From positions 1-43,541 of the forward strand of contig JAFXHL010000092.1 of assembly GCA_017536405.1 (NCBI GenBank): DNA of 43,541 nt. The letters run 5' to 3'. The translations under genes and the position numbers were made by a program. The notes under the pieces are model-generated. The model was not told the origin of the DNA. It was given only the letters and a program-made list of their open reading frames with translations, and searched no databases. Positions 1 to 43,541 of the stretch are shown one piece after another (position 1 is the first letter of the stretch; each line of letters begins with the position of its first letter). This stretch comes from Oscillospiraceae bacterium. GTDB taxonomy: Bacteria; Bacillota; Clostridia; Oscillospirales; Ruminococcaceae.

Positions 1-1140
1 AAAGACCTTAAATCACAGATACAGACCGACGGCAGAAACGGAACGGGGTTTAAAATCAGAAACAGGGCTGAACTTAAATATTATGACAGCATCTATCATT
101 ATGTCTATGAAAGAAGAAACACCGCTTATCTTGCAAGCGAAGAAATGCGACTTTTGTATGTTGCGATGACGAGAGCAAAAGACAGACTTTTCATTACTTT
201 CAAGAATGATAAGAAGTTCCGTTCGGCACTTTCGAAGGCAACTGTTTCTCTTAACACAAACGGCGGAATAAATGAAAGCCTTACCGCAAGGGCGGAATGT
301 ATGGCAGACTGGATTTTACCTGTTCTTATGCTACACCCTGAGGGAAGTGTTTTAAGAGAATTGTCAAACGGGTTTATGTGCAAAACCTTTAAGTCTGCAC
401 CGAAAGTGAAATTCACCGAATGGGAAGAGGATATTGTTTCGGTTCAGAAGAAGCAGAAAGCTGTTGTCGATGACAGAAAACTTTCGGAACTCAGAAAATC
501 CATTGAATATGACTATGACCTTTCGCTTTCAGAAACTGCCGCTAAACTGACTGTTACCGAAATCGCTGCAGAAAGCAGGGAGATGTCTCTTAAAAGACCC
601 AAATTCGTTACATCTGAGGGTAAACTTTCAGGTGCTGAAAAGGGTACTGCTACTCATCTTTTTATGCAGTACTGCGATATGAGTCTTGCGGAAAAGGATG
701 TTTCTTCTGAAAGAGACAGACTTTATGAAAACGGACTTTTGGGTAATAAGGAAAGTACCGCAATTGAAATTCCGCTTATCGAAAAATTCTTCCGGTCAGA
801 ACTTTATTCGCGTATGAAATCGGCAGAGAAAATAGAGAGGGAAAGAAAATTTCTTCTTCGTATCTCTGATATTGATGTTCCCGATGAACTGAAAAAGGCT
901 TATGAGAATACCGACGGAATGATTCAAGGGGTTATTGACTGTCTTTTTGAAGAGGATGACGGAATTGTTCTTGTTGACTACAAGACCGACTCATCAAAGG
1001 ATGAAGCGGCTTTAAGGGCGGAATATGCCCCTCAGCTTATACTCTATAAGGCTGCGCTTGAGGCGGTTTATGGGAAAAAAGTCAAAGAAGCGGTTATATA
1101 TTCATTCAGACTCGGCAGGGAAATAAGAATTTCGGCATAA
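1..1140 (+). CDS. addA: ATP-dependent helicase/nuclease subunit A, C-terminal part (AddA)
   Basis: This is the 3' part of an AddA-type helicase-nuclease; the reading frame is open from base 1, so the N-terminal ATPase motifs lie outside the window. AddAB processes double-strand breaks for RecA-dependent repair. About 379 residues are visible. Helicase motif VI (EEMRLLYVAMTRAKDRL, near codons 47-63) is the UvrD/Rep signature that binds ATP through Arg. The C-terminal RecB-family nuclease follows, with GTATHLFMQ, the metal-binding LVDYKTD and YAPQLILYKAALE. The nuclease core therefore looks intact. It ends about 105 bases before rpsF and shows no terminator of its own; the next promoter starts 17 bases downstream. 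Identity as AddA rather than another UvrD-like helicase rests on the C-terminal nuclease domain. Confidence 0.93.
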   Translation, partial: KDLKSQIQTDGRNGTGFKIRNRAELKYYDSIYHYVYERRNTAYLASEEMRLLYVAMTRAKDRLFITFKNDKKFRSALSKATVSLNTNGGINESLTARAECMADWILPVLMLHPEGSVLRELSNGFMCKTFKSAPKVKFTEWEEDIVSVQKKQKAVVDDRKLSELRKSIEYDYDLSLSETAAKLTVTEIAAESREMSLKRPKFVTSEGKLSGAEKGTATHLFMQYCDMSLAEKDVSSERDRLYENGLLGNKESTAIEIPLIEKFFRSELYSRMKSAEKIERERKFLLRISDIDVPDELKKAYENTDGMIQGVIDCLFEEDDGIVLVDYKTDSSKDEAALRAEYAPQLILYKAALEAVYGKKVKEAVIYSFRLGREIRISA

Positions 1141-1156
1141 ATTTTTCAAAAAAGTG

Positions 1157-1185
1157 TTGACAAACTTTACAAAGTCTGATAAAAT
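1157..1185 (+). promoter_or_regulatory. Vegetative promoter of rpsF-ssb-rpsR
   Basis: TTGACA at 1157-1162, a 17-base spacer and TAAAAT at 1180-1185. A TG at 1177-1178 gives an extended -10. It drives the ribosomal-protein operon. Confidence 0.85.
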
Positions 1186-1197
1186 AATTTAGTATCC

Positions 1198-1237
1198 TTG
1201 CTCATACCTATGAGTATGGGCGAAATCCAGAAGGAGG
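1198..1237 (+). promoter_or_regulatory. Hairpin leader of rpsF, possible S6:S18 autoregulation site
   Basis: The short leader contains CATAC (1203-1207) facing GTATG (1214-1218), with an alternative CTCAT/ATGAG pairing, followed by GGGCGAAATCC and the ribosome binding site AAGGAGGTG. rpsF leaders in many bacteria are bound by the S6:S18 complex to repress translation. Position and compact structure fit that role, but I could not confirm the family's conserved bases by eye. Confidence 0.4.
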
Positions 1238-1246
1238 TGTAACACA

Positions 1247-1537
1247 ATGGCAAAAGTAACAGCAACTTACGAAACAATGCTCGTTTTCAACACAAAGCTT
1301 GGCGAAGATGGCGTTAAGGCACTCGTTGAAAAGTTCAAGTCTTTAATCGAAGCTAACGGAACAATCGATTCAATCGATGAATGGGGCAAGCGTAAACTTG
1401 CTTATGCTATTGAGGACGAAACAGAGGGTTATTATGTTCTTTACACATTTACATGTAAGCCTGATTTCCCTGCTGAACTCGAAAGAATCGTTAAGATTAC
1501 AGACGGAGTTCTTCGTTCACTCACAATAGCAAAGTAA
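1247..1537 (+). CDS. rpsF: 30S ribosomal protein S6
   Basis: S6 sits on the platform of the 30S subunit as a dimer partner of S18. The 96-residue product has the normal family length. It shows the S6 pattern: N-terminal YETMLVFNTKL strand, IDEWGKRKLAYAI in the middle and YYVLYTFTC before the last helix. The ATG is preceded by AAGGAGGTG at 7-8 bases, an almost perfect ribosome binding site. It is first in an rpsF-ssb-rpsR operon, the conserved bacterial order, with its own extended -10 promoter upstream. The hairpin in the leader may bind S6:S18. Confidence 0.98.
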   Translation: MAKVTATYETMLVFNTKLGEDGVKALVEKFKSLIEANGTIDSIDEWGKRKLAYAIEDETEGYYVLYTFTCKPDFPAELERIVKITDGVLRSLTIAK

Positions 1538-1559
1538 GAAAAGAAAGGGGTAATTATCT

Positions 1560-2042
1560 ATGTTGAATAAGGTAATAATCATGGGCAGACTTACTGCTGA
1601 CCCTGAACTCAGACAGACAGCATCCAACACAGCAACCTGCACATTTACAGTTGCCTGCGACAGAAATTTTGCTTCACAGGGACAGGAAAGACAGGCTGAT
1701 TTCATTACTGTTGTCGCATGGAGACAGACTGCTGAATTTGTAAGCAGATACTTCAGAAAAGGCAGTATGATTGTTGTTGAAGGCAGTCTCAGAACAAGAA
1801 CTTATAACGACAAGAGATACCCCGATGTAAAACACTATGTGATGGAAGTTCTTGCTGATCAGGTTTATTTTGGTGAATCAAAGAAATCTGAAAGCACAGG
1901 CAATTATGTTGAAAACAGAAACTTCCAGGCTCCAAAGCAGGAAGCCCCTGCTCCTATGCCCGAAAACACAGATACCCTTACAATAGGAAACACTGATGAT
2001 TTCGAGGAAATTATCGGAGGAGACGGAGACCTGCCGTTCTAA
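1560..2042 (+). CDS. ssb: Single-stranded DNA-binding protein
   Basis: SSB coats single-stranded DNA in replication, repair and recombination. The 160-residue protein begins MLNKVIIMGRLTADPELR, the usual OB-fold start. It continues with FTVACDRNF, FITVVAWRQTAEFVSRYF and GSLRTRTYNDK, ending the OB fold near residue 105. A low-complexity linker rich in Gln, Pro and Asn follows, and the protein ends in the acidic tip GDGDLPF, which docks SSB partner proteins. The gene lies between rpsF and rpsR with GAAAGGGG as ribosome binding site. No other ssb copy is in the window, and the tail indicates the full-length housekeeping form. Confidence 0.98.
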   Translation: MLNKVIIMGRLTADPELRQTASNTATCTFTVACDRNFASQGQERQADFITVVAWRQTAEFVSRYFRKGSMIVVEGSLRTRTYNDKRYPDVKHYVMEVLADQVYFGESKKSESTGNYVENRNFQAPKQEAPAPMPENTDTLTIGNTDDFEEIIGGDGDLPF

Positions 2043-2087
2043 TTCAGTTAAGAAATTCGATTAAATTTTGAAAAGGAGGGTTTTGTA

Positions 2088-2342
2088 ATGGAAAGACAGG
2101 AAAGAGAAAACAAGGGCGGACGTATGCAGAGAAAGCCTCGTAAAAAGGTTTGTCAGTTCTGCGTTGACCGTGCTGAAAAGATAGACTACAAGGATATCGC
2201 AAAGCTCAAGAAGTGCATGACAGAACGTTCAAAGATTCTTCCCCGCCGTGTAACAGGCACATGCGCTTATCATCAGAGAGAACTCACAATCGCTATCAAG
2301 AGAGCAAGACATCTTGCACTTATCCCTTACGTTAGCGACTAA
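2088..2342 (+). CDS. rpsR: 30S ribosomal protein S18, four-cysteine form
   Basis: S18 partners S6 on the 30S platform. The product is 84 residues, with a basic N-terminal extension and then the conserved core ([31 protein letters not shown]). Cysteines fall at positions 22, 25, 43 and 59, the arrangement of zinc-binding S18 proteins; zinc-free paralogs lack them. The ribosome binding site AAAAGGAGGG is strong. It is the last gene of the operon and is followed within 15 bases by an intrinsic terminator. Confidence 0.97.
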
Positions 2343-2354
2343 TTACAAAACTTT

Positions 2355-2384
2355 AAGCACCGCTTTTTAAGTGGTGCTTTTTTG
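2355..2384 (+). terminator. Intrinsic terminator after rpsR
   Basis: AAGCACCGC (2355-2363) pairs with GTGGTGCTT (2371-2379), with one G-U pair and a 7-base loop, and runs into six T residues (2378-2383). Confidence 0.92.
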
Positions 2385-2413
2385 TTGACATTATTGTCGT
2401 AATGGTGTATAAT
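2385..2413 (+). promoter_or_regulatory. Perfect consensus promoter upstream of the TM1266-hydG-hydF leader
   Basis: TTGACA at 2385-2390, 17-base spacer, TATAAT at 2408-2413. It starts at the last base of the rpsR terminator. Such a strong promoter feeding a terminator 140 bases later implies regulation by attenuation. Confidence 0.92.
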
Positions 2414-2419
2414 ATATTT

Positions 2420-2581
2420 AACGGATATAGAGGATTTTATCTTTCATATCGGTTGACGTTTTTTAAAAACAGACCATCGGGTTGTTTGGGATTTTCCGGA
2501 TAATCGGCAGGCTTTCATAAGAAAACAGCGCATCTGTGCGTTTTTTTGCCACGCCTTTTCTTCGGAAAAAGGCGTTTTTTA
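2420..2581 (+). promoter_or_regulatory. Candidate transcription-attenuating leader of the hydG operon
   Basis: The leader runs from the predicted start (~2420) to an intrinsic terminator at 2551-2580: ACGCCTTTT against AAAAAGGCGT with a C(UUCG)G loop and a T tract. GAAAACAGCG (2521-2530) can pair instead with CGCCTTTTC (2552-2560), leaving one small internal loop; this would break the terminator and acts as a candidate antiterminator. A weaker hairpin CGCA-TCTG-TGCG (2529-2540) followed by seven T residues competes with that pairing. Upstream lie GATAT/ATATC (2424-2428, 2446-2450) and ATCGG/CCGGAT pairings. I do not recognise a known riboswitch class. The ligand or protein signal is unknown. 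Confidence 0.6.
2551..2581 (+). terminator. Leader terminator (attenuator) before the TM1266-family gene
   Basis: Nine-pair stem ACGCCTTTT/AAAAAGGCGT closed by a UUCG-type loop, then six T residues (2575-2580). It lies between promoter and first gene, so it can only act as an attenuator. Confidence 0.88.
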
Positions 2582-2594
2582 TTTGGAAGGGAGC

Positions 2595-2849
2595 GTGGAG
2601 AAAACGGAAAATCGTATAGGTGTTATAGGGATAATAATCGAATCTGACGAGGCGGTAAGCAAGGTCAATGAAACCTTACACGAATACCGCGATATAATCG
2701 CTGCAAGACTTGGTCTTCCTTATCACGAAAGAAAATGCTCGGTAATATCAATTATAGTCGACGCTGATGCGGATAAAATCAGCGCGCTTGCAGGAAACTT
2801 AGGAAAAATAGACGGGGTTTCTGCAAAATCGGCAATTCAGAAAAAGTAA
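2595..2849 (+). CDS. TM1266-family iron-only hydrogenase system regulator
   Basis: The 84-residue product belongs to the small ACT-like family typified by Thermotoga TM1266, usually found beside [FeFe]-hydrogenase maturation genes and annotated as a putative regulator. It shows RIGVIGIIIES near the start, YRDIIAARLGLPYHER in the middle and CSVISIIVDADADKISALAGNLG as the second half of the fold, ending GVSAKS. No biochemical role is established. Start choice: GTG at 2595 has GGAAGGGAG just upstream; an in-frame TTG at 2583 sits at the base of the attenuator with no ribosome binding site. The gene is 13 bases from hydG and clearly co-transcribed. Confidence 0.82.
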   Translation: MEKTENRIGVIGIIIESDEAVSKVNETLHEYRDIIAARLGLPYHERKCSVISIIVDADADKISALAGNLGKIDGVSAKSAIQKK

Positions 2850-2862
2850 AGGAGAATGAAAA

Positions 2863-4278
2863 ATGTATAATCCGAAATCACTCAAAGCAGAAGAATTTAT
2901 CTCACACGAAGAAATTTTATCGACACTTGAATATGCCGATAAAAACAAGGATAACCTCGAACTTATTGACGAAATAATCGCAAAGGCAAAGGAAAGAAAA
3001 GGTCTTTCACACAGAGAAGCTTCTGTTCTTCTCGCTTGCGACAATGAAGAAAAAATCAAGGAAATCTATGCGCTCGCTGAACAGATAAAGAAGGATTTTT
3101 ACGGCAACAGAATAGTTATGTTTGCTCCTCTTTATCTTTCAAACTACTGTGTAAACGGATGTGTTTACTGTCCTTATCATCTTAAAAACAAGCATATCGC
3201 AAGAAAGAAACTTACTCAGGAAGAAATCGAGAAGGAAGTTATCGCTTTACAGGATATGGGACACAAGAGACTTGCCATAGAAGCAGGTGAAGACCCTGTA
3301 AACAATCCTATTGAATACATCCTTGAAAGCATCAAGACTATCTATGCGATAAAGCACAAGAATGGCGCTATAAGAAGAGTAAATGTGAATATTGCTGCAA
3401 CAACTGTTGAAAATTACAGAAAGCTCAAAGATGCGGGAATAGGCACATATATTCTCTTCCAGGAAACATATCACAAGGAAAGCTATGAACAGCTTCATCC
3501 GACAGGACCAAAGCACGATTATGCTTATCATACAGAAGCTATGGACAGAGCAATGGAAGGCGGAATTGACGATGTAGGCCTCGGCGTTCTTTTTGGCCTT
3601 GAACTCTATCGTTATGAATTTGCAGGACTTCTTATGCACGCTGAACACCTTGAAGCTGTTCACGGAGTAGGTCCTCATACAATAAGCGTTCCTCGTCTTA
3701 AAAAGGCGGACGATATCGACCCCGACCAGTTTGACAACGGAATTTCAGATGAAATATTTGAAAAAATCTGTGCTCTCATAAGAATTTCTGTTCCTTACAC
3801 AGGAATGATTATCTCAACAAGAGAAAGCCAGGCTGTTCGTGAAAAGGTTATTAAACTCGGCGTTTCACAGATAAGCGGTGCTTCAAGAACATCTGTCGGC
3901 GGATACACAGAAGAAGAAAGACCTCACGATTCAGAACAGTTTGATGTTTCAGACCAGAGAACTCTTGACGAAGTTGTTCGCTGGCTTATGGAAATGGGAT
4001 ATATTCCTTCATTCTGCACAGCTTGTTACAGAGAAGGAAGAACAGGCGACAGATTTATGAGCCTTTGCAAAGCAGGTCAGATTCAGAACTGTTGTCATCC
4101 CAACGCGCTTATGACGCTCAAGGAATTCCTTATGGACTATGCTTCTCCCGAAACAAGAGAAATAGGCGAAAAGATTATAGAAGAAGAACTTTCGAACATC
4201 CCTAAGGATAAGGTAAGAGAAATCTGTAAGGAAAACCTTGTTAATATCGCAAACGGAAAGAGAGATTTCAGATTTTAA
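2863..4278 (+). CDS. hydG: [FeFe]-hydrogenase maturase HydG, tyrosine lyase
   Basis: HydG is a radical-SAM enzyme that cleaves tyrosine to p-cresol and dehydroglycine and yields the CO and CN ligands of the hydrogenase H-cluster. The protein is 471 residues, the normal length. The SAM cluster motif CX3CX2C is at C96, C100 and C103 (CVNGCVYC). The C-terminal second cluster motif CX2CX22C is at C385, C388 and C411, which distinguishes HydG from the biosynthetic ThiH. The ATG follows AAAGGAGAATGAAAA. The operon carries TM1266, hydG and hydF; hydE and the hydrogenase itself are not in the window. Expression probably depends on the upstream attenuator. Confidence 0.97.
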   Translation: MYNPKSLKAEEFISHEEILSTLEYADKNKDNLELIDEIIAKAKERKGLSHREASVLLACDNEEKIKEIYALAEQIKKDFYGNRIVMFAPLYLSNYCVNGCVYCPYHLKNKHIARKKLTQEEIEKEVIALQDMGHKRLAIEAGEDPVNNPIEYILESIKTIYAIKHKNGAIRRVNVNIAATTVENYRKLKDAGIGTYILFQETYHKESYEQLHPTGPKHDYAYHTEAMDRAMEGGIDDVGLGVLFGLELYRYEFAGLLMHAEHLEAVHGVGPHTISVPRLKKADDIDPDQFDNGISDEIFEKICALIRISVPYTGMIISTRESQAVREKVIKLGVSQISGASRTSVGGYTEEERPHDSEQFDVSDQRTLDEVVRWLMEMGYIPSFCTACYREGRTGDRFMSLCKAGQIQNCCHPNALMTLKEFLMDYASPETREIGEKIIEEELSNIPKDKVREICKENLVNIANGKRDFRF

Positions 4279-4293
4279 CCGAGAGGTGAAATT

Positions 4294-5472
4294 ATGATAA
4301 ATGAACTCAATCAGACGCCTAAGGCACTTAGAAAACATATAGGCATTTTCGGCTCGGCGAATGCAGGGAAATCGACACTCGCAAATCTTATTTCGGGGCA
4401 GGAGGTTTCTCTTGTATCAAGTGTTGCGGGAACGACGACAGACCCTGTTTTCAAGCCGATGGAACTTTTACCTATAGGGCCTGTTGTCATAATAGACACA
4501 GCAGGGCTTGACGATAACACAGAACTCGGAAATTTAAGAACAGATAAGACTTTAAAACAACTTGACAGTTGCGATATGGCACTTTATGTTTTTACTCCTG
4601 ATGAGGACGAAGAAAAGGTAAAGAAAAATCTTTCTATCTTCAAAGAGAGAAAAATTCCTGTTATCGTTATAGAAAATTTAAAAGGAAAATCATCTCCATC
4701 GGGTAAAAATTTCGGGTTTAAAACGATTTCAGCGGATTTATCGGTGGAAAACTCTGTTGATATTGTTAAAAACTCGATTATAACTGCACTTTCGGGTGAG
4801 GATGAAGAAAAATCCATTACTGCTGATTTAGTAAAGGCGGGAGATACTGTTCTTCTTGTTATGCCACAGGATTCGGCAGCTCCTAAGGGCAGGCTCATTA
4901 TGCCTCAGGTTCAGGTTACGAGAGATTTGCTCGATAACGGATGTATTATAATAAGCGTTACCACAGATAAGCTTTCTGACGCATTATCAGAACTTAAAAA
5001 TCCGCCCGACCTTGTTATAACCGACTCGCAGGTTTTCGGGAAGGTAAACAGTATTCTTTCAAAAGAAATAAGACTGACATCTTTCTCTATGCTTATGGCA
5101 AAAAACAAGGGCGATATAGATGAGTTTGTGAAGGGTGCTTCCGCTATAAGAAACCTCTCTGACGGCGACAAGGTTCTTATAATAGAAAACTGCGCGCACC
5201 ATGTTATGAAGGATGATATCGCGAGAATAAAAATCCCCATGATGCTTAAAAAGTTTACGGGCAAGGAACTTGAAATTGTAAATATCTCGGGACAGAATGC
5301 ATACCCCGACCTTTCGGATGTGAGTCTTGTAATCCATTGTGGCGGATGTATGATAAACAGAAAGACAATGCTTTCAAAGCAGAAATATTTCAAGGAAAAT
5401 AATATCCCGATGACTAATTTCGGAGTGGCTCTTGCTATGATGAACGGAATACTTGAAAGGGTAGTTTATTAG
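4294..5472 (+). CDS. hydF: [FeFe]-hydrogenase maturation GTPase HydF
   Basis: HydF is the GTPase scaffold on which the 2Fe subcluster is assembled before transfer to HydA. At 392 residues it has the family length. The N-terminal G domain has the P-loop GSANAGKST (about residues 20-28), a switch-like AGTTTDP and the G3 motif DTAGLDD. The C-terminal cluster-binding ligands are visible as C300-x-H302 and, about 45 residues later, H348-C349-x-x-C352 (HCGGC). It starts 15 bases after hydG with GAGAGGTG as ribosome binding site. The operon ends in a clear terminator. Confidence 0.97.
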   Translation: MINELNQTPKALRKHIGIFGSANAGKSTLANLISGQEVSLVSSVAGTTTDPVFKPMELLPIGPVVIIDTAGLDDNTELGNLRTDKTLKQLDSCDMALYVFTPDEDEEKVKKNLSIFKERKIPVIVIENLKGKSSPSGKNFGFKTISADLSVENSVDIVKNSIITALSGEDEEKSITADLVKAGDTVLLVMPQDSAAPKGRLIMPQVQVTRDLLDNGCIIISVTTDKLSDALSELKNPPDLVITDSQVFGKVNSILSKEIRLTSFSMLMAKNKGDIDEFVKGASAIRNLSDGDKVLIIENCAHHVMKDDIARIKIPMMLKKFTGKELEIVNISGQNAYPDLSDVSLVIHCGGCMINRKTMLSKQKYFKENNIPMTNFGVALAMMNGILERVVY

Positions 5473-5481
5473 TATTGTAAA

Positions 5482-5518
5482 AATGCAGTAAGAGGATTTG
5501 TCTTACTGCATTCTTTTT
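5482..5518 (+). terminator. Intrinsic terminator after hydF
   Basis: AATGCAGTAAGA (5482-5493) pairs perfectly with TCTTACTGCATT (5501-5512), 7-base loop, followed by CTTTTT. Confidence 0.94.
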
Positions 5519-5531
5519 GTAGGAAATATCA

Positions 5532-5560
5532 TTGAAAAAAATATCGTTTGATGATATACT
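5532..5560 (+). promoter_or_regulatory. Promoter of the phosphoglycerate mutase gene
   Basis: TTGAAA at 5532-5537, 17-base spacer, TATACT at 5555-5560 with a TG at 5552-5553 (extended -10). Confidence 0.85.
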
Positions 5561-5599
5561 TTAGTTGAAAAGAAAACTTTTTTTAAAGAGGTGTTTTTT

Positions 5600-6811
5600 A
5601 TGAAATATCTTGTACTTCTCTGCGACGGTATGGCTGACTATCCCGTTGAAGAACTCGGAAACAAAACTCCTATGGAATGTGCTGAAAAGCCTTTTATGGA
5701 TAAACTTGCGAAGAAATCAAAGGTAGGGCTTGTTAAAACTGTTGCTGACGGGCTTAAACCCGGAAGTGATGTTGCTAACCTTTCTGTTCTGGGTTATGAC
5801 CCTATGGTATGCTACACAGGGCGTTCTCCTTTAGAAGCAGGTTCTATTGGAATTGATATGGCTGACGATGATGTTTCATTCAGATGCAATCTTGTTACTG
5901 TTTCTGACGAGGAAAAATACGAAGACAAAACTCTCGTTGACTACTGCGCTGATGATATCTCGACAGCAGAAGCAAAAGAACTTATAGAATTTTTAGCTAA
6001 AGAATTTGATAACGAAGAATTTAATCTTTATAGCGGAGTAAGTTATCGTCATTGCCTTATCTGGCATAAGGGAACACTTGACCTCGGCAGTCTCACACCT
6101 CCTCACGATATCACGGGAAGAAAGGTTACTGAATATGTTCCTATGCACGAAAATGCACAGAAACTCTATGAAATGATGAAGAAGTCATATGACCTTTTGA
6201 AAGACCATCCCGTTAACAAGAAGAGAGAAGAAAAAGGTCTTCGCCCTGCTAACTCAATGTGGTTCTGGGGAGAGGGAAAGAGAGCGGCTTTAGAACCTTT
6301 CAAGGAAAAGTTCGGCGTTAAGGGCTCGATGATTTCTGCGGTTGACCTTTTAAAAGGCATAGGCAAATTCTCTGAAATGAATGTTGTTTCGGTTGAAGGT
6401 GCAACAGGATATATAGATACAAACTTTGAAGGCAAGGCGAACGCTGCTATCAACGAATTCAAGAACGGCAGTGAACTTGTTTATGTTCATGTTGAAGCAC
6501 CCGATGAATGCGGACACAGAAACGAAGTTCAGAATAAGGTTAAATCAATAGGCATTATAGATAAGCTTATTTTAGACCCCGTTCTTTCTTACCTTGAAAG
6601 CACAGGAGAAGATTTCAAGATTCTTATCTGTCCTGACCACCCGACACCGCTCTGTCTTAAAACTCATACAAATGACGCTGTTCCATTTATGATTTATCAT
6701 AAGAACGGCGAAGTTGAGGGAGTAGACACTTTCAACGAAAAAACAGCAGGCGAAACAGGGGTTTTTGTCGAAAAGGGACCAACTCTTATGCAGAGCTTTA
6801 TAAATGGTTGA
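5600..6811 (+). CDS. apgM: 2,3-bisphosphoglycerate-independent phosphoglycerate mutase, archaeal type
   Basis: The enzyme interconverts 3- and 2-phosphoglycerate in glycolysis and is a member of the alkaline-phosphatase superfamily. The 403-residue protein has LLCDGMAD at the N-terminus (metal-binding Asp), GSDVANLSVLGYDP with the catalytic Ser, YTGRSPLEAG, the Arg-rich FRCNLVT region, and late metal ligands in EAPDECGHR and CPDHPTP. This is the ApgM form rather than the longer bacterial GpmI. The start is ATG 5600, preceded by AAAGAGGTG; an upstream in-frame GTG overlaps that site. It is a single-gene unit with its own promoter. The next promoter lies over its stop codon. Confidence 0.94.
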   Translation: MKYLVLLCDGMADYPVEELGNKTPMECAEKPFMDKLAKKSKVGLVKTVADGLKPGSDVANLSVLGYDPMVCYTGRSPLEAGSIGIDMADDDVSFRCNLVTVSDEEKYEDKTLVDYCADDISTAEAKELIEFLAKEFDNEEFNLYSGVSYRHCLIWHKGTLDLGSLTPPHDITGRKVTEYVPMHENAQKLYEMMKKSYDLLKDHPVNKKREEKGLRPANSMWFWGEGKRAALEPFKEKFGVKGSMISAVDLLKGIGKFSEMNVVSVEGATGYIDTNFEGKANAAINEFKNGSELVYVHVEAPDECGHRNEVQNKVKSIGIIDKLILDPVLSYLESTGEDFKILICPDHPTPLCLKTHTNDAVPFMIYHKNGEVEGVDTFNEKTAGETGVFVEKGPTLMQSFING

Positions 6812-6836
6812 TTTTAGTTTTGAAATATAGTAAAAT
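6808..6836 (+). promoter_or_regulatory. Promoter of the purine operon
   Basis: TTGATT at 6808-6813 overlaps the apgM stop codon; a 17-base spacer leads to TAAAAT at 6831-6836. Predicted start near 6843. Confidence 0.72.
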
Positions 6837-6842
6837 AGGGGT

Positions 6843-7000
6843 ATAGCTTTTACAGCGACTTTAAAAGGGGTGAATGAAATGCATTCTGTAACAGGAAAAC
6901 TTTACTGCTTTTACGGTTACGGGTTAAGTGCATATTCACGCCATTATAAGCAAACCTTGTAAAATGAATAGCTGCGGATGGATTTTCGCAGCTATTTTTG
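6843..7000 (+). promoter_or_regulatory. Structured leader with terminator upstream of purE
   Basis: The leader holds a long interrupted helix: GTGAAT (6870-6875) pairs with ATTCAC (6934-6939), and after a GAA bulge ATGCA (6879-6883) pairs with TGCAT (6929-6933). Inside it CTGTAAC (6886-6892) pairs with GTTACGG (6916-6922). Twenty-nine bases after the outer helix comes a strong terminator at 6968-6999. The layout is that of a riboswitch or protein-controlled attenuator. It does not match the purine (guanine/adenine), PRPP or ZTP riboswitch consensus features I know. Confidence 0.58.
6968..6999 (+). terminator. Leader terminator (attenuator) of the purine operon
   Basis: ATAGCTGCG (6968-6976) pairs perfectly with CGCAGCTAT (6987-6995), 10-base loop, then a T-rich tail. 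It lies 45 bases before purE and downstream of the operon promoter. Confidence 0.88.
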
Positions 7001-7044
7001 ATTTTTTAAAACACATCAAAGCTTTTATACGGAGGTAGAAAAGT

Positions 7045-7542
7045 ATGAAAAAGATTGCAATAATTATGGGAAGTGACAGCGATTTTCCCGTTGTTAAGGA
7101 CGCTGCTGTCGAACTCAAAAAACTCGGTATTCCCTATGAAGTAAGAGTAATGTCTGCTCACAGAACTCCTGATATGGCTGCTGAATTTTCAAAGAATGCA
7201 GAAAAGAACGGATTTGGTGCTATCATCGCGGCGGCAGGAATGGCTGCACATTTAGGCGGTGTTTTAGCGGCACACACAATCCTTCCTGTAATCGCTATTC
7301 CTATAAGCGGATCAAGACTTGACGGAATGGATGCACTTCTTGCAACAGTTCAGATGCCCAAGGGTATCCCCGTTGCGACAGTTGCTATAAACGGCGCAGG
7401 CAACGCGGCTATACTCGCGGCACAGATGCTTGCACTTTCAGATAACGAAATCGCAGACAAGCTCCGCAAGATGAAAGAAGATATGGTTGCGGGCGTTATC
7501 GAAAAGGATAAGAAACTCCAGGAAGAAGTTGCCAAGCTTTAA
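7045..7542 (+). CDS. purE: 5-(carboxyamino)imidazole ribonucleotide mutase / AIR carboxylase catalytic subunit
   Basis: PurE makes 4-carboxy-AIR in purine synthesis. The product is 165 residues, a normal stand-alone PurE. Signature elements are IIMGSDSDFPV (residues 6-16), the SAHRTPD loop (38-44), AAAGMAAHLGGV and MPKGIPVATVAINGAGNAA. No purK is adjacent, so from this window I cannot say whether the substrate is N5-CAIR or AIR plus CO2. The ATG follows ACGGAGGT. It is the first gene of a long purine operon and sits directly behind the leader terminator, so its expression depends on readthrough. Confidence 0.97.
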   Translation: MKKIAIIMGSDSDFPVVKDAAVELKKLGIPYEVRVMSAHRTPDMAAEFSKNAEKNGFGAIIAAAGMAAHLGGVLAAHTILPVIAIPISGSRLDGMDALLATVQMPKGIPVATVAINGAGNAAILAAQMLALSDNEIADKLRKMKEDMVAGVIEKDKKLQEEVAKL

Positions 7543-7560
7543 TAAAACAGGAGACAGAAA

Positions 7561-8436
7561 ATGATAAATGTCGGAATGGGCGCGGTTTTCGCACTTGGTC
7601 TTTTAGGGGCAATTGCCGCTATAATAATCGGGGCTTCGGTTGTATTCTTTATCATCTCGATGATTTTTCTCGGCTTCTGGATTCACAGAAAAGTAAATAA
7701 ACTTGACTATCAGAAAGTCTTTAAAGTTTCGTTTATTATTTATCTTGCCTTATCGATTGCAGTTGTCGGTGTTCCTGTCGGATGCGTTGGAATTACGATG
7801 GCTGATTTTAAGGCAGAGAGAAATACTCCTCCCGAAGATTATATCAACCCAGGCGTTGAGCTTTCTGTAACGGCGTCTGAAATAGATGATGCGAGAGGAT
7901 TCTATCTCGACGATGTTTTCTATAAGAGAATGAGTTATGATTTCTATGAATACCGCGAAGATGAAGTTCCTGTTGCTAAAGTTAAGGATGAATTCGAGAA
8001 TATCTATGAAGTGAAAAACGGCTCAGGTAAAAGACTTTTAAGATATGAAGGATATATCTACTGCAAAGAAAGCGATATGGAGTTTCTTGAGAAATTCTAT
8101 ACAACGCTCGATGATTACGATTATTACTTATATGCCTATAAAGGTGAAAAGATGAAGATGGATGTTTTCTCTGATGAGGAATTTAATATAATTGCAAATG
8201 CTTACGGTGCTTCGCGCAGTGTTCCCGACGGGACGAAAAATTACTACATAGAAAAATGCTCTCCCGACGGGGTTTATTCACCTGAGGAAGATGTATGCAT
8301 TACCCCCGAATACGAGGTTTATAAATCGGCGGGAAGTTATCATTATGATTTAAGAAATGAGGAACTTGAAACCAGACTCAGAAACTATATAAAAAAATAT
8401 CAGAGAAATTACGATGAAGATTTAACGGAAGAGTAA
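7561..8436 (+). CDS. Membrane protein of unknown function, paralog 1
   Basis: I do not recognise this family. The 291-residue protein starts with two hydrophobic segments (about residues 5-42 and 56-82) separated by a short basic segment, FWIHRKVNKLDYQKVFK. A long hydrophilic, acidic and Tyr-rich domain follows (about residues 95-291) and is probably extracytoplasmic. It is the tandem paralog of the next gene: the block FFIISMIFLGFWIHRK is shared almost unchanged while the C-terminal domains have diverged. It lies 18 bases behind purE with AGGAGACAG as ribosome binding site, so it is inside the purine operon. Nothing in its sequence indicates a purine-related function. Confidence 0.8.
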   Translation: MINVGMGAVFALGLLGAIAAIIIGASVVFFIISMIFLGFWIHRKVNKLDYQKVFKVSFIIYLALSIAVVGVPVGCVGITMADFKAERNTPPEDYINPGVELSVTASEIDDARGFYLDDVFYKRMSYDFYEYREDEVPVAKVKDEFENIYEVKNGSGKRLLRYEGYIYCKESDMEFLEKFYTTLDDYDYYLYAYKGEKMKMDVFSDEEFNIIANAYGASRSVPDGTKNYYIEKCSPDGVYSPEEDVCITPEYEVYKSAGSYHYDLRNEELETRLRNYIKKYQRNYDEDLTEE

Positions 8437-8451
8437 TTCGGGGGATTTATT

Positions 8452-9312
8452 ATGATTATAGCAAATGTCGGATTCTGGTCGTTTATCGGCGGAATTATTT
8501 TGGCGGCTCTGGGTTTTGTAGTTGCGGTTATTTCTGTTGTTTCGACTACATTTTTCATTATCTCGATGATTTTTCTCGGATTCTGGATTCACAGAAAGAG
8601 AAACAAACTCGATTATCAGAAAGTCTTTAAGGTTTCGTTTATAATCTATCTTTCGCTTTCGATACTTACCGTTGTTGTTCCTGCTACATATGCGGCTGTG
8701 AGTGTTTACAATACACCATTGATAAATTCCAAAGCATACCCTGACACAAAGGAAAATGTTAATCATATTGAAACACATAACTTTTTTACTTTTGACGGAG
8801 TCAGATATGTTAATATCAGCGATATGGTATCTCATGCAAAAGCAGAAGACGGGAAAACAAGTATAGCAAATCCCAGAGGTTCTGGTGAAATAATTTATGA
8901 ATTGGAAAACGATTCGGGTAAAATACTTCTGGAATATAACGGTGAACTATATTGTGCAGAAGATGATATGAAACATGTGGTTGAATACTATAATAATCCT
9001 GAAAATTATGATTATTATACTCATCGCTATGGTGGAAGAACAGTATCTATTCATATGTCAAATGAGAAATGTCAGGAAATATGGGAAGTTATTTCAAAAA
9101 ATGAAAATAAAACAGATGAAGAAATTCCCGATTTGATGGACTATGACATAATAAAGGAATCACATGACGGAGTTTGTAGCGAAACAAGAACATTTGTTCA
9201 GTTTGAAGATAAATATTATGTAAAATCAGAAACGGGATATTTCCTTGTTGAAGATTCTGAAATTGAACACGAGTTATTTTTAATTATGCAGTTGGCTTTA
9301 ACAAGTGTTTAG
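8452..9312 (+). CDS. Membrane protein of unknown function, paralog 2
   Basis: The 286-residue protein is the paralog of the gene just upstream. The N-terminus has two long hydrophobic stretches (about residues 7-45 and 60-85) around the conserved FWIHRKRNKLDYQKVFK segment. The C-terminal domain shares only short patterns with its twin, such as NYDYYTHRYGG against DYDYYLYAYKG, suggesting the same fold with rapid divergence. The last two thirds are more AT-rich than its neighbours. It starts at ATG 8452 with a weak GGGGGATT ribosome binding site, 15 bases after paralog 1, and is followed by purF. Function unknown. Confidence 0.78.
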   Translation: MIIANVGFWSFIGGIILAALGFVVAVISVVSTTFFIISMIFLGFWIHRKRNKLDYQKVFKVSFIIYLSLSILTVVVPATYAAVSVYNTPLINSKAYPDTKENVNHIETHNFFTFDGVRYVNISDMVSHAKAEDGKTSIANPRGSGEIIYELENDSGKILLEYNGELYCAEDDMKHVVEYYNNPENYDYYTHRYGGRTVSIHMSNEKCQEIWEVISKNENKTDEEIPDLMDYDIIKESHDGVCSETRTFVQFEDKYYVKSETGYFLVEDSEIEHELFLIMQLALTSV

Positions 9313-9362
9313 GTATAAAGAATAATGTCAAAAAGGATTTATATTTGAGGAGTTGAAATTAA

Positions 9363-10784
9363 ATGGGCGGATTTTTTGGTGCTGTTTCAAAAAATGACTG
9401 CGTAACAGATGTGTTTTTCGGAACAGACTATCATTCGCATCTCGGAACTAAAAGAGGCGGTATGACCTCTTATTCCGAAAGCAAGGGTTTTCAGAGAAGT
9501 ATTCACAGCATTGAAAACTCACCTTTTCGTACAAAGTTTGAGAAGGATGTAGAAGGAATGGAGGGTAATATCTGCATAGGCGCTATATGTGACGCAGACC
9601 CACAGCCCATCCTTGTAAGGTCGAGATTCGGAAGTTATGCTATCTGTACTATCGGTATCATAAACAATGCCGAAGAACTTTCAAAGGAACTTCTTGAAAA
9701 CGGATGCCTTAACTTTGAAACAATGAGTAGCGGAAACATAAATTCCGCATCACTCATAGGTGCTTTGATTGCACAGAAGCCTACTTTCAGAGAGGGTATC
9801 AAATACGCGCAGGAAAGAATAGACGGAACACTCTCGCTTCTTATCATAACAAAAAGCTATATGATAGCATCGAGAGATAAACACGGAAGACTTCCCATAG
9901 TAATCGGAAAAAGAGATGACGGTTATTGCGTTTCGCTTGAATCGTTCGCATTTCAGAAACTCGGCTATGAAACCGAAAGGGAAATGAAGCCCGGTGAAAT
10001 TGTAAAAATCAAGGCTGACGGCGTTGAAACAATTTCTGAAGGAACAGACGAGATGCAGGTATGTTCTTTCTTATGGACATATTACGGATACCCCAATGCA
10101 GTTTACGAAGGCGTTACCGTTGAAACAATGAGAACAAGAAACGGTGAGATAATGGCCGAAAACGACATAAAGAACGGAACATTACCCGATGTTGACTTTG
10201 TATGCGGTGTTCCCGATTCGGGCGTTCCTCACGCGATAGGATACGCAAACAAGAGCGGTATTCCTTTTGCAAGACCGTTTATCAAATACACACCGACATG
10301 GCCTCGTAGCTTTATGCCACAGAGTCAGAAGATGAGAAGTCATGTTGCCAAGATGAAACTCATTCCTGTTCATGAACTTATCGAAGGAAAGAAACTTCTT
10401 TTCGTTGACGATAGTATCGTAAGAGGAACACAGCTCAGAGAAACGGTTGAATTCCTTTATGCGCACGGCGCCAAGGAAGTTCATATGCGTTCGGCTTGTC
10501 CTCCTATTATGTATGGATGTAAATTCCTTAACTTCTCGAGAAGCAACTCTGAAATGGAACTTATCGCAAGACAGATAATCCATGAGTTTGAAGGAGAAGA
10601 GGGTGCAAAATATATCGCAGAGTATAGTGACACAAACACAGAAAGAGGAAAGAATTTAAGAAGAGCGATATGCGAAAAACTCAAACTTACCTCGCTTGAA
10701 TATCAGTCGCTTGAAGGAACTGTAAAGGCGATAGGTCTTCCTGATTGCAAACTCTGCACATACTGCTGGAATGGCAAAGAATAA
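9363..10784 (+). CDS. purF: PurF-like amidophosphoribosyltransferase with degenerate glutaminase domain
   Basis: PurF normally hydrolyses glutamine and passes the ammonia to PRPP. The phosphoribosyltransferase half looks functional: GVPDSGVPHAIG, PRSFMPQSQKMR and the PRPP loop LLFVDDSIVRGTQ. Cysteines matching FeS-type PurF ligands are present, including CKLCTYC at the end. The N-terminal domain begins MGGFFG where active enzymes have MCG or a processed CG, so the catalytic Cys is Gly. The HVRYPT (Arg), HNGN (oxyanion) and SDSE (Asp) motifs are also replaced (GAICDADPQ, TIGIINN, SGNINSAS). It may use free ammonia or a partner glutaminase. Length is 473 residues. The ATG has GAGGAG 10 bases upstream; the first five residues align with the mature PurF N-terminus, so a mis-called start does not explain the missing Cys. 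Confidence 0.88.
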   Translation: MGGFFGAVSKNDCVTDVFFGTDYHSHLGTKRGGMTSYSESKGFQRSIHSIENSPFRTKFEKDVEGMEGNICIGAICDADPQPILVRSRFGSYAICTIGIINNAEELSKELLENGCLNFETMSSGNINSASLIGALIAQKPTFREGIKYAQERIDGTLSLLIITKSYMIASRDKHGRLPIVIGKRDDGYCVSLESFAFQKLGYETEREMKPGEIVKIKADGVETISEGTDEMQVCSFLWTYYGYPNAVYEGVTVETMRTRNGEIMAENDIKNGTLPDVDFVCGVPDSGVPHAIGYANKSGIPFARPFIKYTPTWPRSFMPQSQKMRSHVAKMKLIPVHELIEGKKLLFVDDSIVRGTQLRETVEFLYAHGAKEVHMRSACPPIMYGCKFLNFSRSNSEMELIARQIIHEFEGEEGAKYIAEYSDTNTERGKNLRRAICEKLKLTSLEYQSLEGTVKAIGLPDCKLCTYCWNGKE

Positions 10785-10823
10785 GTTTAAAATATTATGA
10801 TAATAAAAGAAAGGAAAGATAAT

Positions 10824-11858
10824 ATGAAAAGTTTTTCAGACAGCTATAAGGACGCAGGCGTTGATGTTACTGCGGGTTACAAATCAGTTGAACTTATGAA
10901 AGCACATGTTGCAAGAACAAAAACAGAAGGCGTTATGTCGGGTATCGGCGGATTCGGCGGATTATTCGCACTAGGATGCAAGGATATGGAAGACCCTGTT
11001 CTCGTTTCGGGAACAGACGGCGTTGGAACAAAGATAAAGATCGCTTTTCTTATGGACAAGCATGATACAGTTGGTATTGACTGTGTTGCTATGTGTGTAA
11101 ACGATGTTATCTGCTGTGGAGCGAGCCCTCTTTTCTTCCTCGATTATATCGCCTGCGGAAAGAACTATCCCGAAAAGATTGCCGAAATCGTTTCAGGCGT
11201 TGCTGAAGGATGTGTTCAGGCTGAATGTGCTTTAATCGGCGGTGAAACAGCGGAACATCCCGGTCTTATGCCCGATGATGAATACGACCTCGCAGGTTTC
11301 TCGGTAGGCGTTGTTGACAGACCCAAGATTTTAAATCCCGAAAGCCAGAAGGCAGGGGATGTTATGATTGCCATAAAGTCAAGCGGTGTTCATTCAAACG
11401 GATTTTCACTTGTAAGAAAGGTTTTTGACGTTAACGAAGAAAACCTCTCAAAATACTATGACGAACTCGGCGCTACTCTCGGTGAAACACTTCTCACTCC
11501 TACAAGAATCTATGTTAAGGCAGTTAAGAGCCTTCTTGATTCAGTAAAGGTAAAGTCAATCTCACACATCACAGGTGGCGGATTCTACGAAAATATCCCA
11601 AGAGCGCTTCCCGAAGGTCTTTCAGTAAAGATTAACAGAGCGGACGTTAAGGTTCTTCCTATTTTCGAACTTATTGCAAAGGTCGGAAACATCCCCGAAA
11701 GAGATATGTTCAACACATTCAACATGGGCGTTGGTATGACAGTTGTTGTTGACAAGGCAGATGTTGACGCGGCTATTAAGGCTATCGAAGCCGCAGGAGA
11801 CGAAGCTTATGTTTTAGGCGAACTCTTTGACGGCGATGACGGCGTTGTTATCAACTGA
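10824..11858 (+). CDS. purM: Phosphoribosylformylglycinamidine cyclo-ligase (AIR synthetase)
   Basis: PurM closes FGAM to AIR using ATP. The 344-residue protein starts [20 protein letters not shown], the typical PurM N-terminus. It has IGGFGGLF, the metal/ATP loop [40 protein letters not shown] and [20 protein letters not shown] 10824 has AAAGGAAAG upstream; an in-frame ATG at 10797 lacks a ribosome binding site and adds nine unrelated residues. It lies between purF and purN, and its stop is followed after 11 bases by purN. Confidence 0.97.
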
Positions 11859-11869
11859 GGTGAACTGAT

Positions 11870-12496
11870 ATGAAAAATATTGCAGTTCTCGTTTCAGGCG
11901 GAGGGACAAACCTTCAGGCACTTATCGACGCTGAAAAAAGAGGGGAAACAGGAAACGGAAAAATTACCTGTGTAATCTCCTCGAAAGAAGACGCCTATGC
12001 TCTTGAAAGGGCAAAGAACAACGGCATAAAAACTATTGTTCTTAAAAGAAAGGATTACCTCGATGTAGCGTCTTACAGCAAGGCTATGGCAGAAACTTTG
12101 AAAGCGGAAAATGCTGACCTTGTTGTTTATGCGGGATTTATGACAATCCTTGATGAACAGGTATGTAACGCATTCCCATATAAAATGATAAATGTTCACC
12201 CTGCGCTTATCCCTTCATTCTGCGGAAAAGGCTTTTACGGACTTCATGTTCACGAAGCCGCACTCGCAAAGGGAGTAAAACTCAGTGGTGCTACTGTTCA
12301 TTTTGTAACGGAAGAATGCGACGGAGGTCCTATCATCCTCCAGAAAGCCGTTGAAGTTAAAAACGGCGATACACCCGAAACTTTACAGAAAAGAATTATG
12401 GAAGAGGCTGAGTGGAAGATACTCCCTTATGCTGTAAAACTTTTCTGTGATGACAAAATAGAAATAAGAAATGGCCTTGCTGTCGTTTCGGAATAA
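11870..12496 (+). CDS. purN: Phosphoribosylglycinamide formyltransferase
   Basis: PurN transfers a formyl group from 10-formyl-THF to GAR. The 208-residue enzyme shows the N-terminal VSGGGTNLQAL loop, VISSKEDAYALERA, and the active-site motif NVHPALIPSF with catalytic Asn and His. The catalytic Asp follows in EECDGGPII. The variant FCGKGFYGLHVHEA fits the usual G-x-x-V-H-x-A region. It follows purM by 11 bases with TGAGGTGA as ribosome binding site. The formyl donor can be made by the fhs product encoded further down the window. Confidence 0.96.
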   Translation: MKNIAVLVSGGGTNLQALIDAEKRGETGNGKITCVISSKEDAYALERAKNNGIKTIVLKRKDYLDVASYSKAMAETLKAENADLVVYAGFMTILDEQVCNAFPYKMINVHPALIPSFCGKGFYGLHVHEAALAKGVKLSGATVHFVTEECDGGPIILQKAVEVKNGDTPETLQKRIMEEAEWKILPYAVKLFCDDKIEIRNGLAVVSE

Positions 12497-12511
12497 GAAA
12501 GGAAAGTTGCT

Positions 12512-13222
12512 ATGAGAAACATTGCAGAAGAACTTCAGAGCCTCGAATACCACGGAAGAGGCATCATCCTCGGCAAATCAACAGATGGTAAGAAAGCCGT
12601 TATCGCTTATTTCATTATGGGAAGAAGCGAAAACAGCCGTAACAGAGTTTTTGTTACAGACGGCGACGGAATCAGAACACAGGCTTTCGATGAATCAAAG
12701 ATGGTTGACCCACACCTCATCATCTACGCACCTGTAAGAGTTCTTGGAAACAAGACTATCGTTACAAACGGTGACCAGACAGACACTATCTATGAAGGTA
12801 TGGACAAGCAGCTTACCTTTGAACAGTCACTCAGAACAAGAGAATTTGAAGATGACAAGCCCAACTTCACACCCAGAATTTCAGGTATCATTCATCTTGA
12901 AAATGGTGGAATGAATATGGCTATGTCAATTCTCAAGAGCGATGACGGCGATGATGCTTGTTGTATCAGAAACACATTTGCTTACAGCAATCCCAAGGCA
13001 GGCGAAGCAAGATTCATCCATACATATAAGGCAGCGGGAAATCCTCTTCCAAGTTTTGAAGGCGAACCCAAGAAGCTTTCTGTTCCTGATATGGATATTG
13101 ATGCTTTCACAAACTATGTATGGGAAAACCTCAACGAAGAAAACAAGGTTTCACTCTTCACAAGATATATTGACCTTGAAACAGGTAAATTTGAATCAAG
13201 AATAGTAAACAAAAACGTTTAA
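12512..13222 (+). CDS. purO: IMP cyclohydrolase, PurO type
   Basis: This 236-residue protein belongs to the PurO-like IMP cyclohydrolase family first known from archaea; it closes FAICAR to IMP. The family start is visible as YHGRGIILGKSTDGKKAV and AYFIMGRSENSRNRVF, followed by DPHLIIYAPVRV and the late FTPRISGI and RFIHTYKAAGNPLPSFEGEP segments. Most bacteria do this step with the N-terminal domain of PurH, which is missing from the next gene, so the two genes form a complementary pair. It follows purN by 15 bases with AAAGGAAAG as ribosome binding site. It has an NTN-hydrolase-like fold in characterised relatives. Confidence 0.9.
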   Translation: MRNIAEELQSLEYHGRGIILGKSTDGKKAVIAYFIMGRSENSRNRVFVTDGDGIRTQAFDESKMVDPHLIIYAPVRVLGNKTIVTNGDQTDTIYEGMDKQLTFEQSLRTREFEDDKPNFTPRISGIIHLENGGMNMAMSILKSDDGDDACCIRNTFAYSNPKAGEARFIHTYKAAGNPLPSFEGEPKKLSVPDMDIDAFTNYVWENLNEENKVSLFTRYIDLETGKFESRIVNKNV

Positions 13223-13241
13223 CAGAAAAGGAGAAAGAATT

Positions 13242-14417
13242 ATGAGCAAGGAACTCGAACTCAAATATGGTTGTAACCCCAACCAGAAACCCGCTAAAAT
13301 CTTTACAGCAAACTGTGATCTTCCTATTGAAGTTCTCAACGGAAAGCCCGGTTACATCAACTTTATGGATGCTTTCAACGGCTGGCAGCTTGTTAAGGAA
13401 CTCAAAGAAGCAACAGGTCTTCCTGCTGCAACATCTTTCAAGCATGTTTCACCCGCAGGCGCTGCTGTAGGCGTTCCCCTTTCAGACACACTCAAGAAAA
13501 TCTATTTTGTTGATGACCTCGAACTCTCACCCCTCGCTTGCGCTTATGCAAGAGCAAGAGGTGCTGACAGAATGTCATCTTATGGTGACTTTGTAGCACT
13601 TTCAGATGTATGCGACAAGGAAACAGCTATCATGCTTCAGAGAGAAGTTTCAGACGGCGTTATCGCTCCCGGATACACAGATGAAGCGCTCGAAATCCTC
13701 AAGTCAAAGAGAAAGGGAACATACAACATCATCAAGATTGATGAAAACTACAAGCCCGATCCTATTGAACACAAGCAGGTTTTCGGTATCACATTTGAAC
13801 AGGGAAGAAACGAAATCAAGTTTGGCGAAGATACATTCGCAAACATGGTAACAGAAAACAAGAACCTTCCCGATGAAGCAAAGAGAGACCTTATCCTTGC
13901 TCTTATCACACTCAAATACACACAGTCAAACAGCGTTTGCTATGCAAGAGATGGTCAGGCTATCGGTATCGGTGCCGGTCAGCAGTCAAGAATCCACTGC
14001 ACAAGACTTGCAGGTAACAAGGCTAACAACTGGTGGCTCCGTCAGAATCCCAAGGTTTTAAATCTTCAGTTTGTTGACGATATCCGTCGTCCCGACAGAG
14101 ACAACGCTATCGACGTTTACATTTCTGATGAATACGAAGATGTTCTTGCTGAAGGAACATGGCAGACAATCTTCAAGGTTAAGCCTGAAGTTTTCACAAA
14201 GGAAGAACAGAAGGAATGGCTCACAAAGCTCGATAAGGTTTCACTCGGTTCAGACGCTTTCTTCCCCTTCGGTGACAACATCGAAAGAGCACACAAGACA
14301 GGCGTTGAATACATTGTTGAACCGGGCGGATCTATCCGTGATGACCATGTAATCGCAACCTGCAACAAGTATGGCATTGCTATGGCATTCAACGGAATGA
14401 GACTTTTCCATCACTAA
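13242..14417 (+). CDS. purH: AICAR formyltransferase (PurH lacking the IMP cyclohydrolase domain)
   Basis: The enzyme formylates AICAR with 10-formyl-THF. The product is 391 residues, whereas bifunctional PurH has over 500; the N-terminal MGS-like cyclohydrolase domain is absent. The transformylase landmarks are present: LKYGCNPNQKPA at the start, GYINFMDAFNGWQL, the active-site-like FKHVSPAGAAVG, and YTQSNSVCYARDGQAIGIG followed by GAGQQSR. The late segment ends SLGSDAFFPFGDNIERA and RDDHVIATCNKYGIAM. It lies directly after purO, which supplies the missing activity. The ribosome binding site is AAAGGAGAAAG. A 10-bp hairpin follows the stop codon. Confidence 0.94.
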   Translation: MSKELELKYGCNPNQKPAKIFTANCDLPIEVLNGKPGYINFMDAFNGWQLVKELKEATGLPAATSFKHVSPAGAAVGVPLSDTLKKIYFVDDLELSPLACAYARARGADRMSSYGDFVALSDVCDKETAIMLQREVSDGVIAPGYTDEALEILKSKRKGTYNIIKIDENYKPDPIEHKQVFGITFEQGRNEIKFGEDTFANMVTENKNLPDEAKRDLILALITLKYTQSNSVCYARDGQAIGIGAGQQSRIHCTRLAGNKANNWWLRQNPKVLNLQFVDDIRRPDRDNAIDVYISDEYEDVLAEGTWQTIFKVKPEVFTKEEQKEWLTKLDKVSLGSDAFFPFGDNIERAHKTGVEYIVEPGGSIRDDHVIATCNKYGIAMAFNGMRLFHH

Positions 14418-14428
14418 TTTTCAAAAAT

Positions 14429-14454
14429 AAGGGCGACAAATTCCTGTCGCCCTT
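14429..14454 (+). terminator. Hairpin after purH, weak terminator or processing site
   Basis: AAGGGCGACA (14429-14438) pairs perfectly with TGTCGCCCTT (14445-14454). No T tract follows, so it may reduce readthrough or protect the upstream mRNA rather than end transcription. Confidence 0.6.
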
Positions 14455-14481
14455 AAAGTCGTATTTTAAGGAGAAAGAAAA

Positions 14482-15234
14482 ATGAAAAAAATAATGCTTG
14501 TTTCTCTTGTTGCGGTTATGATGATGTCATTTACTGCCTGCATGAAGAAAGAAGAAGTTAAAGATGAAATAACTTTCAAATCTTATATCGAAGATACAGT
14601 TCCTGAGGAAACAACTGAGGAAACTACAACTCCTGAAGAAACAGAAGTTGTTACCGAAGAAACAACCGTTTCAGAAGAAACAGAAACCGAAGGCGGAAAT
14701 GCATCTTCAACAATACTCAAAGCAAACGGATGCGCGATAAAGATTGACGGCTCAGAATGGCTTGATGTTATGGGCTATATCGAGGCTATGAAGTCGGTAT
14801 CCGGCGAAACCGATGAACTGAACGCGCTTGCAGAAAAGGTCAAGTCAACCTGTGATGGCGCTTATTATCACGCAAATCTTTCGGGCGCGAATTTTACAGT
14901 AGTATCGGCAGAAGTCGGCGAACAGGCAAGCCAGATGGACCTTTCTGACAACATCATCGCAGGAATGCTCGCAAGCGCTCTTGAAACAGAACTCAGCGAA
15001 TCGGGAATGAATGTTGTTGATGCTGAAATGATAAAATACAACGGAAATCCCAGTCTTGTCATTACTACCGATTCTCCTGCTATGATCACAGGAACTGTTG
15101 ATATGAGAGCACAGATGTGCATCTTCTATGAAGGAACACATCAGTATATGATTACATTTACAGCAGAAAAGGCAACTTTCGATGAATACAAGCCTGATTT
15201 TGAAAAGGTTATGAATTCAATAACATTCAACTAA
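14482..15234 (+). CDS. Lipoprotein of unknown function, paralog 1
   Basis: The 250-residue protein starts with a lipoprotein signal peptide: MKK, a hydrophobic core and the lipobox SFTAC (Cys20). A Glu/Thr-rich linker follows (about residues 45-72, runs of EETT), then a globular domain of about 170 residues beginning NGCAIKIDGSEWLDVMGYIEAM. It is paralogous to the next gene: both end in a segment of the form EYQYVVT or THQYMIT followed by FDxYKxDF and a final hydrophobic SITF/STFAF. I do not recognise the domain. It follows purH after the hairpin, with AAGGAGAAAG as ribosome binding site. It is probably anchored on the outer face of the membrane. Confidence 0.82.
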   Translation: MKKIMLVSLVAVMMMSFTACMKKEEVKDEITFKSYIEDTVPEETTEETTTPEETEVVTEETTVSEETETEGGNASSTILKANGCAIKIDGSEWLDVMGYIEAMKSVSGETDELNALAEKVKSTCDGAYYHANLSGANFTVVSAEVGEQASQMDLSDNIIAGMLASALETELSESGMNVVDAEMIKYNGNPSLVITTDSPAMITGTVDMRAQMCIFYEGTHQYMITFTAEKATFDEYKPDFEKVMNSITFN

Positions 15235-15250
15235 TTCAGAAAAGAGGAAA

Positions 15251-16171
15251 ATGAAAATGAAAAAGATATTTATAATTTCTTTAGCAGCAATAATGCTTAT
15301 GTCATTTACAGCTTGCTCAAAGAAGGAAGAAACACAGACACCTGACACGACAACTAATGCTTTAACTGAATACACACAGGATACAGAAGAAACAGAAGAA
15401 ATCCCCGATGAAACAATCCCTGAAGAAACAGAAGCGCCCGAGGAAACAACAACAGCTGCACCCGAAGAAACAACTGTTCCCGAAGAAACAACTGTTCCCG
15501 AAGAAACAACAGCTGTTCCCGCTGATACAACTGCTGAAATAACAACAGCTGCTACAACAGTCGCTGAAACAACAGCTGCTACAACAGTCGCTGAAACAAC
15601 AGCTGCTACAACACAGGCTACAACACAGGCGGTTTCTGCTGTTTCAACAGTCAAGGGCAAGGGATATTCATTCAAGATTGATAGTGCTAAATGGATGGAT
15701 ATCAGTGCTTATATCGACGCTATCAGTAAAGAAGCTGAAAAGTTAGGACAGAACAAAATAAATATAACAGCAGAACAGATCAAAGCAGCAAATGATTATA
15801 TTTATTTCCATGCAAATAACAGAAATGTTATTATAAATGTTGCTTCAACAAAGGTCGGAGATACATCAAATGTTGATTTTTCAAACGCTGCAATTAAGAT
15901 GCTTTTCTCAGAAACTATGAGAGAACAGTATGAAAAAGTAGGTTTTACATATGTCGGAGATAAGGTTACAACTGTTGCAGGAAAACAGTGTTTTGTTATG
16001 ACTATTGAAGCGCCTAAGAGCGTTGTAGGTGGGACTTATGATGCAAAATCAAATGCTTATGTGTTCTTTGTAGGAGAATATCAGTATGTTGTTACATGCA
16101 CAGCACCCAAGGGCGAATTTGATACATATAAGGGCGATTTTGACGCAGTTCTTTCAACATTCGCATTTTAA
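15251..16171 (+). CDS. Lipoprotein of unknown function with Thr/Glu repeats, paralog 2
   Basis: The 306-residue protein is the tandem paralog of the preceding gene. It has a signal peptide with lipobox SFTAC (Cys22 from the first ATG; ATG 15257 is equally possible). The linker is longer, about residues 40-130, and is built from short repeats: PEETTV three times and ATTVAETTA twice followed by a related ATTQATTQA. Such Thr-rich stalks often hold a domain away from the membrane. The C-terminal domain starts GKGYSFKIDSAKWMDISAYI and ends FDTYKGDFDAVLSTFAF. Function unknown. It lies 16 bases after its twin and 23 bases before purD. Confidence 0.82.
   Translation: MKMKKIFIISLAAIMLMSFTACSKKEETQTPDTTTNALTEYTQDTEETEEIPDETIPEETEAPEETTTAAPEETTVPEETTVPEETTAVPADTTAEITTAATTVAETTAATTVAETTAATTQATTQAVSAVSTVKGKGYSFKIDSAKWMDISAYIDAISKEAEKLGQNKINITAEQIKAANDYIYFHANNRNVIINVASTKVGDTSNVDFSNAAIKMLFSETMREQYEKVGFTYVGDKVTTVAGKQCFVMTIEAPKSVVGGTYDAKSNAYVFFVGEYQYVVTCTAPKGEFDTYKGDFDAVLSTFAF
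15461..15514 (+). repeat. 18-bp tandem repeat coding PEETTV
   Basis: Units at 15461-15478 and 15479-15496 are identical; the third (15497-15514) differs at its last bases. In frame in the lipoprotein linker. Confidence 0.9.
15551..15604 (+). repeat. 27-bp tandem repeat coding ATTVAETTA
   Basis: Two identical units, 15551-15577 and 15578-15604, with a degenerate third unit behind. Multiples of three keep the frame, so copy number can change stalk length without disrupting the protein. Confidence 0.9.
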
Positions 16172-16194
16172 GAATAATTTTAAGGAATGATTTT

Positions 16195-17475
16195 ATGAAT
16201 ATTTTAGTAGTAGGCGGCGGCGGAAGAGAACACGCTATTATAAAGAAACTTTCTGAAAGCAGTAAGGTTGAAAAAATCTGGTGTACTCCCGGAAACGGCG
16301 GTATTTCCTGCTATGCGGAATGTTTTGATGTTGCCGCAACAGATATCGACGGTGTTCTTTCGCTCGCTAAGAAACTCACACCCGATATGGTTGTTGTAGC
16401 ACCCGATGACCCTCTTGTTCTCGGTATGGTTGATGTTATGAACGAAAACGGATTCAAGACATTCGGTCCTGACAAGGCGGCGGCTATAATTGAGGGAAGC
16501 AAGGTTTTTTCAAAGGACCTTATGAAGAAATACAACATCCCCACAGCGATGTATGAAACATTCAACGATTCTGAAAAGGCAATCGCTTATATAAAGGAAC
16601 AGGGAAAATACCCCGTTGTTGTAAAGGCTGACGGTCTTGCACTCGGAAAGGGTGTTGTTATCGCGATGAACGAGGCTGAGGCTGTTGACGCGGTAAATTC
16701 TATTATGCAGGATAAGATTTTCGGTGAAAGCGGTTCTAATATCGTTATCGAAGAATTTTTAACAGGCCCCGAAGTTTCTGTTCTTTCTTTCACAGACGGA
16801 AAAACAGTTGTTCCTATGATTTCTTCTATGGACCATAAGCGTGCACTTGACAACGATGAAGGACTTAACACAGGCGGAATGGGAACAGTTGCGCCTAACC
16901 CCTATTATACAGAAAATATAGCAAAGGAATGTATGGATAAGATTTTCATTCCTACAATAAACGCTATGAAGTCAGAGGGCAGAACATTCAAAGGTTGCCT
17001 TTATTTCGGACTTATGCTTACTCCCGATGGCCCTAAGGTTATTGAATACAACTGCCGTTTCGGCGACCCTGAAACTCAGGTTGTTCTTCCTCTTCTTGAT
17101 ACAGACCTCTATGATATTTTTGAAGCTATCTATGATGAAAGACTTTCAGAACTTGATATCAGGTGGAAGGATGAAAGCTGTGCCTGCGTAATTCTTGCAA
17201 GTGGAGGATATCCCAAGAGTTATGAAAAGGGCAAGGAAATCTCAGGTCTTGACGATAAGGGTCAGGCGGACGGAGTTTTCGTTTACCACGCAGGAACAAA
17301 ACTTTCTGACGGAGTTTTCACAACAAACGGCGGACGAGTTTTAGGTGTTACCGCAACGGGTAAAGACCTTGAAACAGCGCTCGCAAATGCTTATAGCGGC
17401 GCTAAGAAGATAACATTCGATAAGGTTCATTACAGAAACGATATCGGTAAGCGCGCACTCGCAACACTTAAATAA
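16195..17475 (+). CDS. purD: Phosphoribosylamine-glycine ligase (GAR synthetase)
   Basis: PurD joins glycine to phosphoribosylamine with ATP. The 426-residue protein has the N-terminal VVGGGGREHAI, the TPGNGGI motif, the ATP-grasp elements VVKADGLALGKGVVIA and IEEFLTGPEVSVLSF, HKRALDNDEGLNTGGMG, and the metal-binding EYNCRFGDPETQ. It is the last purine gene of the operon and starts with AAGGAATG as ribosome binding site. Its separation from purH by two lipoprotein genes is unusual, but no promoter-like sequence was evident in the short gaps, so I take it as part of the same transcript. Confidence 0.97.
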   Translation: MNILVVGGGGREHAIIKKLSESSKVEKIWCTPGNGGISCYAECFDVAATDIDGVLSLAKKLTPDMVVVAPDDPLVLGMVDVMNENGFKTFGPDKAAAIIEGSKVFSKDLMKKYNIPTAMYETFNDSEKAIAYIKEQGKYPVVVKADGLALGKGVVIAMNEAEAVDAVNSIMQDKIFGESGSNIVIEEFLTGPEVSVLSFTDGKTVVPMISSMDHKRALDNDEGLNTGGMGTVAPNPYYTENIAKECMDKIFIPTINAMKSEGRTFKGCLYFGLMLTPDGPKVIEYNCRFGDPETQVVLPLLDTDLYDIFEAIYDERLSELDIRWKDESCACVILASGGYPKSYEKGKEISGLDDKGQADGVFVYHAGTKLSDGVFTTNGGRVLGVTATGKDLETALANAYSGAKKITFDKVHYRNDIGKRALATLK

Positions 17476-17480
17476 AAAAC

Positions 17481-17516
17481 CAAAAAAGAAGACGGTTCAT
17501 ATCGAACCGTCTTTTA
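17481..17516. terminator. Bidirectional terminator between purD and the SPFH gene
   Basis: AAGACGGTTC (17489-17498) pairs with GAACCGTCTT (17504-17513). T residues follow on the plus strand, and a run of A residues (17482-17487) gives a T tract for minus-strand transcripts. Confidence 0.92.
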
Positions 17517-17649
17517 TTATATTTACATATTTACAAGAGTTATCACGCGGTTACTCAGTAACGATTTTATCAACGGGTTTCTTCGTTACCGAGCCGCTTT
17601 GGCTTTTCAGAACAAACCACTAAACGATCTGTTCTCCGCGACCACTCGG
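17517..17649 (-). other. Structured 3' untranslated region of the nfeD-SPFH transcript
   Basis: No gene seen. The stretch is rich in short inverted repeats: GTTACTCAGTAAC (17550-17562), ACCGAG (17588-17593) facing CTCGGT (17645-17650), AGAACA/TGTTCT (17609-17635 region) and GCC/GGC around 17593-17604. It would form several hairpins in the minus-strand mRNA before the bidirectional terminator. Confidence 0.45.
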
Positions 17650-18597
17650 TTACTTTGCGGCGATTTCCTTGATTGAGCTTGCAAGACCTGCGATACCCTG
17701 GATTTCTGAAGGGATAATGATCTTTGTAGCCTTACCATCAGCAGCCTTAGCGAATGCTTCAAGGCTCTTGAGAGCGATAACCTGCTGGTTAGGATTAGCG
17801 TTGTTAAGTTTTACGATACTGTCAGCGAGAGCCTGCTGTACCATTGCGATAGATTCAGCTTCACCCTGTGCTTCAAGGATTTTCTGCTGACGGATAGCGT
17901 CTGCACGAAGAACCATTGCTTCCTTTTCAGCTTCAGCCTTGAGGATTTCAGCCTGCTTGTGAGCTTCGGCTGTAAGAACCATAGCTTCCTTTTCACCTTC
18001 TGCAACGAGAACCTGTGATTTCTTATCACCTTCAGCCTGAAGGATCTTTTCACGACGTTCACGTTCTGCCTTCATCTGCTTTTCCATCGCATCCTGAATT
18101 TCACGGGGAGGAATGATGTTTTTAAGTTCAACACGGTTAACCTTTATACCCCAACGGTCTGTTGCTTCATCGAGGATAGCTGTGATTTTTGTGTTGATGA
18201 TGTCACGTGATGTAAGTGTTGCGTCGAGTTCGAGTTCACCGATGATGTTACGGAGTGTTGTAGCTGTAAGGTTTTCGATAGCAGCGAGAGGTCTTTCAAC
18301 GCCGTATGTGTACTGCTTTGCATCCATAACCTGGAAGAATACTACTGTGTCGATCTGCATTGTAACATTATCCTTTGTGATAACGGGCTGGGGTTTGAGG
18401 TCTACAACCTGTTCCTTGATAGAAACTTTCTTTGCGATTCTGTCGAGGAAAGGAACGAGAACATGGAAACCTGTGCCCCATGCTGCATGGAATGCACCGA
18501 GTCTTTCAATAACGAAAACCTGTGCCTGAGGTACGATTCTGAATCTTGAGATAAGGAATATGATTGCGCCGAGGATGAGAAGTAAAATAATCCACAT
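17650..18597 (-). CDS. SPFH (stomatin/prohibitin) domain membrane protein, QmcA-like
   Basis: The 315-residue protein has one N-terminal membrane segment (about residues 2-20). An SPFH domain follows: VPQAQVFVIERLG, FHAAWGTGFHVLVPFLDRI, then VDLKPQPVITKDNV. A long Ala/Glu/Lys coiled coil (about residues 165-260, repeats of AEAEKEAMVL type) leads to a C-terminal helical tail. Such proteins form large rings and organise membrane microdomains; the nearest named relative is E. coli QmcA. It is encoded directly downstream of an NfeD-type gene, the standard pairing. The ATG at 18597 has TAAGGAGAAATTTAGTT upstream on the minus strand. Confidence 0.93.
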   Translation of the reverse strand: MWIILLLILGAIIFLISRFRIVPQAQVFVIERLGAFHAAWGTGFHVLVPFLDRIAKKVSIKEQVVDLKPQPVITKDNVTMQIDTVVFFQVMDAKQYTYGVERPLAAIENLTATTLRNIIGELELDATLTSRDIINTKITAILDEATDRWGIKVNRVELKNIIPPREIQDAMEKQMKAERERREKILQAEGDKKSQVLVAEGEKEAMVLTAEAHKQAEILKAEAEKEAMVLRADAIRQQKILEAQGEAESIAMVQQALADSIVKLNNANPNQQVIALKSLEAFAKAADGKATKIIIPSEIQGIAGLASSIKEIAAK

Positions 18598-18630
18598 AAC
18601 TAAATTTCTCCTTAATAAAATATTTGTCGG

Positions 18631-19047
18631 TTAGCCGACGATGAGTTTTGTACCGTCAGCCTTTTTAACGGTAACTACTGTTCCTTCAGGGATGATTTCG
18701 CCCGATTCTGATCTTGCTGCCCAGAAAACACCGTCGAGCTTTGCTCTTCCGAGCCCCTTATCGTTATCAATTTCTTCAGTAACGACGCAGGTTCTTCCGA
18801 TGTCAAGGTCAGCGTTTGTCGGAACGATTTTCTTCTGAAACTTCTTTACAAAAGGCCTTGTACATATCACCAAAACCGCTGAGACAGCCAAGAACACTAT
18901 GAGTTGCACCCATAAAGGAGCACCGAATGCCGCACATATAAGCGAAGCTATGGCACCTATTGCAAACCATATTGAAATAAACTGAACTGTTGCGAGCTCG
19001 GCAACGATAAATACTACAAGAGCGATAATCCAGAAAATCCAATCCAT
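18631..19047 (-). CDS. NfeD-family membrane protein
   Basis: The 138-residue protein has three to four hydrophobic segments in its first 80 residues (WIFWIIALVVFIVAELATV, then FAIGAIASLICAAFGAPLW and VQLIVFLAVSAVLVICT). A soluble OB-fold domain follows (IGRTCVVTEEIDNDKGLGRAKLDGVFWAAR... ending TKLIVG). This is the short NfeD form that accompanies SPFH proteins and probably contacts them inside the membrane. Start: the ATG at 19047 follows AGAAAGGGGGAAC; an upstream in-frame ATG at 19083 lacks a ribosome binding site. The stop is 33 bases before the SPFH start, so the two form one operon. Confidence 0.9.
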   Translation of the reverse strand: MDWIFWIIALVVFIVAELATVQFISIWFAIGAIASLICAAFGAPLWVQLIVFLAVSAVLVICTRPFVKKFQKKIVPTNADLDIGRTCVVTEEIDNDKGLGRAKLDGVFWAARSESGEIIPEGTVVTVKKADGTKLIVG

Positions 19048-19109
19048 ATAAGTTCCCCCTTTCTGCGAATTCTGCATATGCAAGAGCTTTTGTTTAACTC
19101 TATGTTAGT

Positions 19110-19138
19110 ATAATACCACAGTAAAATTTAAAATTCAA
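19110..19138 (-). promoter_or_regulatory. Promoter of the nfeD-SPFH operon
   Basis: Reading the minus strand: TTGAAT at 19138-19133, 17-base spacer, TATTAT at 19115-19110, with TGG before it (extended -10). Three 10-bp repeats lie immediately upstream. Confidence 0.85.
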
Positions 19139-19140
19139 GG

Positions 19141-19170
19141 TCGATTTAAGTCGATTTAAGACGATTTTCG
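19141..19170. repeat. Three 10-bp direct repeats next to the nfeD promoter
   Basis: TCGATTTAAG at 19141-19150 and again at 19151-19160, then a degenerate ACGATTTTCG at 19161-19170. One repeat per helical turn directly upstream of the -35 is the arrangement expected for an activator or UP-type site. Confidence 0.7.
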
Positions 19171-19249
19171 GTCAAATTCGGTAGTTTTGTGAAATGTACT
19201 ACTTTGCTTGAATTTGTTCAAAACCTATGTTATCGGTGATTAACGAATT

Positions 19250-19313
19250 GGAAAAAGATATATGTTTTTAAATAACTCGTTTTTACTTTATATTTCACTA
19301 TATATCTTTTTCC
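19250..19313. repeat. Perfect 14-bp inverted repeat in the nfeD/recJ control region
   Basis: GGAAAAAGATATAT (19250-19263) and its exact complement ATATATCTTTTTCC (19300-19313) flank 36 AT-rich bases. The right arm ends 43 bases before the recJ -35 box. It could be a cruciform, a paired operator for DNA looping, or a remnant of a mobile repeat. Confidence 0.8.
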
Positions 19314-19356
19314 GGTATACTATATAATATAAATGAGTGCGTTTTATAAAATATTC

Positions 19357-19385
19357 TTGAAATCGTTTTAATTTTGTAGTATAAT
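19357..19385 (+). promoter_or_regulatory. Promoter of recJ
   Basis: TTGAAA at 19357-19362, 17-base spacer, TATAAT at 19380-19385. A second TATAAT occurs at about 19394-19399. Confidence 0.85.
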
Positions 19386-19437
19386 GTATTGTGTATAATT
19401 ATTTTTACCAAATATGAATTTCAGGAGAATTTACCTT

Positions 19438-21471
19438 ATGAATCAGTGGTCTGTCAGAGAGCCCGACGCGGTTAAAATATCAGATATAGTCAGAAAAACT
19501 GACCTTGGCAAAACTGTGGCATCTGTATTGGTCGCAAGAGGATATGATTCTGTTGACGAAATAGCAGAATTTTTAGAAGAAAAAGAACTTTCCTCTCCTT
19601 ATCTTATAAGAGATATGCAGGCTGCGGCGGAATATATACTTGAAGCTGTTGAAGAAGGCAAAAGAATCTGTGTTTACGGTGATTATGACTGTGACGGGAT
19701 AATGTCGACGGTTATGCTTTATTCATATCTTTCGCTCACAGGGGCGGATGTTACATATTATATCCCTGAAAGAGAAGAAGGATATGGTCTCAACGAAAAC
19801 AGAATAAGAAAGATTGCCGAAGAAGGAACAGACCTTATAATAACTGTCGATAACGGAATAGCATCTGTTAAAGAAGCAGAACTTATAAAAGAACTCGGAA
19901 TGGAACTTGTTGTTACAGACCATCATCAGCCATCGGATGAAATACCCGATGCCATTGCTGTTGTTGACCCTCACAGAAAAGACTGCCATTCACCATATAA
20001 AAACCTCTGTGGTGCAGGGGTTACACTCAAACTCATCGCCGCTATGGAAGGCGGAGATTATGAAGTCGCTTTAGAACAGTTCGGCGAATATGCGGCACTT
20101 GCTACAATAGCCGATGTTATGACCCTTGACGGCGAAAACAGATATATCGTCAGAAGAGGGCTTGAATATCTTAAAAATACGGAAAACTGCGGATTGAGGG
20201 CTCTTATGAGAGAGGTTAAACTCGCTCCCGAAAAGATAAGTTCAATCACGGTTGCATTCTATATAAATCCTAAGATAAATGTTGCAGGAAGAATGTCATC
20301 GCCGACAAGGGCTGTAAAACTTTTTCTTTCTGAAGATGAAGACGAAGCAACAGAAATTGCAAGAGAACTTATAGAATGTGTTTCTGAAAGAAAACGCTAT
20401 GAAGTGGAAGCACTTTCTGAAATAGACGAAAAGATAAATAAATATCCTGAAATACTCAATGACAGAGTTCTCGTTTTTTACGGAAATGACTGGCACCACG
20501 GGGTTTCAGGGCTTGTTTCGGCAAAGATTACAGACAGATACGGAAAACCCTCCTGCATAATTTCTGTTTCAGACGGAATGGCAAGAGGTTCTGCAAGAAC
20601 TGTTCAGGGATTTTCACTTTTCAATGCACTTTCAAGTTGCAGTGAAATTTATGAAAAATTCGGCGGACATACAGGTGCCTGCGGATTTTCACTCAAAGAA
20701 GAAAAGATAGATGAATTCATAAAAAGAATAAATCTTTATGCAAGAGAAAACCATAACATTATGCCAAGCCCTGTTATTGTTGCGGATAAATATCTTGAAA
20801 AAGATGATATGACTCTTTCTTCTGTAAAAGGTCTTTCGGTTTTAGAACCTTTTGGCGAAGGAAATCCCGAACCTCTGTTTTTAGCGCCTGAAGTTGCCAT
20901 TGAAGAGAAGGTGTTGTTTGCAGAAAAGCATCTTAAACTTAAACTTTCATATAAGGGAACATCATTCTATACAAAACTCTGGAATACACTTCCCAGTGAA
21001 TTTCCTTTTGCCATCGGGGATAAAATAGACCTTATACTCACGCTTGACATAAATGTATGGAATGACAAGGAAACTGTTGAATATTCTATAAAGGATTACA
21101 GAAAAAGCGGATTATCGCAGGAAAAGTATATGAATGCAAAGCATTATTACGAATCCTATCGTCTGGGTGAAGGGGTTTCTCCCAAACTCAGACCGATAAT
21201 CGTTCCTGACAGAGAGGATTTTGTTGCGGTCTATAAAGCGTTGTCTTCATATAAAAGTGCTTTCGAAAAAGGAAAACCTATTGATTCTCTTTTTGCGGAA
21301 GTATTTTCGGATAAGCTCAATTATTTCAAATTCAGAATAATCCTTGACTCTTTTGAGGAACTTTCTCTTGCGAGGGTTGATTACGCGAAGAGAATGGTAT
21401 ATCTTATTAAAACAGAGAAAAAGGTAGACCTTGAAAGTGCAGAAGCGCTGAAAAAAATCAAATCAGTCTGA
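19438..21471 (+). CDS. recJ: Single-stranded-DNA-specific exonuclease RecJ
   Basis: RecJ degrades single-stranded DNA 5' to 3' in recombination and mismatch repair. The protein is 677 residues. The DHH phosphoesterase motifs are clear: GDYDCDGI (D82, D84, D86), TVDNGIAS, VTDHHQPSDE and VVDPHRKDC. The DHHA1 part carries GNDWHHGVSGLVSAKI and SARTVQGFSLFNAL with GGHTGACGFS. An OB fold and a C-terminal helical extension follow. ATG 19438 has AGGAGA nine bases upstream; the in-frame ATG at 19414 precedes that site and is unlikely. The gene is followed after 18 bases by relA. Confidence 0.96.
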   Translation: MNQWSVREPDAVKISDIVRKTDLGKTVASVLVARGYDSVDEIAEFLEEKELSSPYLIRDMQAAAEYILEAVEEGKRICVYGDYDCDGIMSTVMLYSYLSLTGADVTYYIPEREEGYGLNENRIRKIAEEGTDLIITVDNGIASVKEAELIKELGMELVVTDHHQPSDEIPDAIAVVDPHRKDCHSPYKNLCGAGVTLKLIAAMEGGDYEVALEQFGEYAALATIADVMTLDGENRYIVRRGLEYLKNTENCGLRALMREVKLAPEKISSITVAFYINPKINVAGRMSSPTRAVKLFLSEDEDEATEIARELIECVSERKRYEVEALSEIDEKINKYPEILNDRVLVFYGNDWHHGVSGLVSAKITDRYGKPSCIISVSDGMARGSARTVQGFSLFNALSSCSEIYEKFGGHTGACGFSLKEEKIDEFIKRINLYARENHNIMPSPVIVADKYLEKDDMTLSSVKGLSVLEPFGEGNPEPLFLAPEVAIEEKVLFAEKHLKLKLSYKGTSFYTKLWNTLPSEFPFAIGDKIDLILTLDINVWNDKETVEYSIKDYRKSGLSQEKYMNAKHYYESYRLGEGVSPKLRPIIVPDREDFVAVYKALSSYKSAFEKGKPIDSLFAEVFSDKLNYFKFRIILDSFEELSLARVDYAKRMVYLIKTEKKVDLESAEALKKIKSV

Positions 21472-21489
21472 TGAAACAGGTGAACCATT

Positions 21490-23685
21490 TTGCCAAATAC
21501 AGAAATCAATTATACAATAGATTTTCTGCTGACAAAGATTTTAAGCGGAGACAAGCAGTATGATATCACAAAGATTGTCGAAGCCTATAAATTTGCGGAA
21601 AGTCATCATACAGGTCAGAAGAGAGACTCGGGTGAACCTTATATAACTCATCCTTTAGCGGTAGCATATATTCTTATCGAACTCGGAATGGATACCGATA
21701 CAATATGCGTCGCCTTACTTCACGATGTTGTTGAGGATACCGATGCTACTCTCGATGATATAAGAAAACTTTTCGGGGATGATTGCGCAATGCTCGTTGA
21801 CGGCGTTACAAAAATCGGTAAAATCCCCCTTTTCACAAAAGAAGAACAGCAGGCTGAAAATGTCAGAAAGATTCTTCTTGCCATGTCGCAGGATATAAGA
21901 GTTATCATTGTTAAACTTGCGGACAGACTTCATAATATGAGAACTCTTTATCACCGCCCTGCCGAAAAGCAGAGGGCGACAGCGCTTGAAACTATGAATA
22001 TCTATGCGCCGATAGCACACAGACTTGGTATCAGGGCGATAAAGGAAGAACTTGAAGATATATCTTTCAGATATTTAGACCCGTTTGCATATACCGAAAT
22101 CGAACAGGTTATGGAAAAACGTATAAATGACAGACAGTCGTTTATAGGTCAGATTCAGGCAAGAATAAAGACAAGACTCGAAAGTATGGATTTTGTCAAG
22201 AAACCGCAGATTGACGGAAGAGTAAAAAGTATCTACGGAATATACAAGAAAGTATATATGACCCAGCGCGGTTTTGACGAAATCTATGATAAATATGCGG
22301 TAAGAATCATCGTTTCGACAGTTTATGAATGTTACAGCATATTAGGCGTTATCCATGATATGTTCAAACCTATACCAAATCGTTTCAAGGATTATATTTC
22401 AACTCCCAAGGCGAATATGTATCAGTCGCTTCACACAACGGTTATCGGAAGAGAAGGTATTCCTTTCGAAGTTCAGATAAGAACATGGGAAATGCACCAC
22501 ACCGCCGAATACGGAATCGCTGCGCACTGGAAATACAAAGAGGGTATTCACGGCAAGGACAGATTTGAGGGTAAACTTGCCTGGATAAGACAGATAATAG
22601 AAGCACAGCAGGAAACCAACGATGTTGAAGAAATTGTAAGAACCATAAAATCAGACCTTGCACCCGAAGATGTATTCGCTTTCACGCCAAAGGGTGATAT
22701 GATTACACTTCCCGTTGATTCGACTGTTATAGACTTTGCCTATGCGATACATACGCAGGTAGGGCATAAGATGATGTCTGCCAAGGTTGACGGAAAGATA
22801 GTTTCTCTTGATTACAGAATAAAAACGGGCGAAATCGTTGAAATCATACTTACAAAGGATGCCAATAAGGGACCTAACCGCTCATGGCTTGATATCGCAA
22901 AGACAAACGAGGCAAAGGCTAAGATAAGGTCATGGTTTAAAAAGGAATGTCGTGACGAAAATATAAGAAACGGCAAGGATGAACTCGAAAGAGAATTCAG
23001 AAGAAATCTCATAAGAGTTCCCGAGGAAGACCTTGATGAATTCCTCAGCGACGATTTACGCAGGCACAACTGTGAAACTGTTGAAGACTTTTATGCCGCG
23101 ATAGGTTATGGAGGAATTCTTCTCTCAAAACTTATCCAGCGCTATAAAGACAAATATACAAAGCAGTATCTTGAAACAGAAAAGGCAGAAGAACAACCCA
23201 CACTTCCGACAACACCCAACAGAAAGAAAACTGATGGCATTACTGTTGAGGGAATGGAAAACTGTCTTATCAAATTTGCAAAATGCTGTAATCCTCTGCC
23301 GGGTGATGATGTTGTAGGATTCATCACAAGAGGACACGGAGTTTCTATACATAAAGCCGACTGCGTCAACTATGTTTCCGCTATGGAAGAGGAAAAGGAA
23401 GTTGAACGCTGGGTAAAGGCTTCATGGGAAGAAACTCATACAAAGAGTTACAGAACAACAATCGACATTATCTCATACGACCGCCCCGGTCTTCTTGCGG
23501 ATGTCGCTAACCTTCTTTCAGAAATGCGTATCTTTATCCACGAAAGCATTTCGAGAGGGCTTAAAGACGGCTATGCAAGTATTACCGTTACAATAAGCGT
23601 AGGCGGTATTGAACAACTCAATAATGTTGTTATGAGATTAAAACGCATACCCGGCGTTTCATCAGTAGAAAGAACGGGTAAATAA
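21490..23685 (+). CDS. relA: Bifunctional (p)ppGpp synthetase/hydrolase (RelA/SpoT family)
   Basis: This 731-residue protein makes and degrades the stringent-response alarmone. The order is complete: an HD hydrolase domain with ITHPLAVAYIL, LLHDVVEDTDAT and KLADRLHNMRTL; the synthetase domain with YDKYAVRIIVST, RFKDYISTPKANMYQSLHTT and EVQIRTWEMHHTAEYGIAAHW; a TGS domain (VFAFTPKGDMITLP, DFAYAIHTQVGHKM); a zinc-finger-like FAKCCNPLPGDDVVGF; and a C-terminal ACT domain (DRPGLLADVANLLSEM). The start is TTG 21490 with AGGTGA six bases upstream. Many clostridia have apt between recJ and relA; here the gap is 18 bases. Confidence 0.97.
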   Translation: MPNTEINYTIDFLLTKILSGDKQYDITKIVEAYKFAESHHTGQKRDSGEPYITHPLAVAYILIELGMDTDTICVALLHDVVEDTDATLDDIRKLFGDDCAMLVDGVTKIGKIPLFTKEEQQAENVRKILLAMSQDIRVIIVKLADRLHNMRTLYHRPAEKQRATALETMNIYAPIAHRLGIRAIKEELEDISFRYLDPFAYTEIEQVMEKRINDRQSFIGQIQARIKTRLESMDFVKKPQIDGRVKSIYGIYKKVYMTQRGFDEIYDKYAVRIIVSTVYECYSILGVIHDMFKPIPNRFKDYISTPKANMYQSLHTTVIGREGIPFEVQIRTWEMHHTAEYGIAAHWKYKEGIHGKDRFEGKLAWIRQIIEAQQETNDVEEIVRTIKSDLAPEDVFAFTPKGDMITLPVDSTVIDFAYAIHTQVGHKMMSAKVDGKIVSLDYRIKTGEIVEIILTKDANKGPNRSWLDIAKTNEAKAKIRSWFKKECRDENIRNGKDELEREFRRNLIRVPEEDLDEFLSDDLRRHNCETVEDFYAAIGYGGILLSKLIQRYKDKYTKQYLETEKAEEQPTLPTTPNRKKTDGITVEGMENCLIKFAKCCNPLPGDDVVGFITRGHGVSIHKADCVNYVSAMEEEKEVERWVKASWEETHTKSYRTTIDIISYDRPGLLADVANLLSEMRIFIHESISRGLKDGYASITVTISVGGIEQLNNVVMRLKRIPGVSSVERTGK

Positions 23686-23707
23686 ATCATACACATACGG
23701 AGGATTT

Positions 23708-24358
23708 ATGGAAATCAGGCAGATTGGCGGACTTGGAGTTTGTGCTACAAACTGTTATGTGGTTATTTCCGAAAAAGGTAATGCTGTTCTTATAGACGCA
23801 CCTGAGGGAAAGGAAGAAATTCTCTCTGCAATCGGGAACGCAACTCTTAAAAAAATAATTCTTACACACGGTCATTTTGACCATATATTCTCTGCGGGAG
23901 AAATTGCGAGAGAAACGGGTGCTGAGGTTTATATCCACGAAAATGACCTTTCAAAGCTTACTGACAGCACACTCAATCTTTCTCAGGCTTTCGGAATTTC
24001 GGATACCTTTGAAAAGGTTGAAAAGGCGATAAGCTTTATGGATGGTGACATTATTACTCTCGATGAACTTTCGTTTGAAATTCTTCACACTCCCGGACAC
24101 ACATCGGGAAGCGTATGCCTTATTATCGAAGACAATATGTTTACGGGAGATACACTTTTCAAGGACAGCAGAGGAAGAACAGACCTTGTTGACGCAAGTC
24201 ATACGGATATGGCAATTTCACTCCGCAAGCTCAGAGTGTTTAAGGGAAAATACGATAATTACAGCATTTATGCAGGGCATGGTGCCAACACAACTTTGAA
24301 CGATGAACGCGAAAACAATGTTTATCTCAGGGGATTTGACTATGACGATATGTTTTAA
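23708..24358 (+). CDS. Metallo-beta-lactamase-fold hydrolase, glyoxalase II-like
   Basis: The 216-residue protein has the metal-binding signature LTHGHFDHIFSAG (THxHxDH), HTPGHTSGSVCL with the next His, FTGDTLFKDSRGRTDL with the bridging Asp, and YAGHGANTTL with the last His. It matches the short YcbL-like group of thioester hydrolases. The physiological substrate cannot be read from the sequence. It lies between relA and hemZ, an order common in clostridia, and its 3' end overlaps hemZ by 17 bases. The ribosome binding site is ACGGAGGA. The metal centre looks complete. Confidence 0.92.
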   Translation: MEIRQIGGLGVCATNCYVVISEKGNAVLIDAPEGKEEILSAIGNATLKKIILTHGHFDHIFSAGEIARETGAEVYIHENDLSKLTDSTLNLSQAFGISDTFEKVEKAISFMDGDIITLDELSFEILHTPGHTSGSVCLIIEDNMFTGDTLFKDSRGRTDLVDASHTDMAISLRKLRVFKGKYDNYSIYAGHGANTTLNDERENNVYLRGFDYDDMF

Positions 24359-25805
24359 CGGCAACGATTTCAAATATGAAACCGAAGCGGTTATGAAACT
24401 TTTTCTTCCTGTCACAAATTTTGAATTCCTCTATGAAGAAACTGTTTCAGAGGGCGACTATACAATAATATCCGTTAAGGAAAAAGATGATTTTTTTTCG
24501 CTTAAAGTTACTGTCTGTCTTGACGGCAAAAAGGCGGTTATGAATGGAAAGTCACCGAAGTCGGAGGGACTCAGAAAGTGTGAATTTCCTTTATGCAGAA
24601 TGCTTTATAAATGCCTTTTGAAGATAACGGGAAAAGCTCAGCCCTGGGGCGCTATAACGGGTATAAGACCTGTTAAGGAAGTAAACAGACTTATATCTGA
24701 AGGTCTTTCGGAAAATGAAATACGCTCGGCTCTAAAGAAAAAATATTTCATATCTGATGAAAAGTTTGAACTCGCTTATAAAACGGCTGTTACACAGGAA
24801 TCTCTTATAAAAATTCCTGAAAACTCATTCAGCCTTTATATTTCGATACCTTTCTGTCCGACAAGATGTCGTTATTGCAGTTTTGTTTCACATTCAATGG
24901 ACAGTGCTGTAAAACTTATCCCCGATTATATCGCAAAACTCTGCGAGGAAATAAAAATAATCGCAGACTATGCCGGCAGACACAATCTTTCGCTCGATAC
25001 AGTCTATTTCGGTGGTGGAACACCGACATCACTTTCGGCAGAAGAACTTTATATTATAATGAAAACAGTTTCGGAGTGTTTCACAATTTCGGCTGTGAGA
25101 GAATATACTGTTGAAGCGGGACGCGCGGATACTATCACCGAAGAAAAGCTTGTTGTCATAAAAGAAAATGGCGGTAAGAGGATTTCTGTAAACCCGCAGA
25201 CGATGAACAATAAAGTTCTTGAAACAATAGGAAGAAGCCACACGGCAGAGCAGGTTAAAGAGGCTTTTTCACTTGCAAGAAAAGTAGGGTTTGATAATAT
25301 AAATACCGACCTTATAGCAGGGCTTCCTTCTGATAATTTCGGAAGTTTTAAAGATACTCTCACAGAGGTTATAAACCTTGACCCTGAAAGTATAACAGTT
25401 CATACGCTGACGCTTAAAAGGGCATCATCACTTTTTAGGGAAGCAGACCTTGTAAGCGATGAGGATATTGCTAAAATGGTTTCTTATTCGGTTGAAGAAC
25501 TGATGGAAAAAGGATATAATCCATATTATCTTTACAGACAGAAGAATACGCTTAGTAACCTTGAAAATGTAGGATATGCAAAAAAAGGCAAAGAAAGTTT
25601 ATACAACATATTCATAATGGAAGAAACACAGACAATTTTAGCCGCCGGTGCTGCCGCATCGACAAAACTCTGCGACAGAAAAAGCGGAAAGATAGAGAGA
25701 ATATATAACTATAAATTCCCTTATGAATACATAAACCGATTTGAAACCCTTATGGAAAAGAAAAAGGATATTGACGCGTTTTACGAAAAATATCCGATAA
25801 ATTAA
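24342..25805 (+). CDS. hemZ: HemZ-like oxygen-independent coproporphyrinogen dehydrogenase, radical SAM
   Basis: This 487-residue radical-SAM protein belongs to the HemN/HemZ group. The SAM cluster motif is CPTRCRYCSF (CX3CX2C) at about residues 170-177. VYFGGGTPTSL, YTVEAGRADTI, RISVNPQTMN and NINTDLIAGLP follow, the standard HemN-family order. The long N-terminal region with AITGIRPVKEV is typical of HemZ. Proposed role: oxidative decarboxylation of coproporphyrinogen III; activity of many HemZ proteins is untested. ATG 24342 has AGGGG eight bases upstream and overlaps the preceding gene, implying translational coupling. Confidence 0.9.
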   Translation: MTICFNGNDFKYETEAVMKLFLPVTNFEFLYEETVSEGDYTIISVKEKDDFFSLKVTVCLDGKKAVMNGKSPKSEGLRKCEFPLCRMLYKCLLKITGKAQPWGAITGIRPVKEVNRLISEGLSENEIRSALKKKYFISDEKFELAYKTAVTQESLIKIPENSFSLYISIPFCPTRCRYCSFVSHSMDSAVKLIPDYIAKLCEEIKIIADYAGRHNLSLDTVYFGGGTPTSLSAEELYIIMKTVSECFTISAVREYTVEAGRADTITEEKLVVIKENGGKRISVNPQTMNNKVLETIGRSHTAEQVKEAFSLARKVGFDNINTDLIAGLPSDNFGSFKDTLTEVINLDPESITVHTLTLKRASSLFREADLVSDEDIAKMVSYSVEELMEKGYNPYYLYRQKNTLSNLENVGYAKKGKESLYNIFIMEETQTILAAGAAASTKLCDRKSGKIERIYNYKFPYEYINRFETLMEKKKDIDAFYEKYPIN

Positions 25806-25849
25806 GTTAATTCAGATTTTTATAAATCATTTTATAAATAAAGATGCCG

Positions 25850-25890
25850 TGTCGCTTTTCAGGTATCTTTATAAAATCCAATAAGCGACA
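25850..25890 (+). repeat. Inverted repeat in the leader of the zinc-ribbon gene
   Basis: TGTCGCTT (25850-25857) and AAGCGACA (25883-25890) are exact complements around a 25-base loop. The right arm ends just before the ribosome binding site AAAGGAG, so a closed stem could alter initiation. Confidence 0.55.
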
Positions 25891-25905
25891 GAAAAGGAGC
25901 AGATT

Positions 25906-26295
25906 ATGCCACAGTCACAGAAATTTGAAGTTGTTATCGACAGCGCAAAAAGATATGCCGATATTGCGGCTGAAAAGACAAACGAAATTATTGAACTTTC
26001 AAAGCTCAAACTCGATAAGGCAAAGTTACAGTCAAAAGAACGCGAACAATACCGCAAACTCGGAAAATATTATTTTGATTTCGTTTCAAACGCAGAAGAA
26101 AACGATGAAAATTCCGCAAAGGAAAATATGGCGCTTATCGAAGAATGTATAGAAACAATAAAGAATCTCCGTCAGGATATTGAATGGATAAGCGAACAGA
26201 TAGGAACTTTAAAGCCCCACAGAATATGTGCTATATGTGGCGCTAAAAATCCCACATCCTGCAATTTCTGTTCTTCCTGCGGTAAAAAACTTTAA
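25906..26295 (+). CDS. Coiled-coil protein with C-terminal zinc ribbon
   Basis: The 129-residue protein has a helical, charged N-terminal part (about residues 10-100, rich in Lys, Glu and Ala, probably coiled coil). A C-terminal zinc ribbon follows: CAICGAKNP, then CNFCSSCGKKL, giving four or more usable cysteines. Short proteins with this plan are common in clostridia and have no assigned function. No membrane segment is seen. It has a strong AAAAGGAG ribosome binding site and stands alone between hemZ and a terminator. Confidence 0.85.
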   Translation: MPQSQKFEVVIDSAKRYADIAAEKTNEIIELSKLKLDKAKLQSKEREQYRKLGKYYFDFVSNAEENDENSAKENMALIEECIETIKNLRQDIEWISEQIGTLKPHRICAICGAKNPTSCNFCSSCGKKL

Positions 26296-26316
26296 AATAT
26301 GGTAAAACAGTATATT

Positions 26317-26345
26317 AAAAGGGCAGAAAGTATATCTGCCCTTTT
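26317..26345 (+). terminator. Intrinsic terminator after the zinc-ribbon gene
   Basis: AAAAGGGCAGA (26317-26327) pairs perfectly with TCTGCCCTTTT (26335-26345), 7-base loop. Confidence 0.93.
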
Positions 26346-26373
26346 GTGTTTTATCCAAAAGTTGTATTATCTA

Positions 26374-26402
26374 TTTACAATTTATCTTTAAGATGATATA
26401 AT
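26374..26402 (+). promoter_or_regulatory. Promoter of the phosphofructokinase gene
   Basis: TTTACA at 26374-26379, 17-base spacer, TATAAT at 26397-26402 with TGA in front (extended -10). Confidence 0.85.
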
Positions 26403-26409
26403 CAAAAAG

Positions 26410-26470
26410 GACACAGCCTGCCGCAGTTTTTTGCGACAAGCCGTTTGCGGAGTAGGCTCTGTAAGAATAA
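26410..26470 (+). promoter_or_regulatory. Stem-loop leader of the phosphofructokinase mRNA
   Basis: AGCCT (26415-26419) pairs with AGGCT (26454-26458) and CCGCA (26421-26425) with TGCGG (26446-26450), forming one long interrupted hairpin with a 20-base apical loop. It begins within about ten bases of the predicted start of transcription. No T tract follows, so it is not a terminator; it may stabilise the mRNA or bind a factor. Confidence 0.45.
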
Positions 26471-26492
26471 TTCTGATATGGTGGTTGAAATT

Positions 26493-27709
26493 ATGAATAT
26501 TGCAGTTGCACAGTCAGGCGGACCTACCGCCGCTATCAATGCTTCACTCGCAGGGGTTTTTGTTGAAGCAGTAAAAAATGATGAAATCAAGAAGGTTTAT
26601 GGCTTTAAGAACGGTATCGAAGGCGTTCTCCGAAATGACGCTGTTGATTTATCTGAATATCTTTCGGATAACCGCGATATTGAAGTTTTGAAGCTCACTC
26701 CCTCGACAGCACTCGGCTCTTGCAGACTTAAACTTAAAAGTCCCGAAGAAAACGAAGAACAGTATAAAAAAATCCTTGAGGTTTTTGAAAGCCTTGATAT
26801 AGGTGCGTTTTTCTATATAGGCGGAAACGACTCTATGGATACAGTTTTGAAACTTTCGGATTATTTCAGAAGCGTCGGAAAAGATATAAAGGTAATGGGT
26901 ATCCCGAAAACCATAGATAACGACCTTGTTTTAACAGACCATACACCAGGTTTTGGCTCTGCTGCGAAATACATAGCAACAACAGTTGCCGAAATTATAA
27001 GAGACAGTCAGGTTTATGCACTCACATCAGTTACTGTTATCGAGATTATGGGAAGAGACGCAGGCTGGCTCACCGCCGCTACATCTGTTTTAAGAAGAAT
27101 GGGCGAGGAAGCGCCTCATCTTATCTATCTTCCTGAAGTTCCTGTTACAAAAGAACAGATACTCGAACAGATAAAGGATGCGCATAATCATCATAAGGCT
27201 TGTATCGTTGCCGTTTCTGAAGGAATAAAACTCCCGACGGAAAATATCTTGCTGAAGATAACCTTTCGGGTTGCGTTGATGTTTTCGGACACAAGTATCT
27301 TTCGGGCGTCGGCAAATATCTCGAAAATCTTATTTCGACAGAACTTTACTGCAAGGTAAGGTCGGTTGAACTTAACGTTATGCAGAGATGCAGCAGTCAT
27401 TTAGCGTCTCTTACAGATATAGACGAATCTCAGGAAATAGGCTCTGCCGCTGTAAGATATGCCCTCTTGGGACATACAGGCGAAATGATGGTTTTTGTAA
27501 GAAAAGGTAACAATCCTTATGCGGTTGAAATTTCTTCTGCTGATATAAAAGATATTGCAAATAAAGAAAAACTCTTCCCACGTGAATGGATAAATGAAAA
27601 GGGAAATAATATAAAAGATGAGGCTATCGACTACTTTATGCCTCTTATTCAGGGAGAAGTAAATCTCTTTAAAGAAAACGGACTTCCTGTTCATCTGAGA
27701 ATAAAATAA
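26493..27709 (+). pseudogene. pfp: PPi-type 6-phosphofructokinase, split by a one-base frameshift
   Basis: The frame from ATG 26493 encodes the N-terminal two thirds of a phosphofructokinase: NIAVAQSGGPTAAINASLAG, YIGGNDSMDT, MGIPKTIDNDL, GFGSAAKYIA and EIMGRDAGWL. The Asp in GGND and the Lys in PKTIDND are features of pyrophosphate-dependent enzymes. At about 27227-27231 the frame ends its similarity. The rest (PDGKYLAEDNLSG through the end at 27709) continues in the -1 frame. One extra A in the AAAA run at 27227-27230 would give EGIKTPDGKY and an intact protein of about 405 residues. Both halves are otherwise well conserved. A sequencing or assembly error is the simplest explanation; recent inactivation or slippage is possible. 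Confidence 0.85.
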
Positions 27710-27718
27710 AATTTTTTC

Positions 27719-27747
27719 TTGACTTATCTTTCTTTTTTTTATATAAT
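27719..27747 (+). promoter_or_regulatory. Promoter of the small-gene pair before tRNA-Ser
   Basis: TTGACT at 27719-27724, T-rich 17-base spacer, TATAAT at 27742-27747. Confidence 0.87.
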
Positions 27748-27788
27748 AGAAAACGATGTATTTATAAAAGCACTCAGGAGGTTTTATT

Positions 27789-28094
27789 ATGGGAAATTAT
27801 GAAGATTTCTACGCACAGACTTTCGGCGATGTCAATCTCGGCGATGAAATAAAGGTTTATAAAGAGGGACAGACATACTGCGGAACTCTTTTATTCAAGA
27901 ACGAACATTACATCACTGTTCAGCTTCCTTATTACAGAGAAGGATTTTCTATCCTTGATTTCTACACAGGTCATGCAAAGATTGCAGGTCTTCGCGGTGA
28001 AGATTTCGATATCGAAATTGATGAAATCATTGATGAAGAAGATGAATTCGGCGAAGGCGAAATCGATGTTGACGCTTTCGAAGATGACGAATAA
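27789..28094 (+). CDS. Small acidic protein of unknown function
   Basis: The 101-residue product is not recognised. The first 75 residues look like a small beta-rich domain (LGDEIKVYKEGQTYCGTLLF, HYITVQLPYYREGFSILDF). The last 25 are almost entirely Glu and Asp (IDEEDEFGEGEIDVDAFEDDE type). Its start VNLGDEIKVYKEGQ, with a central Cys, suggests an SH3-like barrel, but that is inference. It has a perfect CAGGAGG ribosome binding site, its own strong promoter, and lies 17 bases before a YdbC-like DNA-binding gene, so the pair may act together. Confidence 0.82.
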   Translation: MGNYEDFYAQTFGDVNLGDEIKVYKEGQTYCGTLLFKNEHYITVQLPYYREGFSILDFYTGHAKIAGLRGEDFDIEIDEIIDEEDEFGEGEIDVDAFEDDE

Positions 28095-28111
28095 CAGAAG
28101 GAGTATCCATT

Positions 28112-28327
28112 ATGGCAGAACTTAAATACGAAATCGTCAGAAATATCGGTGTTCTCAGCGAAAACGCAAAGGGATGGACAAAAGAACTCAACCTCGTTTC
28201 ATGGAACGACCGTGAACCTAAATATGATATCCGCGAATGGTCACCCGAACATGACAAAATGGGCAAGGGTGTTACACTCAGCGAAGATGAGTTCCTCGAA
28301 CTCAAGACATTAATTGAAGAAATGTAA
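28112..28327 (+). CDS. YdbC-like PC4-fold DNA-binding protein
   Basis: The 71-residue protein resembles the small bacterial relatives of the eukaryotic coactivator PC4 (YdbC family), which bind single-stranded DNA. The pattern is strand-strand-helix: YEIVRNIGVLSENAKGWTKE, LNLVSWNDREPKYDIREWSP, GKGVTLSEDEFLELKTLIEEM. The WSPEHDKMGKGVTLSEDE stretch is the most family-like segment. It follows the preceding acidic gene by 17 bases with AGAAGGAGT as ribosome binding site, and its stop is at the foot of a terminator that abuts a tRNA gene. Confidence 0.85.
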   Translation: MAELKYEIVRNIGVLSENAKGWTKELNLVSWNDREPKYDIREWSPEHDKMGKGVTLSEDEFLELKTLIEEM

Positions 28328-28328
28328 T

Positions 28329-28348
28329 AAAGGCGGAACCGCCTTTTT
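28329..28348 (+). terminator. Short hairpin abutting tRNA-Ser
   Basis: AAAGGCG (28329-28335) pairs with CGCCTTT (28340-28346) around GAAC, followed by TT. The next base is the first base of the tRNA. Confidence 0.75.
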
Positions 28349-28439
28349 GGAGACGTATCGAAGTGGTCATAACGAGAACGACTCGAAATCGTTTGGGCGG
28401 TAACACGTCCCGTGGGTTCGAATCCCACCGTCTCCGCCA
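28349..28439 (+). tRNA. tRNA-Ser (anticodon CGA)
   Basis: The 7-bp acceptor stem is GGAGACG (28349-28355) with CGTCTCC (28429-28435), then discriminator G and an encoded CCA. The anticodon arm AACGA-CTCGAAA-TCGTT gives anticodon CGA, reading UCG (Ser). A long variable arm and the T arm with GTTCGAATC follow, as expected for a class II tRNA. No room for a promoter exists between the upstream hairpin and the 5' end, so it is probably processed from the upstream transcript. Confidence 0.95.
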
Positions 28440-28443
28440 TCTG

Positions 28444-28479
28444 AATCGTTCTCAGGATTTTTCTTGAGGACGATTTTTT
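28444..28479 (+). terminator. Intrinsic terminator after tRNA-Ser
   Basis: Thirteen pairs between 28444-28456 and 28463-28475 (two G-U), 6-base loop, T tract 28474-28479. Confidence 0.92.
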
Positions 28480-28505
28480 ATATCAGAAAAGAAAGGAGAA
28501 CAGAT

Positions 28506-29648
28506 ATGTTTAAAGCGGTTTTAAAATTTATATGGCAGTATTTCAAAAAACTCGATAAACAACTTTTTATCGTTGTCGGCATATGTTCTCTTTTCAGCAT
28601 TGTTCTTATATATTCAATCGTTCATAACGGGCTTATCAGTTATCTTACAACAAGCGAATACAAAAAACAGCTTGTTGCCGTTTTTATAGGAATGGCGGGC
28701 GCTATGGTCCTTTCGGCGCTTGATTACAGAAAATTTGTAAAACTATGGTTTTTATACGGTCCTGCTTGTCTTATACTTTCGCTCTTGCTTTTCACGCCGT
28801 TAGGTTTCGGACGAGAAGGCTCAAACAACGTAAACTGGCTTGATATAGGATTTATGTCCATTCAGCCGTCTGAATTCTTGAAACTTGCATTTATTCTTAC
28901 ATTTGCATATCATCTTTCAAAGGTTGATGACAGGATAAATCAGCCGATACAGCTTCTTTTACTTGTAGTTCACGCGGCTGTTCCTATGGGGATAATCTTT
29001 ATTCAGAACGACTACGGAACAGTTCTTGTATTTACTGCTATCGTTGCGGTTATGGTTTTTGCGGCGGGTATTTCTTATAAATACATCGTTGCTGTTCTGG
29101 TTGCACTTCCTGCTCTCGCGGTGGCAGCATGGTTCTTTGTTTTAGGACCTACACATAAAAACAGAATCCTTGTTCTTTTTAACCCTGACCTTGACACAAC
29201 GGCAGGCGACCAGCAGGCAGCGGGAAAAATTGCTCTCGGCTCGGGACAGCTTTTCGGTAAGGGGCTTTTTGACGGCGAATACTACTATGTTCCCGACGCA
29301 CACAATGACTTCATCTTCTCTTATATAGGACAGACCCTGGGCTTTGTAGGTTGCATGGTTACTGTCGGGCTCTTATGCTATATCTGTATAAAGATTCTTG
29401 TCAATGCACATATTGCAGATGATAATCTCGGAAAATATATCTGTATGGGTGTTTTCGCACTTATGCTGATACACTGTTTTGTAAATATAGGAATGGTTTT
29501 AGGCGTTATGCCTGTTATCGGTGTTCCTTTGCCGTTTATAAGCGATGGTGGAACTGCTATGGTAAGTATGTATATCGCGATAGGCTTTGTTATGAGTGTT
29601 TACTCACATTCAGACAGAGGCTATGCCGTTTTCTATGATAAGTCTTAA
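28506..29648 (+). CDS. rodA: RodA/FtsW/SpoVE-family peptidoglycan glycosyltransferase
   Basis: SEDS proteins polymerise lipid II into glycan strands. The 380-residue polytopic protein has about ten hydrophobic segments. Conserved signatures include the AGDQQAAGKIALGSGQLFGKG segment with its following DFIFSYIGQTLGFVG, and the C-terminal VMPVIGVPLPFISDGGTAM motif. The overall pattern is closer to RodA than to FtsW, but the elongation or division role is inferred. ATG 28506 has AAAGGAGAAC upstream; a TTG at 28464 is inside the tRNA terminator and is not credible. It stands alone before a strong terminator. Confidence 0.92.
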   Translation: MFKAVLKFIWQYFKKLDKQLFIVVGICSLFSIVLIYSIVHNGLISYLTTSEYKKQLVAVFIGMAGAMVLSALDYRKFVKLWFLYGPACLILSLLLFTPLGFGREGSNNVNWLDIGFMSIQPSEFLKLAFILTFAYHLSKVDDRINQPIQLLLLVVHAAVPMGIIFIQNDYGTVLVFTAIVAVMVFAAGISYKYIVAVLVALPALAVAAWFFVLGPTHKNRILVLFNPDLDTTAGDQQAAGKIALGSGQLFGKGLFDGEYYYVPDAHNDFIFSYIGQTLGFVGCMVTVGLLCYICIKILVNAHIADDNLGKYICMGVFALMLIHCFVNIGMVLGVMPVIGVPLPFISDGGTAMVSMYIAIGFVMSVYSHSDRGYAVFYDKS

Positions 29649-29652
29649 AATA

Positions 29653-29690
29653 AAGGGTACTGAGTTATTGCTCGGTACCCTTGTTTTGCT
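29653..29690 (+). terminator. Intrinsic terminator after rodA
   Basis: AAGGGTACTGAG (29653-29664) pairs with CTCGGTACCCTT (29671-29682) with one G-U pair and a 6-base loop, then a T-rich tail. Confidence 0.92.
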
Positions 29691-29763
29691 TTTATGTGTA
29701 ATAAAAAAGAACTAACGGACTAATAATTTGTCATATATGATAATAGCGTTGCTTGTGTATATA

Positions 29764-29772
29764 TGGTATAAT
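29764..29772 (+). promoter_or_regulatory. Extended -10 promoter of fhs
   Basis: TGGTATAAT (29764-29772) is a perfect extended -10; no good -35 is seen 17 bases upstream, as is usual for such promoters. Predicted start near 29779. Confidence 0.75.
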
Positions 29773-29856
29773 GAAAGCAGGTGTTTTTTATGCACCTTAA
29801 ACAACAAAGGGTAACCGGAAAAACAATGAAAATTTATCGAAAAGGGGACAATTAAA

Positions 29857-31527
29857 ATGCTTACAGACATCGAAATTGCTCAGCAGGCGAAAATGCTCAA
29901 AATCACAGAAATTGCAAAGAATCTCGGAATCAGTGAAGATGACATCGAACCTTACGGTCACTACAAGGCGAAAGTTACAGAACGCCTTTTCGGTGAAGTA
30001 AAGGACAAGGAAGACGGAAAACTCATCCTCGTTACAGCAATCAACCCTACTCCCGCAGGAGAAGGAAAGACAACTATAAGCGTTGGTCTTGCAGAAGCTA
30101 TGAAATGCATAGGCAAAAACGCAGTTTTAGCACTCCGTGAACCATCACTCGGACCCGTTTTCGGTATCAAGGGCGGTGCAGCAGGTGGCGGATACGCACA
30201 GGTTGTTCCTATGGAAGATATCAACCTTCACTTTACAGGTGATATGCACGCTATTACAGCTGCTAACAACCTCCTCTGTGCTATGATAGACAATCATCTT
30301 CAGCAGGGTAACGAACTTAAAATCGACCAGAGAAGAATTCTCTTCAAGCGTTGTATGGATATGAACGACAGAGCGCTCAGATTTGTAAATGTTGGTCTTG
30401 GCGGAAAAATCAACGGCGTTCCCCGTGAAGACGGCTTCAACATTACAGTTGCATCAGAAATTATGGCTATTCTCTGTCTTGCGGCTGACCTTGAAGATTT
30501 AAAGAAAAGACTCGGCAACATTCTCGTTGCTTATGACTTTGACGGCAAGCCCGTTTTCGCAAGAGATATCGGCGCTTGTGGCGCTATGACAGCACTCCTC
30601 AAGGATGCACTCAAGCCTAACCTCGTTCAGACACTTGAAAACACACCTGCATTTATCCACGGCGGTCCTTTCGCTAATATCGCTCACGGATGTAACTCTG
30701 TAAGAGCAACAAAGCTCGCTCTCAAACTCGGTGATTACTGTATCACAGAAGCAGGCTTCGGTTCTGACCTCGGCGCTGAAAAGTTTATGGATATCAAGTG
30801 CAGATTTGCAGGTCTTAATCCTTCCTGCGTAGTTCTCGTCGCTACAATCCGTGCTCTTAAATACAACGGCGGTGTTGCAAGAGCAGACCTTACAAACGAA
30901 AACCTCGAAGCACTCAAAAAGGGCGTTGTAAACCTCAAGACACATATCGAAAATATGCAGAAATATGGCGCTCCTGTTGTTGTTGCAATCAACAGATTCC
31001 ATACAGATACAGAAGCAGAAATCGAATTCATCAAAAAGTTCTGTGCTGATATGGGCGTTGAAGTTTCACTCGCTGAAATCTTCGCTAAGGGTGGAGTAGG
31101 CGGAACAGACCTCGCTGAAAAGGTTTGCAAGACTATCGAAACAAAGCCTTCAAACTTCAAGCCTATCTATGACGAAAAACTTCCTATCAAGGAAAAACTC
31201 GGCATAATCGCAAAGGAAATCTACCGTGCTGACGGAGTTATCTTTACAGCACAGGCTGAAAAGGCAATAAAGGAAATCACAGACCTCGGATTCGGCGATA
31301 TTCCTGTTTGTGTTGCTAAAACACAGTATTCACTTTCTGATGACCCCGCAAAACTCGGTAAACCCGAAAACTTTGAAATCACAGTCCGCGATGTAAGACT
31401 TTCATCAGGCGCAGGATTTGTTGTTGCACTTACAGGCGACATCATGACAATGCCTGGTCTTCCGAAGGCTCCCGCAGCTCTTAAGATTGACTGCGACAAC
31501 GACGGAAACATCACAGGACTTTTCTAA
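29857..31527 (+). CDS. fhs: Formate-tetrahydrofolate ligase
   Basis: The enzyme makes 10-formyl-THF from formate, THF and ATP. It feeds purine synthesis (PurN and PurH in this window) and C1 metabolism. The 556-residue protein has the P-loop [15 protein letters not shown] near residue 68, [59 protein letters not shown] and [14 protein letters not shown], all standard. The late part shows [15 protein letters not shown] and [13 protein letters not shown]. It starts after AAAGGGGAC. It is followed after 11 bases by tsaE, and has its own extended -10 promoter. Confidence 0.98.
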
Positions 31528-31538
31528 GGAGAATTTCA

Positions 31539-31979
31539 ATGACCTTTATTTCTCACTCGGCAGAAGAAACAATAGCTTTTGCAGAGAAAATCGGTTCGCT
31601 TTTAAAAGGCGGAGATATAATAGCATATAAAGGCACAATGGGCGCAGGCAAGACCACTTTTACAAGGGGTCTTTGCCTGGGGCTCTCTATGCCCGATGAG
31701 GTTACATCACCGACATTTGCGCTCGTCAACGAATACAGAGGTGATAAGATAACTCTTTATCACTTCGATATGTATCGCATAAACGGTGAGTTAGACCTTG
31801 AAACAACGGGATTTTACGACTATATGTCGGATGACAGCATTATTGCTGCCGAATGGTCTGAAAATATTGAGGACTGTCTGCCTGAGGGAACGATAACAAT
31901 ATCAATAGAAACTCTCGGCGAAGATACAAGAAAAATAACTGTTTTTGGAGATGAACGATTTGAATCTCTTGGGGATTGA
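31539..31979 (+). CDS. tsaE: tRNA threonylcarbamoyladenosine biosynthesis ATPase TsaE
   Basis: TsaE is the ATPase that supports TsaB-TsaD in forming t6A at position 37 of ANN-decoding tRNAs. The 146-residue protein has the P-loop GTMGAGKTTFTRGL (about residues 32-45), VTSPTFALVNEY with the switch Thr/Ser and LYHFDMYRI, and AAEWSENIEDCLP near the C-terminus. It follows fhs with AAGGAGAA as ribosome binding site, and its 3' end overlaps tsaB. The adjacent pair tsaE-tsaB is a standard arrangement. Confidence 0.95.
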   Translation: MTFISHSAEETIAFAEKIGSLLKGGDIIAYKGTMGAGKTTFTRGLCLGLSMPDEVTSPTFALVNEYRGDKITLYHFDMYRINGELDLETTGFYDYMSDDSIIAAEWSENIEDCLPEGTITISIETLGEDTRKITVFGDERFESLGD

Positions 31980-32643
31980 TACATCGGGCAACATAGCATC
32001 TGTTGCCGTTTGTAATGAAAATACCGTTATAGCACAGACAACTGTTATGACAAGACTTACCCATTCTCAGATTATCCTTCCTTTATGTAAGGATGTTCTT
32101 GAAAAAGCCGAAATGACACTTGATGACATCGACAGAATAGCTGTTGCTGTGGGCCCCGGCTCATATACAGGGCTTCGCATAGGAATATCTGCTGTTAAGG
32201 GAATGTGCTTTGGTGCTGAAAAAGAATGCGTAGGTATTTCAACCCTTGAGGGACTCGCTTTTAATATGTCGGGAACAGGAAAGAAAATCTGTTCTGTTAT
32301 GTCGGCAAGACAGAATCTTGTTTATACAGCTTTTTTTGAAGATAATAACGGCGTTATAACAAGACTTTCTGAGGACAGAATTATCACGGAAGAAAAACTT
32401 TACGAAGAAATTTCTGAAGGGACGGTAATTGTAGGCGATTATGCAAAGAATTTTATTGAAAAATTCTCTGATAAGAATCTTCTTTTGGCGCCCCCTCATT
32501 TAAGATATCAGCTCGCAAGCAGTCTTTGCTTTGCGGGAATTGTAAAAACACCGATAACTGCTGATGAACTCGATGCAAGTTATCTTCAGCCGACAAAGGC
32601 TGAAAAAGACCTTGAAGAAAAGAAAAACGGAGGAAACGCATAA
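31951..32643 (+). CDS. tsaB: tRNA threonylcarbamoyladenosine biosynthesis protein TsaB
   Basis: TsaB is the structural partner of TsaD in t6A synthesis and has an actin-like fold with a degenerate active site. The protein shows LLGIDTSGNIASVAV, LTHSQIILPLCKDVL, AVAVGPGSYTGLRIGISAVKGM and STLEGLAFNMSG, all typical of TsaB, in about 230 residues. Start uncertain: ATG 31951 touches the GGAG box, while TTG 31960 is nine bases behind it and would begin MNLLGIDTS exactly as the family does. The gene overlaps tsaE, and its TAA overlaps the ATG of rpiB by one base. Confidence 0.92.
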   Translation: MNDLNLLGIDTSGNIASVAVCNENTVIAQTTVMTRLTHSQIILPLCKDVLEKAEMTLDDIDRIAVAVGPGSYTGLRIGISAVKGMCFGAEKECVGISTLEGLAFNMSGTGKKICSVMSARQNLVYTAFFEDNNGVITRLSEDRIITEEKLYEEISEGTVIVGDYAKNFIEKFSDKNLLLAPPHLRYQLASSLCFAGIVKTPITADELDASYLQPTKAEKDLEEKKNGGNA

Positions 32644-33077
32644 TGATAGCAATAGGATGCGACCACGGCGGATATGAACTCAAACTTGAAATAAAGAAAT
32701 ATCTTGACGAAAAGGGCATAGAATATAAGGATGTCGGATGTAACGGAGAATCTTGTGATTATCCCGATATTGCAAAGGATGTCTGCACACTTATTCAGAA
32801 TGGCGATGCCGAAAAGGGAATACTTATCTGCGGAACAGGTATAGGTATTTCAATCGCTGCGAATAAGCACAAGGGAATAAGAGCGGCTCTTTGCACTGAC
32901 AGCTATATGGCGCAGTTTACAAGACTTCATAACGACTCAAACGTTCTTTGTATGGGCGGAAGAGTAATCGGTGGGGGAGTTGCCACACAGATTACAGAAG
33001 CCTTTCTTACAACAGAATTTGAAGGCGGAAGACATCAGCGCAGAATAGATAAGATTTCGGCGCTCGAAGAAAACTAA
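32643..33077 (+). CDS. rpiB: Ribose-5-phosphate isomerase B
   Basis: RpiB interconverts ribulose-5-phosphate and ribose-5-phosphate, the precursor of PRPP. The 144-residue protein has IAIGCDHGGYELK at the N-terminus, YPDIAKDVC, the catalytic-Cys loop GILICGTGIGISIAANK, RAALCTDSYMAQFTRLHNDSNVLCMGGRVIG, and EGGRHQRRIDKI at the end. It is translationally coupled to tsaB (TAATG) and precedes glmS by 24 bases. With prs further downstream and the purine operon it completes a route from pentose phosphate to purines. Confidence 0.96.
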   Translation: MIAIGCDHGGYELKLEIKKYLDEKGIEYKDVGCNGESCDYPDIAKDVCTLIQNGDAEKGILICGTGIGISIAANKHKGIRAALCTDSYMAQFTRLHNDSNVLCMGGRVIGGGVATQITEAFLTTEFEGGRHQRRIDKISALEEN

Positions 33078-33101
33078 TTATAATCCGGAGGGAATTTTCT
33101 T

Positions 33102-34928
33102 ATGTGTGGAATAGTAGGATATGTCGGAAAACAGCAGTGCGCTGATATTCTTGTTAACGCACTTAAAAAACTCGAATACCGCGGATATGACTCCGCAGGT
33201 ATCGCTGTTCATTCCGAAGGAAAGATAAAGACAGTAAAGGCAAAGGGTAAAATTGCTGAAGGTCTTGAAGCGAAACTTACAAACGAAGGAAAACCTGTCG
33301 GAACTTGTGGCATTGCGCACACAAGATGGGCAACACACGGCGAACCTTCTGATATAAATTCACATCCGATAGGTAACGGAAAAATTACAATAGTCCATAA
33401 CGGAATTATTGAAAATTACCGTGAAATCAAGGAATTTCTCATTTCAAAAGGCTATGTTTTTGAAAGTGAAACAGACACAGAAACTGTTGCGAAACTTCTT
33501 GATTATTACTATGAAGGAAATCCTAAGGACGCTATTATAAGCGCACTCAACGACATTGAAGGTGCTTATGCTTTGGGAATTATCTTCAAGGATTTTCCTG
33601 AAAAGATTTTCGCTGTAAGAAAAGAAAGTCCCCTTATTGTCGGAAAGGGAAACGGCGAAAACTTCATCGCTTCTGATATGACAGCGATCCTTGAACACAC
33701 AAAGGAATATTATCTTTTAGAATACGGCGAAATCGCTGAACTTGACGGCGAAAACATAGTTTTCTGCGATATGCACAAAACTGAAATCACAAAAGAACTT
33801 TCTGTCGCCGACTGGGACCTTGATGCTGCTGAAAAAGGCGGATACGAACACTTTATGCTCAAAGAAATCCACGAACAGCCTGAAGTTATAAAGACAACCA
33901 TCAACCCCAGAATCAAGGATGGTATGCCTGATCTAAGCGAATGCGGAATCACTCCCGAAAAACTCAAAAAATACAACAAGATTTTCGTTGTTGCCTGTGG
34001 TACTGCTATGCACGCGGGTCTTGTCGGAAAATATGTAATAGAAAAGATAGCAAGAGTTCCTGTTGATGTTGATATCGCATCTGAATTCAGATACAGAGAC
34101 CCCATAGTTTCAGAAGGCGACCTTGTTATCATCATTTCACAGTCGGGCGAAACAGCAGACAGCCTTGCGGCTATGCGACTCGCTAAAAAACTCGGTGCTG
34201 AAACACTCGCTATTGTAAACGTTAAGGGAAGTTCGATAGCAAGAGAAGCAGATATGCTTATCTATACACACGCAGGCCCTGAAATCGCAGTTGCTTCAAC
34301 AAAGGCGTATATGGTTCAGATTGCGGTTATGTATCTTTTAGCGTTTGAAATCGCTTTTGCTATGGGCAAGATTGACGAGGCTGAATGCAGACGCCTTACA
34401 TCACTTTTGAGAGAAACTCCCGATGTTATCGAAAAGATACTCGAAGATACAGAAGACGCACAGTATATCGCATCACAGCTTATTACTGCCGACAGCCTTC
34501 TCTACATAGGAAGAGGGCTTGACTATGCGCTCAGTATGGAAGGGTCTTTGAAACTCAAGGAAATCTCATATATTCACAGCGAATCATATGCAGCGGGCGA
34601 ACTCAAACACGGAACAATTTCGCTTATCACAGACAATATGCCCGTTATCGCTGTTGCAACACAGACAGACCTTTTCGATAAGACAATAAGCAACATAAAG
34701 GAAGTTAAGACAAGAGGCGCAAAGGTTATTATGGTATGCCGCGAAGGATATAATCCCGATAAGGATATCGCAGATTTCAAGTTCGGTCTTCCTGATGATG
34801 TCGAAAATCTTATTATGCCGATGGCGGCGGTTGTTCCTTTACAGCTTATCGCTTACTACACATCTGTTTTAAGAGGAAACGATGTTGATAAGCCAAGAAA
34901 TCTCGCTAAATCGGTTACTGTTGAATAA
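33102..34928 (+). CDS. glmS: Glutamine-fructose-6-phosphate aminotransferase (isomerizing)
   Basis: GlmS makes glucosamine-6-phosphate for peptidoglycan. The 608-residue protein starts MCGIVGYVG with an intact catalytic Cys, followed by HTRWATHGEPSD and VHNGIIENY of the glutaminase domain. Two SIS sugar-isomerase domains follow: VACGTAMHAGLVGKYV, IISQSGETADSL and YIGRGLDYALSMEGSLKLKEISYIHSE. It ends KPRNLAKSVTVE, the expected C-terminus. The 24-base gap upstream is too short for a glmS ribozyme, so that common regulatory RNA is absent here. The intact glutaminase motifs are a useful contrast to the degenerate PurF. Confidence 0.98.
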   Translation: MCGIVGYVGKQQCADILVNALKKLEYRGYDSAGIAVHSEGKIKTVKAKGKIAEGLEAKLTNEGKPVGTCGIAHTRWATHGEPSDINSHPIGNGKITIVHNGIIENYREIKEFLISKGYVFESETDTETVAKLLDYYYEGNPKDAIISALNDIEGAYALGIIFKDFPEKIFAVRKESPLIVGKGNGENFIASDMTAILEHTKEYYLLEYGEIAELDGENIVFCDMHKTEITKELSVADWDLDAAEKGGYEHFMLKEIHEQPEVIKTTINPRIKDGMPDLSECGITPEKLKKYNKIFVVACGTAMHAGLVGKYVIEKIARVPVDVDIASEFRYRDPIVSEGDLVIIISQSGETADSLAAMRLAKKLGAETLAIVNVKGSSIAREADMLIYTHAGPEIAVASTKAYMVQIAVMYLLAFEIAFAMGKIDEAECRRLTSLLRETPDVIEKILEDTEDAQYIASQLITADSLLYIGRGLDYALSMEGSLKLKEISYIHSESYAAGELKHGTISLITDNMPVIAVATQTDLFDKTISNIKEVKTRGAKVIMVCREGYNPDKDIADFKFGLPDDVENLIMPMAAVVPLQLIAYYTSVLRGNDVDKPRNLAKSVTVE

Positions 34929-34971
34929 TATACAAAAAGTAAATATTTTGTAGAAATATACAAAATGTAAA
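34928..34971. repeat. Direct repeat between glmS and the glycosyltransferase gene
   Basis: ATATACAAAAAGTAAA (34928-34943) and ATATACAAAATGTAAA (34956-34971) differ at one base and are 28 bases apart. TACAAAA/TTTTGTA (34931-34937, 34946-34952) also forms a small inverted repeat. Confidence 0.6.
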
Positions 34972-34985
34972 GGAGTGAAAAGAAA

Positions 34986-35933
34986 ATGGAACTTATATCC
35001 GTCGTTGTTCCTTGCTATAACGAAGAGGAAAGCCTTCCTTTATTCTATGATGAAATAAAGAGAGTTTCGGCTGAAATGAAAGAAAAGAACGAACTTTCTT
35101 TTGAATATATTTTCGTTGATGACGGTTCAAAGGATAAGACACTTTCGATACTTCGTGAGATGGCAAAAAAAGATAACGAGGTAAGATATGTTTCGTTTTC
35201 AAGAAACTTCGGTAAAGAGGCGGCGATGTATGCAGGTCTTGAGGCGACAAAGGGAGACTATGTTGTCATTCTTGACGCTGATTTACAGCATCCGCCGAAA
35301 CTTATCCCCGACATGTATTCATATGTAAAATCGGGAGAATGTGATTGTGCTGCTACAAGAAGAATTTCAAGAAAGGGAGAGCCGAAACTCCTTTCATTCT
35401 TCTCAAATCAGTTCTATAATGTTATAAACAAAATCTCACAGACATATATCGTCAACGGCGCACAGGATTTCAGATTTATGAAACGCCAGATGGTTGACGC
35501 TATACTTTCTATGAGTGAATACAACAGATTTTCAAAGGGCATTTTCAGTTGGGTAGGATTCAAGACTAAGTTCATAGAAGTTGAAAACACAGAACGCGTT
35601 GCGGGAACTACAAAGTGGAATTTCTTCAAACTTTTAAGATACTCTTTTGAGGGAATTCTTGCCTTCTCAACAGCACCTATCGAGTTCCCCGTTTTCGCAG
35701 GAATTTTCTCCTGCTTCTCGGCGTTTGTGCTTCTTATCATCCTTCTTCTCGACATATTCTTATGGCATACAGGATGGACACAGACGCTAACACTTTTGAC
35801 TGTTATTCTTTTCGCTGTGGGCGTTGTTCTCATATCGCTCGGAATTATGGGACAGTATATTTCAAAGACTTATATGGAAGTAAAGAAGAGACCTATCTAT
35901 ATAAAAGCAGAGGATGAAACCTCACAAAGATAA
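34986..35933 (+). CDS. GT2 glycosyltransferase, polyprenyl-phosphate sugar transferase type
   Basis: The 315-residue protein resembles DPM1/GtrB-type enzymes that load a sugar onto undecaprenyl phosphate. It has VVPCYNEEESLPLFY, FVDDGSKDKTL, SRNFGKEAAMYAGLE and the DxD metal site LDADLQHPP. An RVAGTTKWNFFKLLRYSFEG segment lies at the membrane interface. Two C-terminal membrane helices (about residues 232-256 and 268-292) fit this subfamily. The sugar cannot be predicted. A good ribosome binding site (AAAGGAGTG) precedes ATG 34986. It is followed by queT without an evident terminator. Confidence 0.93.
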   Translation: MELISVVVPCYNEEESLPLFYDEIKRVSAEMKEKNELSFEYIFVDDGSKDKTLSILREMAKKDNEVRYVSFSRNFGKEAAMYAGLEATKGDYVVILDADLQHPPKLIPDMYSYVKSGECDCAATRRISRKGEPKLLSFFSNQFYNVINKISQTYIVNGAQDFRFMKRQMVDAILSMSEYNRFSKGIFSWVGFKTKFIEVENTERVAGTTKWNFFKLLRYSFEGILAFSTAPIEFPVFAGIFSCFSAFVLLIILLLDIFLWHTGWTQTLTLLTVILFAVGVVLISLGIMGQYISKTYMEVKKRPIYIKAEDETSQR

Positions 35934-35943
35934 AATTTTATAA

Positions 35944-35981
35944 CAGCCGTTTCTTGATAACCGGCTCAAAAAAACAAGGAG
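35944..35981 (+). promoter_or_regulatory. PreQ1-I riboswitch of queT
   Basis: P1 is AGCCG (35945-35949) with CGGCT (35962-35966). The loop ends in GATAACC, where C35961 is the base expected to pair with preQ1, as in the AGUAACC loop of the Thermoanaerobacter aptamer. After P1 comes an A-run (35968-35974) and CAAGGAG. Loop CTTG (35953-35956) pairs with CAAG (35975-35978), extendable by two pairs, giving an H-type pseudoknot that buries the ribosome binding site AAGGAG. It lies upstream of a QueT queuosine-precursor transporter. Control should be at translation, off when preQ1 is bound. Confidence 0.88.
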
Positions 35982-35989
35982 AGATTCAA

Positions 35990-36481
35990 ATGGAAAAGAA
36001 TAATACTATTGACATTATAAAAATCGCAATCGTCGCGGCTATCTATGCCGTTATGACGGTTGCGATTTCTCCGTTATCCTATGGACCTATACAACTGAGA
36101 TTTTCTGAAATACTCGTCCTTCTTTGTTTCTACAACAAGAAATACTGTGTTTCTATGACAGTAGGCTGTCTTATTGCAAATATTTTCAGCCCGATGGCAC
36201 TTCTTGATGTTCCTTTCGGGACGCTTGCTACAATACTTGCTGTTCTGTTTCTTTCAAGAAGTAAAAATCTGTTTGTCGGGTCTTTATGGGCGGCGATATT
36301 CAACGGAATAATTATCGGAACAGAACTTTATATTGCTTTTAAAGAACCGATTTTTATCTCGATGGGAACAGTAGCGTTGGGCGAATTTATTGTTGTCAGC
36401 ATTATAGGAGTTCTTGTTTTTAAAGCACTCGAAAGAAACAGGCATTTTATGATGCTTATCGGTAATGAGAGAAAGTCTTGA
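35990..36481 (+). CDS. queT: QueT-family queuosine precursor transporter
   Basis: QueT proteins are substrate-binding components thought to take up queuosine precursors such as preQ1. The 163-residue hydrophobic protein has five to six membrane segments and the family start IVAAIYAVMTVAISPLSYGPIQLRFSE, followed by GCLIANIFSPMALLDVPFGTLAT. ATG 35990 has AAGGAGAG eight bases upstream; an in-frame ATG at 35954 lies inside the riboswitch loop and is not credible. The preceding preQ1-I riboswitch independently supports the assignment. It may work with an ECF module encoded elsewhere. Confidence 0.93.
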   Translation: MEKNNTIDIIKIAIVAAIYAVMTVAISPLSYGPIQLRFSEILVLLCFYNKKYCVSMTVGCLIANIFSPMALLDVPFGTLATILAVLFLSRSKNLFVGSLWAAIFNGIIIGTELYIAFKEPIFISMGTVALGEFIVVSIIGVLVFKALERNRHFMMLIGNERKS

Positions 36482-36506
36482 TTTTTCGGGAAAGATAGTG
36501 TATACT
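36478..36506 (+). promoter_or_regulatory. Promoter of the SDR gene
   Basis: TTGATT at 36478-36483 overlaps the queT stop; 17-base spacer; TATACT at 36501-36506. Confidence 0.82.
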
Positions 36507-36535
36507 TTTTAAAAATAAAAGGAGGCATTTTTAAA

Positions 36536-37273
36536 ATGGTTGATGTTAAAGGGAAATGGGCGTTTATAACAGGCGCATCAAGAGGACTTGGATATCTCGC
36601 TGCTAAATTTCTCGCTGAAAGAGGATGTAATCTTATTCTTCACAGCAGAAAAAAGGAACACACAGAAAAACTTATCGAAGAAGTAAAGGCTATCGGTGTT
36701 TCTGCATATGCCGTTTCGGCAGAACTTTCGGATATTCCTTCTGTTGAAAAGATGCTTGAAGAAATTGACGCATTCGGCGTTACAGTTGATTTTGTTCTCA
36801 ATAACGCAGGTCTTCAGATTGCTTACAGAACAGAATACTTCAAAACTCCCGTTTCTGACTATACAGAAAGTTTCGTTATCAATACAGTTGCCCCCGCAGT
36901 TATATGCTATCATTTTATGCCAAAGATGATAGAAAGAGGTTTCGGAAGAATTGTAAATACAACAAGTGGCATAGCTCTTGAACCTCAGCAGGCAGGATAT
37001 TCCGCAAGTAAAGCGGCACTTGACAAAATCACAATCGATTTAGGCTCAACAGTTGCTGATACAGATGTTATGATAAATCTCGTTGACCCGGGCTGGTGCA
37101 GAACAGACCTTGGCGGACCCAATGCACCCAACAGCCCTGAAAGCGCAATCCCGGGTGTTGTTCTTGGCGTTTTTCTTGATGACAAGATTTCAGGAAGAAT
37201 TTTAAGAGCACAGGATTATGCGGGAATGACTTTGGAAGAAGCTGTTAAAGCGGCAACTCCTTCTCTTTATTAA
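36536..37273 (+). CDS. Short-chain dehydrogenase/reductase
   Basis: The 245-residue protein is a classical SDR. The NAD(P)-binding motif is TGASRGLGYLAAKFLAE (TGxxxGxG, about residues 12-20), HSRKK suggests NADP, and NNAG is present in FVLNNAGLQIA. The catalytic Ser lies in VNTTSGIAL and the YxxxK pair in YSASKAALDK. PGWCRTDLGG follows in the substrate loop. Substrate unknown. It has its own promoter and a strong AAAGGAGG ribosome binding site, and ends at a bidirectional terminator. Confidence 0.92.
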   Translation: MVDVKGKWAFITGASRGLGYLAAKFLAERGCNLILHSRKKEHTEKLIEEVKAIGVSAYAVSAELSDIPSVEKMLEEIDAFGVTVDFVLNNAGLQIAYRTEYFKTPVSDYTESFVINTVAPAVICYHFMPKMIERGFGRIVNTTSGIALEPQQAGYSASKAALDKITIDLGSTVADTDVMINLVDPGWCRTDLGGPNAPNSPESAIPGVVLGVFLDDKISGRILRAQDYAGMTLEEAVKAATPSLY

Positions 37274-37288
37274 AATCTGAATAAAAGT

Positions 37289-37320
37289 AAAACAGCCTCC
37301 GATAATTCGGGGGCTGTTTT
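37289..37320. terminator. Bidirectional terminator between the SDR and phosphoribosyltransferase-like genes
   Basis: AAAACAGCCTCCG (37289-37301) pairs with CGGGGGCTGTTTT (37308-37320), 13 pairs with one G-U, 6-base loop; T tracts arise on both strands. Confidence 0.9.
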
Positions 37321-37346
37321 GGGGGAAGGAGAAAAAATGAAAAAAA

Positions 37347-37988
37347 TCAAATTTTAGAATAGCCAAAGCTGTTAACAATGGCGTCGATTTTGTGGTTATT
37401 TCTGCAGTGAGGACATTCTGATGCGGGATATGTTTCGTATCCTTCGATTTCCTTTCCTGAGAAGATGCTGTCAACCTTGATATCGCTTTCGAAAGCTGAC
37501 GAACTGAATAATGCGGATACACCGCTTACTATTCCTCCATAATATTCGATACATTCGATAGAACGCTCGATTGTCTTTCCTGTTGTTGCTGATGCAATGA
37601 GAAGAAGGACATTCTTATCGATTACCATGGGCTGAACATTATCTCTGAACATCATCTGACCATTTGAGTTGATTTCGGGTGTGATGATGTTTATAGGTCT
37701 TTTACTGTTTACAAGATACATATCTGTCTTTGAAAGCTCTGTCGCCATATAAGCGGCGATGATTTCGCAACCATCAAGACAAACTATTGTGTCGATAGGA
37801 GTGTCTGTGTATCTTGCGGCAAGGGTTTTAGCGGCTTCCATAGCGTTTGATGAATTATATTTAACGCCTGACATATCAATATAATAATTGATATGTGAAT
37901 GGTTTGTTGCGAAATGACCCTGCATTACATTTATAGAAATTTTAGGGTTCTTTTCAGAAAAAATTCTTATTCTGCCTGTTTCGAGCAT
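37347..37988 (-). CDS. Phosphoribosyltransferase-like protein (orotate PRTase-related)
   Basis: The 213-residue protein has a type I phosphoribosyltransferase plan similar to orotate PRTase. TIVCLDGCEIIAAYMATELS is near residues 68-87, and the PRPP-loop region VLLLIASATTGKTIERSIE is at 127-145. In active enzymes the loop usually reads with two acidic residues before the TTG; here they are Ala and Ser-Ala, so PRPP use may be altered. The C-terminus carries ECPHC (residues 191-195), an uncommon single CxxC. It is transcribed on the minus strand from its own promoter with AAGGAGAG as ribosome binding site. Catalysis is uncertain; a binding or regulatory role is possible. Confidence 0.78.
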   Translation of the reverse strand: MLETGRIRIFSEKNPKISINVMQGHFATNHSHINYYIDMSGVKYNSSNAMEAAKTLAARYTDTPIDTIVCLDGCEIIAAYMATELSKTDMYLVNSKRPINIITPEINSNGQMMFRDNVQPMVIDKNVLLLIASATTGKTIERSIECIEYYGGIVSGVSALFSSSAFESDIKVDSIFSGKEIEGYETYPASECPHCRNNHKIDAIVNSFGYSKI

Positions 37989-38019
37989 AAATAATCTCTC
38001 CTTGTTTTCGTCTTTTCAA

Positions 38020-38048
38020 AGTATACCATAACTCTCGCTTTAAAGCAA
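38020..38048 (-). promoter_or_regulatory. Promoter of the phosphoribosyltransferase-like gene
   Basis: On the minus strand TTGCTT (38048-38043), 17-base spacer, TATACT (38025-38020) preceded by TGG (extended -10). Confidence 0.82.
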
Positions 38049-38224
38049 TAGTTTTTTTGCAGAATTGTTAAAAAAACCATTTAAAAGACTGCGTATTTGT
38101 GCAGAATTAACAAACTTTTGAAAAATCATCTCAAAAACGGATTTTTTTCCAAAAACTGTTTACAATTATGTTGAAATGTGATAAAATTGTGATAATAATA
38201 GGTGTAGTATACTTATTTTTATAG

Positions 38225-38280
38225 TTTCTTCCGAAAGAGTCGGAAGAAAAAACAAAACGATTTATCATGGCGCAAGGAGG
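38225..38280 (+). promoter_or_regulatory. Flagellin leader hairpin
   Basis: TTTCTTCCGA (38225-38234) pairs with TCGGAAGAAA (38240-38249) around a 5-base loop, followed by an A-rich stretch and the ribosome binding site AAGGAGGTG (38274-38282). It is the only clear structure in the region 37989-38287. No sigma-28-type promoter was found; a TTGAAA (38172 region) and TATACT (38208 region) are possible sigma-A elements. A role in mRNA stability or CsrA binding is possible but unproven. Confidence 0.5.
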
Positions 38281-38287
38281 TGGCAGC

Positions 38288-39220
38288 GTGGTAATTCAGC
38301 ATAATCTTTCGGCTATTTCAGCCAACAACCGACTGCAGACCAATCAGTCGGAACTGTTGAAAAGACTCGAGAAATTATCTTCGGGTTATTCAATAAACCG
38401 CGCAGGTGATAACGCTGCCGGTCTTGCAATTTCAGAAAATATGCGTGGAAAGATAGCAAGTCTTTCTATGGCAACAAACAACGCACAGGACGGTATGTCG
38501 CTTTTACAGACTGCCGATGGTGCTTTGGGCAAAACACATACTCTTTTAAAGGTAATGTCAAAGATGTCTGTTCTTGCGGCTAATGCGAGTTATTCCGATA
38601 TTGTCGACAGGGCTGCTTTACAGCTTGAATTCGAAAATATGATGGAAGAAATCAACGATATCGCAGGAACTACCGATTTCAACAGAACATATCTTTTAGA
38701 CGGAAGTCTTTCGGGAAATTCGGCGCTTAAATTTATGATTTCAGAGTCGACTATGTCTGAAGAAGATGCATTTTCACTTGAAATTGACAATATGAGCTGT
38801 GAGGGACTGGGCATTGAAGATTGTTCGATAGAAACAGCAGAAAAAGCAAATCAGTCGATAGACATAATAAATGCTGCTATTGATAAGGTTTCTCTTCAGA
38901 GGGGAGAAATCGGTGCTGTTGAAAAGAGAATAGAACACAAATACAATGTTCTTTCGACAACGAACGAAAATCTTACTGCGTTTGAAAGCAAGCTGCGTGA
39001 TGCTGACATAGCAAGCGAAATGATGGAGTTTACTAAATACGAAATCCTTTCAGGAAGTGCACAGGCTATGGTTGCGCAGGCAAATGCAGAGCCTATGAAG
39101 GTTGTTGACCTTTTAACCAACTCGGCGGTTAAGGCTGATGTTCCTGCTAAAAAGACTGTTCAGAAGGTTGAAACTCCACCAAATAACATTCCTGTCGGGG
39201 CGGAAGTTCCTGCAGAATAA
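38288..39220 (+). CDS. hag: Flagellin with extended C-terminal tail
   Basis: Flagellin is the filament subunit. From GTG 38288 the protein is 310 residues and begins VIQHNLSAISANNRLQTN, the usual D0 start; AAGGAGGTG lies six bases before the GTG, inside the longer frame from ATG 38267, so GTG is the real start. D1 elements follow: LEKLSSGYSINRAGDNAAGL, AQDGMSLLQTADGAL, FNRTYLLDGS. The central variable part is short, about 60 residues. The C-terminal D0 reads ADIASEMMEFTKYEIL and AQAMVAQANAEPMKVVDLL. Normal flagellins stop there; this one adds about 30 residues rich in Pro, Val and Lys. No other flagellar gene is in the window. Confidence 0.93.
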   Translation: MVIQHNLSAISANNRLQTNQSELLKRLEKLSSGYSINRAGDNAAGLAISENMRGKIASLSMATNNAQDGMSLLQTADGALGKTHTLLKVMSKMSVLAANASYSDIVDRAALQLEFENMMEEINDIAGTTDFNRTYLLDGSLSGNSALKFMISESTMSEEDAFSLEIDNMSCEGLGIEDCSIETAEKANQSIDIINAAIDKVSLQRGEIGAVEKRIEHKYNVLSTTNENLTAFESKLRDADIASEMMEFTKYEILSGSAQAMVAQANAEPMKVVDLLTNSAVKADVPAKKTVQKVETPPNNIPVGAEVPAE

Positions 39221-39302
39221 AGATAATATAACCCGTGTTTTTATACTTATGTAGAATGATATTTCGACAAAATAATTTACGATACAGAAAGGAATTTTTA
39301 TT

Positions 39303-39719
39303 ATGAAAAGTGTGTTCAAAAAAATTGCACAGAGTTTCGTTTGTACTGTAATTGCTTTTGTTGCAAGTGTTTCAATTACGAATTGCATAAAAGTTTATGC
39401 AACGGTATCTAATATTGTTCGTTATCAAGGTACATACGAAGTTACTGGGTATACTGATAGATATATTGTAGTTACAACGGATGATATGTGGTGTACAAAA
39501 GTTAAATACGGTTCTATTAGAGTAAGTGCTACCGATGGGGACGGAACAGTTGGGATTTATAGTTCTAATTCGTTGGTAGATGTTAGATATTCTGGATATT
39601 TAAAATATGATTCAAACGGAAATTACCAAGGTAATTTACCAAGTACTGATTTGAATATTACAGGCACTGTGAATAGTTCGTATATTCAAACATCTGGTGA
39701 AAAATATTACAAATCTTAA
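39303..39719 (+). CDS. Small secreted protein of unknown function
   Basis: The 138-residue protein has a signal peptide (basic MKSVFKKI start, hydrophobic core, likely cleavage after VYA near residue 33). The mature part of about 105 residues is predicted beta-rich (YQGTYEVTGYTDRYIVVTT, YSGYLKYDSNGNYQGN) and rich in Ser, Thr and Tyr. No family recognised. The gene is more AT-rich and uses codons such as TTA and AAT more than its neighbours, suggesting recent acquisition. A GAAAGGAAT ribosome binding site precedes ATG 39303. It lies 14 bases before a membrane-anchored protein gene. Confidence 0.75.
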   Translation: MKSVFKKIAQSFVCTVIAFVASVSITNCIKVYATVSNIVRYQGTYEVTGYTDRYIVVTTDDMWCTKVKYGSIRVSATDGDGTVGIYSSNSLVDVRYSGYLKYDSNGNYQGNLPSTDLNITGTVNSSYIQTSGEKYYKS

Positions 39720-39733
39720 TAGAGGTGGATAGT

Positions 39734-40318
39734 ATGCAAAAAACAATAAATAAAAAAAATATAGTTGTTTCGTTGATTTTTATTATTTTGATGACAGTGT
39801 TTTTTGTTGTTGCTACTCTTGTTGTTAAGGCTGATTATGACAATAATCTTGAAATTAAAGAAATCCCCGTTAAATGCGGAAGATATTATATCGACGGAGA
39901 TACAGAACAATATTACCTTGAAGTGACAAAAGACTCCATCCAACTTTGTGATGTGGATTATCTTGAATATGCATGGGTCGGAAATGAGTTGGGAGATACA
40001 AAAGATAGCAAATACATTTCCAAAATGACAGGACTTGCAGAAAAACGAGCTGAAGAATATGCAAAAAAATATGAATATAAAGCGATAAATAAATCTTCAA
40101 GCGACGGAAGTTATAATGTCAGCTTTATCTTTACAGATTGGATTGAAACCGATGGCAATTATTCGGGAACAGGATATACTCTTGTTGACGAAAACACCAT
40201 AACAGGCGGGGATTCTGTTTTTATCTATTATGATGAAGAACTTGGCGACACTGTTTACAAAACAGAAACACCTACAAGAGTTGTTGACTCTCTTACATAT
40301 AAGGCAAAAATGGAATAA
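39734..40318 (+). CDS. Membrane-anchored protein of unknown function
   Basis: The 194-residue protein has one N-terminal membrane segment (about residues 10-32, IVVSLIFIILMTVFFVVATL) and a soluble extracellular domain rich in Tyr, Asp and Thr (YYIDGDTEQYYLEVTKDSIQ, CDVDYLEYAWVGNEL, SFIFTDWIETDGNY). It is not recognised. ATG 39734 follows AGAGGTGG; a GTG at 39725 overlaps that site. It is probably co-transcribed with the small secreted protein upstream and ends at a terminator. Confidence 0.75.
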   Translation: MQKTINKKNIVVSLIFIILMTVFFVVATLVVKADYDNNLEIKEIPVKCGRYYIDGDTEQYYLEVTKDSIQLCDVDYLEYAWVGNELGDTKDSKYISKMTGLAEKRAEEYAKKYEYKAINKSSSDGSYNVSFIFTDWIETDGNYSGTGYTLVDENTITGGDSVFIYYDEELGDTVYKTETPTRVVDSLTYKAKME

Positions 40319-40323
40319 ATGTC

Positions 40324-40362
40324 AGAAAAGCAAATCGTTATATACGGTTTGCTTTTCTTTTT
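40324..40362 (+). terminator. Intrinsic terminator after the membrane-anchored protein
   Basis: AGAAAAGCAAATCG (40324-40337) pairs with CGGTTTGCTTTTCT (40345-40358), one G-U, 7-base loop, then TTTT. Confidence 0.93.
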
Positions 40363-40499
40363 CAAACAATCCCTTTGATTTTCAATAAACATTGTCGAAA
40401 ATGTCAATAGTATAAAATCATGATTTCATATATAATGTTATTTGAAGGTATTTGTCGGTGTGGTCCGGCAAGGAATTTTTAAAAAAGGGGAATTTTAGT

Positions 40500-41651
40500 A
40501 TGAACATCAATTCTGAAATTTCTTTCAATCCCAACCTCAGAGTTGCTCCTTTAGGGGTTATCGCTATGGAAGGCGCGAAAGAACTCGGCGACAAAATCAA
40601 CGATTATCTTATGGAATGGGCTATTCCCGAACATCGTCCCGAAAAGTCATTCCTTATTGAATCGGATTGCCCCCGTTTCTCATCAGGAGACGGTAAAGGT
40701 CTTATCAAGCAGACAATCAGAGGAGATGACCTCTTTATCATAGTTGATGTCGGAAACTACAACTGCAAATACAAAATGTTCGGCGAAGAAAACTCAATGT
40801 CACCCGATGATCACTATCAGGATTTAAAGCGTATCATTCAGGCAGCAGGCGGTAAGGCACACAGAATCAATGTTATTATGCCTATCCTTTACGGCGGAAG
40901 ACAGCATCGTCGCAACTACCGTGAATCACTCGACTGCGCAGTTGCTTTACAGGAACTCGAAAGAATGGGTGTTTCAAATATCGTTACATTCGACGCACAT
41001 GACCCTCGTGTCCACAATGCAATTCCTCTTATGGGATTTGACAATGTAATGCCTACATATCAGGTTCTTAAAGCACTTCTCGGAAAGCATCCCGAACTTG
41101 AACTCGATAAGGATCACTTTATGATTATCTCACCCGACGAAGGTGCTATCAACAGAAATATGTATTATGCTTCTGTTCTTGGCGTTGACCTCGGAATGTT
41201 CTATAAGCGCCGTGATTACTCACAGGTTGTAAACGGAAGAAACCCCATCGTTGCACACGAATATCTCGGAAATTCAGTTGAAGGAAAGGATGTTTTCATC
41301 GCTGACGACATCATTTCATCAGGTGAATCAATGCTTGATATCGCTTATGAACTCAAGAAGAGAAAAGCAAACAGAATTTTCTGCTATGCAACATACCCCA
41401 TCTTCACAAACGGACTTGATGCATTCGACAAGGCTTATAACGAAGGTGTTATCGCAGGTGTTCTCGGAACAAATCTTACATACCGCACAGATGCTCTTAA
41501 ATCAAGAGATTGGTTTACAGAAGTTGACGTTTCAAAGTATATCGCATACTTTATCGCTGCTATCAACCACGATGTTTCAATCAGCACAATCATTGATCCC
41601 CACGAAAAAATCAAGTTCCTTCTTGAAAAACACAAGCAGAACAAAAAGTAA
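40500..41651 (+). CDS. prs: Ribose-phosphate pyrophosphokinase, long variant
   Basis: PRPP synthetase converts ribose-5-phosphate and ATP to PRPP for purines, pyrimidines and cofactors. At 383 residues it is longer than the usual 310-320. Landmarks are MPILYGGRQHRRNYRESLDC (the flexible-loop and catalytic region), VTFDAHDPRVHNAIP (metal site), IISPDEGAI, KRRDYSQVV and the PRPP-binding VFIADDIISSGES. The N-terminal 90 residues lack the usual bacterial Prs start. ATG 40500 has AAAAGGGGAA upstream; an upstream in-frame GTG at 40452 is not supported. Single-gene unit followed by a terminator. Confidence 0.9.
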   Translation: MNINSEISFNPNLRVAPLGVIAMEGAKELGDKINDYLMEWAIPEHRPEKSFLIESDCPRFSSGDGKGLIKQTIRGDDLFIIVDVGNYNCKYKMFGEENSMSPDDHYQDLKRIIQAAGGKAHRINVIMPILYGGRQHRRNYRESLDCAVALQELERMGVSNIVTFDAHDPRVHNAIPLMGFDNVMPTYQVLKALLGKHPELELDKDHFMIISPDEGAINRNMYYASVLGVDLGMFYKRRDYSQVVNGRNPIVAHEYLGNSVEGKDVFIADDIISSGESMLDIAYELKKRKANRIFCYATYPIFTNGLDAFDKAYNEGVIAGVLGTNLTYRTDALKSRDWFTEVDVSKYIAYFIAAINHDVSISTIIDPHEKIKFLLEKHKQNKK

Positions 41652-41663
41652 GAAAATCCATAA

Positions 41664-41700
41664 AAAAGCAGTGCAAATTTCTTGTACTGCTTTTATTTTT
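41664..41700 (+). terminator. Intrinsic terminator after prs
   Basis: AAAAGCAGTGCA (41664-41675) pairs with TGTACTGCTTTT (41683-41694), 7-base loop, then ATTTTT. Confidence 0.92.
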
Positions 41701-41710
41701 GGTGTATAAT
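41682..41710 (+). promoter_or_regulatory. Promoter of the secreted repeat protein gene
   Basis: TTGTAC (41682-41687) lies in the 3' arm of the prs terminator; 17-base spacer; TATAAT at 41705-41710. Transcription should start near 41717, at the start codon itself. Confidence 0.75.
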
Positions 41711-41721
41711 CAAATCGGGTG

Positions 41722-42807
41722 ATGAAAATGAAAAAAATAATTTCGATGATGATATGTTTTTCACTTCTTTTATTTGCGGTGAAAGTTGATATAAATGCAG
41801 AAGAAAAGGTAAGTGTAACGGTTGGGAATACAGATGTTTTATCGACAACTGTTGAGGGCATAAAATACGAAAACGGAAAACTTTATCTCGATAATTTCAT
41901 TTCAAGCGAAAGGCTTGTAATAAAGGGGATTGACAGGTTAGAAGTCGTCGTTACAGGAGAAAACAGGATTGAAAGCGACAGCAGAGTTCCTTTTTCAGCG
42001 ATAAATACCCATGCTACTTTTTCTGGTGGAGGAAAACTTGTTATCGTAAATAAAACGCAGAGTGGCGTTCCTGCTTTGTATTATGGGAACGAATCGGGTT
42101 GCGGTATGTGTACTATCGGAATGACAGTAAAAGATAACACATCTGTTTTTGCTGAAACAAATGTTAAAGACGGAACGGCTGTTCTTATAGGGTTTAACTC
42201 CGATGCTTCGAAAAAAGACAGAGGATTTCTTGTGAAAGACGGCGGAAGGCTTATAGCAAGAGCGAAAGAGGGAATAGCCATAGATGCCGACAAGATAAAT
42301 ATAGATAATGGATATGTTTATGCAAAGGGCGGAAAGGCAGGTCTTTATGGCGGAACGATTATAGTAGAAAATAAAGGTGTCGTTGAGGCCGAGGCACGTG
42401 ATTTTGCTATATATTCAGCAAGAATGAGCGTTCTTTCAGGGGCGGATGTTACTGCGAAAGCGGATTTTTACGGAACATATATCCATAACGGAGATATTAT
42501 TGTTTCGGGTGGAAAACTCACAGGTATCTTAACAGGAAACTATGAATACGCAAACAGCAGTAACTATACTCTCGCGGTATGTTCATTGAATGATATAGAT
42601 GTAAATAACGGCGGAACTATCATAGGAAAAAGTGAAAAGAAATATTCCGACTGCGGAGTCTATGCAGGAAGATATATAAAACAGTCGAGCAGTTCAACAA
42701 TAAAGGCAGGAGAAAACTGCAGAATAGCGACAACTCCCCTTGAAATAGATTTCTATGAAGATTTATCATCGGGGGAAAGTATAACGGTTACAGAAATTCT
42801 TATTTAA
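41722..42807 (+). CDS. Secreted repeat protein, probable beta-helix
   Basis: The 361-residue protein has a signal peptide (MKMKKIISMMICFSLLLFAV, cleavage after INA near residue 26). The mature part is a chain of short Gly- and Asn-rich turns alternating with beta-strand-like runs (GGGKLVIVN, DGGRLIARAKEG, NGYVYAKGGKAGLYGGTIIVEN, SGGKLTGIL), suggesting a right-handed beta-helix. Function unknown; surface adhesion or carbohydrate binding is plausible. ATG 41722 lacks a clear ribosome binding site and lies 12 bases from a TATAAT box, so the mRNA may be leaderless (GTG 41719 and ATG 41728 are alternatives). uvrC follows after 10 bases. Confidence 0.82.
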   Translation: MKMKKIISMMICFSLLLFAVKVDINAEEKVSVTVGNTDVLSTTVEGIKYENGKLYLDNFISSERLVIKGIDRLEVVVTGENRIESDSRVPFSAINTHATFSGGGKLVIVNKTQSGVPALYYGNESGCGMCTIGMTVKDNTSVFAETNVKDGTAVLIGFNSDASKKDRGFLVKDGGRLIARAKEGIAIDADKINIDNGYVYAKGGKAGLYGGTIIVENKGVVEAEARDFAIYSARMSVLSGADVTAKADFYGTYIHNGDIIVSGGKLTGILTGNYEYANSSNYTLAVCSLNDIDVNNGGTIIGKSEKKYSDCGVYAGRYIKQSSSSTIKAGENCRIATTPLEIDFYEDLSSGESITVTEILI

Positions 42808-42817
42808 GGAGAATTAT

Positions 42818-43541
42818 ATGAATGAAAGGCTTCCTTTTTTAAGGGATAAGACAAGACAACTTACAACTTCATCGGGAGTTTATCTTATGAAAGATAAAAC
42901 GGGGAAGATAATATATGTCGGAAAAGCAAAAAATCTTAAAAACAGAGTTACAAGTTATTTCAGAGAGCATCCCGATCATTTGCCTAAGGTTGCTAAAATG
43001 GTTTCAAATGTTTTTGACTATGATTTTATCGTTACCGACAGCGAATACGAAGCGCTCGTTTTAGAGTGTTCCCTGATAAAACAGTATAGCCCTAAATATA
43101 ACATTCTTTTAAAGGATGACAAGGGGTATTTCTATATAAAAATATCAGCGGAAGAATATCCGAGAATAACTGCGGTTATGCAGAAAGATGATGAAAAGGC
43201 GGAGTATTTAGGGCCTTATACAAGCGGTCTCACGACAAAGCAATCCGTTAATGAGGCGAACGGCGTTTTTATGCTTCCTACCTGCACAAGAAAATTTCCG
43301 CAGGAGTTCAGAAAAGGCAGACCCTGTCTTAATTTCCACATAAAAAAATGTATGGGTTTATGTCAGGGAAAGGTTTCGGCAGAAGATTATAAAAAGACAG
43401 TTTATGAGGCTGTCGATTATATCAGAAGTGGAAGTGCTTTATCGGTTGAACGGCTTGAAAAAGAGATGAACGAGGCTGCTGAAAATTTTGATTTTGAAAG
43501 AGCGGCAGTTCTTCGTGACAGAATTTTTGCGATAAAAAAAG
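42818..43541 (+). CDS. uvrC: Excinuclease ABC subunit C, N-terminal part
   Basis: UvrC makes both incisions in nucleotide excision repair. The frame is open to the end of the window, so only the first 241 residues are seen. It starts with the GIY-YIG nuclease domain: LTTSSGVYLMKDKTGKIIYVGKAKNLKNRV (Gly-Val-Tyr and Tyr-Val-Gly), then ALVLECSLIKQYSPKYNILLKDDKGY. Cysteines of the FeS-type insertion appear in MLPTCTRKFP, RPCLNFHIKKCMGLCQGKV. The UVR motif (FDFERAAVLRD) is near residues 228-238. ATG 42818 has AAGGAG six bases upstream. Confidence 0.96.
   Translation, partial: MNERLPFLRDKTRQLTTSSGVYLMKDKTGKIIYVGKAKNLKNRVTSYFREHPDHLPKVAKMVSNVFDYDFIVTDSEYEALVLECSLIKQYSPKYNILLKDDKGYFYIKISAEEYPRITAVMQKDDEKAEYLGPYTSGLTTKQSVNEANGVFMLPTCTRKFPQEFRKGRPCLNFHIKKCMGLCQGKVSAEDYKKTVYEAVDYIRSGSALSVERLEKEMNEAAENFDFERAAVLRDRIFAIKK

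Follow-up and report, generated by a model that had tools for sequence, protein, structure and literature searches.

Among described RNA leaders, the small riboswitches (preQ1-I, fluoride, HMP-PP) resemble the element discussed here in having a small, conserved core close to the transcript's 5' end, a narrow gene association, and a 3' strand that is shared with an antiterminator or a ribosome-binding site; their sequence and structure, however, are unrelated to it, and Rfam gives no match. The NiCo/czcD riboswitch is likewise clostridial, linked to metals and dependent on terminator control, but is built around a four-way junction and precedes efflux genes, while the candidate Moco riboswitch has a different structure, larger than the core described below. 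The latter nevertheless offers a parallel in gene content, since it accompanies genes for the construction of an elaborate metal cofactor and is likewise found in Clostridia (PMC2408646). In PyrR-binding and other protein-responsive leaders, finally, a hairpin competes with a terminator, as is the case here.

An RNA element that seems not to have been described before, and that has the look of a genetic on/off switch, is found by sequence comparison in gut and soil Clostridia, almost exclusively in the leaders of H-cluster maturation genes. Its core is a hairpin of ~38 nt, 5'-CUGA-[P, 3-5 bp]-RAAG-loop-CUGA-[P']-GAAAG-3', often present in tandem, in which a short helix P lies between two identical purine-rich internal loops (CUGA facing RAAG/GAAAG). 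Rfam 15 holds no family at or above its gathering threshold in the leader under study, and a permissive search of the window and 29 other loci gave nothing near threshold at the element, the Moco and NiCo/czcD families included; the earlier note, which had matched the leader to no known class, is borne out both there and in the relatives. Hits to PyrR, Leu leader, GcvB and others (11-21 bits) were far below their thresholds and were discarded, and the PyrR score (20.7 bits at 2500-2582, against a threshold of 54, and before different genes) probably reflects the presence of a hairpin and a terminator only. The motifs of a 2017 survey of 224 candidate RNAs should reportedly be in Rfam, and a literature search (hydrogenase, TM1266, riboswitch, attenuation) yielded no description of the element or of RNA control of [FeFe]-hydrogenase maturation. 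The element is a new class of riboswitch-like leader, and the leader studied here is probably a divergent member of it, the class being widespread, probably acting in cis on [FeFe]-hydrogenase H-cluster assembly, and presumably being OFF when folded.

The leader upstream of TM1266, hydG and hydF

In the window, that is, the whole stretch of 43,541 nucleotides that was analysed, a sigma-70-type promoter on the forward strand (TTGACA-17-TATAAT, 2385-2413) matches the consensus at 12 of 12 positions and is predicted to start transcription near 2420. The resulting leader (2420-2581) has a predicted fold of -47 kcal/mol (z = -3.3), equalled by none of 200 shuffled sequences, and ends in an intrinsic terminator (2551-2581, forward strand) composed of a stem at 2551-2575 and a T tract. 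Three genes follow on the same strand: a TM1266 family gene encoding a putative ACT/NikR-C-like regulator (2583-2849; TIGR03959, 107 bits; PF21699, NikR_C; PDB 2nzc), hydG, for the radical SAM maturase (2863-4278; TIGR03955, 955 bits), and hydF, for the maturation GTPase (4294-5472; TIGR03918, 495 bits). The arrangement described in the earlier note, a perfect promoter driving a folded leader of ~160 nt that terminates just before TM1266-hydG-hydF, thus holds in each of its parts. The start of TM1266 itself is uncertain within 2583-2615 (TTG at 2583 or GTG at 2595); in two relatives (L012, L013) the gene seems to begin at TTGGAAAAT, where the window has ACGGAAAAT. Elsewhere in the window, positions 28349-28436 are a tRNA gene (Rfam RF00005).

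TM1266 is present in all five other genomes of the genus and in 74 of 148 genomes of the family. The promoter is kept at the matching place in four relatives (L010, L012-L014), and in many relatives a -10 box lies ~7-10 nt before the beginning of the element, an indirect argument against transcripts that begin only downstream of the leader, which the earlier note had named as a refuting result. Within the genus the leader is kept although its neighbours change, as exemplified by L014, where other DNA, without rpsR, is found upstream, yet promoter, two hairpins and terminator are all retained; in L011 the leader is on the opposite strand, and agrees with the others once turned.

The conserved part of the leader consists of two hairpins, located upstream of the segment that the earlier note had highlighted. 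The first (predicted fold, 2420-2454, forward strand), of the form AAC-G-GAUA...UAUC-G-GUU, is the 5' member of the tandem pair, and its outer helix covaries across relatives, GAUA/UAUC being replaced by GGUA/UGCC (L041) or by GGCG/CGCC (L038). The second (2472-2513, forward strand), a variant of the class core, has its P helix at 2480-2485/2500-2505 and inner pairs at 2488-2490/2495-2497; across ten aligned leaders (alignment A7) it is 97.8% paired, with four pairs altered on both sides, as compared to at most 58% paired in slid controls.

Directly 3' of P', where the class has GAAAGGC, the window carries GGCAGGC (2506-2512, forward strand), the 5' strand of a predicted antiterminator. When the nascent chain is folded up to the terminator loop, GGC-A-GGC pairs with GCC-AC-GCC at 2548-2555 of the same strand (GCCACGCC), which overlaps the 5' arm of the terminator, and the same pairing is predicted in L010 and L012. 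A small hairpin on the forward strand, GCGC-AUCU-GUGCG (2529-2541, with wider bounds of 2527-2547), is predicted inside this antiterminator. These folds call for two amendments to what had been proposed. The complementarity between GAAAACAGCG (2521-2530) and 2552-2560 does exist; its role as the antiterminator was nonetheless abandoned, since the nascent fold uses 2506-2512/2548-2555 instead, and the pairing of GAAAACAGCG is less well conserved, L012 having AAAAAATCACCGC. Similarly, a second hairpin followed by its own T residues is present (2527-2542), but the idea of a conserved competing terminator at 2529-2547 was rejected, the hairpin being nested in the antiterminator and its T tract being interrupted in L012.

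A hairpin class upstream of H-cluster maturation genes

The motif was first noticed by reading the leaders of TM1266-bearing genomes of the family, and the initial seeds were chosen by eye, so that covariation among the seeds carries a selection bias, from which the blind scans and the second set of loci described below are free. A first model (R1, 12 seeds), run over all collected leaders, recovered unseeded members before hydF (L036) and between hydE and hydG (L040:2801-2838, where the 3' strand of the core and the ribosome-binding site of hydG overlap), as well as tandem copies in L067, L035, L083 and L021. The second model (R2) was made from 26 sequences (alignment A5), in which 97.0% of positions expected to pair do so and 59 of 203 cells are changed on both sides; its score of 0.778 is to be compared with 0.227 (sd 0.031) for shuffled alignments and at most 0.215 for slid ones.

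Model R2 was then scanned blind over whole genomes. In the family, it gave 24 matches at E<=0.0023, all before maturation genes, and reached unseeded hydE (L095), hydF (L098, L107) and hydG (L101) genes, matches at E>0.007 being chance. In wider scans, 59 of 394 genomes of the order and 65 of 391 of the taxonomic class had a match, and downstream DNA was fetched and read for nearly every one. At E<=3e-4 all matches lie before TM1266, hydE, hydG or hydF, or before another gene that one of these follows (aspA-hydF, acetyltransferase-hydG), apart from those at contig ends and L197, and matches judged to be chance start at 3.6e-4. The first maturase gene downstream is TM1266 in 66 cases, hydG in 23, hydE in 8 and hydF in 4 (~106 loci, one match being double-counted); hydA was not recognised as a direct target among the matches read. 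Approximately 190 of the 246 hydG-bearing genomes of the taxonomic class had no copy detectable at the scan threshold. Matches that fall within coding sequence or have no maturation gene downstream were set aside as chance (L108-L114, L188-L190, L194, L207, L208, L217, L221, L222, L227, L230), as was, by its context, a match of 23 bits in the window's own genome (C47).

A second set consisted of 80 hydG loci with organism names, obtained from one protein search; it is independent by retrieval and not wholly by membership, some genomes having been in the scans already (e.g. L277 and G111). At E<=0.3, R2 found 67 matches there, none of them on the non-coding strand (p = 1e-20) and nearly all of them immediately upstream of TM1266, hydE or hydG. 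Two of the matches, L250:2759 and L258:788, are weak and apparently due to chance. Pairing amounts to 95.6%, with a score of 0.619 versus 0.172, in an alignment fitted to the model. Among the carriers with a species name are Desulfosporosinus hippei DSM 8344 (L304), which has a tandem and in addition a copy at hydG, and Lacrimispora amygdalina (L270), with two copies. The covariance search across homologous leaders that the earlier note had proposed therefore found strong covariation, in A5, in the hydG loci and in the hairpin 2 alignment, and not the lack of it that the note had named as refutation.

A number of loci deserve separate mention. In L197 and L236 a sequence that matches the core well (E=1.5e-4), and whose end resembles a Shine-Dalgarno site, precedes an SsuA/NMT1-like ABC transporter operon, and is a candidate member. 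Cores before hydG on MAG contigs labelled Spirochaetales and Alphaproteobacteria (L292, L314, L315) have transfer or binning error as candidate readings. In L123 and L124 the first ORF, ~95 nt downstream of the core, is a GNAT-type acetyltransferase-like gene (named by eye), with hydG following it. The RNA of L232 and L215 precedes an aspartate ammonia-lyase-like gene and then hydF, an order in line with the role reported for ammonia-lyases in H-cluster ligand synthesis (PMC11736057). Lastly, two RNA-headed operons (L238:309-4138, and L237 on the reverse strand) combine a FecCD-type ABC transporter, nitrogenase-like genes (NifH-like in both, and also NifD- and NifK-like in L237) and hydE, and the ABC ATPase of L238 carries a C-terminal TM1266 domain; these operons may represent a so far overlooked system for metal uptake or for a cofactor, with a link to the biology of the H-cluster.

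Relation of the window leader to the class

With filters off, R2 gives no match above background at the window hairpins, and membership of the window leader has consequently to be deduced from position, architecture and intermediates. The window shares with the class its gene context, its promoter, its tandem hairpins, and an antiterminator strand directly 3' of P'. Hairpin 1 is taken as the equivalent of the 5' copy in the tandem leaders L067, L035, L021, L316, L251 and L304. In hairpin 2, the two-by-two internal loop is UU/GG in the window, GC/GG in L012, and AA/GA, as in the class, in L014 and L023; L014, which belongs to the window's own genus, has AAGG/CUGA in this hairpin, as in the class. 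A model of the window type (R3) recovered mainly its own seeds, and its non-seed matches, which are weak (E about 3), coincide exactly with cores of the class (L316, L053, L263). A further R3 match (L326, in G048) has no maturation gene nearby, apparently lies within other coding sequence, and was rejected.

The failure of R2 at the window hairpins and the near-restriction of R3 to its seeds are what could be expected if the window leader were an unrelated attenuator that happens to precede the same genes, the wider class being real and the window outside it. We consider this improbable, in view of the AAGG/CUGA of L014, of the R3 matches on class cores, each of them weak, and of the way in which the paired hairpins of the window and the place of its antiterminator match the class. 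Taken together, the shared operon context, the arrangement of hairpins in tandem, the site of the antiterminator and the intermediates argue with good confidence for the window leader being a derived tandem variant of the class, whose two hairpins would presumably work as the class core does.

Expression platforms and the nature of the signal

Two types of expression platform were found. For the transcriptional one, 18 nt around the core 3' GAAAG were paired with either their own or permuted terminator 5' arms: own duplexes average -12.35 kcal/mol, versus -8.77 (sd 0.32) for permuted ones (n=68), and none of 2000 permutations was as low. In the second set the values were -11.25 versus -8.09 kcal/mol (sd 0.38; n=42), with 0 of 5000 as low; relatedness of the sequences somewhat weakens the independence of the permutations, yet the observed mean was never reached. 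This pairing supports the architecture of a transcriptional riboswitch, as had been proposed for the window, and relatives also display a translational version: in more than 30 hydG copies the core ends in GAAAGAAAGGA or similar, from a few to ~18 nt before the start codon. Of the features that would define a riboswitch, two are seen here, namely a conserved, covarying structure upstream of genes that belong together and an expression platform with mutually exclusive pairing; the third would be a small molecule or ion that binds directly and thereby alters expression.

The anatomy of these platforms suggests the direction of control. The folded core would hold the 3' strand GAAAG..., which would prevent the antiterminator from forming and let the terminator end transcription; upstream of hydG, the folded core would hide the Shine-Dalgarno region. 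In the open core, GAAAG... would pair with the terminator 5' arm or be accessible to the ribosome, allowing expression of the maturase genes. Since on either platform folding keeps back the strand that expression requires, the folded state would be OFF. Folding would most likely be stabilised by a small molecule or ion tied to H-cluster assembly, resulting in feedback repression. That the hairpins do no more than fix the extent of read-through or the stability of the mRNA, with no sensor involved, is very unlikely: the window hairpins are predicted to be stable alone, and the ligand is as yet hypothetical, but a fixed level would need neither a core with the same loops on both terminator and Shine-Dalgarno platforms nor a mutually exclusive pairing kept across species.

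The sensor could also be a protein, for which the small size of the core, as aptamers go, leaves room. TM1266 or another protein would bind the symmetric hairpin and repress its own operon, and several observations point this way: TM1266 is the commonest first gene (66 of ~106) and resembles the metal-binding domain of NikR; among the hydG-type genomes tested, it occurs in 42 of 43 that bear the RNA versus 50 of 60 without detected RNA (p = 0.024); and the core is small and near-palindromic, a two-fold symmetric site being suited to a dimer. However, a genome that is 97% complete (G541) has the RNA before hydG and no TM1266, TM1266 is common where no RNA is detected, and the RNA also precedes hydE, hydF or hydG alone, so that a protein-binding attenuator is judged unlikely.

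A tentative reading, which we place somewhat short of even chances, is that of a new class of riboswitch sensing directly an intermediate or by-product of H-cluster assembly and feedback-repressing the maturases, the window bearing two tandem aptamer-like hairpins. The ligand could, for example, be the iron-cyanide-carbonyl synthon of HydG or free iron in that pathway, both of which are possible. The gene association of the class is narrow, covering maturases, TM1266 and, in two genomes, the FecCD/nitrogenase-like/hydE operons; as no iron transporters other than the FecCD type were seen among the matches read, a general iron sensor seems less likely, on gene content, than a signal specific to the pathway.

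The class offers a testable sensor of H-cluster assembly and a means of influencing hydrogen production in Clostridia, both those of the gut and those used in industry. Possible partners of the pathway also emerge from its associations: an aspartate ammonia-lyase, a transporter of the FecCD type that carries a TM1266 domain, and genes resembling those of nitrogenase. As an orphan element it may point to a metabolite or metal species that has so far gone unmonitored.
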